Part shown: piece by piece, positions 1 to 50,706 of the stretch
How positions within the stretch are numbered: position 1 is the stretch's first letter
Layout: the number at the start of each line of letters is the position of its first letter
Source: a bacterium
GTDB taxonomy: Bacteria; UBP6; UBA1177
DNA: 50,706 nucleotides
Direction of reading: 5' to 3'
Assembly (NCBI GenBank): GCA_017961325.1
Contig: JAGCXM010000032.1
Coordinates: 1-50,706, forward strand
Program-made: the position numbers and the translations under genes
Notes under the pieces: model-generated
What the model saw: the letters and a program-made list of their open reading frames with translations, nothing else
What the model was told of the DNA's origin: nothing
Databases searched by the model: none

Positions 1-47
1 CCTGCAAATAATGCCTTGAAAATCTCCAACAAATCATTAAAATCCAT
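1..47 (-). CDS. 5' end of an unknown minus-strand gene (runs off the window)
   Basis: On the minus strand an ATG at 47 is preceded by a perfect ribosome binding site (GAAGGAGG, 53-60, spacing 5). It opens a frame of 15 codons that leaves the window at position 1 and begins MDFNDLLEIFKALFA. The short amphipathic start gives no family. The gene diverges from the hsdS fragment at 110, so the expected upstream part of that hsdS is not adjacent. Only the strong ribosome binding site supports it. Confidence 0.45.
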   Translation of the reverse strand, partial: MDFNDLLEIFKALFA

Positions 48-51
48 ACCC

Positions 52-97
52 GCCTCCTTCTTGGGTGTTTGTACAATTTTTACCTTAAAAAGGAGGC
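52..97. repeat. Short inverted repeat between two divergent starts
   Basis: GCCTCCTT (52-59) and AAGGAGGC (90-97) are perfect inverted copies 30 nt apart. Each copy contains the Shine-Dalgarno sequence of the gene leaving in that direction, so the symmetry may simply be two ribosome binding sites facing apart. It could also be the remnant crossover site of an inversion that separated this hsdS half from its N-terminal partner. No longer homology surrounds the arms. Confidence 0.35.
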
Positions 98-109
98 TCG
101 CTCTTTTCA

Positions 110-640
110 ATGAATTTTTACAGAAAAGAGTTTATATTCTCAGATTTTGATAGTGGTTTTATTAATTGGAAATCTTGTAGTTATGTGTCTAAATGGCGAT
201 TTGATCAAGACAAAAATATTCAAATAAAACGAGGCGATGTTCTTATCACACAAGATGGAACTATTGGTAAAGTAGCATTTCTCAATGAAATACCAACGCA
301 GGGAACTTTGAATAGCGGCGTTTTTGTTATTCGTCCAAAAAATCCTGATAAAATAGATACAGTTTTCTTATCATTGATTTTCAAATCTTTTTGGTTTGAT
401 GCATTTTTGGAACAAATTACTTCAGGCTCAACAATAGTTCATTTATATCAAAAAGATTTTGTTAAGTTCAATTTTCCACTTCCATCAAAAGAAGAACAAA
501 CCGCCATCGCCAATGTCCTTTCCAGCATGGACAAAGAAATAGAAACCTTAAACACAAAACTAGAAAAATACCGCAATCTCAAAACCGCCATGATGCAGCA
601 ACTGTTGACGGGTAAGATTAGGTTGAGGTATGGAGAATAA
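110..640 (+). CDS. hsdS: Type I restriction specificity subunit fragment (C-terminal target-recognition half)
   Basis: The 176-residue product matches the second half of a type I R-M specificity subunit. It has the target-recognition-domain signature GDVLITQDGTIGKVAF (about residues 43-58), then KEEQTAIANVLSSMD and the coiled-coil conserved region ending in MMQQLLTGKIRL. HsdS proteins are normally about 400 residues with two recognition domains. Here the first domain and the start of the second are missing, and an in-frame stop at 86 closes the frame upstream. The AAGGAGG at 90-96 lies 13 nt from the ATG, rather far. It is either a half-subunit that could dimerise, a silent recombination donor, or a decayed remnant. 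The TIR gene follows 5 nt after its stop. The family is certain, activity is not. Confidence 0.8.
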   Translation: MNFYRKEFIFSDFDSGFINWKSCSYVSKWRFDQDKNIQIKRGDVLITQDGTIGKVAFLNEIPTQGTLNSGVFVIRPKNPDKIDTVFLSLIFKSFWFDAFLEQITSGSTIVHLYQKDFVKFNFPLPSKEEQTAIANVLSSMDKEIETLNTKLEKYRNLKTAMMQQLLTGKIRLRYGE

Positions 641-645
641 AAAAA

Positions 646-1215
646 ATGTCGAATTTATTTTATCGTGGACAGTTTGATAGTTATAAAGTCTCAGATTTAC
701 GTAAATCACAAGAAATTATAAAGGAATCTTATATACAAAAAAAACGCGTATTTTTATCTCACAAGCATGACGACCTAGAAGATCTAAAAGGCGTAATTGG
801 AATGCTCGAAAAGCAATTTAATGTTGATGTTTATATAGACAGCATGGATAAAACGATGCCAACAATAACATCTGGAGAAACCGCAACTCGTATAAAAGAT
901 AAAATACAAAAATGTGACAAGTTTATACTTCTTGCAACAGAAAAAGCCACAGAGTCAAAATGGTGTAATTGGGAATTAGGATTTGGAGATGCAGTAAAGA
1001 GTTCGACAAAAAGTGTTGCACTATTCCCAATGATGGAAACAAAAACTTCATCTTTTAAGGGAAGAGAATATTTAGAAATTTATCCTTATATTGTTTATGA
1101 AAATGGAACTTCTAAGTTTTCCAATGGTAGTTATATTGAAAAAGGATATTATGTTGTTGAAAAACGAAACAATACAATTTGCTACACACAATTAAAAAAA
1201 TGGATTGAAAAATGA
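646..1215 (+). CDS. TIR-domain protein 1
   Basis: A 189-residue protein with a single TIR domain. The first strand is RVFLSHKHDD (about 34-43). A later strand DKFILLATEKA is followed by KWCNWELG, where E110 lies four residues after W106, the position of the catalytic glutamate of NAD-cleaving TIR domains. About 30 residues precede the domain and a short C-terminal extension follows it; no membrane segment is seen. In bacteria such TIR proteins cleave NAD+ or make cyclic-ADP-ribose-type signals on phage infection (family knowledge). It starts 5 nt after hsdS, with GGAG about 10 nt upstream of the ATG. It is the first of three adjacent, mutually dissimilar TIR genes. A Thoeris ThsB-like role is inferred. 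Confidence 0.85.
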   Translation: MSNLFYRGQFDSYKVSDLRKSQEIIKESYIQKKRVFLSHKHDDLEDLKGVIGMLEKQFNVDVYIDSMDKTMPTITSGETATRIKDKIQKCDKFILLATEKATESKWCNWELGFGDAVKSSTKSVALFPMMETKTSSFKGREYLEIYPYIVYENGTSKFSNGSYIEKGYYVVEKRNNTICYTQLKKWIEK

Positions 1216-1224
1216 GGTGTAAAA

Positions 1225-1929
1225 ATGGGATATAAAATTTTTGTTTCATATAAATATCATGATAGTTCTGTCTATCCGCTGAATCCGTATTTACACCCAT
1301 TTCTTTTTTTTAATAATAATCATAAGACTATTGTACGCAACTATGTTGACTGCCTTGAATCATATTTCGATTCTACAAACCATATCTATAAAGGTGAGTC
1401 TGACAATGAAGATCTATCAGCGTTATCTGAAGATACTATCTGGGAAAAACTAAAAGATCGAATTTATGACAGTTCCGTTACTATTGTTATGATTTCTCCT
1501 AATATGAGAGAACCATACATTTCGGAAGATTCTCAGTGGATACCATGGGAAATAGCATATTCGTTACGAGAAACAACAAGAGGTGATAGAACGAGTCATT
1601 CGAACGCAATTCTTGCTGTAATACTTCCAGACAGAAATAATCAATACACATATTTTACACAACCATTTGCATATCAAATGATGAACAACTTTTACTTCTA
1701 TGTAAATGAAGACACCGTTTTTTCAATAATCAGAAATAATATGAATAATCATAATTGGAAGCGCAACAATTTTTTGTTGCCAGGTCAATACAGCATTTCA
1801 ACAGGTGAAGAATCATATATCCCAAGCGTGACATGGGATAATTTTATCAAACAACCAACAAACTATATTGAGTGTGCTGTCAGACATAAGGCAAATATTC
1901 TTAATTACACTATTTGCAAGGAGATTTAG
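1225..1929 (+). CDS. TIR-like protein 2 (ThsB/DUF1863-like)
   Basis: A 234-residue protein beginning MGYKIFVSYKYHD. The features SSVTIVMISPNM and QWIPWEIAYSL resemble the TIR-like MTH538/DUF1863 family that includes Thoeris ThsB. E109 lies four residues after W105, the same W-x3-E arrangement as in the other two TIR proteins here. The segment IYKGESDNEDLS (about 54-65) and the NAILAVILPD strand also fit that family as I know it. GAGGTG (1213-1218) gives a well-placed ribosome binding site, and the gene lies 9 nt after TIR 1. The domain fills the first ~150 residues; the C-terminal ~80 residues are unassigned. Sensor or signal synthase is inferred. Confidence 0.8.
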   Translation: MGYKIFVSYKYHDSSVYPLNPYLHPFLFFNNNHKTIVRNYVDCLESYFDSTNHIYKGESDNEDLSALSEDTIWEKLKDRIYDSSVTIVMISPNMREPYISEDSQWIPWEIAYSLRETTRGDRTSHSNAILAVILPDRNNQYTYFTQPFAYQMMNNFYFYVNEDTVFSIIRNNMNNHNWKRNNFLLPGQYSISTGEESYIPSVTWDNFIKQPTNYIECAVRHKANILNYTICKEI

Positions 1930-1930
1930 T

Positions 1931-2752
1931 ATGTACAAGGCTTTCAAACTCGATGGTAATAAATTGCTTGAATATATAGAGAATCCACATATGGAGACTA
2001 TAGATGATTTCCTTGATTATAAAGCTATGGGAAAACTCATTTTTGAAGATAGCAGAAAAAAGATCAAATCAAATTTTGAGGAGCATTATGGCGTTATTGA
2101 CGGTGCTAAATTAAGCAATGATTGGTTCCCGCAAGTGGAAGCTGATGTATTTATTTCTCATTCTCATAAAGACTATAATGTAGCATTGGGACTTGCAGGC
2201 ATACTATCGAATGTTGGTCTTACTCCATTTATTGACAGTTGTGTTTGGGGATATGCGAATGATTTGTTAAAATCCATAGATAAAAAATATTGTAAGGCTA
2301 ATAATTCCATGTATGACTATAGCAAACATAATCATTCCATGTATGACTATAACAAACGCAATCATTCTACGAGTCACGTGCATATGATGTTAACAATTGC
2401 TCTTATAAAAATGATTTACAACACTGAATGTCTTATCTTTTTAGATACTCCAAATTTAATTTATCCTAAAGATGATATTCCAACAGATAATATGGACGCA
2501 ACTTTGTCTCCTTGGATTTATGCGGAAATGGAAATGACTAATTTGCTTACTCAACGAACTCTAGAAGAACATAGAAAAAAAGAGGAATTTTTAGAAAACT
2601 TAACGATTGTACATACTGCCAAAACTAAAAATATCGAGCCTCTTCAAATTAGTGATCTTATTAAATGGTCGAAAGAAAATTACGAATCAAAAGAAGCGGC
2701 TTTAGATGCTTTGTACTATATACAACAAAATAGCAAAAAAATTATGGATTAG
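1931..2752 (+). CDS. TIR-domain protein 3 with N-terminal extension and repeat insertion
   Basis: A 273-residue protein. The ATG at 1931 is chosen because CAAGGAG (1917-1923) sits 7 nt upstream; an open frame extends further back into TIR 2 without support. About 70 residues precede a TIR domain starting ADVFISHSHKD (71-81). Between the first and later TIR strands lies an inserted stretch with a 10-residue tandem repeat (about 124-147). The later strand ECLIFLD is followed by SPWIYAEMEM, with W205 and E209 again spaced W-x3-E. No membrane segment is seen. It is probably the third NAD-processing or sensing component of the cassette; whether E209 is catalytic is not shown. Confidence 0.8.
   Translation: MYKAFKLDGNKLLEYIENPHMETIDDFLDYKAMGKLIFEDSRKKIKSNFEEHYGVIDGAKLSNDWFPQVEADVFISHSHKDYNVALGLAGILSNVGLTPFIDSCVWGYANDLLKSIDKKYCKANNSMYDYSKHNHSMYDYNKRNHSTSHVHMMLTIALIKMIYNTECLIFLDTPNLIYPKDDIPTDNMDATLSPWIYAEMEMTNLLTQRTLEEHRKKEEFLENLTIVHTAKTKNIEPLQISDLIKWSKENYESKEAALDALYYIQQNSKKIMD
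2300..2370 (+). repeat. 30-bp in-frame tandem repeat inside TIR 3
   Basis: Copy 1 (2300-2329) and copy 2 (2330-2359) differ at only a few bases, and an 11-nt partial third copy follows (2360-2370). The repeat encodes N-x-SMYDYxK-x units. The length is a multiple of three, so copy-number change would keep the frame. It falls in the middle of the TIR domain, in a loop-like insertion. Confidence 0.85.
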
Positions 2753-2763
2753 GAGAAAACGAA

Positions 2764-3171
2764 ATGATTTTTGAAAAAGAAGATGAACGTTTTTATTTGC
2801 AGTTTTTGCAGAATAATATCGCGAGGATGAACACAAATTCTGCCCAAGCCAAAGGTTGGTGTATTGCGATTGTTGCGGCTCTTATGGCCATATTTGCCGA
2901 AACAAAAAATTGTTCTTTTGTTTTAATTTGTCTTATTCCTATTATCTTATTCTGCATTTTGGATACTTTATATTTGCAGCAGGAACACAAATTTGTTGAT
3001 ATGTATAATGACTATGTAAGTGGTAAAGACTGCCGACCAGATGTTTATAAAATGCCTATGGATTCTTATGAAAAAGGATTCTTTGGTTTTTTGAAAGCGT
3101 TAAAATCTTGGTCTGTTTTGTTGGTGTACCCACCTTTGCTTATCACTATGTTGTGCATATATTTTTTATAG
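2764..3171 (+). CDS. Small three-helix membrane protein, candidate effector of the TIR cassette
   Basis: A 135-residue protein with hydrophobic segments at about 31-46, 51-70 and 117-135. A charged N-terminus contains the helix ARMNTNSAQAKGW, and a polar loop of about 45 residues separates segments 2 and 3. The layout recalls SLATT-type or other small membrane effectors found beside TIR and CBASS genes, but I do not recognise a named family. AGGAG lies about 7 nt upstream of the ATG, and the gene follows TIR 3 by 11 nt, so co-expression is likely. By analogy with Thoeris and CBASS it may depolarise or perforate the membrane when a TIR-made nucleotide binds. That function is inferred only from position and topology. 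Confidence 0.7.
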   Translation: MIFEKEDERFYLQFLQNNIARMNTNSAQAKGWCIAIVAALMAIFAETKNCSFVLICLIPIILFCILDTLYLQQEHKFVDMYNDYVSGKDCRPDVYKMPMDSYEKGFFGFLKALKSWSVLLVYPPLLITMLCIYFL

Positions 3172-3210
3172 TTTGTTGAAAAAGCTCAATATCAATAGGA
3201 GGAAATATAA

Positions 3211-6200
3211 ATGCCCAACCCCACACCTGCAGAGCGCGTTACTCAAAACCGCCTCATAAAGTTCTTTCAAAATGAACTCGGCTACACATATCTCGGGGAT
3301 CTTTCCGACGACGAGAATTACAATGTCCGTTGGAGCGACTGGAAGAAATTTCTTGAGGATTCTGGTTATAGTTGTGATTTTATTGAGCATTTACAGCAAG
3401 AGTTCTCTAAAAAACTTAGCGATCATTCAAAAACTCCATACGCCGTAAACAAAGAGATCTACGGTATTTTGAAATACGGGATGAAGCTGCCGGAACATCC
3501 AGGCGAGGCTCCGAAAACTGTCTATTTTATCGACTGGGAAAGACCGGAGAAAAACAATTTCTACATTGCAGAAGAAGTTACAATAAACGACAATGTGCAA
3601 AAACGCCCAGACATCGTGCTTTACATAAACGGCATTGCTGTCGCCGTGATTGAACTGAAAAAAAGTACAATCAGCGTTGCAGAGGGAATCAGACAGAACA
3701 TCACAAATCACCATGACCAGTTTATCCAGCATTTCTTTTCCACAATCCAGATCTGTGCGGCAGCCAACGATAGCGAAGGTATGCGCTACGGAACAAGCGG
3801 AACTAAGGAAAAATATTATCTCGAATGGAAAGAGGACTGCTTCAAGGATCAGCTGCAGGACAAAGACGACTTGGACAAGTTTATTGAAGAAAAAGTATCG
3901 GAAGAGTGCAATATTGTCGAACAGCAGTGCTACAGAATCTTCCAGAAAGAACGCTTTCTGGACATCATACATAATTTCATCATTTACGATTCGGGCATCA
4001 AGAAAGTCTGCCGCTACAATCAGTTTTATGCCATAAAACGCTGTGAAAAGCGGCTGAGACGCAATCAGGGCGGAATCGTCTGGCACACTCAGGGAAGCGG
4101 AAAATCGCTCACAATGGTGTGGCTCGCAAAATGGATTCTGGACAACATAAAACACTCGAGAGTTCTCATCATCACCGACCGCGAAGAACTGGATGACCAG
4201 ATCGAGAAAATTTTTCAAGGAGTCGATTTAAATATAACGCGTTCCAAAAGTTCGGATAACCTTCTTAAATTGCTGGACAAATATGATTATCGTCTTATGT
4301 GCTCCCTGATTCACAAGTTCGGGCGCAGAACCGGCGAAGTCAGCGATCTTGATTATGAAAAGTATGTCGAGGAACTGAAAAAAACTATTCCGCCGGATTT
4401 CAAAGTAAAAGACAAAGTATTTGTTTTTGTTGACGAATGTCACAGAACCAATTCAGGAAGACTTCACATTGCAATGAAGTCAATAATGCCCGATTCAGTC
4501 TTTATCGGATTTACCGGAACACCGCTTTTGAAAGTTGATAAGGCACACCTGACCACGGCAACTTTGTTCGGCGGTTTTATTCACAAATATAAATTTGACC
4601 AGGCGGTTATCGACAGAGTTGTCGTTGATCTGCGGTATGATCCGCGCGATATTCCTCAGGAAATAAGCAGTAAAGAAAAAATCGACATCTGGTTTGAGAC
4701 CAAAACAAAGGGGCTTATGCCTCATGCCGCAGCCGCTTTAAAAGAAAAATGGGCGACAATGCAGAAACTCTACAGTTCAAAAGAACGCCTTGAAAAAATA
4801 GCCCTTGATATTATTTTCGATTTCGAAACAAAACCACGTCTGTGCGACGGGCGCGGAAACGCACTCCTGGTTGCCGGAAGTATTGCCGAAGCATGCCGTT
4901 ACTATGAAATTTTTCAGGAAAACGACTTCAAAAGCTGCGCGATAATTTCATCCTACAGACCAAACCGCGGAGAGCTGCGCACAGATTTTTCCAGCACAAC
5001 AGAAGATTCAGAAAACTGGAAAAAGCAGAAAGCCTACTTGAAAATGCTGGGTTATAATCCGGATATTTCCGTCGAAGATGACGAGGATTTTTACAAAAAA
5101 ATAGAATCCTTTGAAAAACGGGTAAAAAACATGTTCGTGGATGAACCGGCAAACATGAAACTTCTGATTGTCGTTGATAAACTTCTTACAGGATTTGACG
5201 CTCCGCCATGCACTTACCTTTACATCGACAAACAGATGCACGACCACGGATTGTTCCAGGCAATCTGCCGTGTAAACCGGATTGACGGAGAAGACAAGGA
5301 ATTCGGCTATATTGTTGATTACAAAGGGCTTTTCTCTGATTTAAAAGATGCCGTCAATTCATATACAGGAGAAGCTTTAAGCGGTTTCGATGAAGAAGAT
5401 ATAGCCGGATTTTTGAAAAACAGGCTCGATGAAGGTAAAAAGCGTTTCGAGTCTCTGTTGCAGGAACTTGATACTTTGACAGACGATGTCGAATATCCGC
5501 GTGACCAGCTCGCTTTCAAGCATTTTTTCTGCGGAGAAAGCGGAACCGTAAATCCCGAAAACGATGAGGAATACGCAAAACTCCGCAATAAAATGTATAA
5601 GCTCGTTGCGAGTCTTGCCCGTGCCTATGCAGATTTAAAACCTGCCTTTGACGATGTCGGATATTCAAAAGAAGAACAGGAAAACTACAACCGTATCGTA
5701 AAAAACTATGTGGATTTAAAAGACGAAATCGGGCTTTCAAGCGGAGACTTCATCGACCTAAAGCAGTATGACAGCGCAATGCGCCACCTGATAGATAATT
5801 ACATCAGTGCCCGGGATTCTGAAAAGCTCGGAAGTATGGAAAACTTCACACTTCTTGCCTACATCAAAAAGAAACAGGAGGAAGAACTCAAAAACGGAAC
5901 AAATCCGGGCAAGAAACACTCTTCGGCCCAGCAGAATGTAGCGGAAACCATAGAAAACAATATCCGAAGAGAAATTATAGAAAAAACTCCGATAAATCCG
6001 AAGTATTACCAGAAAATGTCGGAACTTTTCCAAACCTTGATTGAAGAACGCAGACAGGAAGTCGCATCCTACAGGGAAATGCTCAAAAAGTATGAAGAAC
6101 TTGTAACACAGGTCAATTCTCCTGAAAAAAGCGATCTGCACCCTGAATCAATACGATCAAGCCTGGCTCTCTGCGCTTTATATGACAATTTCGGTCAGAA

Positions 6201-6402
6201 TGAAGATTTTGCAACAGCCCTTCACAACGCTGTCATGGAAAACAAACAGGATCATTTCAGAGGCAATCTCATAAAAGAACGGCAGGTTAAAGGCGGAATA
6301 TACAGAGTTGTTCAGAAGTTCAAAAGCGGAATGGAACGGGAACAGCAGATGCAAATGGTCGAAGAAATATATAAAATCGTGAAGGAACAAGCAGAATACT
6401 GA
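3211..6402 (+). CDS. hsdR: Type I restriction endonuclease, R (motor/nuclease) subunit
   Basis: A 1063-residue HsdR of normal length. The N-terminal PD-(D/E)XK nuclease core is visible as RPDIVLYIN then VAVIELKKS (D134, E148, K150). The translocase follows, with Walker A TQGSGKS (293-299), DECH box (408-411) and TGTP motif III (435-438), then the C-terminal helical region that binds the methylase. The enzyme cuts unmodified DNA after translocation together with HsdM and HsdS. A strong ribosome binding site (ATAGGAGGAAA) precedes the ATG. hsdM is not in the window, and the TIR cassette separates hsdR from the hsdS fragment. The stop overlaps the next ATG (TGATG). Base composition is less A+T-rich than the TIR genes, so the cassette may be a separate insertion. 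Confidence 0.95.
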   Translation: MPNPTPAERVTQNRLIKFFQNELGYTYLGDLSDDENYNVRWSDWKKFLEDSGYSCDFIEHLQQEFSKKLSDHSKTPYAVNKEIYGILKYGMKLPEHPGEAPKTVYFIDWERPEKNNFYIAEEVTINDNVQKRPDIVLYINGIAVAVIELKKSTISVAEGIRQNITNHHDQFIQHFFSTIQICAAANDSEGMRYGTSGTKEKYYLEWKEDCFKDQLQDKDDLDKFIEEKVSEECNIVEQQCYRIFQKERFLDIIHNFIIYDSGIKKVCRYNQFYAIKRCEKRLRRNQGGIVWHTQGSGKSLTMVWLAKWILDNIKHSRVLIITDREELDDQIEKIFQGVDLNITRSKSSDNLLKLLDKYDYRLMCSLIHKFGRRTGEVSDLDYEKYVEELKKTIPPDFKVKDKVFVFVDECHRTNSGRLHIAMKSIMPDSVFIGFTGTPLLKVDKAHLTTATLFGGFIHKYKFDQAVIDRVVVDLRYDPRDIPQEISSKEKIDIWFETKTKGLMPHAAAALKEKWATMQKLYSSKERLEKIALDIIFDFETKPRLCDGRGNALLVAGSIAEACRYYEIFQENDFKSCAIISSYRPNRGELRTDFSSTTEDSENWKKQKAYLKMLGYNPDISVEDDEDFYKKIESFEKRVKNMFVDEPANMKLLIVVDKLLTGFDAPPCTYLYIDKQMHDHGLFQAICRVNRIDGEDKEFGYIVDYKGLFSDLKDAVNSYTGEALSGFDEEDIAGFLKNRLDEGKKRFESLLQELDTLTDDVEYPRDQLAFKHFFCGESGTVNPENDEEYAKLRNKMYKLVASLARAYADLKPAFDDVGYSKEEQENYNRIVKNYVDLKDEIGLSSGDFIDLKQYDSAMRHLIDNYISARDSEKLGSMENFTLLAYIKKKQEEELKNGTNPGKKHSSAQQNVAETIENNIRREIIEKTPINPKYYQKMSELFQTLIEERRQEVASYREMLKKYEELVTQVNSPEKSDLHPESIRSSLALCALYDNFGQNEDFATALHNAVMENKQDHFRGNLIKERQVKGGIYRVVQKFKSGMEREQQMQMVEEIYKIVKEQAEY

Positions 6403-7118
6403 TGAATATAACTGTAAGCGGAATTGATATTCAGGTAAACAAGAAAAAAATTAAAAATATGCACCTTTATGTAAAGCCTCCGGAAGGATTTGTCGTAGTT
6501 TCCGCACCGCTTCTGGTAAGCAGAAAATCTATAGAAAATTTTGTCCGCTTAAATATAGGCTGGATAAAAAAACAGCAGCAGAAATTTGAGAATCAGCCAA
6601 GAATGACAGAACGCCGCTATATCAGCGGAGAAACATATTACATCTGGGGCAAACAGTATTTTCTTGTTTTTCGGAATTCCTCAAGAAACCATTTTAAAAT
6701 TGAAGGAAACTCAATATTTCTCGGAATGAAAGAGGGTTCCACGACCGAACAGAGAAAAAAATATGTCAGAGAACGTTTTCGCGAGATACTGAACGGGCAA
6801 CTTGACAGGCTCGTTCCGAAATGGGAAGAAATTACAGGACTTAACTGTGATTCATACAAAACAAAATATATGCTTACCCGCTGGGGGACATGCAATTCAA
6901 AAGCACGGAGAATATGGATAAATTTACAGATGGTTGAAAAGCCTCTCGAGTGCCTGGAATACGTAATCCTGCACGAATTGATACATTTAAAAGTGCCAAA
7001 ACACGGAAAAGATTTCGTTGCAATGCTGGACAAATATATGAGCAACTGGAAAGATATAAAAAATCTGTTGAATAATTCACCACTTGACAGTTATCAACAG
7101 ACAAATTTTTGTGTATAA
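6402..7118 (+). CDS. YgjP-like/DUF45 zinc metallopeptidase
   Basis: A 238-residue protein with the zinc motif HELIH (H191, E192, H195) and third ligand H201 in KVPKHGKDF. It also has the RWGTCNSK segment and YVILHELIHL context typical of the DUF45/YgjP (SprT-like, M48-related) family. Length is normal. The start overlaps the hsdR stop by one base, so the two are translationally coupled. DUF45 genes commonly sit next to type I R-M hsdR genes, perhaps acting on restriction subunits; that link is family knowledge and its substrate is unknown. The last bases of the gene contain a promoter for the next gene. Confidence 0.9.
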   Translation: MNITVSGIDIQVNKKKIKNMHLYVKPPEGFVVVSAPLLVSRKSIENFVRLNIGWIKKQQQKFENQPRMTERRYISGETYYIWGKQYFLVFRNSSRNHFKIEGNSIFLGMKEGSTTEQRKKYVRERFREILNGQLDRLVPKWEEITGLNCDSYKTKYMLTRWGTCNSKARRIWINLQMVEKPLECLEYVILHELIHLKVPKHGKDFVAMLDKYMSNWKDIKNLLNNSPLDSYQQTNFCV

Positions 7119-7119
7119 T
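7091..7119 (+). promoter_or_regulatory. Probable promoter of the DUF1016 fragment
   Basis: TTATCA (7091-7096), 17-nt spacer, perfect TATAAT (7114-7119). It overlaps the 3' end of the DUF45 gene. A perfect TTGACA at 7084 is 24 nt away, too far to pair with this -10. The predicted start falls about 10 nt before the ribosome binding site of the gene at 7145. Confidence 0.5.
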
Positions 7120-7144
7120 GCGGCGGATTTGGGCGGAGGAAAAG

Positions 7145-7612
7145 ATGGATAAGCTGACAAAAACAGAAACGAATTTCGTAAACGAAATAAAAGCTCTCAT
7201 TTTAGAAGCACAAAAATCAGCATACCATTCTGTTGCTTCAATAATGATTCAAGTTTACTGGAATATAGGAAAGCGGATTGTCGAACAAGAACAGAACGGA
7301 AAAGAGAGAGCTGATTATGGAACCCGTTTGCTGGAAATATTGTCTTTTGAACTTACAAAAGAATTTGGAACAGGTTATTCCGAAAGAAATTTGCGTAACT
7401 TCAGAAAATTTTATCAGTTTTTTCCACAACCTAAGATTTGGAACGCATGCGTTCCGAATTTAAACTGGACACATTTCAGAAGTTTGCTTCGTGTGGAAGA
7501 CGAAAACGCGCGTCTTTGGTATCTACAGGAAGCAGCCAGTCAAAACTGGAATACCCGTACTTTAGACCGAAACATCGGCACACAGTATTATTTAAGAGAG
7601 GAAGAAAAATGA
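7145..7612 (+). CDS. DUF1016 N-terminal domain protein (YhcG-like, nuclease domain missing)
   Basis: The ATG at 7145 is preceded by GCGGAGGAAAAG, giving 155 residues. The product covers the DUF1016 N-terminal domain: YWNIGKRIVEQEQNG, YGTRLLEILS, FGTGYSERNLRNFRKFY and LNWTHFRSLLRVED. Full YhcG-type proteins are about 350 residues, with a C-terminal PD-(D/E)XK nuclease domain that is absent here. The frame stops just after the region LDRNIGTQYYLR. It may be a stand-alone N domain (these exist) or a 3' truncation; the odd fragment immediately downstream favours truncation. DUF1016 genes often travel with R-M systems, consistent with the island. Confidence 0.8.
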   Translation: MDKLTKTETNFVNEIKALILEAQKSAYHSVASIMIQVYWNIGKRIVEQEQNGKERADYGTRLLEILSFELTKEFGTGYSERNLRNFRKFYQFFPQPKIWNACVPNLNWTHFRSLLRVEDENARLWYLQEAASQNWNTRTLDRNIGTQYYLREEEK

Positions 7613-7704
7613 AACAGTGCGGCAATTCAAAAACCTTCATCGATTTCATGCTTCGCCTTCATATCGGAAATATCAGGCAGCAGATTGAGGAATTTAAGGG
7701 GTAA
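7609..7704 (+). pseudogene. 31-codon fragment resembling the C-terminus of a Fic protein
   Basis: It overlaps the DUF1016 stop as ATGA and encodes 31 residues including CGNSKTFIDFMLRL. This looks like the end of Fic-family proteins, where a D/N-S-x-x-FI-x-FML helix is common. None of the Fic catalytic loop (HPFxxGNG) is present. It is probably the remainder of a Fic gene whose front was lost in the event that also removed the DUF1016 nuclease domain. The short match makes the family assignment tentative. Confidence 0.35.
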
Positions 7705-7718
7705 AAGGAGATATAAGA

Positions 7719-8594
7719 ATGTCAAAACCAAAAGAAAATGTGACACGAATACCTGATTTCAGAAAAATACATTTTTTGAATAATTATAAAATTAATGAAA
7801 AAACTTTCTTAAATAAATACATATCTTTCAAACACTTAGAGGAAAATATAACAAAAAACGAAATAGTGTTTGTTTCTCCCAAGACGTGGCGAGATCCTTA
7901 TGAACAAATTTATTATACGGCTGAGAATTATGCAAAATATAACAATTACAAAAAACCGAACATTTTTTGTATGTGTTTAACAGAAAATTCATCTCAAAAC
8001 GAAGACGCTGCGTGGAAAATATATCAAGATACGACCAATGAAAAAATGATAAAAGTTACTTTCAATGTAACAGAAATGTTAAAACAATTAGATCAATATT
8101 GTTTTGCCAACAACTTCTCGATATATGTAGGGAAAATAAAATATATTTTATCTAGGGATATAACTACTTTGTCAAAACAATCAAACACTAAACATCAACG
8201 TTATTTTCCCAAAAAAAATTTTAGTGATACACATTACCTAAAACTATTATTGTTAAAAAGAAAAGCTTTTGAATTTGAGCGAGAAGTTAGAATATTTCTA
8301 ATACCTGATGATAAAAACGAAAAATATCCAGATGATAAAAACGCAAAATATCCAGATGACATCTTCCGTATCCCACAATTTCCCTATAATAATGAAACCA
8401 TTTCTAGATTAAAAATAGCTCCTTTACAACCTTTCCCTTTGGGAGATCCAAGGCAAGCAAGTTATGCTAAATTGCAAGAATATGAATCAGAAATCTATAA
8501 GGAAGCATTAAAAAATTTGTTGCCACGAGAATTTAATTCAGAAAAAATTCGACAATCGATTTTATACAAACCCAGAAAAATAAAAAAGTTATAA
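7719..8594 (+). CDS. DUF2971 family protein
   Basis: A 291-residue A+T-rich gene with AAGGAGATATAAG before the ATG. It has the DUF2971 layout: an N-terminal KYISFKHLEENI segment, then SPKTWRDPYEQ (the usual 'fND-P-E' region, about 53-63). FCMCLTENSSQNEDAAWKIY follows (normally CFS...WxxYA), and later RKAFEFEREVRIFL. The biochemical function of DUF2971 proteins is unknown; they are frequent in bacterial defence islands. The protein carries an 8-residue tandem repeat (see 8304-8360) just after the conserved E-x-E-V-R segment. Its composition matches the TIR cassette rather than the chromosome backbone that follows. Confidence 0.75.
   Translation: MSKPKENVTRIPDFRKIHFLNNYKINEKTFLNKYISFKHLEENITKNEIVFVSPKTWRDPYEQIYYTAENYAKYNNYKKPNIFCMCLTENSSQNEDAAWKIYQDTTNEKMIKVTFNVTEMLKQLDQYCFANNFSIYVGKIKYILSRDITTLSKQSNTKHQRYFPKKNFSDTHYLKLLLLKRKAFEFEREVRIFLIPDDKNEKYPDDKNAKYPDDIFRIPQFPYNNETISRLKIAPLQPFPLGDPRQASYAKLQEYESEIYKEALKNLLPREFNSEKIRQSILYKPRKIKKL
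8304..8360 (+). repeat. 24-bp in-frame tandem repeat inside the DUF2971 gene
   Basis: Two near-identical 24-nt units (8304-8327, 8328-8351) encode PDDKNEKY and PDDKNAKY, with a partial third unit PDD. This is a second coding minisatellite in the same island; its unit is unrelated to that in TIR 3. Confidence 0.85.
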
Positions 8595-8636
8595 AAATTT
8601 GGTGATATATTTTGCCTGAGTCATGTACAAAACTGC

Positions 8637-8665
8637 TTGACCGCATTTCCGACCTCTGTTATAAT
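8637..8665 (+). promoter_or_regulatory. Strong sigma-70-type promoter upstream of the DUF6880 gene
   Basis: TTGACC (8637-8642), 17-nt spacer, perfect TATAAT (8660-8665). A T6 run (8673-8678) starts 8 nt after the -10, after CCGCCG, so it would be at or next to the transcription start. Confidence 0.75.
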
Positions 8666-8696
8666 CCCGCCGTTTTTTGACTGAGGATGTAAACTC

Positions 8697-8759
8697 ATGG
8701 CAATTTCTGAAAAAGACACCGGCATAAAAGCAAAATATCCCGATTTGAACGAAATTTAG
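8697..8759 (+). CDS. Possible 20-residue leader peptide
   Basis: An ATG at 8697 with GAGGATG about 7 nt upstream opens a 20-codon frame that ends 14 nt before the DUF6880 start. It lies downstream of the promoter at 8637. No regulatory residues or homology are recognisable; it may be spurious. Confidence 0.2.
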   Translation: MAISEKDTGIKAKYPDLNEI

Positions 8760-8773
8760 TACCGAGGTAAAAT

Positions 8774-10087
8774 ATGGAAACACAGAAACCGACCAAAACG
8801 ATGGAAGAAATCGTCGCAGAGCTTGACCGCGACACTTTGAACAGGATAGTGTGCCGTCATGCGGAAAACGACGAGGATTTCAGCTGGATGATTTTAAAAG
8901 CCGCAATGAGCAGAAACGAAGTTTACGATGAGATAAAAAACGAGATGGCTTCGATACGAAAGTCGAAACGTTTTTACGACTGGTACTCATCCGGCGAACT
9001 TTATTCACAGCTTCGCAACATTCTTGAAGCAATCGAATTAAACATAACCGACAGTGAACAGGGAGTTGATCTGATACACAGATTTCTGCTTCTTGACAAG
9101 GCTGTATGCGGAAGATGCGATGACAGTGACGGAGGACTCGGAGAAATTTTCAATTACGAAGCAGTTGATCTGCTAAAAAAATTCGCTTCCTCATACAGCG
9201 ACAAAGAAAAGCTCGAACAAATAGTTTACAAGCTGATTGAAACAAACGATTTCGGCTGTCACGACGGAATCCTTAACGAAATAGCTGACATTCTGCCTGA
9301 AAAAAATATCCGCTCACTTATGACAAAAGATTTTTCCCGAGATCGTAACTACATAAAACCCCAAATGGCGTTTGCTTTAAAAGATGCACCTTTATTTGAA
9401 AAACTTTTGACAGAGACAAGACCAAACGGTTTTGGAAACCGTGATCTGATAGAACTCTCGAAATGCTGGATAGCATGCGGCGACCTCGGGAAGGCTCTTG
9501 AATACGCTCTGAAAATCGATCATAGCGATTCTTACAAAAAAGAGGTCATTCTTGAGGAAATTTACACAAAAAACGGTGACTCTGAAGCATTGAAAGACCT
9601 TTATTCCAAAAGTTTTATGAGATCTCCTCACGATGATACAAAAGATAAAATTATAAAAAATTTCGGAGAGGATTTCTTCAGCACTCTCGTGGAACAAAGA
9701 ATCGAAGATGTTGAAAAAAGCGAGTATTTTTATCAGAATGAAGTCGTTTTTCTGCTTAAATACAAAGGGGCTGAAGCAGCAGAAAAATATCTTTTCGCAA
9801 GAAGAAAAAAACTTGAACAGGAATACTTCCAGTCCGATTTTATCAAAATGGTAAAAAAAGAGTTCTCGCCTCTTGTCAGGACAATCGTACTGCGTGTTCC
9901 GCTCAATTATTATCTGGAAAGTGCCAACACAAAATATTATCCTGCAGCCGCAAAACATCTGAAATATCTTACAGAAATCGCGCCATTAATCACAGACTGG
10001 CGGGATGTTCAGCCTCACAATGAATTTATGGAAGTTATAATCGCCAAACATTACAGGAAAAAATCATTCTGGAGATATTTCGAGTAG
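8774..10087 (+). CDS. DUF6880-like protein
   Basis: A 437-residue cytoplasmic, helix-rich protein. The C-terminal AAAKHLKYLTEIAPLI..DW followed by HYRKKSFW (about 393-433) resembles the DUF6880 pattern, in which the tail HxRKxxFW is conserved. The middle is built of TPR-like helical pairs, for example WIACGDLGKALEYALKI (about 236-252). No catalytic motif is seen and function is unknown. GAGGTAAAAT precedes the ATG. A strong promoter lies about 110 nt upstream and no gene follows closely, so it is probably monocistronic. Base composition returns to that of the backbone here, marking the right edge of the A+T-rich island. Confidence 0.65.
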   Translation: METQKPTKTMEEIVAELDRDTLNRIVCRHAENDEDFSWMILKAAMSRNEVYDEIKNEMASIRKSKRFYDWYSSGELYSQLRNILEAIELNITDSEQGVDLIHRFLLLDKAVCGRCDDSDGGLGEIFNYEAVDLLKKFASSYSDKEKLEQIVYKLIETNDFGCHDGILNEIADILPEKNIRSLMTKDFSRDRNYIKPQMAFALKDAPLFEKLLTETRPNGFGNRDLIELSKCWIACGDLGKALEYALKIDHSDSYKKEVILEEIYTKNGDSEALKDLYSKSFMRSPHDDTKDKIIKNFGEDFFSTLVEQRIEDVEKSEYFYQNEVVFLLKYKGAEAAEKYLFARRKKLEQEYFQSDFIKMVKKEFSPLVRTIVLRVPLNYYLESANTKYYPAAAKHLKYLTEIAPLITDWRDVQPHNEFMEVIIAKHYRKKSFWRYFE

Positions 10088-10208
10088 TAAAAACCCGGCA
10101 AAAGCATTCATCAAAATGCGTTATTAGCCACTTATCGTTGGTATTTTTTTAATTTTTTAAAAAATATATGCGATAACTGCCGGTTCACACTGTTTTTTGG
10201 AGAGCAAA

Positions 10209-10412
10209 ATGGCGAATTTGGAAAGAATTGCTTACATGAATCACCGTATCAAGACGCGCGGTTTTGTGACTCTTCCCATCGGCGAATACCACAATGAGAT
10301 CATTTCCCGAGTAATGAAATATTCACCCGAATGCGAGATCGTTTCTCCCCCGTCGCTGCGCAAAGAGTGGCTTGACCACATCAAAAGTATCTACGAAAAA
10401 TACTGTAAATAG
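10209..10412 (+). pseudogene. Internally deleted WYL-type transcriptional regulator
   Basis: A 67-residue product starting at ATG 10209 (GGAG 7 nt upstream). The first 23 residues, NLERIAYMNHRIKTRGFVTL, match the start of an HTH-WYL (YafY/DeoR-like) regulator. From about residue 24 the sequence GEYHNEIISRVMKYSPECEI then SPPSLRKEW matches the C-terminal WCX extension of such regulators. The recognition helix and whole WYL domain, normally about 250 residues, are missing and the frame is kept across the join. It cannot bind DNA by the usual helix-turn-helix. It may be a decayed gene still translated from an intact ribosome binding site. Confidence 0.6.
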
Positions 10413-10442
10413 GAGCAAAAAAATATTTTTTCATTTTTTCCC

Positions 10443-10471
10443 TTGACTCTCTGTTTTTGTGCATATAAATA
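10443..10471 (+). promoter_or_regulatory. groES-groEL promoter
   Basis: TTGACT (10443-10448) with a 17-nt spacer to TAAATA (10466-10471); TATAAA at 10464-10469 is an alternative with spacer 15. A T4 run starts 7 nt after TAAATA. No CIRCE element (TTAGCACTC-N9-GAGTGCTAA) is present between 10412 and 10539. Confidence 0.55.
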
Positions 10472-10482
10472 ACGGCGTTTTC

Positions 10483-10496
10483 GGGAAGCGATTCCC
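10483..10496. promoter_or_regulatory. Perfect dyad in the groES leader
   Basis: GGGAA-GCGA-TTCCC, a perfect 5-bp inverted repeat with a 4-nt centre, located just after the predicted transcription start and about 42 nt before the groES ATG. It could be a repressor operator replacing CIRCE or a small 5' hairpin. Confidence 0.4.
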
Positions 10497-10538
10497 AGAT
10501 GTTGTTAATTTTATTTAACTTTTTATAAGGAGGAAACA

Positions 10539-10826
10539 ATGAAACTTAAACCTTTGAACGACAGAGTCATCGTTAAAAGAGTAGAAAGCGAAACAAAAAC
10601 ACTCGGCGGGATCATCATCCCCGATACCGCTAAGGAAAAACCGGTAGAAGCTGAAGTCATCGCAGTAGGAACCGGAAAAATGCTTGAAAACGGCACAAGA
10701 CAGCCGATGCAGGTAAAAGTCGGCGACAAAGTCCTTTTCGGCAAATACAGCGGCACCGAAGTAAAGGTCGGCGGCGAGGAACACCTTATCCTCAGAGAAG
10801 ACGATATTCTGGCAGTTGTTGAATAA
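10539..10826 (+). CDS. groES: Co-chaperonin GroES (Hsp10)
   Basis: A 95-residue GroES of normal length. It contains the N-terminal signature [14 protein letters not shown], the mobile-loop region [17 protein letters not shown] (about 19-35) with the conserved GGI-x-(I/L)-P, and the tail [12 protein letters not shown]. It forms the heptameric lid of the GroEL folding chamber in the cytoplasm. ATAAGGAGGAAACA gives a very strong ribosome binding site. groEL follows 41 nt downstream and shares the transcript. Codons are those of a highly expressed gene (AAC, GAC, GAA, ATC preferred). Confidence 0.98.
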
Positions 10827-10843
10827 GTGGTTGATTTTATTAA

Positions 10844-12514
<1,671 letters not shown>

Positions 12515-12540
12515 TCCATCCTTAAACCTCGATATTATTC

Positions 12541-12565
12541 AGGCGGTCGAAAGGCCGCCTTTTTT
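12541..12565 (+). terminator. Rho-independent terminator of groES-groEL
   Basis: An 8-bp stem AGGCGGTC / GGCCGCCT (one G-T pair) closes a GAAA tetraloop (12541-12560) and is followed by five T. Confidence 0.95.
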
Positions 12566-12614
12566 ATTTGTAAACCTAGAAAAATCAAAAACATACACAA
12601 AAGTTCCATTTTTT

Positions 12615-12643
12615 TTGACTTTACGCAACTGTTTTGGTACTTT
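12615..12643 (+). promoter_or_regulatory. Promoter of the pyr operon
   Basis: TTGACT (12615-12620), 17-nt spacer, TACTTT (12638-12643, weak -10). A T8 run (12651-12658) preceded by GCGG begins 8 nt after the -10, at the expected transcription start. It is the only promoter I can see ahead of the next six genes. Confidence 0.5.
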
Positions 12644-12681
12644 TCAGCGGTTTTTTTTAGTTATTATTAATGGAGGAAAAA

Positions 12682-13059
12682 ATGGCAAAAGTTATTCAAG
12701 TGGTTATTGCAGTTTTGGTTCTTTACGTCGGCTGGTGCGTGGCTCAACCTTTCATTCTCAAATACAAGGTTACGAAAGCCGTAGAAAACATTGCACAGTA
12801 TGCCACAATTCACTCTGAAGATGAATCAATAAAGGAATTTGACAACAGGGTCAAACAGGATTTGGGCGGTAAAGTCGACACGACCAGAATAGCGAAAGAC
12901 GGAACGAGAGGCGGACTTCACCTTGAAAAGGACAGTGATACGAAACAGGTAAAGGCAAGATTCGTATATTTTGATGAAATGAAAATTTTCGGTAAGAAAG
13001 TCAAAGATTTCGAATTCATAATTTTTAAGGAAGCTGCCCTTGTAGATAAAATGTTTTAA
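12682..13059 (+). CDS. Short membrane-anchored protein of unknown function
   Basis: The start is taken at ATG 12682 because GGAGG (12672-12676) lies just upstream; an earlier in-frame ATG at 12670 overlaps that site. The product has 125 residues with one N-terminal hydrophobic segment (about 4-23, VIQVVIAVLVLYVGWCVA) and a soluble, presumably periplasmic remainder. The layout (TM, short helix VTKAVENIAQYA, charged alpha/beta domain) recalls DUF4845-like proteins, but I do not claim membership. It is the first gene of the pyr transcription unit, 12 nt before pyrR; no pyrimidine-related role is evident. Confidence 0.65.
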   Translation: MAKVIQVVIAVLVLYVGWCVAQPFILKYKVTKAVENIAQYATIHSEDESIKEFDNRVKQDLGGKVDTTRIAKDGTRGGLHLEKDSDTKQVKARFVYFDEMKIFGKKVKDFEFIIFKEAALVDKMF

Positions 13060-13071
13060 AAGGAGATTCTC

Positions 13072-13617
13072 TTGAAACGCGAAAGCATAAACGTCAGAAA
13101 AGTTCTTCTGAATGAATCTGAAATAGCTAAAATCATTGACAGAATGGTCTATGAAATGATTGAGCATCTCAGCACTTTAAAGAATGTTGCAATCGTAGGA
13201 ATACGCACGAGAGGCGTGATTCTTGCTGAAAGGCTCATCAAAAAGATCGAAGAAAAAGAGCATGTGAAGCTTGCAACCGGAACAATAGATATCGCACTTT
13301 ACAGAGACGATTTCTGCAAAGGCCTGAATTCGCCTAAAACGGGACCTTCGGTTCTCAATTTTGATCCTGAAGAGTATCACATCATCCTCGTTGACGACGT
13401 AATGTATACCGGCAGGACTGTCAGAGCCGCAATCGAAGCCGTTATGGACTACGGCAGACCGAAATCGATAAAGTTCGTTTCACTTATCGACCGCGGACAT
13501 CGTGAACTTCCGATCCATCCCGACATCGTCGGAAAAGTTATCGAAACCGAACCTGAAGACAAAGTAGCCGTTTTCTTTAAGGAAACCGACGGCGAAGACA
13601 AAGTTGTTCTTGGATAA
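13072..13617 (+). CDS. pyrR: Bifunctional pyr operon regulator / uracil phosphoribosyltransferase PyrR
   Basis: A 181-residue PyrR of normal length. The PRPP-binding motif is [17 protein letters not shown] (about 104-120), the family core [17 protein letters not shown], and [14 protein letters not shown] lies near the C-terminus. In Gram-positives and some deltaproteobacteria PyrR senses UMP/PRPP and binds pyr mRNA; here no anti-terminator/terminator leader is visible ahead of pyrB. The start is TTG at 13072, with AAAGGAG (13058-13064) 7 nt upstream; no in-frame ATG fits. It is followed by pyrB after 14 nt. Confidence 0.95.
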
Positions 13618-13631
13618 ACCGGAGAAAAACA

Positions 13632-14546
13632 ATGAAACATCTTCTTGGAATCGAAAATCTCAATAAAGATCAGATTATGAACATTCTCGAAACTGCCGTA
13701 AGTTTCGCGGAAATCAACCGGAGACAGATCAAAAAAGTGCCGACTCTGAAAGGCAAAACGATCATCAACTTCTTTGCGGAACCTTCGACCAGAACGAGAA
13801 CTTCGTTTGAAGTTGCCGAAAAGCGTCTCAGTGCCGACACCTACAACATCGCAGTTTCGGGCAGCGCAATACAGAAAGGCGAAACTCTCGCCGACACCGC
13901 GCTCAACCTTCAGGCGATGGGCCCCGATGCTATGGTCATCAGGCACTCCGTTTCTGGAACGCCGCAGCTTCTTACCGAAATCATGGACTGCTCGATAATC
14001 AACGCGGGCGACGGTTTCCACGAACATCCGACGCAGGCTCTGCTTGACGCCTACACGATCTGGCAGAGAAAAGGCGGATTCGAAGGGCTCAAAGTGGCGC
14101 TTCTGGGTGACATTTATCACAGCAGAGTCGCAAGATCAAACATCTACCTTCTCAACAAAATGGGGGCGCATGTTTCGATTTCGGGTCCCGGAACGATGCT
14201 TCCGAAAGAGGTCGAAAAGATGGGCGTTACCGTTGAAAAACTGCCGAAATACGCGGTTCAGGATGCCGACATCGTCATGATGCTCAGAGTCCAGAACGAG
14301 CGCGCAAGCAACCTGCTCTACCCGGATGTAAGAGAATATTCGAGATACTTCATGCTCACTCCTGAACTCCTCAAACTCGCTAAGAAGGATGCTCTCGTAA
14401 TGCATCCGGGGCCGGCAAACAGAGGAGTCGAAATCGATGATGTCGTCATGGACGGCGAACAGTCGGTCATCCTTGAGCAGGTATCAAACGGAGTAAATGT
14501 CAGAATGGCTGTTCTTTATCTTCTTCTCGGAGGGTCGGATAAATGA
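13632..14546 (+). CDS. pyrB: Aspartate carbamoyltransferase catalytic subunit
   Basis: A 304-residue enzyme that condenses carbamoyl phosphate and aspartate in the second step of UMP synthesis. The carbamoyl-phosphate loop STRTRTS (52-58) is intact. Other conserved parts are the 80s loop [26 protein letters not shown] (H-P-T-Q) and [11 protein letters not shown] near the C-terminus. Length is that of a catalytic chain. No pyrI regulatory subunit is present in the operon. It overlaps pyrC by 4 nt (ATGA). Confidence 0.97.
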
Positions 14547-15817
14547 AATTAGTTGTTAAAAACGGAACGGTTGTTAATCCGCTCGTCGGAAAAACCGAAA
14601 AAACTTCAATAGTTATGGAAAACGGTGTTGTAACGGAAATAACTAAGAATCCTGACACGAAAGATGCAGAAGTTTTCGATGCCGACGGTCTTTTCGTCGC
14701 TCCTGGATTCATTGACATCCATGTCCACTTCAGAGATCCCGGCTTCGAATACAAGGAAGACATCATTTCGGGTCTTGAAGCCGCTGCAGCCGGCGGATTC
14801 ACCTCTGTCTGCACTATGCCGAACACGAAACCGGCGGCTGACAACGTCGAAACCATCCGCTATATCTACGAACGCGCTTCGAAAGGAAACGGCGTAAAAC
14901 TTTATCCTATTGCCGCTGCTACAAAAGGGCTCAAAGGCGAGTCTCTTGCTCCGATCGGAGAGCTTGCGGAAGGCGGTGCGATCGCTATCAGCGACGACGG
15001 CAGACCGATCCAGAACACCGATCTTCTCAAAAGAGTCATGGAATATGCTTCGACTTTCGACATGATGTACGTTTCGCACAGCGAAGACCTTTACCTTTCA
15101 GAAACTGCGCAGATGAACGAAGGCTACTACTCGACGGTTTACGGCATGACGGGATGCCCCGTTGTCGGTGAAGCTTCGCAGATAGCACGCGACTGCATGA
15201 TGGCTGAATATCTGAAGCTTCCGATCCACATCGCTCACGTCAGCGCGGCTCTTTCGGTAGACATCATCAAATTCTTCAAGGAGCGCGGTGCAAAGATCAC
15301 GGCCGAGACGGCTCCGCACTATATCACGCTGACCGATGAGGCTCTCGGCGGATTTGACACCAATACCAAAATCAACCCGCCGCTGCGCAGCGAAGCTGAC
15401 AGACTTGCAGTCATCAAGGCTTTGAAAGACGGCATAATCGACGCGATCGCAACCGATCACGCACCTCACCACCAGCGCGAAAAAGAGGTCGAGTTCAACA
15501 ACGCTCCGTCGGGAATCGTAGGCTTGGAGACGGCTCTTCCGCTCGTTCTCAAACTTTACCACGATAAAGAACTCACGATCGAAAAAATCGTCGAACTTTT
15601 CACTGCCGGTTACAGAATCATGGGAATCAAAGGCGGAAAAATCGAAGTCGGCGCTCCGGCTGACATCACCGTTTTTTACCCTGATTACCAGTGGACGGTT
15701 GACAAAAACATGTTCAAATCGAAAAGTCACAACACTCCTTTCCACGGCTTCCACGTAAAAGGTGCTGTAACGGTCACGATTGCGAACGGTAAGATAATTT
15801 ATTCCAGAGATTTTTAA
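14543..15817 (+). CDS. pyrC: Dihydroorotase (type I)
   Basis: A 424-residue amidohydrolase cyclising carbamoyl aspartate. The first zinc ligands are in [10 protein letters not shown] (H60, H62). Other signatures are [18 protein letters not shown] and IATDHAPHH (third-strand Asp region), and [10 protein letters not shown] binds substrate. Length and motifs place it with the PyrC/PyrX-type I dihydroorotases that pair with PyrB. The start overlaps the pyrB stop (ATGA) and the end overlaps the next ATG (TAATG). Confidence 0.96.
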
Positions 15818-16434
15818 TGAGTGCCGTAAAGACAGGAATTTATTCATCTTTTGATGATATTGAATCTGCGGCGCTGCAGGATTTTAAAAAGGAATGCTTT
15901 TATTTTACGGGTGAAGACCTCAAAAACCACGACTTCTGGCAGCAGTTTTTCAACCTTTTCTTCATCTACCACTTTGACACCGGCGGCAAAACGACTCTTG
16001 CCGACAAGCGCGAACTTGAAAAGGCGCGGATCGTGCTTTTTTCTCCGTCCATTTTCTCAAGGCTTAAAGGAGAAGATTTTTTCACCGGCGAAAAACTGAA
16101 TCTTTCCGAAGACGAGGAAAACAGCCTTACCTGGTACCGCGAACGCGATTTCATCCTTTCGTTTTTCCACGAAAAGGAGGACGGAATCCACTTCGTCGAA
16201 AGCCGTTCGTCCCTGCTTATTCCGCAGAAGGCGGCCTCTTTTTTCAAAAAGCTGAGAACGGCTATGAATGAAAATCATTACTTTCCGTCGAACAACTACC
16301 TTCTTCTTCTCATCGCTATTCTCATGCTGAAAAAAGAACGTTTCGCAAGTTCCAAACTTTACAATCCCTATCAGTTCGAAGAGATAGAAAAACTTCACCT
16401 TTACTACAGCAAATTTGCTGATTTTATTATCTGA
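15817..16434 (+). CDS. Unknown cytoplasmic protein in the pyr operon
   Basis: A 205-residue protein whose ATG overlaps the pyrC stop by one base, so it is translationally coupled. No signal peptide or long membrane span is seen; a hydrophobic stretch YLLLLIAILML near residue 160 is probably a buried helix. Aromatic residues are abundant (FWQQFFNLFFIYHF about 45-58). I do not recognise a family. It sits between pyrC and trxB (22 nt before the latter). Its place suggests co-expression with pyrimidine synthesis but gives no function. Confidence 0.7.
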   Translation: MSAVKTGIYSSFDDIESAALQDFKKECFYFTGEDLKNHDFWQQFFNLFFIYHFDTGGKTTLADKRELEKARIVLFSPSIFSRLKGEDFFTGEKLNLSEDEENSLTWYRERDFILSFFHEKEDGIHFVESRSSLLIPQKAASFFKKLRTAMNENHYFPSNNYLLLLIAILMLKKERFASSKLYNPYQFEEIEKLHLYYSKFADFII

Positions 16435-16455
16435 ATTCAAATTTAAAGAGGAAAA

Positions 16456-17376
16456 ATGACCGAACTTTACGACGTTGCCGTCATCGGAAGCGGTCCGGCG
16501 GGAATGACAGCCGGAATCTATGCTTCGCGTGCTCTGCTCAAGACTGTGATTTTTGAAAAAAACGCTTACGGCGGGCTTATGGCTCTAACCGACAAACTTG
16601 AAAACTGGCCCGGAGAAAAATCGATAGCAGGCTACGATCTGGCCGAAAAAATGCACGCTCAGGCACTCGATTTAGGCTCGGAATTCGTTTCTGAGGAAGT
16701 CCGGAAAGTTGAAAAACTCGAAAACGGAAATTTTGCGATAAAAACGGCTTCGGGAAATGAATTTTCGGCGAGAACAGTGATTTATGCAGCAGGTTCGGTT
16801 CCAAGAAAAGCTGAAATTCCCGGAGAAAAGGAGTTCACCGGAAACGGAGTCAGCTACTGTGCGGTTTGCGACGGAGCCTTTTACCGCGGGCTTAAAGTCG
16901 CGGTTCTCGGCGGCGGAGACAGCGCTTTGAAAGAGGCGCTTTACCTCACGAAATTCGCTGAAAAAGTTACGATAATCCACAGAAGGGAAGAGTTCAGAGC
17001 CGAAAAAATCACGCAGAATGAAGTGCGCAAGAATCCTAAAATCGATTTCGTTCTCAATTCTGTCGCCGAGAGGATCGAAGGAAAGGATTTCGTTGAAAAA
17101 ATCGTAGTTAAAAACGTCAGAACCGGAGAGCTTTCTGAAATCGCAGTTGACGGCGTTTTTGTCTTTTTAGGCTACATTCCGGAGACAAAACCTGTTGAAA
17201 ATATTGCAAAAATCTCAGAAAGTGGTCATATTGTTACCGATTCGGAATGCAGAACTTCGACTGAAGGTCTCTTTGCAGCCGGGGACATCAGGGAAAAACT
17301 GGTACGCCAGGTTTCCACTGCAGTCGGAGACGGCGCGATTGCGGCTGTTGCGGCTGAACACTATTTATCGAAATGA
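16456..17376 (+). CDS. trxB: Thioredoxin reductase
   Basis: A 306-residue flavoprotein of normal TrxB length. FAD motif GSGPAGMTAGIYASRA (11-26); redox centre CAVCDGAF with C135 and C138; NADPH-site motif VLGGGDSALKEALYL (about 149-163); C-terminal FAD motif GLFAAGDIREKLVRQVSTA. It reduces thioredoxin (or redoxin domains) with NADPH. GAGGAAAA precedes the ATG. It is the last gene of the pyr-led unit. A likely client in this window is the redoxin domain fused to NrdD (inference). Confidence 0.95.
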   Translation: MTELYDVAVIGSGPAGMTAGIYASRALLKTVIFEKNAYGGLMALTDKLENWPGEKSIAGYDLAEKMHAQALDLGSEFVSEEVRKVEKLENGNFAIKTASGNEFSARTVIYAAGSVPRKAEIPGEKEFTGNGVSYCAVCDGAFYRGLKVAVLGGGDSALKEALYLTKFAEKVTIIHRREEFRAEKITQNEVRKNPKIDFVLNSVAERIEGKDFVEKIVVKNVRTGELSEIAVDGVFVFLGYIPETKPVENIAKISESGHIVTDSECRTSTEGLFAAGDIREKLVRQVSTAVGDGAIAAVAAEHYLSK

Positions 17377-17405
17377 CACAATTCCTTACTGACGGCAGTA
17401 ACGAT

Positions 17406-17430
17406 TTGTAATTCTTTACAATTTTTTATT
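17406..17430 (+). terminator. Weak A+T-rich terminator candidate after trxB
   Basis: TTGTAA-TTCT-TTACAA (17406-17421) is a perfect 6-bp dyad followed by a T-rich run. The stem has one G-C pair, so it would be weak; it could equally be an operator for the lipoprotein gene at 17513. Confidence 0.3.
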
Positions 17431-17512
17431 TTATGTTAAACACTTCTGCTAAATTCATTTAAAGACGAATGGTATTTATTTCTTTGATTTTTTTGAATCA
17501 TGGAGGTCCTTC

Positions 17513-19036
17513 ATGCGTTTGTTTCGTTTTTTGGTAATTTTTTTAGTCTTTTCTTTTGTTTTTGCTGCATGCAGTTCCGGGGAAGATGACCTTGAACTCG
17601 AAAACGGTGGGAATGATAGCGAAAACAAAAGTAGTGACAACGGGAACGGAGACGGAGAAAGCGTTAACGGAGATCAGAATCGGCAGAATCTCAACTGCGG
17701 AAACGGTATTACTGACGACGGTGAAGTTTGTGACGGTAACGCTCAGGAATGTTCTCTTGCCGACTCGAAGTATACCGGCGGATTCGCTACGTGCAAAGCT
17801 GACTGCTCAGGCTGGGATGTTTCAAACTGCCGGACAGTATCAAACGACGGCGGGGAAGACGGGAACAACGATGGAAACGGCAACAACAACCAGAATGCCG
17901 GATTTGACAAAAATTCAAATGGAATCTGGGTCGATCCGGATACTTACCTCATTTGGGAAAACCCGATGGGCAATCAGGGAACAGGCGGCGTCGGACCGAC
18001 ACACACACAGGCTGCAGCATACTGCGAAAATCTCGTTCTTGCAGGGACTGACGACTGGAGACTGCCGACAATAGACGAGCTCAGGACTCTCGTCAGAGGC
18101 GTAAGCACGACAATGACAGGAGGGAAATGCCCCACAAGCGAAAGCTGTACTGATCAGGACAGCTGCAACAAAGACAAGGAAAACAAGCACGGGTTCGGCA
18201 ACTCATGTCTAGGCTGTGATGCACTTGATTCCCAGTACGACTCTGCCATTTCATATCTTACGGAGAGTGACTGCCGGCTCAGCGATATAAATTTTGAAAA
18301 CGGTGAATACTACATCGTTCCGGCAATGTTCACTGATCCTTACAGATTGTGGTCAAGCACTAAAAATACAGGTCTGGCCGGTTCGGCAATGCAGGCGTTC
18401 TGGTATCTCAACTATAAAAGCGGTCAGATCAACAGCGGTTCGGATTCGACGAGTAACCACTGGGTAAGATGCGTCAGAACCGGAACTGCAGCCGATGTTC
18501 CGGAACAGGATGCCGAAGTCGAACACGATCCTTCATGGGAATGTATAGTAGAAGCCGACTGCTCAGAAGGCCAATGGTGTCAGAACCACAAATGTGTCAC
18601 CAAACCGAAAGAAACCTACGTTGCGGCAAACGGTCTCGAGTGGCAGGCAGGACAGGTGGAGAGAATCGAGGGATGGGGCAATGCTGCACCGCACTGTGAG
18701 AATCTTGAATATGCAGGACACGATGACTGGAGGCTTCCCAATATCACGGAACTCAAATCACTCGTCACAGGCTGTGCAAAAACGAATGAATGTCCTGTCA
18801 CCGCAGAGGCACCGGAATATCCAGGAAATTATTCGACGGTTTGCAAAACTTGCAGCAGCGGAAACTATATGCCGCAGGAAGTAGGGCAGCAGATCGAGTT
18901 CCCGTATTGGACAAGCACCAACGATCCGAGCAAAACCAACAGAGTTTGGGCTATAAACTTCATGACCGGTGCGGTTTTCTACAGCTACAATACCGCAAAC
19001 CACTATGCAAGGTGTGTTCGCGGCACAATGAACTAA
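17513..19036 (+). CDS. Cysteine-rich lipoprotein with two DUF1566 (Lcl C-terminal-like) domains
   Basis: A 507-residue exported lipoprotein. The signal peptide ends in the lipobox FAAC, so C20 is the lipidated residue. An acidic Asn/Asp/Gly-rich tether follows, then a cysteine-rich segment of Myxococcota type (CGNGITDDGEVCDG, about 62-75). Two DUF1566 domains come next (about 130-330 and 365-505), each with the signature DDWRLP and a terminal HW/HYxRCVR. DUF1566 domains relate to C-type lectin/FGE folds and are found on surface proteins. Rows of GNDDGN-type linker indicate surface display. AUGGAGGTCC is the ribosome binding site. A decayed copy of its signal-peptide region lies on the other strand at about 19400-19438. 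Confidence 0.85.
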   Translation: MRLFRFLVIFLVFSFVFAACSSGEDDLELENGGNDSENKSSDNGNGDGESVNGDQNRQNLNCGNGITDDGEVCDGNAQECSLADSKYTGGFATCKADCSGWDVSNCRTVSNDGGEDGNNDGNGNNNQNAGFDKNSNGIWVDPDTYLIWENPMGNQGTGGVGPTHTQAAAYCENLVLAGTDDWRLPTIDELRTLVRGVSTTMTGGKCPTSESCTDQDSCNKDKENKHGFGNSCLGCDALDSQYDSAISYLTESDCRLSDINFENGEYYIVPAMFTDPYRLWSSTKNTGLAGSAMQAFWYLNYKSGQINSGSDSTSNHWVRCVRTGTAADVPEQDAEVEHDPSWECIVEADCSEGQWCQNHKCVTKPKETYVAANGLEWQAGQVERIEGWGNAAPHCENLEYAGHDDWRLPNITELKSLVTGCAKTNECPVTAEAPEYPGNYSTVCKTCSSGNYMPQEVGQQIEFPYWTSTNDPSKTNRVWAINFMTGAVFYSYNTANHYARCVRGTMN

Positions 19037-19133
19037 GTTACCGTAGTTTTTCCGCTACAATTTTCAGCAGCAATTAAGCTTTTTAAATCAGTTTTTTAAG
19101 ATTCAGCGCAGGAAATAATTTTTTATGTGAAAG

Positions 19134-19166
19134 AAAAAATCAGGAATAAAATCGATTTTTGCCTGA
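19134..19166 (-). terminator. Minus-strand terminator after the nrdD-tail relic
   Basis: Read on the minus strand: TCAGG ... CCTGA arms (19162-19166 and 19140-19144) enclose the palindrome AAAATCGATTTT and are followed by six T (19139-19134). It lies 17 nt beyond the relic's stop, so it closes the minus-strand unit. Confidence 0.7.
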
Positions 19167-19182
19167 AAATAGAGAAGCGGGA

Positions 19183-19438
19183 CTATTTGAGACCGCGTTT
19201 GAAGCCGATGATGTCGGAGAGTCCGGAGTCGCTGTTACCGAAAGTTTCCTTGTCGATATTCCCGGAAACCTGATATTCGGTTCTCTTTTCAAATTCCTGT
19301 TTTTTGCCGTCGTTTCAGTGTTCGATCGGTCTGTAGTAGCCTGTATCGCCTTCAGACATTTCATCATCATGGAGACACTGCATGAAAAAACATAAACGCA
19401 AGAACCAAGAAAATCAGCAAAAAACGAAATAAACGCAT
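19183..19438 (-). pseudogene. Relic: lipoprotein signal peptide joined to a decayed nrdD 3' end
   Basis: From ATG 19438 (AGAGG upstream) the minus strand reads MRLFRFLLIFLVLAFMF, clearly a copy of the signal peptide of the DUF1566 lipoprotein (MRLFRFLVIFLVFSFVF), then shifts frame. From about 19345 to the stop at 19183 it matches the NrdD tail: GYYRPIEH, a stop where NrdD has Trp, then NDGKKQEFEKRTEYQV, KETFGNSDSG. It then jumps directly to LSDIIGFKRGLK, corresponding to the last residues of NrdD (LSDIISFKKNLK). The linker and redoxin domain present in the intact gene are missing, apparently joined across a CCGG shared by both ends. No function is expected. Confidence 0.8.
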
Positions 19439-19464
19439 CCTGGCCTCTTATCAGCTCTTTGGAT

Positions 19465-19566
19465 TTAGACTTCGGACAAAGTATATTTTTCTTTAAATCT
19501 GACATATTCCTTCTTGAAAGTTTCGTCAAAAGTCCTGAAGGCGTTCTGGTTTTCGTGGGTATTCAT
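19465..19566 (-). CDS. 33-residue ORF coupled to the truncated kinase
   Basis: It starts 2 nt after the kinase stop (TAAATATG) and encodes 33 mostly charged residues beginning MNTHENQNAFRTFDETFKKE. No family is recognised and no obvious separate ribosome binding site is seen. It could be a small protein or a leftover of an insertion that truncated the kinase. Confidence 0.25.
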   Translation of the reverse strand: MNTHENQNAFRTFDETFKKEYVRFKEKYTLSEV

Positions 19567-19568
19567 AT

Positions 19569-20078
19569 TTAGGCTATCACGATAACTATGCCGATAGGCT
19601 GGACGAATCCGATCAGCAGCGACCATACAGCCATCTGCACGATGGAAAGACGCAGCACCGAACCGTCTGGAAGGCGCTTTGCAGCATACAGCTGCTTATC
19701 CGCCAGAGTGCTGGAATAGCGCGTAGTCTCGCCGTATCCCTCTTTCAGAGCGAGCCTGACTTCCTCTCGCTCAAGGTGGTTTTCCATTTTTGAAGTGTCG
19801 GCTTCGTTGTCGTAGAGGATGTTTCCTTCAGCATCGATCCAGGTGATCCTGTAGCCGTCCGTGCCAAGGTTTTCGAAGTATCTGATCCCCGAGAGAGCGA
19901 CTCCCCGTGCGGCTATTTCCGTTTCATTTTTGAGCTGGCGCTTCTGCAGCCCGGAGAAATAGTTGTAGGAAATACCCATGATGAAAACAAGTGAAGCAAG
20001 AAATACGGAGACTGCAACCCGCCAGATCGATTTGAAAATTTTATTGCTTATCTTTTTCCTCCATCCTATAGCCGACAC
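19569..20078 (-). pseudogene. Sensor histidine kinase truncated after its second membrane helix (PhoR-like)
   Basis: 169 residues: TM1 about 19-40, an extracytoplasmic sensor with YRITWIDAEGNILYDNEA, MENHLEREEVRLALKEG and RYSSTLADKQLYAAKRLPDG, then TM2 about 150-169. It ends with a stop inside or at the end of TM2. The HAMP, HisKA and HATPase domains (about 400 further residues in relatives) are absent, and nothing downstream encodes them. The sensor closely resembles PhoR-type kinases of gut Clostridia as I know them. The start is uncertain: the frame begins at GTG 20078, overlapping the regulator gene by 38 nt, which is typical of such pairs. It cannot phosphorylate its partner. Confidence 0.75.
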
Positions 20079-20718
20079 CCCTGACTGTCTGGATCAGGTC
20101 TCCTGCCTCTGCAAGTTTTGTCCTGAGCGTTCCGATGTGGACATCCACTGTCCTTGTTTCGCAGAGAAAGTTCATTCCCCAGATGCTGGAGAGAAGGAAC
20201 TCTCTTGTAAAAACGTGGCCCGGTTTTTCCATAAGGAGTTTCAGGAGGTCGAACTCTTTCAGAGTCAGCGGAACCGTGGTCCCTTTGACCGTTACGGTGT
20301 GTCTGTTCACGTCGAGAGCAATGTCCCCGCAGGTGAGAAGTGAAGCCTGTTTAGGTGATGTACGCCTCAGAACAGCCTTGATGTGGGAAACCATTTCCAT
20401 CATTCCGAATGGTTTTGCGAGATAGTCGTCAGCTCCGCTGTCAAGCCCTATGACCTTGTCGTATTCGCTGTCCCTGGCTGTTGCCATGATCGCCGGAATA
20501 TCGGCAGTCGAAGAGGATGCACGCAGCTTTTTCAAAATAGTCAGACCGTCTTCTCCGGGGAGCATCACATCAAGAATTATGAGCAGCGGTTTTTCTCTCT
20601 TCATCGCAGTCCAGAATTTTTCACCATTTTCGAAGCCCTGCGCATCAAAACCCGATGCCTTCAGGGTGTAAACCATCAGATCTCTGATCGTGCTGTCGTC
20701 TTCCACGCAGTATATCAA
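20041..20718 (-). CDS. OmpR/PhoB-family response regulator
   Basis: 225 residues: receiver domain 1-115 with acidic pocket EDD (6-8), phosphoacceptor D50 (LIILDVMLPGEDG), T80 and K102 (AKPFG). The winged-helix DNA-binding domain spans about 128-220 (LTLKEFDLLKLLMEKPG, VDVHIGTLRTKL, TVRGVGYRM). Start TTG 20718 with AAGGAGG 5 nt upstream. It is intact while its cognate kinase is cut short, so phosphorylation would need another kinase or acetyl phosphate. The sequence looks clostridial, suggesting transfer from gut Firmicutes (inference). It lies about 100 nt downstream of nrdD on the same strand. Confidence 0.92.
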   Translation of the reverse strand: MIYCVEDDSTIRDLMVYTLKASGFDAQGFENGEKFWTAMKREKPLLIILDVMLPGEDGLTILKKLRASSSTADIPAIMATARDSEYDKVIGLDSGADDYLAKPFGMMEMVSHIKAVLRRTSPKQASLLTCGDIALDVNRHTVTVKGTTVPLTLKEFDLLKLLMEKPGHVFTREFLLSSIWGMNFLCETRTVDVHIGTLRTKLAEAGDLIQTVRGVGYRMEEKDKQ

Positions 20719-20822
20719 TGAAACCTCCTTACAGGTGAATAAAAATGCTTTTCGGAAAATGCAGCTGATGCGAGAAATGGTTGGGAGGCGTTTGGAATCG
20801 GTAGGACAATTCAGATCTGTTC

Positions 20823-23252
20823 TTACTTTAAGTTCTTTTTAAAACTGATGATGTCGGAGAGACCGGTGTAGGTTTTGTATGCGCCGTTTTCTCCGCAGAC
20901 AACGACCGCCGGAACGCTTCTGATTCCGAATTTTCTAGCCAGATCCATGTTGTCTGCCGCATCAAGAACTCTGAGATAGGGAGTTCCTTCCATTTCCTCC
21001 TTTGCTTTCGGGCAGTTGGGACATGTTTTCTGCGTGAAGAGGAAAACCTGTTTGTCACTGCACGATGCTGCTGACATCGAAGCTGCCGGCTGAACGAAGG
21101 ATTCGGGAGCTATTTTGGTGTTAATGCCGATGAAACCGCCGTTTCCGGAGTCGCTGTTACCGAAAGTTTCCTTGACGATATTTTCGGAAACCTGATATTC
21201 GGTTCTTTTTTCGAATTCCTGTTTCTTGCCGTCGTTCCAGTGTTCGATCGGTCTGTAGTAGCCTGTGATTCTGCTGTAGACTTCGACTTTGCCGCCGCAT
21301 TTCGGGCAGGAATCGTGTTCACCTGCGCTGTAGCCGCATTTCGGGCAGATCGTGTAGGTCGGAGAAATCGTGAAGTAGGGGAGTTTGAAGGTGTATGCGA
21401 TCTTTTTGACGAGTGCCGCAGCCGACTGCCAGGAAGGAAGCTTTTCGCCGAGGAATGTGTGGAAAACCGTTCCGCCCGTGAACTTCGTCTGAAGCTTGTC
21501 CTGGATTTCGAGAGCTTCGAAAGGATCGGTCGTGTAGTTTACCGGAAGGTGGCAGCTGTTGGTGTAGAAAGGTTTCTCGTCCTTGCCTGAAGCAGCAGTG
21601 ACGATGTCGTCCCATCTTGCCTTGTCCATCTTAGCAAGGCGGTATGCGGTCGATTCGGCCGGAGTTGCTTCAAGGTTGTAGAGGTCGCCCGTCGTTTCCT
21701 GATAGTTTTTAAGTTTTTCGCGCATGAAATCAAGGACATCCTGCGAGAACTTGAGCCCTTTGTGACCTGCGATGTTCTCTTTGATCCAGCATGCGTTGAG
21801 GCACATTTCGTTCATGCCGACAAGACCGATAGTAGAAAAGTGAGAGTTGAAGTTGCCGAGGTATCTTTTGGTGTAGGGGTAGAAGTTCTCGTTAAGGAGT
21901 TTCGTGCAGACTTTCCTTTTGATTTCAAGGCTTCTCTTCGCGATATCCATGAGTCTTTCAAGCTTTGCGTAGAACTCTTCCTCGTTCTTCGAGTTGTATG
22001 CGATTCTCGGAAGGTTGATCGTTACGACGCCGATGCTGCCCGTTTTTTCGCCGCTGCCGAAGAGACCGCCCGTTTTCTTGCGGAGTTCCCTTTTGTCAAG
22101 CTGGAGTCTGCAGCACATGCTTCTGACATCGCTCGGTTTCATGTCGCTGTTGATGAAATTCTGGAAATAAGGCGTGCCGTATTTCGCAGTCATTTCGAAA
22201 AGGAGCGGAACATTCTCGCCTTCCCAGTTGAAGTCCTTCGTGATGTTGTAGGTCGGGATCGGATACTGGAAACCGCGGCCGACAGCGTCGCCTTCAAGCA
22301 TTATTTCGATGAACGCCTTGTTGATCATGTCCATTTCCTTCTGGCAGTCGCCGTAGGTGAAATCCATCTCTTTTCCGCCGACTATCGCCGGAACGTTCTT
22401 GAGGTCTTCCGGGCATACCCAGTCAAGCGTGATGTTGCTGAAAGGAGACTGCGTGCCCCATCTCGACGGAGTGTTTACGCCGAAAACGAAAGCCTGGATA
22501 GCCTGTTTTACACCTTTGTAGTCAAGTTCGTCAACGCGTGCGAACGGAGCGAGATAGGTGTCAAAGCTTGAGAAAGCCTGAGCGCCTGCCCATTCGTTCT
22601 GCATGATGCCGAGGAAGTTGACCATCTGGTTTGCTATCGTGTAGAGGTGGTTTGCCGGAGCGGATGTAAGCTTGCCGGGAACGCCGCCCAAACCTTCCTG
22701 GATGAGCTGTTTGAGCGACCAGCCTGCGCAGTAAGCGGTAAGCATCGAAAGGTCGTGAAGGTGGAAGTCGCCGTTTTTGTGGCACTGTGCGATTTCGTTG
22801 TCGTAAATTTCGCTCAGCCAGTAGTTTGCCGTGATTTTTCCGCTGTTGTGAAGGATAAGTCCGCCTATGCTGTATGTAACGGTCGAATTTTCCTTGACTC
22901 TCCAGTCTTCGTTGTTGACGTAGCTGTTGATCGTCTCTTTGTAGTCGAGGATCGTGGACTTCATTTCACGGAGTTTTTCGCGCTGCTTTCTGTAAAGGAT
23001 GTAAGCCTTTGCAACGGTGGTGTATCCGCTCTTTTCGAGAGTGTTTTCAACGCTGTCCTGAACGTCTTCGATCTCGATGACGTTGTCGTGGATCTTGTTC
23101 TGGAAATCTGCCGTTACTCTGAGCGACAGGATATCCAGGATATCATCATTAAAAAGCATATCGGCGGCGACGAATGCCTTTTTGATAGCTTCCTTGATTT
23201 TGTTAAGGTCGAAATCAGCTAACGCGTTGTTTCTTTTTCTGATTTTGAACAT
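20823..23252 (-). CDS. nrdD: Anaerobic ribonucleoside-triphosphate reductase with C-terminal redoxin domain
   Basis: 809 residues from ATG 23252 (GAAGGAG 7 nt upstream). An ATP-cone (about 1-90, FKIRKRNNALADFD) controls activity. The catalytic barrel includes GDFHLHDLSMLTAYCAGW and GVNTPSRWGTQSPF. A zinc site CPKC...CPKC precedes the glycyl-radical loop RITGYY (G about 664). After a linker, the last ~78 residues form a glutaredoxin/thioredoxin-like domain with CPNC (C744, C747) and the cis-Pro segment IRSVPAVVV. Class III reductases need the activase NrdG, not found here. The fused redoxin suggests reduction by a dithiol rather than formate (inference from redoxin-dependent NrdD types). A tandem NrdR-like box pair lies upstream. 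Confidence 0.96.
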   Translation of the reverse strand: MFKIRKRNNALADFDLNKIKEAIKKAFVAADMLFNDDILDILSLRVTADFQNKIHDNVIEIEDVQDSVENTLEKSGYTTVAKAYILYRKQREKLREMKSTILDYKETINSYVNNEDWRVKENSTVTYSIGGLILHNSGKITANYWLSEIYDNEIAQCHKNGDFHLHDLSMLTAYCAGWSLKQLIQEGLGGVPGKLTSAPANHLYTIANQMVNFLGIMQNEWAGAQAFSSFDTYLAPFARVDELDYKGVKQAIQAFVFGVNTPSRWGTQSPFSNITLDWVCPEDLKNVPAIVGGKEMDFTYGDCQKEMDMINKAFIEIMLEGDAVGRGFQYPIPTYNITKDFNWEGENVPLLFEMTAKYGTPYFQNFINSDMKPSDVRSMCCRLQLDKRELRKKTGGLFGSGEKTGSIGVVTINLPRIAYNSKNEEEFYAKLERLMDIAKRSLEIKRKVCTKLLNENFYPYTKRYLGNFNSHFSTIGLVGMNEMCLNACWIKENIAGHKGLKFSQDVLDFMREKLKNYQETTGDLYNLEATPAESTAYRLAKMDKARWDDIVTAASGKDEKPFYTNSCHLPVNYTTDPFEALEIQDKLQTKFTGGTVFHTFLGEKLPSWQSAAALVKKIAYTFKLPYFTISPTYTICPKCGYSAGEHDSCPKCGGKVEVYSRITGYYRPIEHWNDGKKQEFEKRTEYQVSENIVKETFGNSDSGNGGFIGINTKIAPESFVQPAASMSAASCSDKQVFLFTQKTCPNCPKAKEEMEGTPYLRVLDAADNMDLARKFGIRSVPAVVVCGENGAYKTYTGLSDIISFKKNLK

Positions 23253-23299
23253 TTGTTTTCTCCTTCGGGTTAAAAGTTTAAACACACAAAAAGCGCGGC

Positions 23300-23328
23300 A
23301 ATATTGCACAAGTGATTGTGGTTGTCAA
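23300..23328 (-). promoter_or_regulatory. nrdD promoter
   Basis: Minus strand: TTGACA (23328-23323), 17-nt spacer, AATATT (23305-23300). A T5 run starts 8 nt after the -10, after a GCCGCGC stretch. Confidence 0.65.
23306..23321. promoter_or_regulatory. NrdR-like box 2 (weaker)
   Basis: GCACAAGTGATTGTGG matches the NrdR consensus ACACWATATATWGTGT at 11 of 16 positions and lies in the promoter spacer, 32 bp from box 1. Confidence 0.5.
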
Positions 23329-23337
23329 TAAAAAAGC

Positions 23338-23353
23338 ACACAATATCTTGAGT
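23338..23353. promoter_or_regulatory. NrdR-like box 1 (strong)
   Basis: ACACAATATCTTGAGT matches the NrdR consensus ACACWATATATWGTGT at 14 of 16 positions. It sits just upstream of the -35. NrdR normally binds two boxes about three helical turns apart, and the second match at 23306 is 32 bp away. NrdR represses reductase genes when dATP is high. Confidence 0.7.
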
Positions 23354-23479
23354 TTTTCTGTAAGTTGCTGAAATTTTTGAGAAAAAAATTTTTTCTTTTT
23401 TCCGCCGCCTCTGTATTTTGTCGTAATTTCGATATTTTGACATATCGTAACAACGACGGCGGCAGCCGAAATAACGATT

Positions 23480-23508
23480 TTTGCACCGCAGCGAAAATTG
23501 ATTATAAT
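23480..23508 (+). promoter_or_regulatory. Promoter of the transglutaminase/ABC cluster
   Basis: TTTGCA (23480-23485), 17-nt spacer, perfect TATAAT (23503-23508). A T7 run starts 8 nt after the -10 (23516). Confidence 0.55.
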
Positions 23509-23539
23509 AAAAAGATTTTTTTGTTTTTGAGGTGCTTTT

Positions 23540-25501
23540 TTGCGATTCCCGCCGCTTTTTTTAGGTTTTTCAACGATTTTCTGGGGCTTTTGCACCGGTT
23601 GGGAGGTCTTTTCCATAGTTGCGGCGCTTGTTTTTGAAGCTTCAAACATCGTCAGAACGAGGTTCGACCTTCAGAAAAAGGATTTTATCCGCATTTCCGA
23701 TCTCAGTTCCCTCGTTATGCTGATTCTTCTCTTTTATTCGTATGTTGAAAACGAGCCGCGGATGATTTTCCTGGGTTTCATAACGACTTTGCCGATAATT
23801 TTCATGCCGCTTCTTTTTGCGCAGCTTTTCAGCACTTCTGACAAAGTTATAATCGGAACGAAATGGGGCAGGAGAACCCATTCGCATGCTCCTGTCGATG
23901 TGCGTTCGCTTTACATCCTTTCAATCGTTTTTGCAACCGCCGCCGCAAATATAAAAACGGTGTGGTTCGTTTTGTTTTTTCTGCTCATGGTTCTTATTTC
24001 TCTTTCCGGCTACGCCAAAGATTCACGAACTTTGAAACGCTATATTGCTTTTTCGTTATTAGCTGTTTTTACTACGATTTTTATTGGTGCGGCGGTTGCC
24101 GGCGGTCATTTTCTGATTGGCAGAAAGATGATGGAATGGTATAACGGCTGGTATTCTTCCTTAAATGCAGATCCATTTAAGACATCGACTGCGATGGGAG
24201 ATGTCGGCAGAATGAAGCTTTCCGGTGAGATCGTTTTCAGAGTTTATCCGGAAAAGCCCTCTCTTCCGCTTTACATGAAGCAGTCGGACTACAATATTCT
24301 GATGCACAATTCCTGGTATTCGAGACCGAAAACGACAGAACCGGTTTTTCCTTTTGACGATATGGTGTGGCAGTTTTTCGGTGAAGGTTCCGGGGAAGAG
24401 AAGATGAAAATCTCGATTTGGATGGATAAGAAAAAGGGCGAAGGTGTCTTGCCGCTTCCGGACGGTGCAAAAATGGCGCTTGAGCTTGACGTTGCCGGAA
24501 TCGAAAAGAGTGCTTTAGGGGCGATATATGTCGAAGAAGGTCCTGAACTGCTTGAATTTACGATAACTTATGACAGTGAGAACCGTTTCGAGCCTTTTCC
24601 GGACAGGGGTGATTTGTTTGTTCCTAAATCTGAACGCGCTGTCATTGACGAAGTTATGCGCCAAAACGGGCTTTTCGGGGCGACTTCGGCCGAAACACTT
24701 GAAAATATCGAGCGTTTTTTTGCCGCTTTTAAATACAGCGTGGATTTGAAAAATAAAGCCGGCCGCTCATTTCTCTACGATTTTTTGAACAATACTCGTG
24801 AGGGACACTGCGAATATTTTGCTACGGCTACGGTTCTCATGCTTAGAAATGCCGGAATTGCCGCAAGATACCGTACCGGCTTTATGCTTGACGAATACAA
24901 TTCGTTTGAAAACGCCTTGATTGCAAGAAAGCGTGACGCCCACGCCTGGGTGATTGCCTATATCGACGACAGATGGGTTACGGTTGATACTACTCCGTCT
25001 CAGTGGAAGGAGTCCGATGCGAGTGAAAAATCGTTTTTCGAGCCCGTAAGCGACCTGATTTCCTGGATAAAAATGAATTATGAGAATTACAGACGTAAGA
25101 AAAGTGCCGATTTTAACAGAATTCTGATTGCCGTTGCGACCGTTCTCACGGTTTTTCTTATGGTCCGTGTCTATTTGCGCAAAAGGCGCGTAGGCGGTAA
25201 GGATAACGCCGGAAACAGGCTGTTTGACACTCCCGGAAGCGATTCTCCGCTTTACAAAATTCTCGATTTTTATGAAAAAAACGGATTAAAAAGGAATGAT
25301 TGCGAAACTTTGCGCCGCTGGATTGTGAAAAACAGGGAAAAACTCGGTGAAAATATGGCTTTTTATGCCATTGCAAGACTGCACGAAGAATTGCGTTTCG
25401 ACAAAAGTGCCGACCAGGATGCTGTTTTGGCGGAACTTATGCAAAAATATGAAGAGTGGAAAAATTCCATTATTGAAGAAAAAGATGGTTTTTCGGTGTA
25501 A
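23540..25501 (+). CDS. TgpA-like membrane-bound transglutaminase-fold protein
   Basis: A 653-residue protein starting at TTG 23540 (GAGG about 8 nt upstream). Hydrophobic helices occupy about 20-35, 55-100, 120-157 and 167-192. A large extracytoplasmic part contains the transglutaminase core: C424 in EGHCEYFATA, H468 in DAHAWVIAY, D483 in VTVDTTPS. A further TM (about 527-541) and a cytoplasmic tail close the protein. The order matches TgpA/DUF3488-transglutaminase proteins, usually next to MoxR and DUF58 genes, which are not seen here. The catalytic triad is complete, so it may process or crosslink envelope proteins; the substrate is unknown. It leads a plus-strand group with a membrane protein and an ABC ATPase. 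Confidence 0.85.
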   Translation: MRFPPLFLGFSTIFWGFCTGWEVFSIVAALVFEASNIVRTRFDLQKKDFIRISDLSSLVMLILLFYSYVENEPRMIFLGFITTLPIIFMPLLFAQLFSTSDKVIIGTKWGRRTHSHAPVDVRSLYILSIVFATAAANIKTVWFVLFFLLMVLISLSGYAKDSRTLKRYIAFSLLAVFTTIFIGAAVAGGHFLIGRKMMEWYNGWYSSLNADPFKTSTAMGDVGRMKLSGEIVFRVYPEKPSLPLYMKQSDYNILMHNSWYSRPKTTEPVFPFDDMVWQFFGEGSGEEKMKISIWMDKKKGEGVLPLPDGAKMALELDVAGIEKSALGAIYVEEGPELLEFTITYDSENRFEPFPDRGDLFVPKSERAVIDEVMRQNGLFGATSAETLENIERFFAAFKYSVDLKNKAGRSFLYDFLNNTREGHCEYFATATVLMLRNAGIAARYRTGFMLDEYNSFENALIARKRDAHAWVIAYIDDRWVTVDTTPSQWKESDASEKSFFEPVSDLISWIKMNYENYRRKKSADFNRILIAVATVLTVFLMVRVYLRKRRVGGKDNAGNRLFDTPGSDSPLYKILDFYEKNGLKRNDCETLRRWIVKNREKLGENMAFYAIARLHEELRFDKSADQDAVLAELMQKYEEWKNSIIEEKDGFSV

Positions 25502-25568
25502 ACTTATCTTGATTTAGTTTTTTTCGCGGCAATAATCCGGTGTTTTTATTTTTGTTGGGCTGGTTTAA

Positions 25569-26144
25569 GTGAATTTTCTGAATCTTTTTTTCGGGCGCGT
25601 TGAAGCATTTCTTATTTTTGAAGCTTCGGCTGTAAAAAAACACGCCGCTTTTATTTTTTTCGGTCTTCTGATTCCGGGACCGCTGAAATTCTTTTTTATT
25701 TTTCTTCTGTCGATGCAGCTTTTTTCAGCTGCTGTGTCTAGTAAAAAAATAAGGTTTCTGCTTTCGCTTCCCTTTTCAAGGAGTGAAATATTCATCTATT
25801 CGTTTTTATTCGGTTTTTCAGTGATTTTTTTCGCTACTGCGGCCGGTTGGGCTTTGTTCGGCGGCAACGGTTCGCCCGATTTTTTAAGATACTTTGTTTT
25901 TTATGCCTTTTATTTCGGCCTGACATCGGTAAATGCTCTGAAAATCGGTTCGGTTACGGTTCTTCCCATGCTTTTTCTCGCGTTTGATCTGCTTTCCCCC
26001 TTTATTGCGCCTGAAATTTACGGCTTTGTTTCCGAATACAGCCCGCTTTATCAGCAGAATCAGCCGCTTTCTCTATCGGCCGCTCTTGCCGTTCTTGTGA
26101 TAGCCTTTCTTCTTTTTGTTTTCGGAAGGAGGGAAAATTGGTAA
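25569..26144 (+). CDS. Polytopic membrane protein, likely ABC partner
   Basis: 191 residues with about five to six hydrophobic segments (for example 24-46, 76-92, 100-118, 125-145 and 165-185). Start GTG 25569, without a strong ribosome binding site. It overlaps the ABC ATPase gene by 7 nt, so the two are coupled and probably form one transporter. The segment LLSLPFSRSEIFIYSFLFG (about 64-82) resembles the 'LP-x-S/T-R-x-E/I' motif of ABC-2-type export permeases. Family membership is therefore suggested but not certain. Confidence 0.6.
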   Translation: MNFLNLFFGRVEAFLIFEASAVKKHAAFIFFGLLIPGPLKFFFIFLLSMQLFSAAVSSKKIRFLLSLPFSRSEIFIYSFLFGFSVIFFATAAGWALFGGNGSPDFLRYFVFYAFYFGLTSVNALKIGSVTVLPMLFLAFDLLSPFIAPEIYGFVSEYSPLYQQNQPLSLSAALAVLVIAFLLFVFGRRENW

Positions 26145-26887
26145 TTTCTTTGGAAAAGGTGACCAAAATTTTCAAAAAAAGGAAGGCTCTTGACGATATT
26201 ACCGTCAATTTTCCGGGTGCGGAGATTTCTGTCGTTCTGGGGTTAAGCGGTTCCGGAAAGACGGTGCTTCTCAGGTGTCTTTCAGGCGAGCTGAAACCTG
26301 ATTCCGGAAGAATTATCAGAAAAAACAGCGGTTTGTGTGCATATGCTTGTGAAAATCCTGATTATTTTTCCAAATTTGTAGCTTCCGATATTCTCGCTAT
26401 GTGGCGCTTGCTTTATCCTGATTTTGAAGAAGAGAAATTCCGGAGTTTCATCGGAGAAAAAAATATTTCCAAAAATAGGCAGCTTTTCAATCTGGCGCTT
26501 GTTTCGGCAAGTAACGCGGATGTTGTGATTTTTGATGAACCTTCGGAGTGTCTGGACAGTGAAGAAAAACCTGAGTTTCTTGATTTATTGAAAGAATTGG
26601 CACGAAAAGGTAAAACCGTCATCATCGGCGCGACCGAAATCGGTGAGTTTGAAAGCATAACCGACCGCGTCGTCGTTTTGAGTTCAGGAAGAGTAGTCGT
26701 TGCGGCAAAAGCGGCGGAACTTCTCTCTTCGCACAGACTTTTTCCCGGCGCTACCACGATTTCGCCCGATTACAAGGTTATCGGTCCGGTTTTTAACGAA
26801 AGACTTATTCAGACGGATGAAGATATCGGCAGGAAAGCTGCTTTAAAAGAGATTGTCACGGGTTACGTTAACGGAAGCAGTTCGTAG
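26138..26887 (+). CDS. ABC transporter ATP-binding protein with degenerate signature
   Basis: 249 residues from TTG 26138 with GGAAGGAGGG upstream. Walker A GLSGSGKT (35-42) and Walker B VVIFDE (129-134) are intact. The signature normally reading LSGGQ is SKNRQ (111-115), and the switch region after strand 'TVIIGATE' has T/E where a histidine is usual. The N-terminal order resembles antibiotic/ABC-2 exporters. It overlaps the small membrane protein and follows the TgpA-like gene. Altered signature and H-loop may mean slow or regulatory ATP use, or an asymmetric partner elsewhere. Confidence 0.85.
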   Translation: MVISLEKVTKIFKKRKALDDITVNFPGAEISVVLGLSGSGKTVLLRCLSGELKPDSGRIIRKNSGLCAYACENPDYFSKFVASDILAMWRLLYPDFEEEKFRSFIGEKNISKNRQLFNLALVSASNADVVIFDEPSECLDSEEKPEFLDLLKELARKGKTVIIGATEIGEFESITDRVVVLSSGRVVVAAKAAELLSSHRLFPGATTISPDYKVIGPVFNERLIQTDEDIGRKAALKEIVTGYVNGSSS

Positions 26888-26896
26888 ATTTTTCGG

Positions 26897-27649
26897 TTAT
26901 TTGGATTCTTCCTGTTTCTGAGGTTTTTCAAAAGAGAGAAGTTCAACTTCAAAAATGAGCGTTGAGTTCGGACCGATGTGTTCACCGGCACCGCCTTCAC
27001 CGTAAGCGAGTTCAGACGGGATGAAGAATTTGTATTTCGCACCTTTCTTCATGAGTTGAACGCCTTCCGTCCAGCCTTTGATGACTCTGTTGAGCGGGAA
27101 TTTCGCCGGTTCGTTTCTTTTGTATGAGCTGTCGAACTCCGTTCCGTCGAGAAGTGTACCGCGATAGTGGACTTCAACGATGTCTTCAGCCGCAGGACTT
27201 TCGCCTTCACCCTCTTTTTCAACGATGTACTGTAAACCTGATTCGGTCGTTTTTACACCTTCCTTCGTCTTGTTTTCAGCGAGGAATTTTTCGCCTGCTT
27301 CTTTGTTTTCAGCAGCTTTTTTCTGTCTTTCTTCTGCAAATTTAGCAATCATTTCAGTCTGGAATTCCTGAAGAGCCGTGCCGATTTCTTCTTCCGTCAT
27401 TTTTGATTCAGTGCCTGTGAAAGCGGCTTTGAAACCTGCAATAAAAGCGTTTGAATCGAAATCGAAGTTCTGTTTTTTAAGGTTTCTGCCGACATCGCTG
27501 CCTAAAGCATAGCCGAACTTGACCTGTTTGTTTCCGTCGATTTTTTCTTTTGTGATTTCAGTTTCACCGTTGTTTCCGGCAGTGCAGTTTCCGCATGCGC
27601 AGAAAAACATCGAAACGGCCATAATTACGCAACAAATAACCTTTTTCAT
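26897..27649 (-). CDS. FKBP-type peptidyl-prolyl isomerase lipoprotein
   Basis: 250 residues from ATG 27649 (TTGGAGGAAAA upstream). The signal peptide ends in lipobox CAC with C19 lipidated. An FKBP_N dimerisation region follows (about 45-130: [19 protein letters not shown], charged helix). The FKBP catalytic domain (about 142-240) includes [44 protein letters not shown] and [10 protein letters not shown]. It resembles FkpA/Mip and should catalyse proline isomerisation in the periplasm. It converges with the ABC gene with only 9 nt between stops. Confidence 0.92.
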
Positions 27650-27685
27650 TTTTCCTCCAAAAAGCAAAATTAAAAAAAACCGATA

Positions 27686-27713
27686 ATGTTAGCAGTATTT
27701 GTTTTAAAAGCAA
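27686..27713 (-). promoter_or_regulatory. Promoter of the FKBP gene
   Basis: Minus strand: TTGCTT (27713-27708), 16-nt spacer, TAACAT (27691-27686). A T8 run preceded by CGG starts 7 nt after the -10 (27679-27672). Confidence 0.5.
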
Positions 27714-27724
27714 TAGACACTGTA

Positions 27725-29113
27725 TTAATCCGTAATGATGAAGAATTCCACCCTTCTGTTTTTAACCATGTCGGGTTCTGTGTCTCCGGTTGCGACTGGT
27801 TCCTTCGAACCGATAATCTTTGTTTTGATTCTGTTGGCTTCGACGCCGTTTTTGATTAGCAGGGCTTTTACCGCATTTGCGCGTTTTTGAGCTAAAGCCT
27901 TGTTTTCATGTCTGTCGGTGTGCGCTTCTATTCTGATTTTCAGGGTGAAGTTTCTGGTCAGAATAAGTGCGACTTTTTCGATTTCAACCGGATCTGCAAT
28001 ATAATCCGATTCGTGCATGAAATTGACGACGTTCGGCAGTCTTTCGCCTGTTTTTTCAGGCTGCTGCGGCATTGCGGCAGCACTCTGTTTCGGGGCTTCC
28101 TTCTTTTTGGGAGCAGCCTTTTTAACTTTCTTTTCCGGCTGTTTTTTCTCTTCTTTCGGCTGCTCGGCAACAGGTTTTTCCGGCTGTTTTTTCGGCAGTT
28201 TTTTAATTGATTTTTCTTGTTTTTCTTCCGCTGGAAGAACGTTCATGTTCCAGGAGATTCCGGCATAAATCCTGTATTTCGGAACTGCAACGGCATTGCC
28301 GAAACCGCCGAATGCTCCGGCTACTACGTCAATGTTTACCGGAGTTTTGAAGCGGACGCCGCCGCCGAATTCTATGTTGTCCTGAGCATCGTTTTTAAAC
28401 GGAGATTCTATCGAAGTCGAGGTATGGAATTCTGCATTTACGTCAAGCAGTTTTTCGACTGCGTGGACGTTTATTGCGAGTTTGAGTCCGAATTCGTCGT
28501 CAAATTTCGATGCCGCAAAACTCTGTTTCGGAAGGAGGTGATAGAAAAGGTTGAGAGCCGCATCGACCCATTTTGACTGAGTTCCGATAGCGATTGCGGG
28601 ACGGAAAGTGAACTGTCTGCTGCCGAGAGCCGAGTGGATTTCCCTCCCTGTCGGAGCTGTAACTTCGGTAATTACCGACATTGACAGATGTTTGTCGAAC
28701 AGGCTGAAAAGCTGGAATCTCGGAACGAGCCTGAGATCGCCGACACCCGCTTTTGCGAGATTGTCTCTATCGTTCCAGCCGTCTCCGTTTTCAAAAAGTA
28801 TAACGGGAAGCGACAAACCGAGGTCAAACCATTTTGCGACGCTGTAAAAGAACGAAATATCGGAAGTAATCTGATTTGCGATGACTTTTTTGTTCGTGCC
28901 GCCGACAATTATAGGTTCATGCTGAAAATTCATAATAAAATCGACGCCGATCAGACCCTCTTCAAGTCCTTCGGAGCCGTAAACCGTTAAATATCCGTCG
29001 GTAAACGGAGAAGTTTTGAATCTGTTGCCGTCAATTGAGAAACCGCCTGCCGAAATATTCGATGTCAGAATCAGAAAGATGAACGAAAAAATTATTGTTC
29101 TGCTTAGTTTCAT
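27725..29113 (-). CDS. OmpA-family outer membrane protein with N-terminal barrel
   Basis: 462 residues. A signal peptide (about 1-22, ending SAGG) precedes a transporter/porin-like beta-barrel (about 25-290) of alternating strands. A Lys/Pro/Glu-rich linker (about 295-350, repeats of KKQPEK type) leads to an OmpA-like peptidoglycan-binding domain with IRIEAHTDRHENKALAQKRANAV and KNRRVEFFI. This long N-terminal barrel plus OmpA tail is common in Myxococcota and relatives. It anchors the outer membrane to the wall. It is spaced 12 nt from trpS on the same strand. Confidence 0.88.
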   Translation of the reverse strand: MKLSRTIIFSFIFLILTSNISAGGFSIDGNRFKTSPFTDGYLTVYGSEGLEEGLIGVDFIMNFQHEPIIVGGTNKKVIANQITSDISFFYSVAKWFDLGLSLPVILFENGDGWNDRDNLAKAGVGDLRLVPRFQLFSLFDKHLSMSVITEVTAPTGREIHSALGSRQFTFRPAIAIGTQSKWVDAALNLFYHLLPKQSFAASKFDDEFGLKLAINVHAVEKLLDVNAEFHTSTSIESPFKNDAQDNIEFGGGVRFKTPVNIDVVAGAFGGFGNAVAVPKYRIYAGISWNMNVLPAEEKQEKSIKKLPKKQPEKPVAEQPKEEKKQPEKKVKKAAPKKKEAPKQSAAAMPQQPEKTGERLPNVVNFMHESDYIADPVEIEKVALILTRNFTLKIRIEAHTDRHENKALAQKRANAVKALLIKNGVEANRIKTKIIGSKEPVATGDTEPDMVKNRRVEFFIITD

Positions 29114-29125
29114 TTTATCCTCCCT

Positions 29126-30106
29126 TTAATAAATATTTCCGACGAGACCGACGGTTTTTTTCACTTCTTTTATCGTTTCGACCGCGGTTTCACGCGCTTT
29201 GGCGCTTCCTTCCGTGATAACTTTCCTTACATAATCCATATTCTTTTCAAGTTCCTCCCTTTTTTGCCGCATCGGGTCGAAAAATTCGTGAACCGCCGCC
29301 AGGAGTTCCTTTTTCGCGTGACCGTAACCGTATCCGCCGGCTGAAAGTTTATCCGCCATTTCTTTTGCTTTTTCGGCAGAAACGATGAGTTTGTAAATAT
29401 TGTAGACATTGCATTTTTGAGGATCTTTCGGCTCTTCAAGCGGTGTCGAATCGGTAACTATTCCCATGATCTGTTTTTTCAGAACCGGGTCTGGAGCGAA
29501 CATCTGTATCGTGTTGTCGTAACTTTTAGACATCTTCTGCCCGTCGGTTCCCGGAACGACCGCAACATTCTCCGGAATTACCGGTTCCGGAATCACGAAA
29601 AGTTCTTTCTGGTAGAAAAGATTGAATTTCTCGGCAATGTCGCGTGCGATTTCGACGTGCTGCTTCTGGTCTTTGCCGACAGGAACGATGTTCGATTTGT
29701 AAAGCAGGATGTCTGCGGTCATAAGAAGCGGATAGTAGAAAAGCCCGACGTTTATCAGCTCGCCTTTCGCCGTTTTTTCCTTGTAGCTGTGAGCACGCTG
29801 AAGGAGTCCCATCGGCGTGTAGTTGCCGAGAATGAATGCGAGTTCGGCGACCTCAGGTACAAGCGACTGCAGAAATATCACGCTTTTGCTGGGGTCAAGC
29901 CCGAAAGCGAGGTAGTCAAGAACTATGTTCCAGGTATTTTCAGTTAGTTTTACCGGATCCGGCAGAGTGTTCAAAGTGTGGTAATCAGCTATGAAGTAGT
30001 AACCTTCGTAATTTTTCTGCTGCATGATTTCAAACTGCCGCGCCGCACCCAGATAATTGCCCAAATGCAGCGTGCCGGTCGGTTTTATGCCTGATAAAGC
30101 CCTCAT
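29126..30106 (-). CDS. trpS: Tryptophanyl-tRNA synthetase
   Basis: 326 residues from ATG 30106 (ACAGGAGGAAAA upstream), the usual length for bacterial TrpRS. Class I motifs: HIGH-like TLHLGNYLG (about 11-19) and KMSKS in DGQKMSKSYDN. Other signatures are GIKPTGTLHLGN at the start and YPLLMTADILLYK for tryptophan binding. It charges tRNA-Trp in the cytoplasm. It lies in a minus-strand run with outer-membrane protein genes on both sides, with gaps of 12 and 14 nt. Confidence 0.97.
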   Translation of the reverse strand: MRALSGIKPTGTLHLGNYLGAARQFEIMQQKNYEGYYFIADYHTLNTLPDPVKLTENTWNIVLDYLAFGLDPSKSVIFLQSLVPEVAELAFILGNYTPMGLLQRAHSYKEKTAKGELINVGLFYYPLLMTADILLYKSNIVPVGKDQKQHVEIARDIAEKFNLFYQKELFVIPEPVIPENVAVVPGTDGQKMSKSYDNTIQMFAPDPVLKKQIMGIVTDSTPLEEPKDPQKCNVYNIYKLIVSAEKAKEMADKLSAGGYGYGHAKKELLAAVHEFFDPMRQKREELEKNMDYVRKVITEGSAKARETAVETIKEVKKTVGLVGNIY

Positions 30107-30120
30107 TTTTCCTCCTGTTT

Positions 30121-31065
30121 TCAGCCGCCGAAAGACGGTTCCCATACAAGATTTATCGAAAATGTGATATAGTTCGATTCGTTATACATGAAGTTTCCGT
30201 AAATTCCTCCGGCACCCTGCTTGTAAAAGGCTAAGGAGAAGGTTTTCGTCGTCGTCGACCAGGTCAGTTTTTTGCTGGAAGAGATGTTGTTTAAACCGAT
30301 TCCGGCTCTGAACCACGAATAACGGAACTCGAAACCGGTGTAGAAATCGAATCCTTTCAGCGCCTTACGCTTGTTCGAAAACTTTTCCTTGCTCTGCTGC
30401 AGGTGATACTGCCATCCGTTATTGATGAAAAACATATCAAAAATGTTGATTTCCGCGTTCCAGCTAAGTTTCCGCGGAATGTCGCGACCGTAAAAGGTCC
30501 AGACGTCGAGTGCCGCAAAACCGAGATTCACGAATTTCGTTATCTTTGCCGTGATTCCGACATCGAACGAGTGAGAATTCGTATCTTCGTTCTGTGTCGG
30601 CTCGAATTTACCGATGTAGTTGTTAAGATTTAATCCGCCGTAGATATGACCCGGCCAGATCGGAAACGCAAAATTAGTCTTGATGTGATGAAGCCCGTAG
30701 TCGTATGAATACATGATTCCGCCGCCTACGACAGTGGTGCTTGAGTCACTTACCGATACCGACATCGCCTCGACGAACTGATAAAGTGCCGTGACGCTGA
30801 ACATGTTGTTGAGCATTATCGCCGCAGGATTCATCACGAAGTGAGCATTGTGACTGAGCAGCGCACCGCAGCCTTTGCCGCAGTTCTGCGTGTCTATAGC
30901 GTGTCTGAGTTCACGCGAGCGGTTGCCCCACGATGTGTCAGAAACAGGATCAAGCGGATCCTCTTCGTAGTAGTAAAAGCTGTCTTCTGCAAAAAGAGCT
31001 GAAAACAGCAGCAGGAAAGTGATTATAACAAATATGTTCCGTTTGCTGACAAAATAAAAATCCAT
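30121..31065 (-). CDS. Putative outer-membrane beta-barrel protein
   Basis: 314 residues with a signal peptide (about 9-26, ending LFAE). The remainder alternates hydrophobic/polar strands (GGGIMYSYDYGLHHIKTNFA, SHSFDVGITAKI, TGFEFRYSWFRAGIG) and ends in VWEPSFGG. A pair of cysteines (NCGKGC) lies near residue 60. It resembles PorV/UPF0164-like barrels, but the family is not certain. The stop lies 14 nt from the trpS start. Upstream is the transglutaminase gene at 31082. Confidence 0.65.
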   Translation of the reverse strand: MDFYFVSKRNIFVIITFLLLFSALFAEDSFYYYEEDPLDPVSDTSWGNRSRELRHAIDTQNCGKGCGALLSHNAHFVMNPAAIMLNNMFSVTALYQFVEAMSVSVSDSSTTVVGGGIMYSYDYGLHHIKTNFAFPIWPGHIYGGLNLNNYIGKFEPTQNEDTNSHSFDVGITAKITKFVNLGFAALDVWTFYGRDIPRKLSWNAEINIFDMFFINNGWQYHLQQSKEKFSNKRKALKGFDFYTGFEFRYSWFRAGIGLNNISSSKKLTWSTTTKTFSLAFYKQGAGGIYGNFMYNESNYITFSINLVWEPSFGG

Positions 31066-31081
31066 TTCTTTACCTTAAAAG

Positions 31082-32467
31082 CTACTTTTCATTTGAAAAG
31101 CCTTGAACTGCAATTTTCGTGTTGTTCATAAATTTTAAAACAGAAATCGAGACATTTTCGCGCGATTTGCTGTCATGCCCGCCGTAAATCAGCGTAATTC
31201 TTGATGAATCTGCAGGAACAATCCCGAAAGTCGAGTCGACCGGAATCCATTTCCCGTCTGCGAACGCCTCGTTCCAGTTGTGGAAGAAAAGCTGACCAGA
31301 CGAATTCATCACAAGTCCGTAAACCATTTTCACCGGAATTCCTGCGGCGCGCGCCAGGGCGGCGAAAAGCGAAGAATGTTCGGTGCAGTCACCGCTCTGC
31401 AGCTTCAGAACTTCGCTTGCCGAAAGAGTTCCGTGGTTGTAATTTTTGTTTTTTATGTGTTTGTAGACAAAGTTCGAAATCCGTTTTACCATCTCAGCCT
31501 GATTTGAAGAACCGAGAACGATTTTTTTTGCCGTTTGAACGATTGCAGGGTTCGAGCTGTCTTCTTCAATGTTTGACGAAGTGTCTGAAACTGTCGGTGA
31601 ATTCTGGCAGTTTTCTGCAGAATTCCTGACGGTCAGAGTGTTGTTCGCACCCTTTTTCTGGAAACATGTTTCGGGAATCTCCGAAAAATTGGCACTCTCC
31701 ACGGCGAAAACGGTTTTTGAAGTTTTTCTCGGATATTTTATTGAAATTCCGTCGTTTACGATTTGTGACGCATCCAGAAGATCGACTGATGAATTTGCCG
31801 GAGTTTTGCCGCCTGGGACCTGATTTTTCTCCAGTTCATAAACGAGAAGACCGTTCTGCATTTCGGAGCGGACGACCGTTTTGTTTGAAACGGTGTATTT
31901 TATCGGAATTCCCTGAAAATCGACTGTCACCGAAAGTGTTCCGTCGCCGTTTTTCGAAGCAGTGTATGAAATTTCGCTTTCAGTCAGACTTTCTTCTGAA
32001 ATTATCGGAATTTTTCCACCCTTCAGCAGGTCGTTTTCACTCAGTTTGCGGAAAATCGTTCCGAAAAAGGTGACGTTGCCGTTCAGTTTGAATGAAGAGT
32101 TTTCAGTGGAGCCGTTTTTCGTGATTTTTGTGCGGAAAACACCGTTTTCGTTAGCACCTTCCGACAAGGTTTCAGTTCCCATTTCGGAAACTTTCGACCT
32201 GATTTTCAGCGGTCTGAATGTTCTGCAGTCGATTGCAAGCGATGTGTCAGATTTCAGGGAAAGCGCAAAAGAACCTCTCGAAATCGTCATTTCGGAAACC
32301 GAGCTGAGTGAAAGTTCGCAACCGCCGTCAGGTGTGCTTTTTTCCTCCCATATTTCGGTGCTTTTTCCGATTTCCATGCCCATCATTGAAATTTTATAGA
32401 CATTGGTTTCGGCATAAATCTGAAACGAAAAAAGTATGAGTAAAACGGATAAAAACCGCTTTTGCAT
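31082..32467 (-). CDS. Exported transglutaminase-like protein
   Basis: 461 residues from ATG 32467 (GGAGG 8 nt upstream; an in-frame TTG at 32482 covers that site and is rejected). A signal peptide ends near residue 19 (FQIYA). A beta-rich N-terminal part of about 260 residues precedes a transglutaminase core with C361 (GDCTEHSSLF), H396 (FFHNWNEAF) and D411 (IPVDSTFG). This complete triad suggests a periplasmic protease or crosslinker, like the DUF3857/transglutaminase proteins. It has its own promoter, divergent from the zinc-ribbon gene. Confidence 0.82.
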   Translation of the reverse strand: MQKRFLSVLLILFSFQIYAETNVYKISMMGMEIGKSTEIWEEKSTPDGGCELSLSSVSEMTISRGSFALSLKSDTSLAIDCRTFRPLKIRSKVSEMGTETLSEGANENGVFRTKITKNGSTENSSFKLNGNVTFFGTIFRKLSENDLLKGGKIPIISEESLTESEISYTASKNGDGTLSVTVDFQGIPIKYTVSNKTVVRSEMQNGLLVYELEKNQVPGGKTPANSSVDLLDASQIVNDGISIKYPRKTSKTVFAVESANFSEIPETCFQKKGANNTLTVRNSAENCQNSPTVSDTSSNIEEDSSNPAIVQTAKKIVLGSSNQAEMVKRISNFVYKHIKNKNYNHGTLSASEVLKLQSGDCTEHSSLFAALARAAGIPVKMVYGLVMNSSGQLFFHNWNEAFADGKWIPVDSTFGIVPADSSRITLIYGGHDSKSRENVSISVLKFMNNTKIAVQGFSNEK

Positions 32468-32492
32468 GGAACACGCCTCCAAAAAACCGTTT

Positions 32493-32520
32493 ATTATCCT
32501 CTAAAATATTTTAAAAGCAA
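32493..32520 (-). promoter_or_regulatory. Promoter of the exported transglutaminase gene
   Basis: Minus strand: TTGCTT (32520-32515), 16-nt spacer, GATAAT (32498-32493). A T6 run preceded by CGG starts 7 nt after the -10 (32486-32481). The -35 region shares TTGCTTTTAAAA with the FKBP promoter. Confidence 0.6.
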
Positions 32521-32537
32521 AAAATCTCAAAATTCCC

Positions 32538-32565
32538 TTGCCGATTCTTGAAAAATTCGTATCAT
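32538..32565 (+). promoter_or_regulatory. Promoter of the zinc-ribbon/HD/RecX operon
   Basis: TTGCCG (32538-32543), 16-nt spacer, TATCAT (32560-32565). A T6 run preceded by GCCG starts 7 nt after the -10. Confidence 0.6.
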
Positions 32566-32592
32566 TCGCCGTTTTTTGATTGGAGGAATCTC

Positions 32593-32988
32593 ATGAAAAA
32601 GCTCAAAAAAACGCAGACTCTGACAAAAATCACCTGTGAGAACTGTCATAAGGAATATTTCGTCCCGTTTGTCGCGGACGGACACCGTAAATATTACTGC
32701 GACGAATGTCTCAGGGAGATGCACAAAAAGAGAAAAGAGGGAAAAATCAAAAAGGTTTTCGATCCGAAGAACGAAAAATACATGTATGATTTCGTCTGCG
32801 ACATCTGCGGAGAATTCAGGCACGCGTTTTACGCTCCGAAAAGAGAGAACGGAAAAATCTGGTGCAAGGAGTGCGAATCGCAGAAAAAGCTCGAGGAACG
32901 TAAAAAAGCGAGGAAAAATGTGATCCTGGCTTCTTCTCCTGAGGCAATGAACTCAATTTTAAAGAAAAAAGAGGAAGAAGATGAATAG
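32593..32988 (+). CDS. CxxC zinc-ribbon protein
   Basis: 131 residues from ATG 32593 (TGGAGGAATC upstream). Two zinc-ribbon units: CENC...CDEC (about 15-39) and CDIC...CKEC (about 64-90). Basic, lysine-rich segments lie between and after them, and an acidic tail ends the protein. Such paired ribbons are frequent in small nucleic-acid-binding or regulatory proteins of deltaproteobacteria, where they are annotated only as CxxC zinc-binding. It overlaps the HD gene by 8 nt and heads a three-gene operon. Function unknown. Confidence 0.8.
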   Translation: MKKLKKTQTLTKITCENCHKEYFVPFVADGHRKYYCDECLREMHKKRKEGKIKKVFDPKNEKYMYDFVCDICGEFRHAFYAPKRENGKIWCKECESQKKLEERKKARKNVILASSPEAMNSILKKKEEEDE

Positions 32989-33544
32989 GATGGAAGCTGT
33001 AAAACTGCTTGAAGAGCATCTCCCGAACAAAAATCTCATCAAGCACAGCATTGCCGTTGAAGCCGGAATGAGAAAAATGGCTCAGTTCCTAGGCGAAAAA
33101 GAGGAAGAAAGGTGGGCGATGTCGGGACTTCTGCACGATCTCGACTATGAAAAGACGAAAGACGATTTTCCGAAACACGGGTTTCTTACCGGTGAAATCC
33201 TGCGCAGACATGGTTTTGATGACACCGAAATCCTTGACGCGATAGTTATGCATTCCGGGAATGTTCCGGCAACGACGGATATGGGAAAAGCGCTTTATGC
33301 GGTCGATCCGACCACAGGTTTCATAACGGCATGCGTTCTCATGTCTCCTACGAAAAACATCCATTTTCTCGATATGGGTTTCATGATGAAACGCTTCAAG
33401 GAAAAACGTTTCGCAGCCGGAGCAAACCGGGACCAGATAGCAAGTGCGACTGTAAATTTCCCGCTTTCGCTCGAAGATTTCATCACGATAGTTCTCGAAG
33501 GAATGAAGGAAAATTCCGAAGAACTCGGCCTCGGCAAACTTTAA
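32981..33544 (+). CDS. HD-domain phosphohydrolase
   Basis: 187 residues. Metal ligands are visible as H22 (KHSIAVEAGM), H52-D53 (LLHDLDYE), H66 (PKHGFLTG) and a later H in VMHSGN. The arrangement matches HDIG-type hydrolases and COG2316-like HD proteins, which are common and poorly characterised. They likely act on a nucleotide or phosphoester. The start overlaps the zinc-ribbon gene and the end overlaps the next ATG (TAATG). Confidence 0.85.
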   Translation: MNRMEAVKLLEEHLPNKNLIKHSIAVEAGMRKMAQFLGEKEEERWAMSGLLHDLDYEKTKDDFPKHGFLTGEILRRHGFDDTEILDAIVMHSGNVPATTDMGKALYAVDPTTGFITACVLMSPTKNIHFLDMGFMMKRFKEKRFAAGANRDQIASATVNFPLSLEDFITIVLEGMKENSEELGLGKL

Positions 33545-33975
33545 TGGAAAAGTCCGACAAATTTTTTGATTTCGCATGCAGACTTCTTGCGAGAAGAGAC
33601 TACTTCACCGAAGAAATCCGTCAGAAAATAATCGCAAAAGGCGCGACGTGTGACGAAGCTGAGGAAACAGTAATAAAACTCAATAAATTTCATTATCTAG
33701 ATGATGAAAAAGTTTTGGAAAAATATGTTTCTGAAGTTGCCGCAAAAGGAAAAGGGATCAACTATTTAAAGCAGAAACTTTTTGAAAAAGGGTGCTCCGA
33801 ACTCATTTCATCGAAAAATTTAGCAGATTTTTATCCTTTTGAAGAAGAGTGCGCCGCAGCCGGAAAAGTGATGGAAAAACTTAACGGCTGTGAAAGGGAA
33901 AAACTCGTTTCAAAACTTGTTTCGAGAGGATTCTCACTATCTGCCGCACTTTATGCGGTGAAAAAAAGGAAATGA
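33544..33975 (+). CDS. recX: RecX-like regulatory protein
   Basis: 143 residues starting at ATG 33544, which overlaps the HD gene's stop. Three-helix repeats typical of RecX: ACRLLARRDYFTEEIRQKI (about 11-29) with the R-x-x-(S/T)-x-x-E-L/I-x-x-K/R-L pattern, then KFHYLDDEKVLEKYV and GFSLSAALYAVKK. RecX binds RecA filaments and restrains recombination. recA is not in the window. The matches are diffuse, as is usual for this family, so the call is moderate. Confidence 0.65.
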   Translation: MEKSDKFFDFACRLLARRDYFTEEIRQKIIAKGATCDEAEETVIKLNKFHYLDDEKVLEKYVSEVAAKGKGINYLKQKLFEKGCSELISSKNLADFYPFEEECAAAGKVMEKLNGCEREKLVSKLVSRGFSLSAALYAVKKRK

Positions 33976-34306
33976 TAAATTTTTAAAATTATTGATTGCC
34001 GCGGAATATACCCGCTGTAATAAAAATAAGTCCCATCCGTAGTGTCAAGACTCTACATCAAGCCGACTATTCGCTTCACTTTTAAATTTCCTGCTCTCGC
34101 TGAAAATGTTCATTTTCCTCTCCACTTATTTTATTTTTTAAACAATCCTGTCGCCGACAGACTCAAAACCGGCAGATTATATTTAAATTGAAGGATAAAA
34201 TAAAGGAAAATCATATAGTTCTTGTTCTCCGGATGCGTTAAGGCAAATAGAAAATGCTGTGAAAAAATACCGTAAATCATCTGATATAAAATTTTTGCTT
34301 AATTCC

Positions 34307-34334
34307 TTGAAAAAAAAGCATTTGTCGGTAAACT
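34307..34334 (+). promoter_or_regulatory. Probable pheS promoter
   Basis: TTGAAA (34307-34312), 16-nt spacer, TAAACT (34329-34334). The GC-rich dyad begins at the next base, so it covers the expected transcription start. Confidence 0.45.
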
Positions 34335-34350
34335 CCCCGCCCGTGCGGGG
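34335..34350. promoter_or_regulatory. Perfect GC dyad over the pheS transcription start
   Basis: CCCCGC-CCGT-GCGGGG, with T7 beginning 9 nt later (34359-34365). It may act as an operator. If transcription begins upstream, it could act as an attenuator-like hairpin. Confidence 0.5.
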
Positions 34351-34385
34351 CACGTATGTTTTTTTAATTTTTATAGGTGGTTGCC

Positions 34386-35405
34386 ATGATGAAGGAAAAG
34401 ATAGAGGCTCTGAAAGAGAATTTCAATGCGAAAATAAGCGAAATCAGCAAAAAAGATGCTTTGGAACAGCTTCGTGTCGCTATTCTCGGCAAAAAAGGGG
34501 AATTTACGGCTCTGATGAAGGATATGAAAGATCTTAAGGCTGAAGCGAGAAAGGAGATCGGTCAGCTCATCAACAACGTGAAAAACGATTTTGAAGCGGC
34601 AATCGCAAGAAAGGCGAAAGAACTCGAAGAGGCTGAAATCGCGGCGAAAGTCGAGAACGAATGGAGCGACATTTCGTGGCCTGAAGTACCGGTTCAGGGT
34701 TCGATCCACCCGATTTCGATCGTCAGAAAAGAACTTGAAGACCTCTTCATTTCGATGGGTTTCGACATTCTGGACGGTCCCGAAATGGAAGAAGAATACT
34801 ATAATTTCAATGCGCTCAACATTCCGGAAGACCATCCGGCGAGAGATTCGCAGGACACTTTCTGGCTCAAGAACGGAAAACTTCTCCGCAGCCAGACTTC
34901 GCCTGTCCAGATCCGCGGAATGCTTGCAAAGAAGCCTCCCATCAAATTCGTCTGTCCCGGGAAAACCTATCGTAATGAGGCTGTTGACGCGAGCCACGAA
35001 CATTCGTTCCATCAGTGCGAAGGTCTCGTCGTTGACAAGGGAATTACTGTTTCGCACCTTATTTTCACGCTGAAGCAGATCATTTCGAGCATTTTCGGCG
35101 AGGAGGTCGAAATCAGACTCAGACCTTCGTTCTTTCCTTTCGTCGAACCCGGTTTCGAGCTTGATTTCAAATGCAGAATCTGCAAGGGAAAAGGGTGCAG
35201 CGTATGCAAGCAGACCGGCTGGATAGAATATCTCGGCTGCGGCATGATCCATCCGCAGGTTTTGAAAAACTGCGGGATAGATCCTGAAATTTATTCAGGT
35301 TTCGCATTCGGCGGCGGTATCGAAAGACTTACGATGATGAAATACGGCATCGATGACATCCGCCATTTCCATGCGGGCGATCTGCGTTTCCTTAAACAAT
35401 TCTAA
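34386..35405 (+). CDS. pheS: Phenylalanyl-tRNA synthetase alpha subunit
   Basis: 339 residues, standard length. An N-terminal coiled-coil arm binds tRNA (about 1-85). Class II core: motif 2 with KTYRNEAVDASHEHSFHQ (about 198-215) and the phenylalanine pocket FRPSFFPF-like segment RLRPSFFPFVEPG. Motif 3 is FAFGGGIERLTMMKYGI near the C-terminus. AGGTGG lies 5 nt before the ATG at 34386 and 8 nt before a second ATG at 34389; either could be used. The beta subunit gene pheT, normally adjacent, is absent, and hprK follows after 16 nt. Confidence 0.97.
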   Translation: MMKEKIEALKENFNAKISEISKKDALEQLRVAILGKKGEFTALMKDMKDLKAEARKEIGQLINNVKNDFEAAIARKAKELEEAEIAAKVENEWSDISWPEVPVQGSIHPISIVRKELEDLFISMGFDILDGPEMEEEYYNFNALNIPEDHPARDSQDTFWLKNGKLLRSQTSPVQIRGMLAKKPPIKFVCPGKTYRNEAVDASHEHSFHQCEGLVVDKGITVSHLIFTLKQIISSIFGEEVEIRLRPSFFPFVEPGFELDFKCRICKGKGCSVCKQTGWIEYLGCGMIHPQVLKNCGIDPEIYSGFAFGGGIERLTMMKYGIDDIRHFHAGDLRFLKQF

Positions 35406-35421
35406 CTGATTTTTATAAATT

Positions 35422-36378
35422 ATGCCGAAGACAGTTTTTTACACGCTTTACGATCTGCTGAAAAATACTCAGCTCGAACTTTCGCTTGAAAACATGAGCG
35501 AAGAGGAGATGAAAAAAATCGAACTTACCGAGAGCAAGGTTCAGGTCGTGGGACTTTCGATTGCCGGTTTCGTAGCGTATCTCTACAAAAACAGGATTCA
35601 GCTTTTCGGAAAAAGCGAAAACGACTATCTGCGGACTCTGCCGATGGAGGAACAGCTTCGTAAAACCGAGACTTTTCTTAAAGAAAAACCGATACTTGTG
35701 ATTTTTACACATCCCGAAAAGCCGACCGATTACTTCAAGGAGACGGCTCGGAAGTACAACGTTCCGCTGATGTCGACGACGATGATTTCAAGCGTTTTCA
35801 CAGACTATATCCGCGACATTCTGAATACCGCGCTCGCGCCGACGGTTTCGCTTCACGCGCAGCTTATCGATGTTCTGAGCGTAGGAATGCTGATTATGGG
35901 TGAAAGCGGAGTCGGAAAAAGCGAGACGAGCCTTGATCTCGTCATGCGCGGACACAAACTTATCGCCGACGATTTCGTCGAAATCAGAAGACTTTCACCG
36001 AACAGGCTTATAGGCAGCTGCAACGAAATAGGAAGGAATTTCATAGAAATCCGCGGAATCGGTCTGGTTGATCTGCAGCAGATGTTCGGAATCACTTCGG
36101 TAGCTCCAGAAAAGGAGATCGACTGCGTAGTCCGCCTTGTTTCGTGGGATGACATCCATAATTTCGACTACGAGCGGGTCGGCGACAAGATAAACTATTA
36201 CGAAATTCTTGGAATAAAAAAGGCGTATTACATCATTCCTGTGCGAAACGGATCAAACCTGAGTTCGCTCATGGAGGCGATAGCAAGAGACTATCTCCTC
36301 AAGAAAATGGGTTTTTTCGCGGCGCAGGAGATGGAAAAACGGCTTGACGACAAACTTAAAGGATTAATGGGGAAATGA
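35422..36378 (+). CDS. hprK: HPr kinase/phosphorylase
   Basis: 318 residues. The C-terminal kinase has Walker A GESGVGKS (160-167), catalytic H145 (VSLHAQLIDV), the IADDFVEI segment and the family signature EIRGIGLVDLQQMFG (209-223). The N-terminal domain is about 1-130. It phosphorylates HPr at Ser46 and reverses the reaction with phosphate, coupling carbon state to PTS activity. The stop overlaps the EIIA start (ATGA). HPr, encoded two genes downstream, has the target Ser46, so the pair should work together. Confidence 0.96.
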   Translation: MPKTVFYTLYDLLKNTQLELSLENMSEEEMKKIELTESKVQVVGLSIAGFVAYLYKNRIQLFGKSENDYLRTLPMEEQLRKTETFLKEKPILVIFTHPEKPTDYFKETARKYNVPLMSTTMISSVFTDYIRDILNTALAPTVSLHAQLIDVLSVGMLIMGESGVGKSETSLDLVMRGHKLIADDFVEIRRLSPNRLIGSCNEIGRNFIEIRGIGLVDLQQMFGITSVAPEKEIDCVVRLVSWDDIHNFDYERVGDKINYYEILGIKKAYYIIPVRNGSNLSSLMEAIARDYLLKKMGFFAAQEMEKRLDDKLKGLMGK

Positions 36379-36809
36379 TCATGTATTCTTTTGTTTTTAT
36401 CACGCACGGTGAACTCGGGAATACGCTTCTCGACATAGCTTCGCGAATAATGGATATCGATGTATCCGACAGAACGGGATTCTTTTCCATCGATTTTTCG
36501 ATGACTGCCGAACTCGACGGAATGAAGGCCAATCTGGAGAAAACGATTGACGCATTTCTGGAAAAAGGACATAAAGTGATAATTCTTGTCGATCTTTTCG
36601 GCGGGAGCCCCTCGAACATCGCCCTTTCGCTTGCTAAAAAAGATGACGTCGACGTTATTTCGGGCGTGAACCTCTCAATGGTGATGTATGCTCTCGAGCA
36701 CCGCGACGACGATACTGACCTTGAAACTACGGTTGACGGAATAATCCGCAGCGCGCGTCAGAACATAACTGGAGCGAAACAACTTCTCAAAAAAAGAGAA
36801 TTAAAATGA
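36375..36809 (+). CDS. PTS EIIA, mannose family
   Basis: 144 residues with the phosphorylatable H11 in FITHGELGNTLL and the conserved VDLFGGSPSNIA loop (about 75-86). The mannose-type EIIA accepts phosphate from HPr. No EIIB, EIIC or EIID gene is adjacent, so its role is more likely regulatory than transport (inference). It overlaps hprK by 4 nt and ptsH by 4 nt. Confidence 0.92.
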   Translation: MIMYSFVFITHGELGNTLLDIASRIMDIDVSDRTGFFSIDFSMTAELDGMKANLEKTIDAFLEKGHKVIILVDLFGGSPSNIALSLAKKDDVDVISGVNLSMVMYALEHRDDDTDLETTVDGIIRSARQNITGAKQLLKKRELK

Positions 36810-37072
36810 AAGAAGCTGAAATCACTATAAAAAATAAACTCGGAATGCACGCAAGAGCGGCAAGTCTTTTCGTGAAGACTGCAGAAAAATTCAAATGCGC
36901 TGTCGAAATGGAAAAGGACGGCATAAACGTTAATGCGAAAAGCATAATGGGCATTCTCATGCTTGCGGCTCCGCTCGGCTCTACTCTGAAAATACGCACG
37001 AACGGTGAATCGGAAGAGGAGTGTCTTGCGGCACTGACAGAGCTTGTAAACAACAAATTCGGGGAAGAATAA
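36806..37072 (+). CDS. ptsH: Phosphocarrier protein HPr
   Basis: 88 residues. Active H15 lies in GMHARAA and regulatory S46 in AKSIMGIL; both sites are intact, matching the presence of ptsI and hprK in the same operon. It passes phosphate from EI to EIIA, and Ser46 phosphorylation by HprK would slow this. The stop is immediately followed by the ptsI start. Confidence 0.97.
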   Translation: MKEAEITIKNKLGMHARAASLFVKTAEKFKCAVEMEKDGINVNAKSIMGILMLAAPLGSTLKIRTNGESEEECLAALTELVNNKFGEE

Positions 37073-38821
37073 TTGCGGGAACGGCTTGAACTTCAGGGTG
37101 AAAAAGTCTGCGGCGGAATCGGTGCCGGCAAACTTTTCTTCATTGACCGCAAGTATTCAAAAATTCCCCACCTTGACAGAAGCGAAGAAGAAATTCCAAA
37201 TGAAATCCGGCGTTTTGACGTTGCTGTAAAAAACGCTGAAGCTGAACTCAACAATATTCTGTCGCAGCAGAATATCGGAACGGAAACGGCCTCGATTCTC
37301 GAAGCTCACAAAATGATGCTTACCGATCCGACTCTCTCGGAAATGGTCGGAAGCATGATCAGGGAAAGCAGGATCAATGCCGAATGGGCTGTTCTGGGAG
37401 TTTTCGACAGGCTGATTTCGGTTCTTGACCAGAACACGACAGATTATTATGTGAAGGCGAAGATCGCCGACTGGGAAGTCATCCGCGACAAGCTGATTTC
37501 AGAGCTTACGGGAGGTTCGCACTCGGTTCTGAACAGGCTTCCAGACAACGATTTTATTGTCTGCGCCAAAAATCTGACGGTTGACGAGCTGCACACCATT
37601 TCGCAGAACCGGCATGTCAAAGGGATAGTTCTCGAATCTCCCGGCGGTGTCAGCCATCTCACGATGGTGCTGCGTTCGCTCGAAATTCCGGCAGTCATGG
37701 GCGTTCAGAATCTTATCCATCTGCTTGATTACGGCGACATGCTGATTGTGAACGGCTTCAAAGGCAGTGTGGTTCTCCGTCCTACGCAGGATGAAATTGC
37801 GACGGCGTTCAGGAAAGCCGAGGAATTTAAAAGCTATTTCGCCCGTTTTCTTGAAGATATAGAAACTCCTTCGATATCGCGAGATGCCCGTCAGCTAAAG
37901 GTCGGCGGCAACATCGACCAGATAGGTGAGGTCGATTTCGTCAAAAAATACGGCGGCGAGTTCATCGGGCTTTTCAGAACCGAACTCATGTTCCCGAAAG
38001 ACGGCGAAATCCCGTCGGAAGAGACCAATTACGATGTTTATTATCAGGTGCTTCACCGTGCGCTGCCGCTTCGTGCGACAATAAGGATCTTCGATTTCGG
38101 CGAGGACAAAAGCGGCGCGATAGTGACGAAAGGTTTCATGGGAATGCGCGGGATCAGGCTCTGCAAAGGGCGTCCTGATGTTTTCATCCCGCAGATCCGC
38201 GCCCTCGTCCGTGCAGCGAAACTAGGTAACCTCAACATTCTTCTTCCATTCGTCAGTACGACTCACGAAGTCGACGGTTTCAAGGAACTTTTGTTCAGAA
38301 CAGCAGAAGATATGGGGCTTTCCGAAAATCTCAAAAATACTAAAATAGGTGCGATGATCGAAGTTCCGGCATCGGTATTCATCATTGAAAAAATCGCAGA
38401 CGAAGTTGATTTCTTCAGTATCGGAACGAACGATCTGATTCAATATCTGATGGCTGTCGAAAGGAAGGATCAGTTTTCTTCAGACTATTTTTCATATTAT
38501 CATCCAGCTGTAATCCGAGTCATAAACCAGATTGTCTCAGTCGCGAAAGCGAAAAACAAACCTGTCAACATCTGCGGCGAAATGGCGAGCGACCCTTATC
38601 TGCCGCTTATGTTTCTGGCGATGGGAATTGACGCGCTCAGCATGAATCCGGCATCGATTCCGATTATAAAAAAGATAATAAAATGCGGTTATCTGCATGA
38701 AGGCGAAGAGATTCTTAATCTGCTTCTGAATGCGAAAGACCGTGATGAAGTTATTGCTGTGCTTAAACGCTGCATGATTGACAAGTATCCGAATATATTT
38801 AAGAAAGAATGGAATTACTGA
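37073..38821 (+). CDS. ptsI: Phosphoenolpyruvate-protein phosphotransferase (enzyme I)
   Basis: 582 residues starting at TTG 37073, directly after the ptsH stop; GGGGAAG at the end of ptsH serves as ribosome binding site. HPr-binding and swivel domain with phospho-H195 (SPGGVSHLTMVLRS). PEP-binding barrel with GLFRTELMF, MGMRGIRLC and the catalytic FFSIGTNDLIQYLMA. The cysteine in NICGEMASDP is also present. It starts the PTS phosphate relay with PEP. It overlaps the next gene by 13 nt. Confidence 0.96.
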   Translation: MRERLELQGEKVCGGIGAGKLFFIDRKYSKIPHLDRSEEEIPNEIRRFDVAVKNAEAELNNILSQQNIGTETASILEAHKMMLTDPTLSEMVGSMIRESRINAEWAVLGVFDRLISVLDQNTTDYYVKAKIADWEVIRDKLISELTGGSHSVLNRLPDNDFIVCAKNLTVDELHTISQNRHVKGIVLESPGGVSHLTMVLRSLEIPAVMGVQNLIHLLDYGDMLIVNGFKGSVVLRPTQDEIATAFRKAEEFKSYFARFLEDIETPSISRDARQLKVGGNIDQIGEVDFVKKYGGEFIGLFRTELMFPKDGEIPSEETNYDVYYQVLHRALPLRATIRIFDFGEDKSGAIVTKGFMGMRGIRLCKGRPDVFIPQIRALVRAAKLGNLNILLPFVSTTHEVDGFKELLFRTAEDMGLSENLKNTKIGAMIEVPASVFIIEKIADEVDFFSIGTNDLIQYLMAVERKDQFSSDYFSYYHPAVIRVINQIVSVAKAKNKPVNICGEMASDPYLPLMFLAMGIDALSMNPASIPIIKKIIKCGYLHEGEEILNLLLNAKDRDEVIAVLKRCMIDKYPNIFKKEWNY

Positions 38822-40380
38822 TTAAAAGAATAGTGTTTTTCCTATTTTGCGCGGCGATTTTTTTCGTCTGCTGCAACAAAAGCGAAAAAGTCGGAAAAGA
38901 AAATTCGCCTGATTTTTACGAACTCTGTTTCTACTTTTCAAAACTGCCGTCAAAAACTGAGGAAAGCGATGTTAAAGCCGCTTCCGAAATTTATTCCGCT
39001 TTTCTGAAGGAGAACGGCGTTTCGGTTTTTGAAAAAAAGTCATCACTTTTGAAAAGTTGTTATTTTTTAGATAAAGAACCAATAATTCCAAATGGTTACT
39101 TGAAAGATGCCGGAAACGGAATTGCCGGATATATTCTCAAAGCTTTTTTCAACAGGGAAAATTCGTCGCTTTACGTCATAAAAAATTCGGGAAAAATGAT
39201 AAAAAAAATCGATGACGGAATTACTTTGGAAAGGAAAATTCATGCTGCCGAAGCAATTGACGAAGGGCTTGAAATAAGCGGTTTTGAACCTGAAATCATC
39301 CGTTTTTCTCACTATTTGGATAATCTGGAGATAAAAAACAGTTTGGGTTTGAACCGGGAAAACAAGATTTTGCTGAGTATTCCGGCCGATCTGCATGGGC
39401 GTTGGAGAATCGCACTGTTTCTTTATGAAACCATTGATTTTGAAAACATCGTGAAGCCGGAACCTGGCGATTTCGCGATTTTCACACTTTCAGGTGACGG
39501 AACTTCCGAAACAAACATCAGAAAAAGCGGCTGGCGGAAGGAAAATCCGGGAAAAACAGCGGCTGAAAAAGAAAAAAATGCGATACTTTTCAAGTCGGGA
39601 GCCGTAAATCTTCCTTTCAGCGGGGAAGTTGCGCTGAAATATCTCTATTCGCTTGCATTAGCTCACCGTCTGACTTTTGAAAACGGTTTCGCCTACTCGC
39701 CGAACTTTCAATATTCGTCAGTAAATCCGCAGCTTTATCTTTTTTCAGGCAGACTCGGATTTTCAGGCTCTGTTCCTGATGCGGAACATCTTTTCATGTG
39801 GATTCTCTCTTCGGAAAGGCAGCTTGAAACCTATCCGGATACCCTTTATGCAAACCTTCTTGCGCTCAAGATGGCGAAAAAACTTGTTTTCGGTGACAGG
39901 ACTTTTTTGGGCGGCAAGAATTTGGAAAATAAAAATTTATATATCGATTTTGAAACTGTCAGAAACTCGTTTTTCAGTTCCGAAAATGTTTCTGTCTCAG
40001 GTGAAGCACCTGAAAATATTTACCTTTTTTCAGGCGGCACGACAAAAGAGACGGCAGAACCCGCCGATATTTCGGAAATTTCAGCTTTCAGGGCGCTGTT
40101 CGGCAACCCGGAAATCAGCAGTTACTCGATAGTCACTTTTGCCGTAAGAAGCAGAAAAACAACTGAAATTATTAATAAAATTGAAAAATCGCTTTCGGAA
40201 AAGGGTTTCGAGGTAATACACAGGATCGAAGAAAATCTTCAAGGCGGCGATGCATGGGGCGCAGTTTCGGTCAGAACTGAAATTGCTAATGAAAACAAAT
40301 TGTTGTCGCTTTACGAAAAAAAATATAAACTAATGGATGGAACACTTTCTTTCGGAGTTTACCGTGTCTCAGAAGAGTAG
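38809..40380 (+). CDS. Putative lipoprotein of unknown function
   Basis: 523 residues. The N-terminal hydrophobic stretch (about 8-21) ends in FFVCC, a plausible lipobox with lipidation at C21 or C22. The rest is a soluble, presumably periplasmic protein without transmembrane segments, rich in Phe/Tyr and Glu/Lys; I recognise no family. ATG 38809 lies inside ptsI (13-nt overlap) and the 3' end overlaps ftsK by 17 nt, so it is translationally tied to both. Position between the PTS and ftsK gives no functional hint. Confidence 0.7.
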   Translation: MELLIKRIVFFLFCAAIFFVCCNKSEKVGKENSPDFYELCFYFSKLPSKTEESDVKAASEIYSAFLKENGVSVFEKKSSLLKSCYFLDKEPIIPNGYLKDAGNGIAGYILKAFFNRENSSLYVIKNSGKMIKKIDDGITLERKIHAAEAIDEGLEISGFEPEIIRFSHYLDNLEIKNSLGLNRENKILLSIPADLHGRWRIALFLYETIDFENIVKPEPGDFAIFTLSGDGTSETNIRKSGWRKENPGKTAAEKEKNAILFKSGAVNLPFSGEVALKYLYSLALAHRLTFENGFAYSPNFQYSSVNPQLYLFSGRLGFSGSVPDAEHLFMWILSSERQLETYPDTLYANLLALKMAKKLVFGDRTFLGGKNLENKNLYIDFETVRNSFFSSENVSVSGEAPENIYLFSGGTTKETAEPADISEISAFRALFGNPEISSYSIVTFAVRSRKTTEIINKIEKSLSEKGFEVIHRIEENLQGGDAWGAVSVRTEIANENKLLSLYEKKYKLMDGTLSFGVYRVSEE

Positions 40381-42751
40381 AACGAACAAGAATTCAGATA
40401 CATTAAAACCCAGAAACGGACAGAAAAACAAGGCCGGAGAGGTGAAAAGCGTCTGCGCCGGTGAAATCGTCACCTGTCTGCTTGCGCTTCCCACGGTTTT
40501 CGTGCTGATTTCGCTTACAACCTACTATTACAGATTTTTTTCCGATGTAAAAAACATTCATGACGACTTTTTTACCGGTTCTCTCGGTTACGGCTGCGCC
40601 AGAATTTTCGATAATTTCTTCGGAATCTTTTCGTTCTATATTCCTTTGGCGGTTATAGCGTTCGTTATCATGTTCTTTCTTAAACGGAAACTTTGGAAAC
40701 ACATTCTGCTGAACATGGTGAATTTTATAGTGCTGGTCTCGTTTTCGTCAATGATAATCGATACTTATTCTTTAAATAAAACAAACTGGACCGGTCACGC
40801 GCTTTATCAGGATTTTCTGGAAAGATACATCGGAAGAACCGGCTTTATCCTTTTTTTCGTCTGCTGGGCGGTACTTTTCATTATTCTTGCTTTTCATGTA
40901 AGTTTTGTGAAGCTGTGTGCAGGGATTTCACTTGCCTTGAAAAAGTATTTCTCAATGAATTCAACCGTTTCAGAGGTTGATGAAACTGAAAAAACAAAAG
41001 AAGAACCGGAACATTCCAATTCCAACTACATAGATTTGAGTGCTGTTTCAAAAGAAATTGCGCAGGAGGAGGTTGCATCAGTTTCTGAGGTAGGAATTCC
41101 GTTGCCGGAAGAGTTCGATAACGAAAATACTGAAGAAGAAAACCTCAGCGTAGAAGAAACCGCCGAAAAAGAAATTCATGAAGAAACTGCTGAAAATATT
41201 GAAGAAATCGAACAAAATCAGACCGGTGACGAAATAGAAGTCAAAACCAGCGACATAAATGAAGCAAAAACCAATGCGACTGTGCTTAGAAAGCTGAAGG
41301 ATTACCATCTTCCGCCTCTTTCGCTTCTGGCAACCGGTGAAAATCTTGAAAAATCGGAGAAAAGGGAGCGTGAAGTCGCCGAGACATGCCGCATTATCGC
41401 CAGAAAACTGGGAGAACACAGGATAAAGGTCGAAGTCAAGGGGGCGACGATCGGTCCTCTGGTAACCATGTATGAAATCGAGCTCGGCGAAGGGGTGAAA
41501 GTAAGTCAGGTTCTGGGAATGGAACCCGATCTGACCGTCGCGGTAAGCGGCAAAAAAGTGAGAATAGTCGGATTTATTCCCGGCAAGCCCTACATCGGCA
41601 TCGAAGTTCCGAACGATGAACGCCTTACGATCAGGCTGAAGTCGGTTCTGGAAAGTTCGACTTTTTCAAGTGCCGCTAAAAAAGGTCTGCCGATAGCTTT
41701 GGGACTTGACGTCGCCGGCAAACCTTGTGCCGCAAATCTCAATAAAATGCCTCACATTCTTGTCGCAGGAACAACCGGAAGCGGTAAATCTGTCGGCATA
41801 AACAGCTTCATAATTTCACTTCTCTACACCCTCACGCCGGATGAAGTAAAATTCATAATGATCGATCCGAAAGGAAACGAATTCAACATGTATGAAGGGA
41901 TTCCGCACATGCTTCTGCCGGTCGTCGTTGACAGCAGGAAGGCGGCAAAGGCGCTGCAGTGGGCGGTTGTCGAAATGGATAACCGTTTCAGAATCCTGGC
42001 CGAAAACAAGGTCAAGGATATCGGCGAATACAATCAGAAGGTTGAAGAAATCAATAAAAATCTGGCTTCCGAAGAGGCTTATCTCAAAAAAATGCCGTTC
42101 ATAGTCGTTGTCATCGACGAGTTTGCCGATCTGATGATGGTTGCCGGAAAAGATGTCGAAACCGCTGTCGCAAGAATTGCGCAGAAGGCGAGAGCTGTCG
42201 GAATCCATCTCATAATTGCGACACAGAAGCCGACACGGGATGTTGTTACCGGGCTTATCAAAAGCAATCTGCCGGTAAGAATTGCTTTCAAAGTCGCATC
42301 AGCCATGGATTCGAGAGTCATTCTTGATACAAACGGAGCGGAAGCGCTGCTCGGAAACGGCGATATGCTCTATATTGCGCCGGGAACTTCGATTCCGACA
42401 AGAATCCACGGCGCTTTTGTCAGCACATCTGAAATGGAGGCGGTCATCGATTTCATCAAGGAAGAGGCCGGCGGAGAAGTTCATCCTGAAGACATTCTTG
42501 AAAATTTCCTGAATGAAAGCAGCGGCGGAAGCGGTTCGGCAGGCGTCGGAGACGATTCTGAAGAGGAGCCGCTTTACAACGAAATTATTGAATTTATTAC
42601 GGAAACAGGCAAGTGCAGCGCGAGTATGCTGCAAAGGAAATTCAGCATCGGTTATAACAGGGCGGCAAGAATAGTAGACAGGCTCGAAGCCGAAGGAATC
42701 GTCAGTTCGGGTGAAGGTGCGAAACCGCGGACAGTTATAGGCAGAAAATAA
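40364..42751 (+). CDS. ftsK: DNA translocase FtsK/SpoIIIE
   Basis: 795 residues taking GTG 40364 as start (GGAG 6 nt upstream); an ATG at 40337 lies deeper in the preceding gene without a clear site. Four N-terminal TM helices (about 30-185) anchor it. A long acidic linker (about 200-300) follows. The motor has Walker A GTTGSGKS (about 468-475), FIMIDPKGNEFNMY, Walker B VVVIDEFADLM and IATQKPTRDVVTGLIK. The C-terminal gamma winged helix (MLQRKFSIGYNRAARIVDRL) reads KOPS-like sites. It pumps chromosomal DNA at the septum. Confidence 0.96.
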   Translation: MSQKSRTNKNSDTLKPRNGQKNKAGEVKSVCAGEIVTCLLALPTVFVLISLTTYYYRFFSDVKNIHDDFFTGSLGYGCARIFDNFFGIFSFYIPLAVIAFVIMFFLKRKLWKHILLNMVNFIVLVSFSSMIIDTYSLNKTNWTGHALYQDFLERYIGRTGFILFFVCWAVLFIILAFHVSFVKLCAGISLALKKYFSMNSTVSEVDETEKTKEEPEHSNSNYIDLSAVSKEIAQEEVASVSEVGIPLPEEFDNENTEEENLSVEETAEKEIHEETAENIEEIEQNQTGDEIEVKTSDINEAKTNATVLRKLKDYHLPPLSLLATGENLEKSEKREREVAETCRIIARKLGEHRIKVEVKGATIGPLVTMYEIELGEGVKVSQVLGMEPDLTVAVSGKKVRIVGFIPGKPYIGIEVPNDERLTIRLKSVLESSTFSSAAKKGLPIALGLDVAGKPCAANLNKMPHILVAGTTGSGKSVGINSFIISLLYTLTPDEVKFIMIDPKGNEFNMYEGIPHMLLPVVVDSRKAAKALQWAVVEMDNRFRILAENKVKDIGEYNQKVEEINKNLASEEAYLKKMPFIVVVIDEFADLMMVAGKDVETAVARIAQKARAVGIHLIIATQKPTRDVVTGLIKSNLPVRIAFKVASAMDSRVILDTNGAEALLGNGDMLYIAPGTSIPTRIHGAFVSTSEMEAVIDFIKEEAGGEVHPEDILENFLNESSGGSGSAGVGDDSEEEPLYNEIIEFITETGKCSASMLQRKFSIGYNRAARIVDRLEAEGIVSSGEGAKPRTVIGRK

Positions 42752-42762
42752 TGGAGTGACAA

Positions 42763-43644
42763 ATGGCTGATTTGTTTTTGAAACTTCTCAAAGCGGAAAA
42801 GGAAAACACCGAAAAATATTTGAAATTTTATCTCGATTCGCTTCATATCCCCGGAGTTTTGCACGAAGCGATGTACTACAGCCTGAGTGCCGGCGGAAAG
42901 AGACTCCGCCCGTTTCTGGCGATAGTAGTATGCGAAATGTTGGGAAAACCGCGCGAACTGATAATGCCTTATGCCTGCGCTCTTGAATTCGTTCACACTT
43001 TTTCGCTGATTCACGACGATCTTCCGGCTCTGGATAACGACGATCTCCGCCGCGGCAGACCGAGCTGTCATAAGGCTTTTCGTGAAGATATCGCGATTCT
43101 GGCGGGAGATGCGCTCAACACAGACGCTTTTTCTATTCTTTTCGAATTCGGAGAAGGCAACCTGAAAAAGGCCGGCAGATATTTTGCAAAGGCTGTCGGC
43201 GGCAGGGGTATGGTTTTGGGACAGATTTACGACTGCACGATTCCCGAAAGTGAAAGAACGACGGAAAAACTTGATTTTATAAACTATTACAAAACTTCCG
43301 AGCTTTTTATAGCTGCAACTGCCGGGGCTGCAGCATGGCTCGATGCTGATGATTCGCAGATCAATGCGTTGGAGGAGTTTGCGTCGAATGCCGGAATCGC
43401 ATTCCAGATTTCAGACGATATTCTCGATATAACTTCCACGACGGAAAAACTCGGCAAAAAAGTCGGAAGCGACGCAGCGCTCAACAAAGTGACCTATCCG
43501 ACGCTTATCGGCATTGAAAAATCGCGTGCGGCAGTTGTCGAAAGGATTGAAAAGGCGAAAGCGGCACTTTCGGCATTCGACGGAAACAGTTGGAAGAATG
43601 TTCTTGAACAGTTTGCCGACTACGTTATGGACATGGCAAAGTAA
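42763..43644 (+). CDS. ispA: Polyprenyl (farnesyl/geranylgeranyl) diphosphate synthase
   Basis: 293 residues. First aspartate-rich motif DDLPALDNDDLRRGRP (85-100) and second motif DDILD (about 222-226). It also has the GGKRLRP segment near residue 44. Length and the first motif fit the FPP synthase (IspA) group of E-type prenyltransferases. It condenses IPP with allylic diphosphates. Downstream UppS, encoded on the other strand nearby, would use FPP to make undecaprenyl diphosphate. AATGGAGTG precedes the ATG; the mlaE ATG is 1 nt beyond the stop. Confidence 0.95.
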   Translation: MADLFLKLLKAEKENTEKYLKFYLDSLHIPGVLHEAMYYSLSAGGKRLRPFLAIVVCEMLGKPRELIMPYACALEFVHTFSLIHDDLPALDNDDLRRGRPSCHKAFREDIAILAGDALNTDAFSILFEFGEGNLKKAGRYFAKAVGGRGMVLGQIYDCTIPESERTTEKLDFINYYKTSELFIAATAGAAAWLDADDSQINALEEFASNAGIAFQISDDILDITSTTEKLGKKVGSDAALNKVTYPTLIGIEKSRAAVVERIEKAKAALSAFDGNSWKNVLEQFADYVMDMAK

Positions 43645-43645
43645 T

Positions 43646-44683
43646 ATGACTGAAAAACTTAATATTCCTAGTGACTTAACAATAGAAAACAGCTCAAGGG
43701 TCTACACCGGCATCTCTTCTCTGTTTGCAAAAGGGGATTCTTTTGAAGTTGATTCCGCAATATCTCTCAACTCGATAACTAAGGCTCTCATCAGGGAACT
43801 TTACGAAAATTATCCGGAACAGCTGATTATTCCCGAAGAATTGAAAAAGGAGATTTTCTATCAGAAAGATGAGGATGCTGAAAAGCCGGAAAAGCCGCAC
43901 ATTCCGTTTCTTGAAGGGTTGGGTGATAAGATTCTGAAGCTTCGCGATCTCATCTTTTTCTTTTTTGTGATAATGGTCGACATGATTTTTTATTCGCTTG
44001 AATCGATCTTCAACCGCAAGTTCATCCTGAAAAACGATACCACGAAAAATGCTTATTATATCGGTTACTTAGCCGTTCCGATAGTTTTCCTGCTTGCGTT
44101 TCTCATCGGTTTTACGATCGCTCTTCAGGCGGCGATCCAGCTTGCCAAAATGGGCGGGCAGAGCATGCTTGCGATTATGAGCACGATGATTATGACGAAA
44201 GAGCTGGGACCTCTTATTACGGCTATAATAATTGCAGGCAGAACGGGCAGTTCGATAGCGGCCGAAATCGGAACGATGGTCGTTATGGAAGAAGTCGACG
44301 CGCTCAAAACGATGGGTGTAAAGCCGTTGAAATTCCTGCTTGTTCCTAAATTCTGGGCGTTTACGACGGTTATGCCCGTGCTTACGCTGATTGCCGACAT
44401 TGCAGGAATCGTAGGCGGATTTCTGATTGCTTCGGTTTACAGCATTCCGCCGAAATCGTTCTGGATCGATGTTATAGAATCAATAAAAATGTCGGATATT
44501 TTCTGGGGAACGATAAAAAGCATCTCGTTTGCGTGGGTAATTCTCGCAGTCGGCAGCTTCAAGGGGCTCAACGTCCGCGGCGGAGCCGATGCAGTCGGAC
44601 GCGCAACGACCGAATCGGTAGTAGTTTCGATATTCATGGTCGTCGCTATCGACGCGATTTTTTCTCTTTTCCTTTACACATAA
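43646..44683 (+). CDS. mlaE: MlaE/YrbE-type ABC permease with N-terminal extension
   Basis: 345 residues from ATG 43646, just after the ispA stop. The C-terminal ~255 residues form the MlaE permease: IGFTIALQAAIQLAKMGG, MTKELGPLITAIIIAGRTGSSIAAEIGTM and EVDALKTMGVKP are hallmarks. About 85 residues precede it (FEVDSAISLNSITKALIREL) and may be a reduced STAS/MlaB-like domain. It moves phospholipids across the envelope with MlaF ATPase and MlaD. Neither partner gene is adjacent. Confidence 0.93.
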   Translation: MTEKLNIPSDLTIENSSRVYTGISSLFAKGDSFEVDSAISLNSITKALIRELYENYPEQLIIPEELKKEIFYQKDEDAEKPEKPHIPFLEGLGDKILKLRDLIFFFFVIMVDMIFYSLESIFNRKFILKNDTTKNAYYIGYLAVPIVFLLAFLIGFTIALQAAIQLAKMGGQSMLAIMSTMIMTKELGPLITAIIIAGRTGSSIAAEIGTMVVMEEVDALKTMGVKPLKFLLVPKFWAFTTVMPVLTLIADIAGIVGGFLIASVYSIPPKSFWIDVIESIKMSDIFWGTIKSISFAWVILAVGSFKGLNVRGGADAVGRATTESVVVSIFMVVAIDAIFSLFLYT

Positions 44684-44692
44684 AGGTGAACC

Positions 44693-45619
44693 GTGGGTTT
44701 TTATTCAAAGGACGAAAAACTTTCAGGATTTGTCGGAAAGGCATACGAAAAACTGCTTTCTGCAGATTTTGAAGTTGACAGTGAAACTTTCAAGGAATCA
44801 CAGTACGGAGTTTCGTTCAAGGTGCGCCGGAAAAGTGAAAAGGCTGCTAAGCCTGTAAATATCGCGATCTACCACACCGAAAAGAAAGGATTTTCGGTAG
44901 TTACGGCCGATTCAGAAATTCATTCGATCATTCTTTCGCTTCTTTCGGAAACAGGAACTCTCGGCAGTGACGAAGCCGGTAAGGGCGATGTTTTCGGTCC
45001 GCTTGTCGTCTGCGCTTTTTTGCTCGGGGAAAAGGAGCTAGAGTTGCTTAAACTCGGTATAAAAGACAGTAAACGGATGAAAAATGAAGAAATTCTGGAT
45101 ACTTACAAAAAGATTCAAGCAGATTTTCCCGATTCTTTCTCGATGGTGAGAATTATGCCTGAAAAGTACAATCAGTTTTATAAAAGTCTGACTGAGCAGG
45201 GGAAAAACCTGAACAATCTGCTTGCATGGGCGCATTCTAAGGCCGTTGCAAACGTTGTTTCAAGAAGAGCCGGCGTAACGCAGATTTTAATTGATAAGTT
45301 CACCGACAATCCGGCGGCGAACTCACTGATTGTCTCGGCTGCAAACGGGATCCCGATCAAATTTCAGGTGAGGGCGGAGCAGAATCCGGCTGTTGCCGCT
45401 GCTTCGATAATCGCCCGCGCCGGATATCTTATTTCGCTGCGTCAGATAAGCGAAACGACTCTTGAAAACAATTTTTTGCTCATTCCGGGAAGCGGTGCAG
45501 AATCTGACAGGCTTCTTGAAAAAATTACCGAAAAGTACGGTGCAGGAATTTTAGGCAGAATCGCAAAAACACATTTTGCAAATTGTGAAAAACTAAGTAA
45601 TTATAAAGACTTGATTTGA
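44693..45619 (+). CDS. rnhC: Ribonuclease HIII
   Basis: 308 residues. The N-terminal TBP-like substrate-binding domain (about 1-85) is typical of HIII rather than HII. Catalytic D93 and E94 in GSDEAGKGDVFGP; another acidic residue in IKDSKRM; later NPAVAAASIIARAGYL. It removes RNA from RNA-DNA hybrids. Start GTG 44693 with AAAGGTG upstream. Its 3' end overlaps convergent uppS by 19 nt. Confidence 0.95.
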   Translation: MGFYSKDEKLSGFVGKAYEKLLSADFEVDSETFKESQYGVSFKVRRKSEKAAKPVNIAIYHTEKKGFSVVTADSEIHSIILSLLSETGTLGSDEAGKGDVFGPLVVCAFLLGEKELELLKLGIKDSKRMKNEEILDTYKKIQADFPDSFSMVRIMPEKYNQFYKSLTEQGKNLNNLLAWAHSKAVANVVSRRAGVTQILIDKFTDNPAANSLIVSAANGIPIKFQVRAEQNPAVAAASIIARAGYLISLRQISETTLENNFLLIPGSGAESDRLLEKITEKYGAGILGRIAKTHFANCEKLSNYKDLI

Positions 45620-46359
45620 TCGCCCGTTCTGCCGAAGCGGCGTTCTCTTTGCGCGAAGTCGTTAAGTGCTTTAAAAAACTCGTCTTTTTTGAAATCAGGC
45701 CACAGAGTGTCGGTAAAATAGAATTCGGAGTAGGCGATCTGCCAGAGAAGATAGTTAGAAATCCTGTATTCGCCGCTTGTCCTGATGACTAAATCGGGAT
45801 CCGGCATATCGAAAGTGTAAAGATTTTCCGAAATGGTTTTTTCGCTGATTTCTTCGGGCAGAAGTTCCTTCGCTGCGACTTTTGCGGCGATTTTCCTTAC
45901 GGCAGTCGTGATTTCCTGCCTCGAACCGTAGTTCAGCGCGAGTGAAAGCGTCATTTCCGGTTCATATTTCTCAGTTGCTGCGATGGTTTCGTTCATAAGT
46001 GCGGAAAGTTCGGGTGAAAAGCGAGTTTTATCACCGATAATGTTAAAGCGGATGTTTTTTTCTATTAGAAGGCTCCTTTTCGAAATCAGGAATTCTTTTA
46101 AAATACCCATCAGTCCTGTTACTTCCGCTTCGGGACGGTTCCAGTTTTCGGTCGAAAAAGCGTAAAGCGTAAGAAATTTCACACCGATTTCGCGGCATAC
46201 CGTCGTTATCTCGTCAACTATGTCAGCGCCTGCTCTGTGTCCGCGGAGCCTGTTCCAAAGCCGTTTTTTGGCCCAGCGCCCGTTACCGTCCATAATTATT
46301 GCGACATGCTGCGGCAGTCGTTCTTCATTCAAACCGTATTTTTTGCAGTATTCGTTCAT
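45601..46359 (-). CDS. uppS: Undecaprenyl (isoprenyl) diphosphate synthase
   Basis: 252 residues. Signature IIMDGNGRWAKKR with D24, then RGHRAGADIVDE, TLYAFSTENWNRP and the C-terminal PDLVIRTSGEYRISNYLLWQ. It extends FPP to the C55 lipid carrier for wall and polysaccharide synthesis. It is the last gene of the Hsp70/J-protein unit, 6 nt after the J gene, and its end overlaps rnhC on the other strand. Confidence 0.97.
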   Translation of the reverse strand: MNEYCKKYGLNEERLPQHVAIIMDGNGRWAKKRLWNRLRGHRAGADIVDEITTVCREIGVKFLTLYAFSTENWNRPEAEVTGLMGILKEFLISKRSLLIEKNIRFNIIGDKTRFSPELSALMNETIAATEKYEPEMTLSLALNYGSRQEITTAVRKIAAKVAAKELLPEEISEKTISENLYTFDMPDPDLVIRTSGEYRISNYLLWQIAYSEFYFTDTLWPDFKKDEFFKALNDFAQRERRFGRTGDQIKSL

Positions 46360-46365
46360 TTCGAC

Positions 46366-47259
46366 CTATTTTGACAGTTTTTGAGTGACTTCCTGAATAA
46401 GCCTGTCAATGTATGCGTTGTTTTTTTCCATCGAAGCTGCCATTTTGAGCTGCGTCAGAGCCGATTTGTAATCCTGATTTTCAATCGCCTTCACGGCCAG
46501 AATAGCAAAACGCCTTGCCTGACCGTTCTGTATCGTGTCTTCCGGAGTTTCGTGGTATGCCACTTTGATTCTGAAATCGAAACGCTTCGTTTCGGGATTT
46601 TCCTTCAGCATTTTGTCGTAGATGACCTTTCGCGAAGGGTTCATCAGAACGGAATAAGCCTCGTTCGCCCGTTTAGTGATCTCGTAAGCCTTTTCTCTGA
46701 TGTCTGCCGGAACGTTTCTGAATTTGTCAGGATGATATTTCCGCGCCATCGAGATATATTTCGACTTTATTTCTGCAATAGTCGCATTTTTCGGAAGCCC
46801 GAAAAACATGTAGTAGTCGTAGGAATCCATATTTTCCGAAAAATGGGCGATTTCCTCCAGTGTATCGACCGAAACAGGGGTGGCAACCTTGGTTTTTGCA
46901 GTGTTTTCAAGGAGATTCTTTATTTTTGCAAGAAATTCTCCGCTGTTGAGCGGCAGCTTGAAGAAGGCGGCTGCACCGTATTTCGCTGCGATATCGTCAT
47001 TCAGTTCAGGTCCTTCGGAAACGGCGAGAAGAACGAACGCCTGCGCCTTTCTGATAAGCGGCAGCGCTTTTAGCCAGATTCCGTCCTGCAGAACCGATGA
47101 AACTATCAGCAGATTGTAGGTTTCAATATTTTCTGTTAAGAGTTCTTTCACGTCAATCGTAATGAAGCACTCACAGTCATCAATGTTCGATGTTAGAAAT
47201 TTCATTAATGATTTCAAATACTTTTCGTCTTTCATAAGAATAGCTATTTTTTTTCTCAT
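46366..47259 (-). CDS. Pseudo-receiver plus J-domain co-chaperone
   Basis: 297 residues. The first ~118 form a CheY-like fold ([13 protein letters not shown] ... [11 protein letters not shown]), with K101 kept but serine at the phosphoacceptor site ([11 protein letters not shown]). A DnaJ J-domain follows at about 148-215 with intact HPD (176-178, RKYHPDKF). A C-terminal helical region holds a TPR-like repeat ([18 protein letters not shown]). The start overlaps the Hsp70 stop by 4 nt (ATGA), so it should be that Hsp70's dedicated partner. The unphosphorylatable receiver probably serves as a protein-binding or targeting module. Confidence 0.85.
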
Positions 47260-48794
47260 CCGCGCTGCTCCAATCCAAGGATATTTAATGAAATTTTCTG
47301 CATTCTTCCGGTATCGAGATCGACCGCACTGACGTTGAGGACGCCGTTTGTGTCGATTTCAAACTTGACTTCGATTTTGAGTTCGCCTCTTTTCGCCTTT
47401 CTCATTTCAGACAGCGTAAGTTCACCCATCAGATGTGAATCACGCTTGCTTTTTCCGTCACCCTGATAAATTTCGATTTTTACAGAATCGACATTGTCAG
47501 CCGCATTCGTGAAAATGTTTGTTCTTTCAAGCGGAAGCGGCTCGTTCTTGTCAACCAGGATTTCTATGTAGTCTCCGACGCTGCCGACGCCGAGCGAAAG
47601 CGGAACGACATCGAGCAGAACCGGAGCCTGATCGCTGTAATCGCTGATTAGGGAATTGCCCATAATGCTTGCTCCCATCGCGATAACGAGAACAGATTCA
47701 ATGCCGAAGTAGGGCTGCTGCTTGAAAAATTCGGAAACGCGCTCTTGAACTCTCGGAATTTTCGACGAGCCGCCGACCAGAATTACGGCGTCGAGAGCCG
47801 AAACATCGAGATGCGCGCTATCCATTGCGTTGCGGCAAATGTCGAATGCCTGTGAAATTATCGGGTCTATGATCTGGTTCAAAAGTTCTCTGTCGATAAC
47901 CCGTTCGTAGTCTGCAAAACGTTCTTCGCCGAGCGGAATCATGCTGCGGATAAGGACTTTTATCTTATCCTGACTTGAAAGAGCGATCTTTATGCGTTCT
48001 GCTTCGGCAAGGAAAATCGTCATCATTTCGCTGTTCATCGAAATTTTTACGCCGTAGTTCACTTCGATGTCATACATCATGAACTGTACTATTGCCGCAT
48101 CAATGTCGTCGCCGCCCAAAAAGCTGTTGCCGGCAGTTGAAAGAACCTCGAAAACATTGTCCTTTACTTCAAGAACGGTTATATCGAACGTTCCGCCGCC
48201 GAAATCGAAGACGGCGATTTTCTCGTCTCTGTTGCTGCCGAACCCGTAAGCCAGAGCCGCTGCCGTCGGTTCGTTGATGATGCGCAGAACATTGAGTCCT
48301 GCAAGCTGTCCCGCTTCCTGCGTCGCGCGGCGCTGAGCCTCGTTGTAGTTGGCCGGAACGGTGATGACAGCATCCGTGACTTCTTCGCCTAAATATTCCG
48401 CAGCCGCCTTTTTAGCTTTTTTCAAAACGAGCGACGAAATCATCTGAGGAGTTACGCGCTTGTTGTATATCTCGATTTCAACGGAGTCGTTTTTTCCTTC
48501 AACGACTTTATACGGGAATTTTCTCGCATATTTGATTGTCTCGGGATGACTGAACTTGCGGCCGATTATTCTTTTTATGCTGTAAATCGTGTTTACAGGA
48601 TTCAGATGCCGCATGTCTTTTGCCTTCTTTCCGATAATCACGTTTTTACCGTCGTTGATGAAAGAGACGACAGAAGGCATTACCTTGTCATCTTCCTCGC
48701 CTTTGATGGGAATGACTGTTGAAAGCCCGTCCTGAACGACGGCAACTGTTGTCGTCGAAGTTCCCAAGTCTATTCCTAAAACATATTTTGACAT
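47256..48794 (-). CDS. Lidless Hsp70 (DnaK/HscC-like)
   Basis: 512 residues. The ATPase domain has [13 protein letters not shown] (7-19), [13 protein letters not shown] and [14 protein letters not shown], then the [13 protein letters not shown] motif. The beta-sandwich substrate domain follows ([35 protein letters not shown]). The protein ends right after it, without the alpha-helical lid of about 100 residues found in DnaK (about 610-640 residues). Shortened Hsp70s such as HscC behave similarly and use special J-proteins. No grpE is near. It is the first gene of the minus-strand unit. Confidence 0.9.
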
Positions 48795-48823
48795 TTTTTC
48801 TCCATAAAAAACAAAAAAGCCAC

Positions 48824-48845
48824 CCCTTTATTCTTAAACAAAGGG
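48824..48845 (-). promoter_or_regulatory. Hairpin with T-tract in the Hsp70 leader
   Basis: CCCTTT (48824-48829) pairs with AAAGGG (48840-48845) around a 10-nt loop. On the minus strand it is followed by TTTTTTGTTTTTT before the Hsp70 ribosome binding site (GGAGAAAA). It may be an attenuator or just the end of an upstream transcript. Confidence 0.3.
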
Positions 48846-49096
48846 AAAAAATAATACATATTTTTTAAATTTTGGCAATTATTCGCGTTTTTTTGTCAGC
48901 GTATCGAGAGTTTCAGGTTGTCGCCTGTAGTTATTTGGAAAATTCGTTGCTAAATATTAAGCGAAGAAGTTGTAATTCGATCATTGATTTGAAGAATGTA
49001 AAGACCGCTTTCAACTGCGGCATAACCGAAGAACTGTGCGATCGAAAGAATGCAGCAGAAAACATTTGATTTTCTTATAATTTCCCGGCTTTCTAC
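48846..49096. other. Intergenic region between divergent Hsp70 and lipoprotein genes
   Basis: An open frame at 48872-49069 (plus, TTG start, 65 codons) has no ribosome binding site and no recognisable similarity. I see no RNA gene or repeat here. Confidence 0.4.
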
Positions 49097-49124
49097 TTGA
49101 CACCAACTGAAGAAAAAATAAACT
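49097..49124 (+). promoter_or_regulatory. Promoter of the terminal lipoprotein gene
   Basis: Perfect TTGACA (49097-49102), 16-nt spacer, TAAACT (49119-49124). The start codon is 41 nt downstream. Confidence 0.55.
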
Positions 49125-49164
49125 ATTCAGCAGGATTTTACATAATAATTTTTCGGAGGTAAAT

Positions 49165-50706
49165 ATGCCAACCCATTTAAGACTATTTTTAGTTGTTTTG
49201 GGATTGATTTTCTTGGTTTCCTGTTCTTCTTCAAAGCCTGGAAACAACGCTGATGCCTTGCCTGATGCCGATGCAGACACGCAGGATTTTGAAGGTCAAG
49301 ACGATGATTCCGACACCCAAGAGGCTGAAATCGTTGACGATTCTGATGAATACATCGAACCAATTTATCCTGATCCAGTCTGCATCTACATTTATCCCGG
49401 TCAGGAAGATTCAAAACTTTGCTTCGGACCAAAGAAAACCAACGTAAAATGCAACGCAAATCCAAAAGAAAATGAATATGTTACAGTTATTAAAACAGAA
49501 AATTCAATTGGCGATACTGAAGGTTCAATGGATATAAACGATGATTTTGTGTTTTTTGTGTTGAATCCGAAAAGTTCATCTGAATGTTTTAAAGGAAAAA
49601 CTTACTGTCCGAATATTTACGGCTGTAACAGAAAAAACGGATATGTTTATGAGATAGTCTCTTCAAAATTCATCCATCATATATTTGCGGTTGATGGAGA
49701 CAAAATGGTTTTCAATCTTTGGGACAATGTAAAATCTGATACATATAAATCCGATCTGCTTTTAGTTGGAAATCTTAAGACAAATAGGATGACAAGAATC
49801 GGACAATGGGGACTTTATGAAAGAGTTCAAATGAAATACCCCTATGTCGTTTCTCTAACATCTATGGAATTAACTCATGGTCTGGCTGTATTTAATCTCG
49901 AGTCCAATACCAGGAAAGATATTTCGGAATTATCTTGGTGTGAGAAATTTATTTCGAGTGACGATAAAAACCTTGTCTGCGTAGGCTACTATCTGCCGTA
50001 TGCTGCTGATGACAAAATGGTGAATATTAACTCATGGATGGTTGATTTGGAAACCTATGAAGTAACTCCTATTAGCGTTCAAGCACATGATTCGGAAAAT
50101 GCTTATATCAACGGAGATTATGCATTTATAGGCTCTGGAAGGGACTTGGTTTATTATTCTGATTCTCTTGGTAAACTCAGTGGAATGGAGATATATAGTT
50201 TTAACATCAAAACCAAGCGTGAAGAAAAATGGACCCCTGAAATCAAGGGGATTTTTGAAGGCAATTTTACAATGCCGAGTTTTGAATACCCTTATTTCAG
50301 TTATTTAGCCAATGAAACAGAACAGACTTCAACTGGAGCTAGCTATGTTTTGAATATCGAAACAGGCAAAGTTACCAAATTTTGGAGTAGAACTAGCGAC
50401 TGGTCTATTATAAAAAATAGATACATATTAGAAGACGGTTATTTCCCTGACAAAATAGCCAAACTTCCCGATCTGCCGAAACTGCCTGAAAATGCCGCTG
50501 AGCTTTGTGAAGACAACAATCCATGCACGGATAACCGTTATTTTGTGACAGACGGCGAATGTCACTTTATCCCGAATCACGAAAGATGCGACGATGATGA
50601 CGACACGACTCTTTTTGATATTTGTATTGATGGCGTATGCAAAGGATTCGCCGGAACCAGCATAGATGAAGAAATGGTACTTGTTGAAGCAGGAAAATTC
50701 CTTTCC
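49165..50706 (+). CDS. Cysteine-rich lipoprotein entering an FGE/SUMF1-like domain (partial, runs off the window)
   Basis: 514 codons are present without a stop. ATG 49165 has TCGGAGGTAAAT upstream. The signal peptide ends in VSC with lipidated C20. An Asp-rich tether (about 28-65) follows, then a beta-rich central part (about 70-430), possibly a propeller, with repeated VVSL/YxF..N strands. Next is a Myxococcota-style cysteine segment (LCEDNNPCTDN, RCDDDDDT, CIDGVCKG). The last residues EEMVLVEAGKF match the start of a formylglycine-generating-enzyme (FGE-sulfatase/SUMF1) domain, which would continue outside. It is probably surface-exposed. Confidence 0.8.
   Translation, partial: MPTHLRLFLVVLGLIFLVSCSSSKPGNNADALPDADADTQDFEGQDDDSDTQEAEIVDDSDEYIEPIYPDPVCIYIYPGQEDSKLCFGPKKTNVKCNANPKENEYVTVIKTENSIGDTEGSMDINDDFVFFVLNPKSSSECFKGKTYCPNIYGCNRKNGYVYEIVSSKFIHHIFAVDGDKMVFNLWDNVKSDTYKSDLLLVGNLKTNRMTRIGQWGLYERVQMKYPYVVSLTSMELTHGLAVFNLESNTRKDISELSWCEKFISSDDKNLVCVGYYLPYAADDKMVNINSWMVDLETYEVTPISVQAHDSENAYINGDYAFIGSGRDLVYYSDSLGKLSGMEIYSFNIKTKREEKWTPEIKGIFEGNFTMPSFEYPYFSYLANETEQTSTGASYVLNIETGKVTKFWSRTSDWSIIKNRYILEDGYFPDKIAKLPDLPKLPENAAELCEDNNPCTDNRYFVTDGECHFIPNHERCDDDDDTTLFDICIDGVCKGFAGTSIDEEMVLVEAGKFLS

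Follow-up and report, generated by a model that had tools for sequence, protein, structure and literature searches.

How did a second, broken end of nrdD, joined to the beginning of a lipoprotein gene, come to lie on the minus strand at 19183-19438, in a genome that retains an intact nrdD nearby? In the window (the whole stretch of DNA analyzed, 50,706 nt), the intact gene occupies 20823..23309 on the minus strand and encodes a class III ribonucleotide reductase with an ATP-cone and a C-terminal thioredoxin-like domain (Pfam NRDD, PF13597, 1e-190; ATP-cone, 4e-19; Thioredoxin_2 below its curated cut-off; NCBIfam PRK08270); its start may be an internal ATG, which would give about 809 aa. The thioredoxin-like domain at 20823-21060 carries a CPNC motif in NrdD of the genus and is matched only weakly by Pfam. 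Upstream of nrdD lies a transglutaminase-domain gene (23540-25501), at a place held by lepB in most members of the genus. The evidence described below makes it very likely that the broken copy is a scar marking the far side of DNA that was inserted at the nrdD 3' end.

The stretch 19183-19344 (minus) is a second nrdD tail, running from the glycyl-radical TGYY motif to the stop and approximately 90% identical to the intact tail. The alignment of both scored 212, as compared to a maximum of 38 among 500 dinucleotide shuffles; an ungapped comparison gave 89% identity over 146 nt, and BLAST against the whole genome matched the relic to 21126-21266 with 90% identity over 141 nt (E 1.4e-49). An exact 25-mer from the relic found no match among the genome contigs searched. 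The translation reads TGYYRPIEH, a stop, NDGKKQEFEKRTEYQVSGNIDKETFGNSDSG and, beyond the break, LSDIIGFKRGLK followed by the final stop. As the sequence-only reading had claimed, a tryptophan codon has become a stop (TGG to TGA at 19315-19317, nine residues past the start of the motif), and the linker and redoxin domain have been lost precisely between two CCGG sites: the gap corresponds to 282 bp of the intact copy, from CCGG at 20863-20866 to CCGG at 21145-21148, and a single CCGG is left at the deletion point (19223-19226). The relic thus lacks the thioredoxin-like domain and retains the last nrdD codons beyond the gap. The NRDD domain with its glycyl-radical loop was found in the intact gene only; of this loop, the relic keeps only the piece from TGYY onward. 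The relic has six private codons, each of them a replacement or a stop (one being the nonsense codon) and none synonymous, which is a small sample, whereas ten intact tails show zero to four private codons each over the same positions. This pattern supports decay of a tail that appears to be under no purifying selection, and most likely the relic has no function today. Neither its private decay nor its flank was found in any other genome examined. A genetic code reading TGA as tryptophan was considered and rejected, since the frameshifts and the deletion would persist and the same codon is TGG in the intact NrdD in all ten tails compared. Spare glycyl-radical domains occur, as in the case of pyruvate formate-lyase; such a role was rejected for the relic given the nonsense codon nine residues after the motif start and a corresponding relic without the motif in the sister genome G012 (a UBP6_UBA1177 genome).

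Directly upstream of the relic tail, and fused to it, lies the start of a lipoprotein gene of the Lcl_C type in decayed form (19345..19438, minus), consisting of a signal peptide (19388-19438) and a frameshifted acidic linker. It is frameshifted twice, just before the lipobox cysteine and again a few codons later. The window carries an intact paralogue at 17513..19036 on the plus strand (Pfam Lcl_C, 1.8e-37), relatives of which are present in G003, G012 and G013, and the fused start had been read as a frameshifted copy of the signal peptide of this gene. The copy is real and frameshifted, with 78% identity over 51 nt to 17513-17563 and a score of 58 as compared to a shuffle maximum of 37; the assignment to the gene at 17513 in particular did not hold, as the lipoprotein start of G012 matches it better (score 68). 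The signal peptide comes from an insert-linked gene, not from the one at 17513. Its positional counterpart is a relic beside the symporter gene of G012 (L043 9665-9724). At the join of lipoprotein start and nrdD tail in the window (GAT/ACAGGC) no clear homology was discerned by eye, and later deletions may have shifted the join. The G012 scar (L043 9623-9724, minus), inspected directly in the sequence, can be read as a 33-codon open frame, MHLFRFLLIFFVLAFMLFACGLSDIISFKKNLK, comprising signal peptide, lipobox and the last NrdD residues, and it is preceded by a good ribosome site (GGAGG), as might be expected if the fused relic were a functional small lipoprotein with an NrdD-derived tail. We regard this as extremely improbable: one frame in three is in register by chance, which makes the G012 frame weak evidence, and in the window copy the ribosome site is weakened and the frame is broken by two frameshifts and a nonsense codon.

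Two-component genes had been placed between the two tails. This proved correct for the response regulator (20041..20718, minus), the first gene of the island, which is intact, Clostridia-type and of the PhoB/OmpR type (Pfam Response_reg and Trans_reg_C; best NCBIfam model PhoB, below the PhoB cut-off) and differs from its G012 counterpart at one position within the gene. It did not hold for the PhoR-like histidine kinase (19569..20078, minus), which is cut after 169 residues and followed by the end of a symporter that had been overlooked. In G012 the full kinase comprises 466 aa with HisKA and HATPase_c; the window copy matches its residues 2-171 at 98% and then ends, leaving the sensor part with no Pfam kinase domain (HisKA, HATPase_c). 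The remnant of the nptA-like Na/Pi symporter (19468..19569, minus) comprises the last 34 codons, identical at 100% to residues 551-584 of the 584-aa symporter of G012, the first 550 codons being deleted. As the junction at 19570/19571 corresponds to positions 9856/12552 of G012 L043, a single deletion of 2.7 kb, taking out the kinase domain and almost the entire symporter, would explain both losses. With the kinase truncated and the symporter lost, the acquired operon thus appears to be dead in the window genome, or reduced to an orphan regulator.

Comparison with sister genomes showed the site both empty and filled. In G013, no insert is present, and about 35 bp separate the nrdD stop from a subtilase gene, which has its 3' end toward nrdD. 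In G012, nrdD is followed by the response regulator, the 466-aa kinase, the 584-aa NptA, the lipoprotein start, a 43-nt nrdD end and the subtilase gene. This leftover nrdD end is 95% identical over its 43 nt to the native end in G013 and runs on into the common flank and the subtilase gene, the subtilase flank being near-identical in both genomes. The working nrdD of G012 ends differently, in AAGAACTTAAAGTAAGAACAG, which among the genomes looked at it has in common only with the window. The gene order in relatives without the two-component genes, proposed as a check by the sequence-only reading, supports insertion: besides G013, priA directly abuts nrdD in G006, G007 and G014 and lies 73 bp away in G010. 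The two scars are unlike in break points and flanks, with the relic starting at TGYY in the window and at LSDII in G012, where a later deletion could mask the original start. A short-word search of the other relatives for more nrdD relics recovered only the one in G012, along with a 7-nt repeat seen by eye in G004. The subtilase has only distant relatives in the window genome, and the far flank of the window scar could not be tied to it.

These comparisons also bear on a simple tandem duplication of the nrdD tail, with a later unrelated rearrangement placing the two-component genes between the copies. Despite the fact that the relic stretch AATATCGACAAGGAAACTTTCGGTAACAGCGACTCCGGA differs from the window's own nrdD at one place only, as a local duplication might leave it, we consider this very unlikely: in G012 an nrdD-end relic follows the same operon at the same place, the site is uninterrupted in G013, and duplication alone would not bring in a foreign operon. 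Two possibilities had been raised from the sequence. Duplication is disfavored, while insertion of the two-component genes close to an nrdD 3' end, with subsequent decay, is supported by the empty site in G013, the filled site in G012 and the non-synonymous private codons. That account was incomplete in that it missed the Na/Pi symporter, the Clostridia-type origin and the broken state of kinase and symporter.

The inserted genes are foreign to the group. Across the 15 genomes of the genus, the kinase and this type of symporter were found only in G012 and, as remnants, in the window genome; the genus otherwise holds only distant relatives of the kinase and a symporter paralogue at about 33% identity. 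The same restriction of the symporter type was seen across the 25 genomes of the order, the other 23 having no match at E 1e-80. By contrast, the best public-genome matches of the insert are mostly from rumen and gut Clostridia, many of which show the gene order response regulator-kinase-NptA, mostly with 65-76% amino acid identity among the best hits. In a phylogenetic tree, the G012 kinase nests among Clostridia kinases, with several forks open and a few labels naming other phyla. Since the operon is absent from the other genomes of the order searched and widespread in rumen and gut Clostridia, this phosphate-uptake operon was acquired horizontally beside nrdD, apparently from rumen Clostridia.

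Moreover, the island has moved recently. The window and G012 differ at only 5 positions in 1267 bp of the island (99.6% identity), whereas the fourfold sites of nrdD in the two species are only 64% identical; this argues for a recent movement, either from one of these lineages to the other or from a third source into each of them. The identity to G012 shifts inside the last nrdD codons (20837/20838), as a crossover might leave it, and drops again just past the symporter stop at about 19452, in the lipoprotein start, where 9 of 72 sites differ while the rest of the island is near-identical (Fisher p 4e-9). Recombination would thus have switched at the last nrdD codons and in the lipoprotein start, and the differing scars together with the diverged lipoprotein start require at least one later recombination. 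As the relic has more private change (six codons) than the island, the scar probably predates the most recent exchange, on an order of events reconstructed from these differences. The same jumps in identity might be expected from a metagenome assembly artefact joining two related strains; the genome is unclosed, in 48 contigs, and the 2.7-kb deletion in particular could be a local mis-assembly. As an explanation of the locus, such an artefact is nevertheless very improbable: the jump in nrdD spans closely spaced differences (20838, 20841 and 20844) with no long shared k-mer, the window island has private differences of its own, and the decay of the relic and its flank are unique among the genomes examined.

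A further explanation is a site-specific integrative element with the nrdD 3' end as its target and a replacement tail of its own, comparable to prophage e14 at icd (icdA/icdC) in Escherichia coli, which is excised by site-specific recombination at an 11-bp repeat (PMC4759930). The topology is the same: the insert is flanked on one side by the intact gene and on the other by a displaced copy of that gene's 3' end. In G004, a 2.8-kb insert (L046 4188-7028) separates priA from the very end of nrdD and is bordered at each end by GAAGTAA, the final 7 nt of nrdD; it contains RhuM/PLD-like fragments and an uncharacterised 440-aa gene and represents an independent insertion at the same spot. While the repeat would fit a targeted element, the complete G012 insert encodes only the response regulator, the kinase and NptA and no integrase, the inserts of G004 and G012 have no genes in common, and, unlike at icd, no fixed core was found, the relic starts varying between genomes, with the reservation for G012 given above. 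We therefore judge a site-specific element highly improbable. The broader suggestion that foreign DNA lands recurrently at the nrdD 3' end in the genus, on the grounds that two or more unrelated inserts lie exactly there (the phosphate operon of G012 and the window; the RhuM-fragment insert of G004), each with a duplicated nrdD-end piece, is tentative and on present evidence unlikely.

Following the preferred reading, insertion at the nrdD 3' end, we propose that what integrated next to nrdD was a Clostridia-type operon (PhoB-like regulator, PhoR-like kinase and Na/Pi symporter) together with the 5' part of a lipoprotein gene of native type to which it was linked. The nrdD beside the insert would have kept an intact 3' end, and a second nrdD tail, from the glycyl-radical motif, would have been stranded functionless beyond the insert together with the old downstream neighbor; subsequently, the stranded tail would have decayed through the nonsense codon, the replacements and the CCGG-to-CCGG deletion. 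Integration might have been anchored at one end by homology within nrdD, with the other end joined non-homologously inside the lipoprotein gene; a single crossover with a circle carrying the nrdD tail and the operon (Campbell-type) would have the same outcome. The former route, homology-facilitated illegitimate recombination, is tentatively favored; neither an integrase or transposase nor a clean target repeat turned up at the insert. This type of recombination has been described for transformation and conjugation (PMC3240628) and proposed for displaced 3' immunity genes in Vibrio T6SS clusters (PMC5361080). The nrdD locus resembles these cases in the orphaned 3' pieces beyond the insert, and would resemble them also in the presumed homology anchor at one end and the presumed illegitimate join at the other. 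It differs in that observation is limited to the end product, in genomes of uncultured bacteria, and that the stranded piece is the tail of a housekeeping gene.

The old neighbor may still be traceable. An 18-nt exact match to the 3' end of priA lies at 19132..19149 (plus), in collinear place and right orientation with regard to five relatives with priA beside nrdD, and none of 500 shuffles reached this match; it is a probable relic of the former neighbor across the nrdD 3' end. The window genome has its own priA elsewhere (contig C13, L172, G000:C13:12550-14550), which is 74% identical to the priA of the other genus members (91-94% among themselves). Unlike priA, nrdD and pyrC show the usual closeness, and this may point to a mosaic genome. 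The pyrR-pyrB-pyrC-trxB block (12580-17376) is inverted relative to G010, where the pyrR end faces priA and nrdD.

Taken together, the locus is ordinary gene-transfer debris, a new example of a known process that is unusually well resolved by the sister genomes. Compared to the PhoB-PhoR-Na/Pi symporter operons of rumen and gut Clostridia, which it resembles in gene order, the window copy ends in a truncated kinase and the last residues of the symporter, and annotators should be aware that in this genome the two-component genes found here do not form a functional system. The locus opens no new kind of biology; for the little-studied UBP6-type bacteria, it cleanly documents a natural transfer of genes between phyla in the rumen, showing the foreign operon, the native gene that served as anchor, the site in both its empty and its filled form, and decay at two stages.
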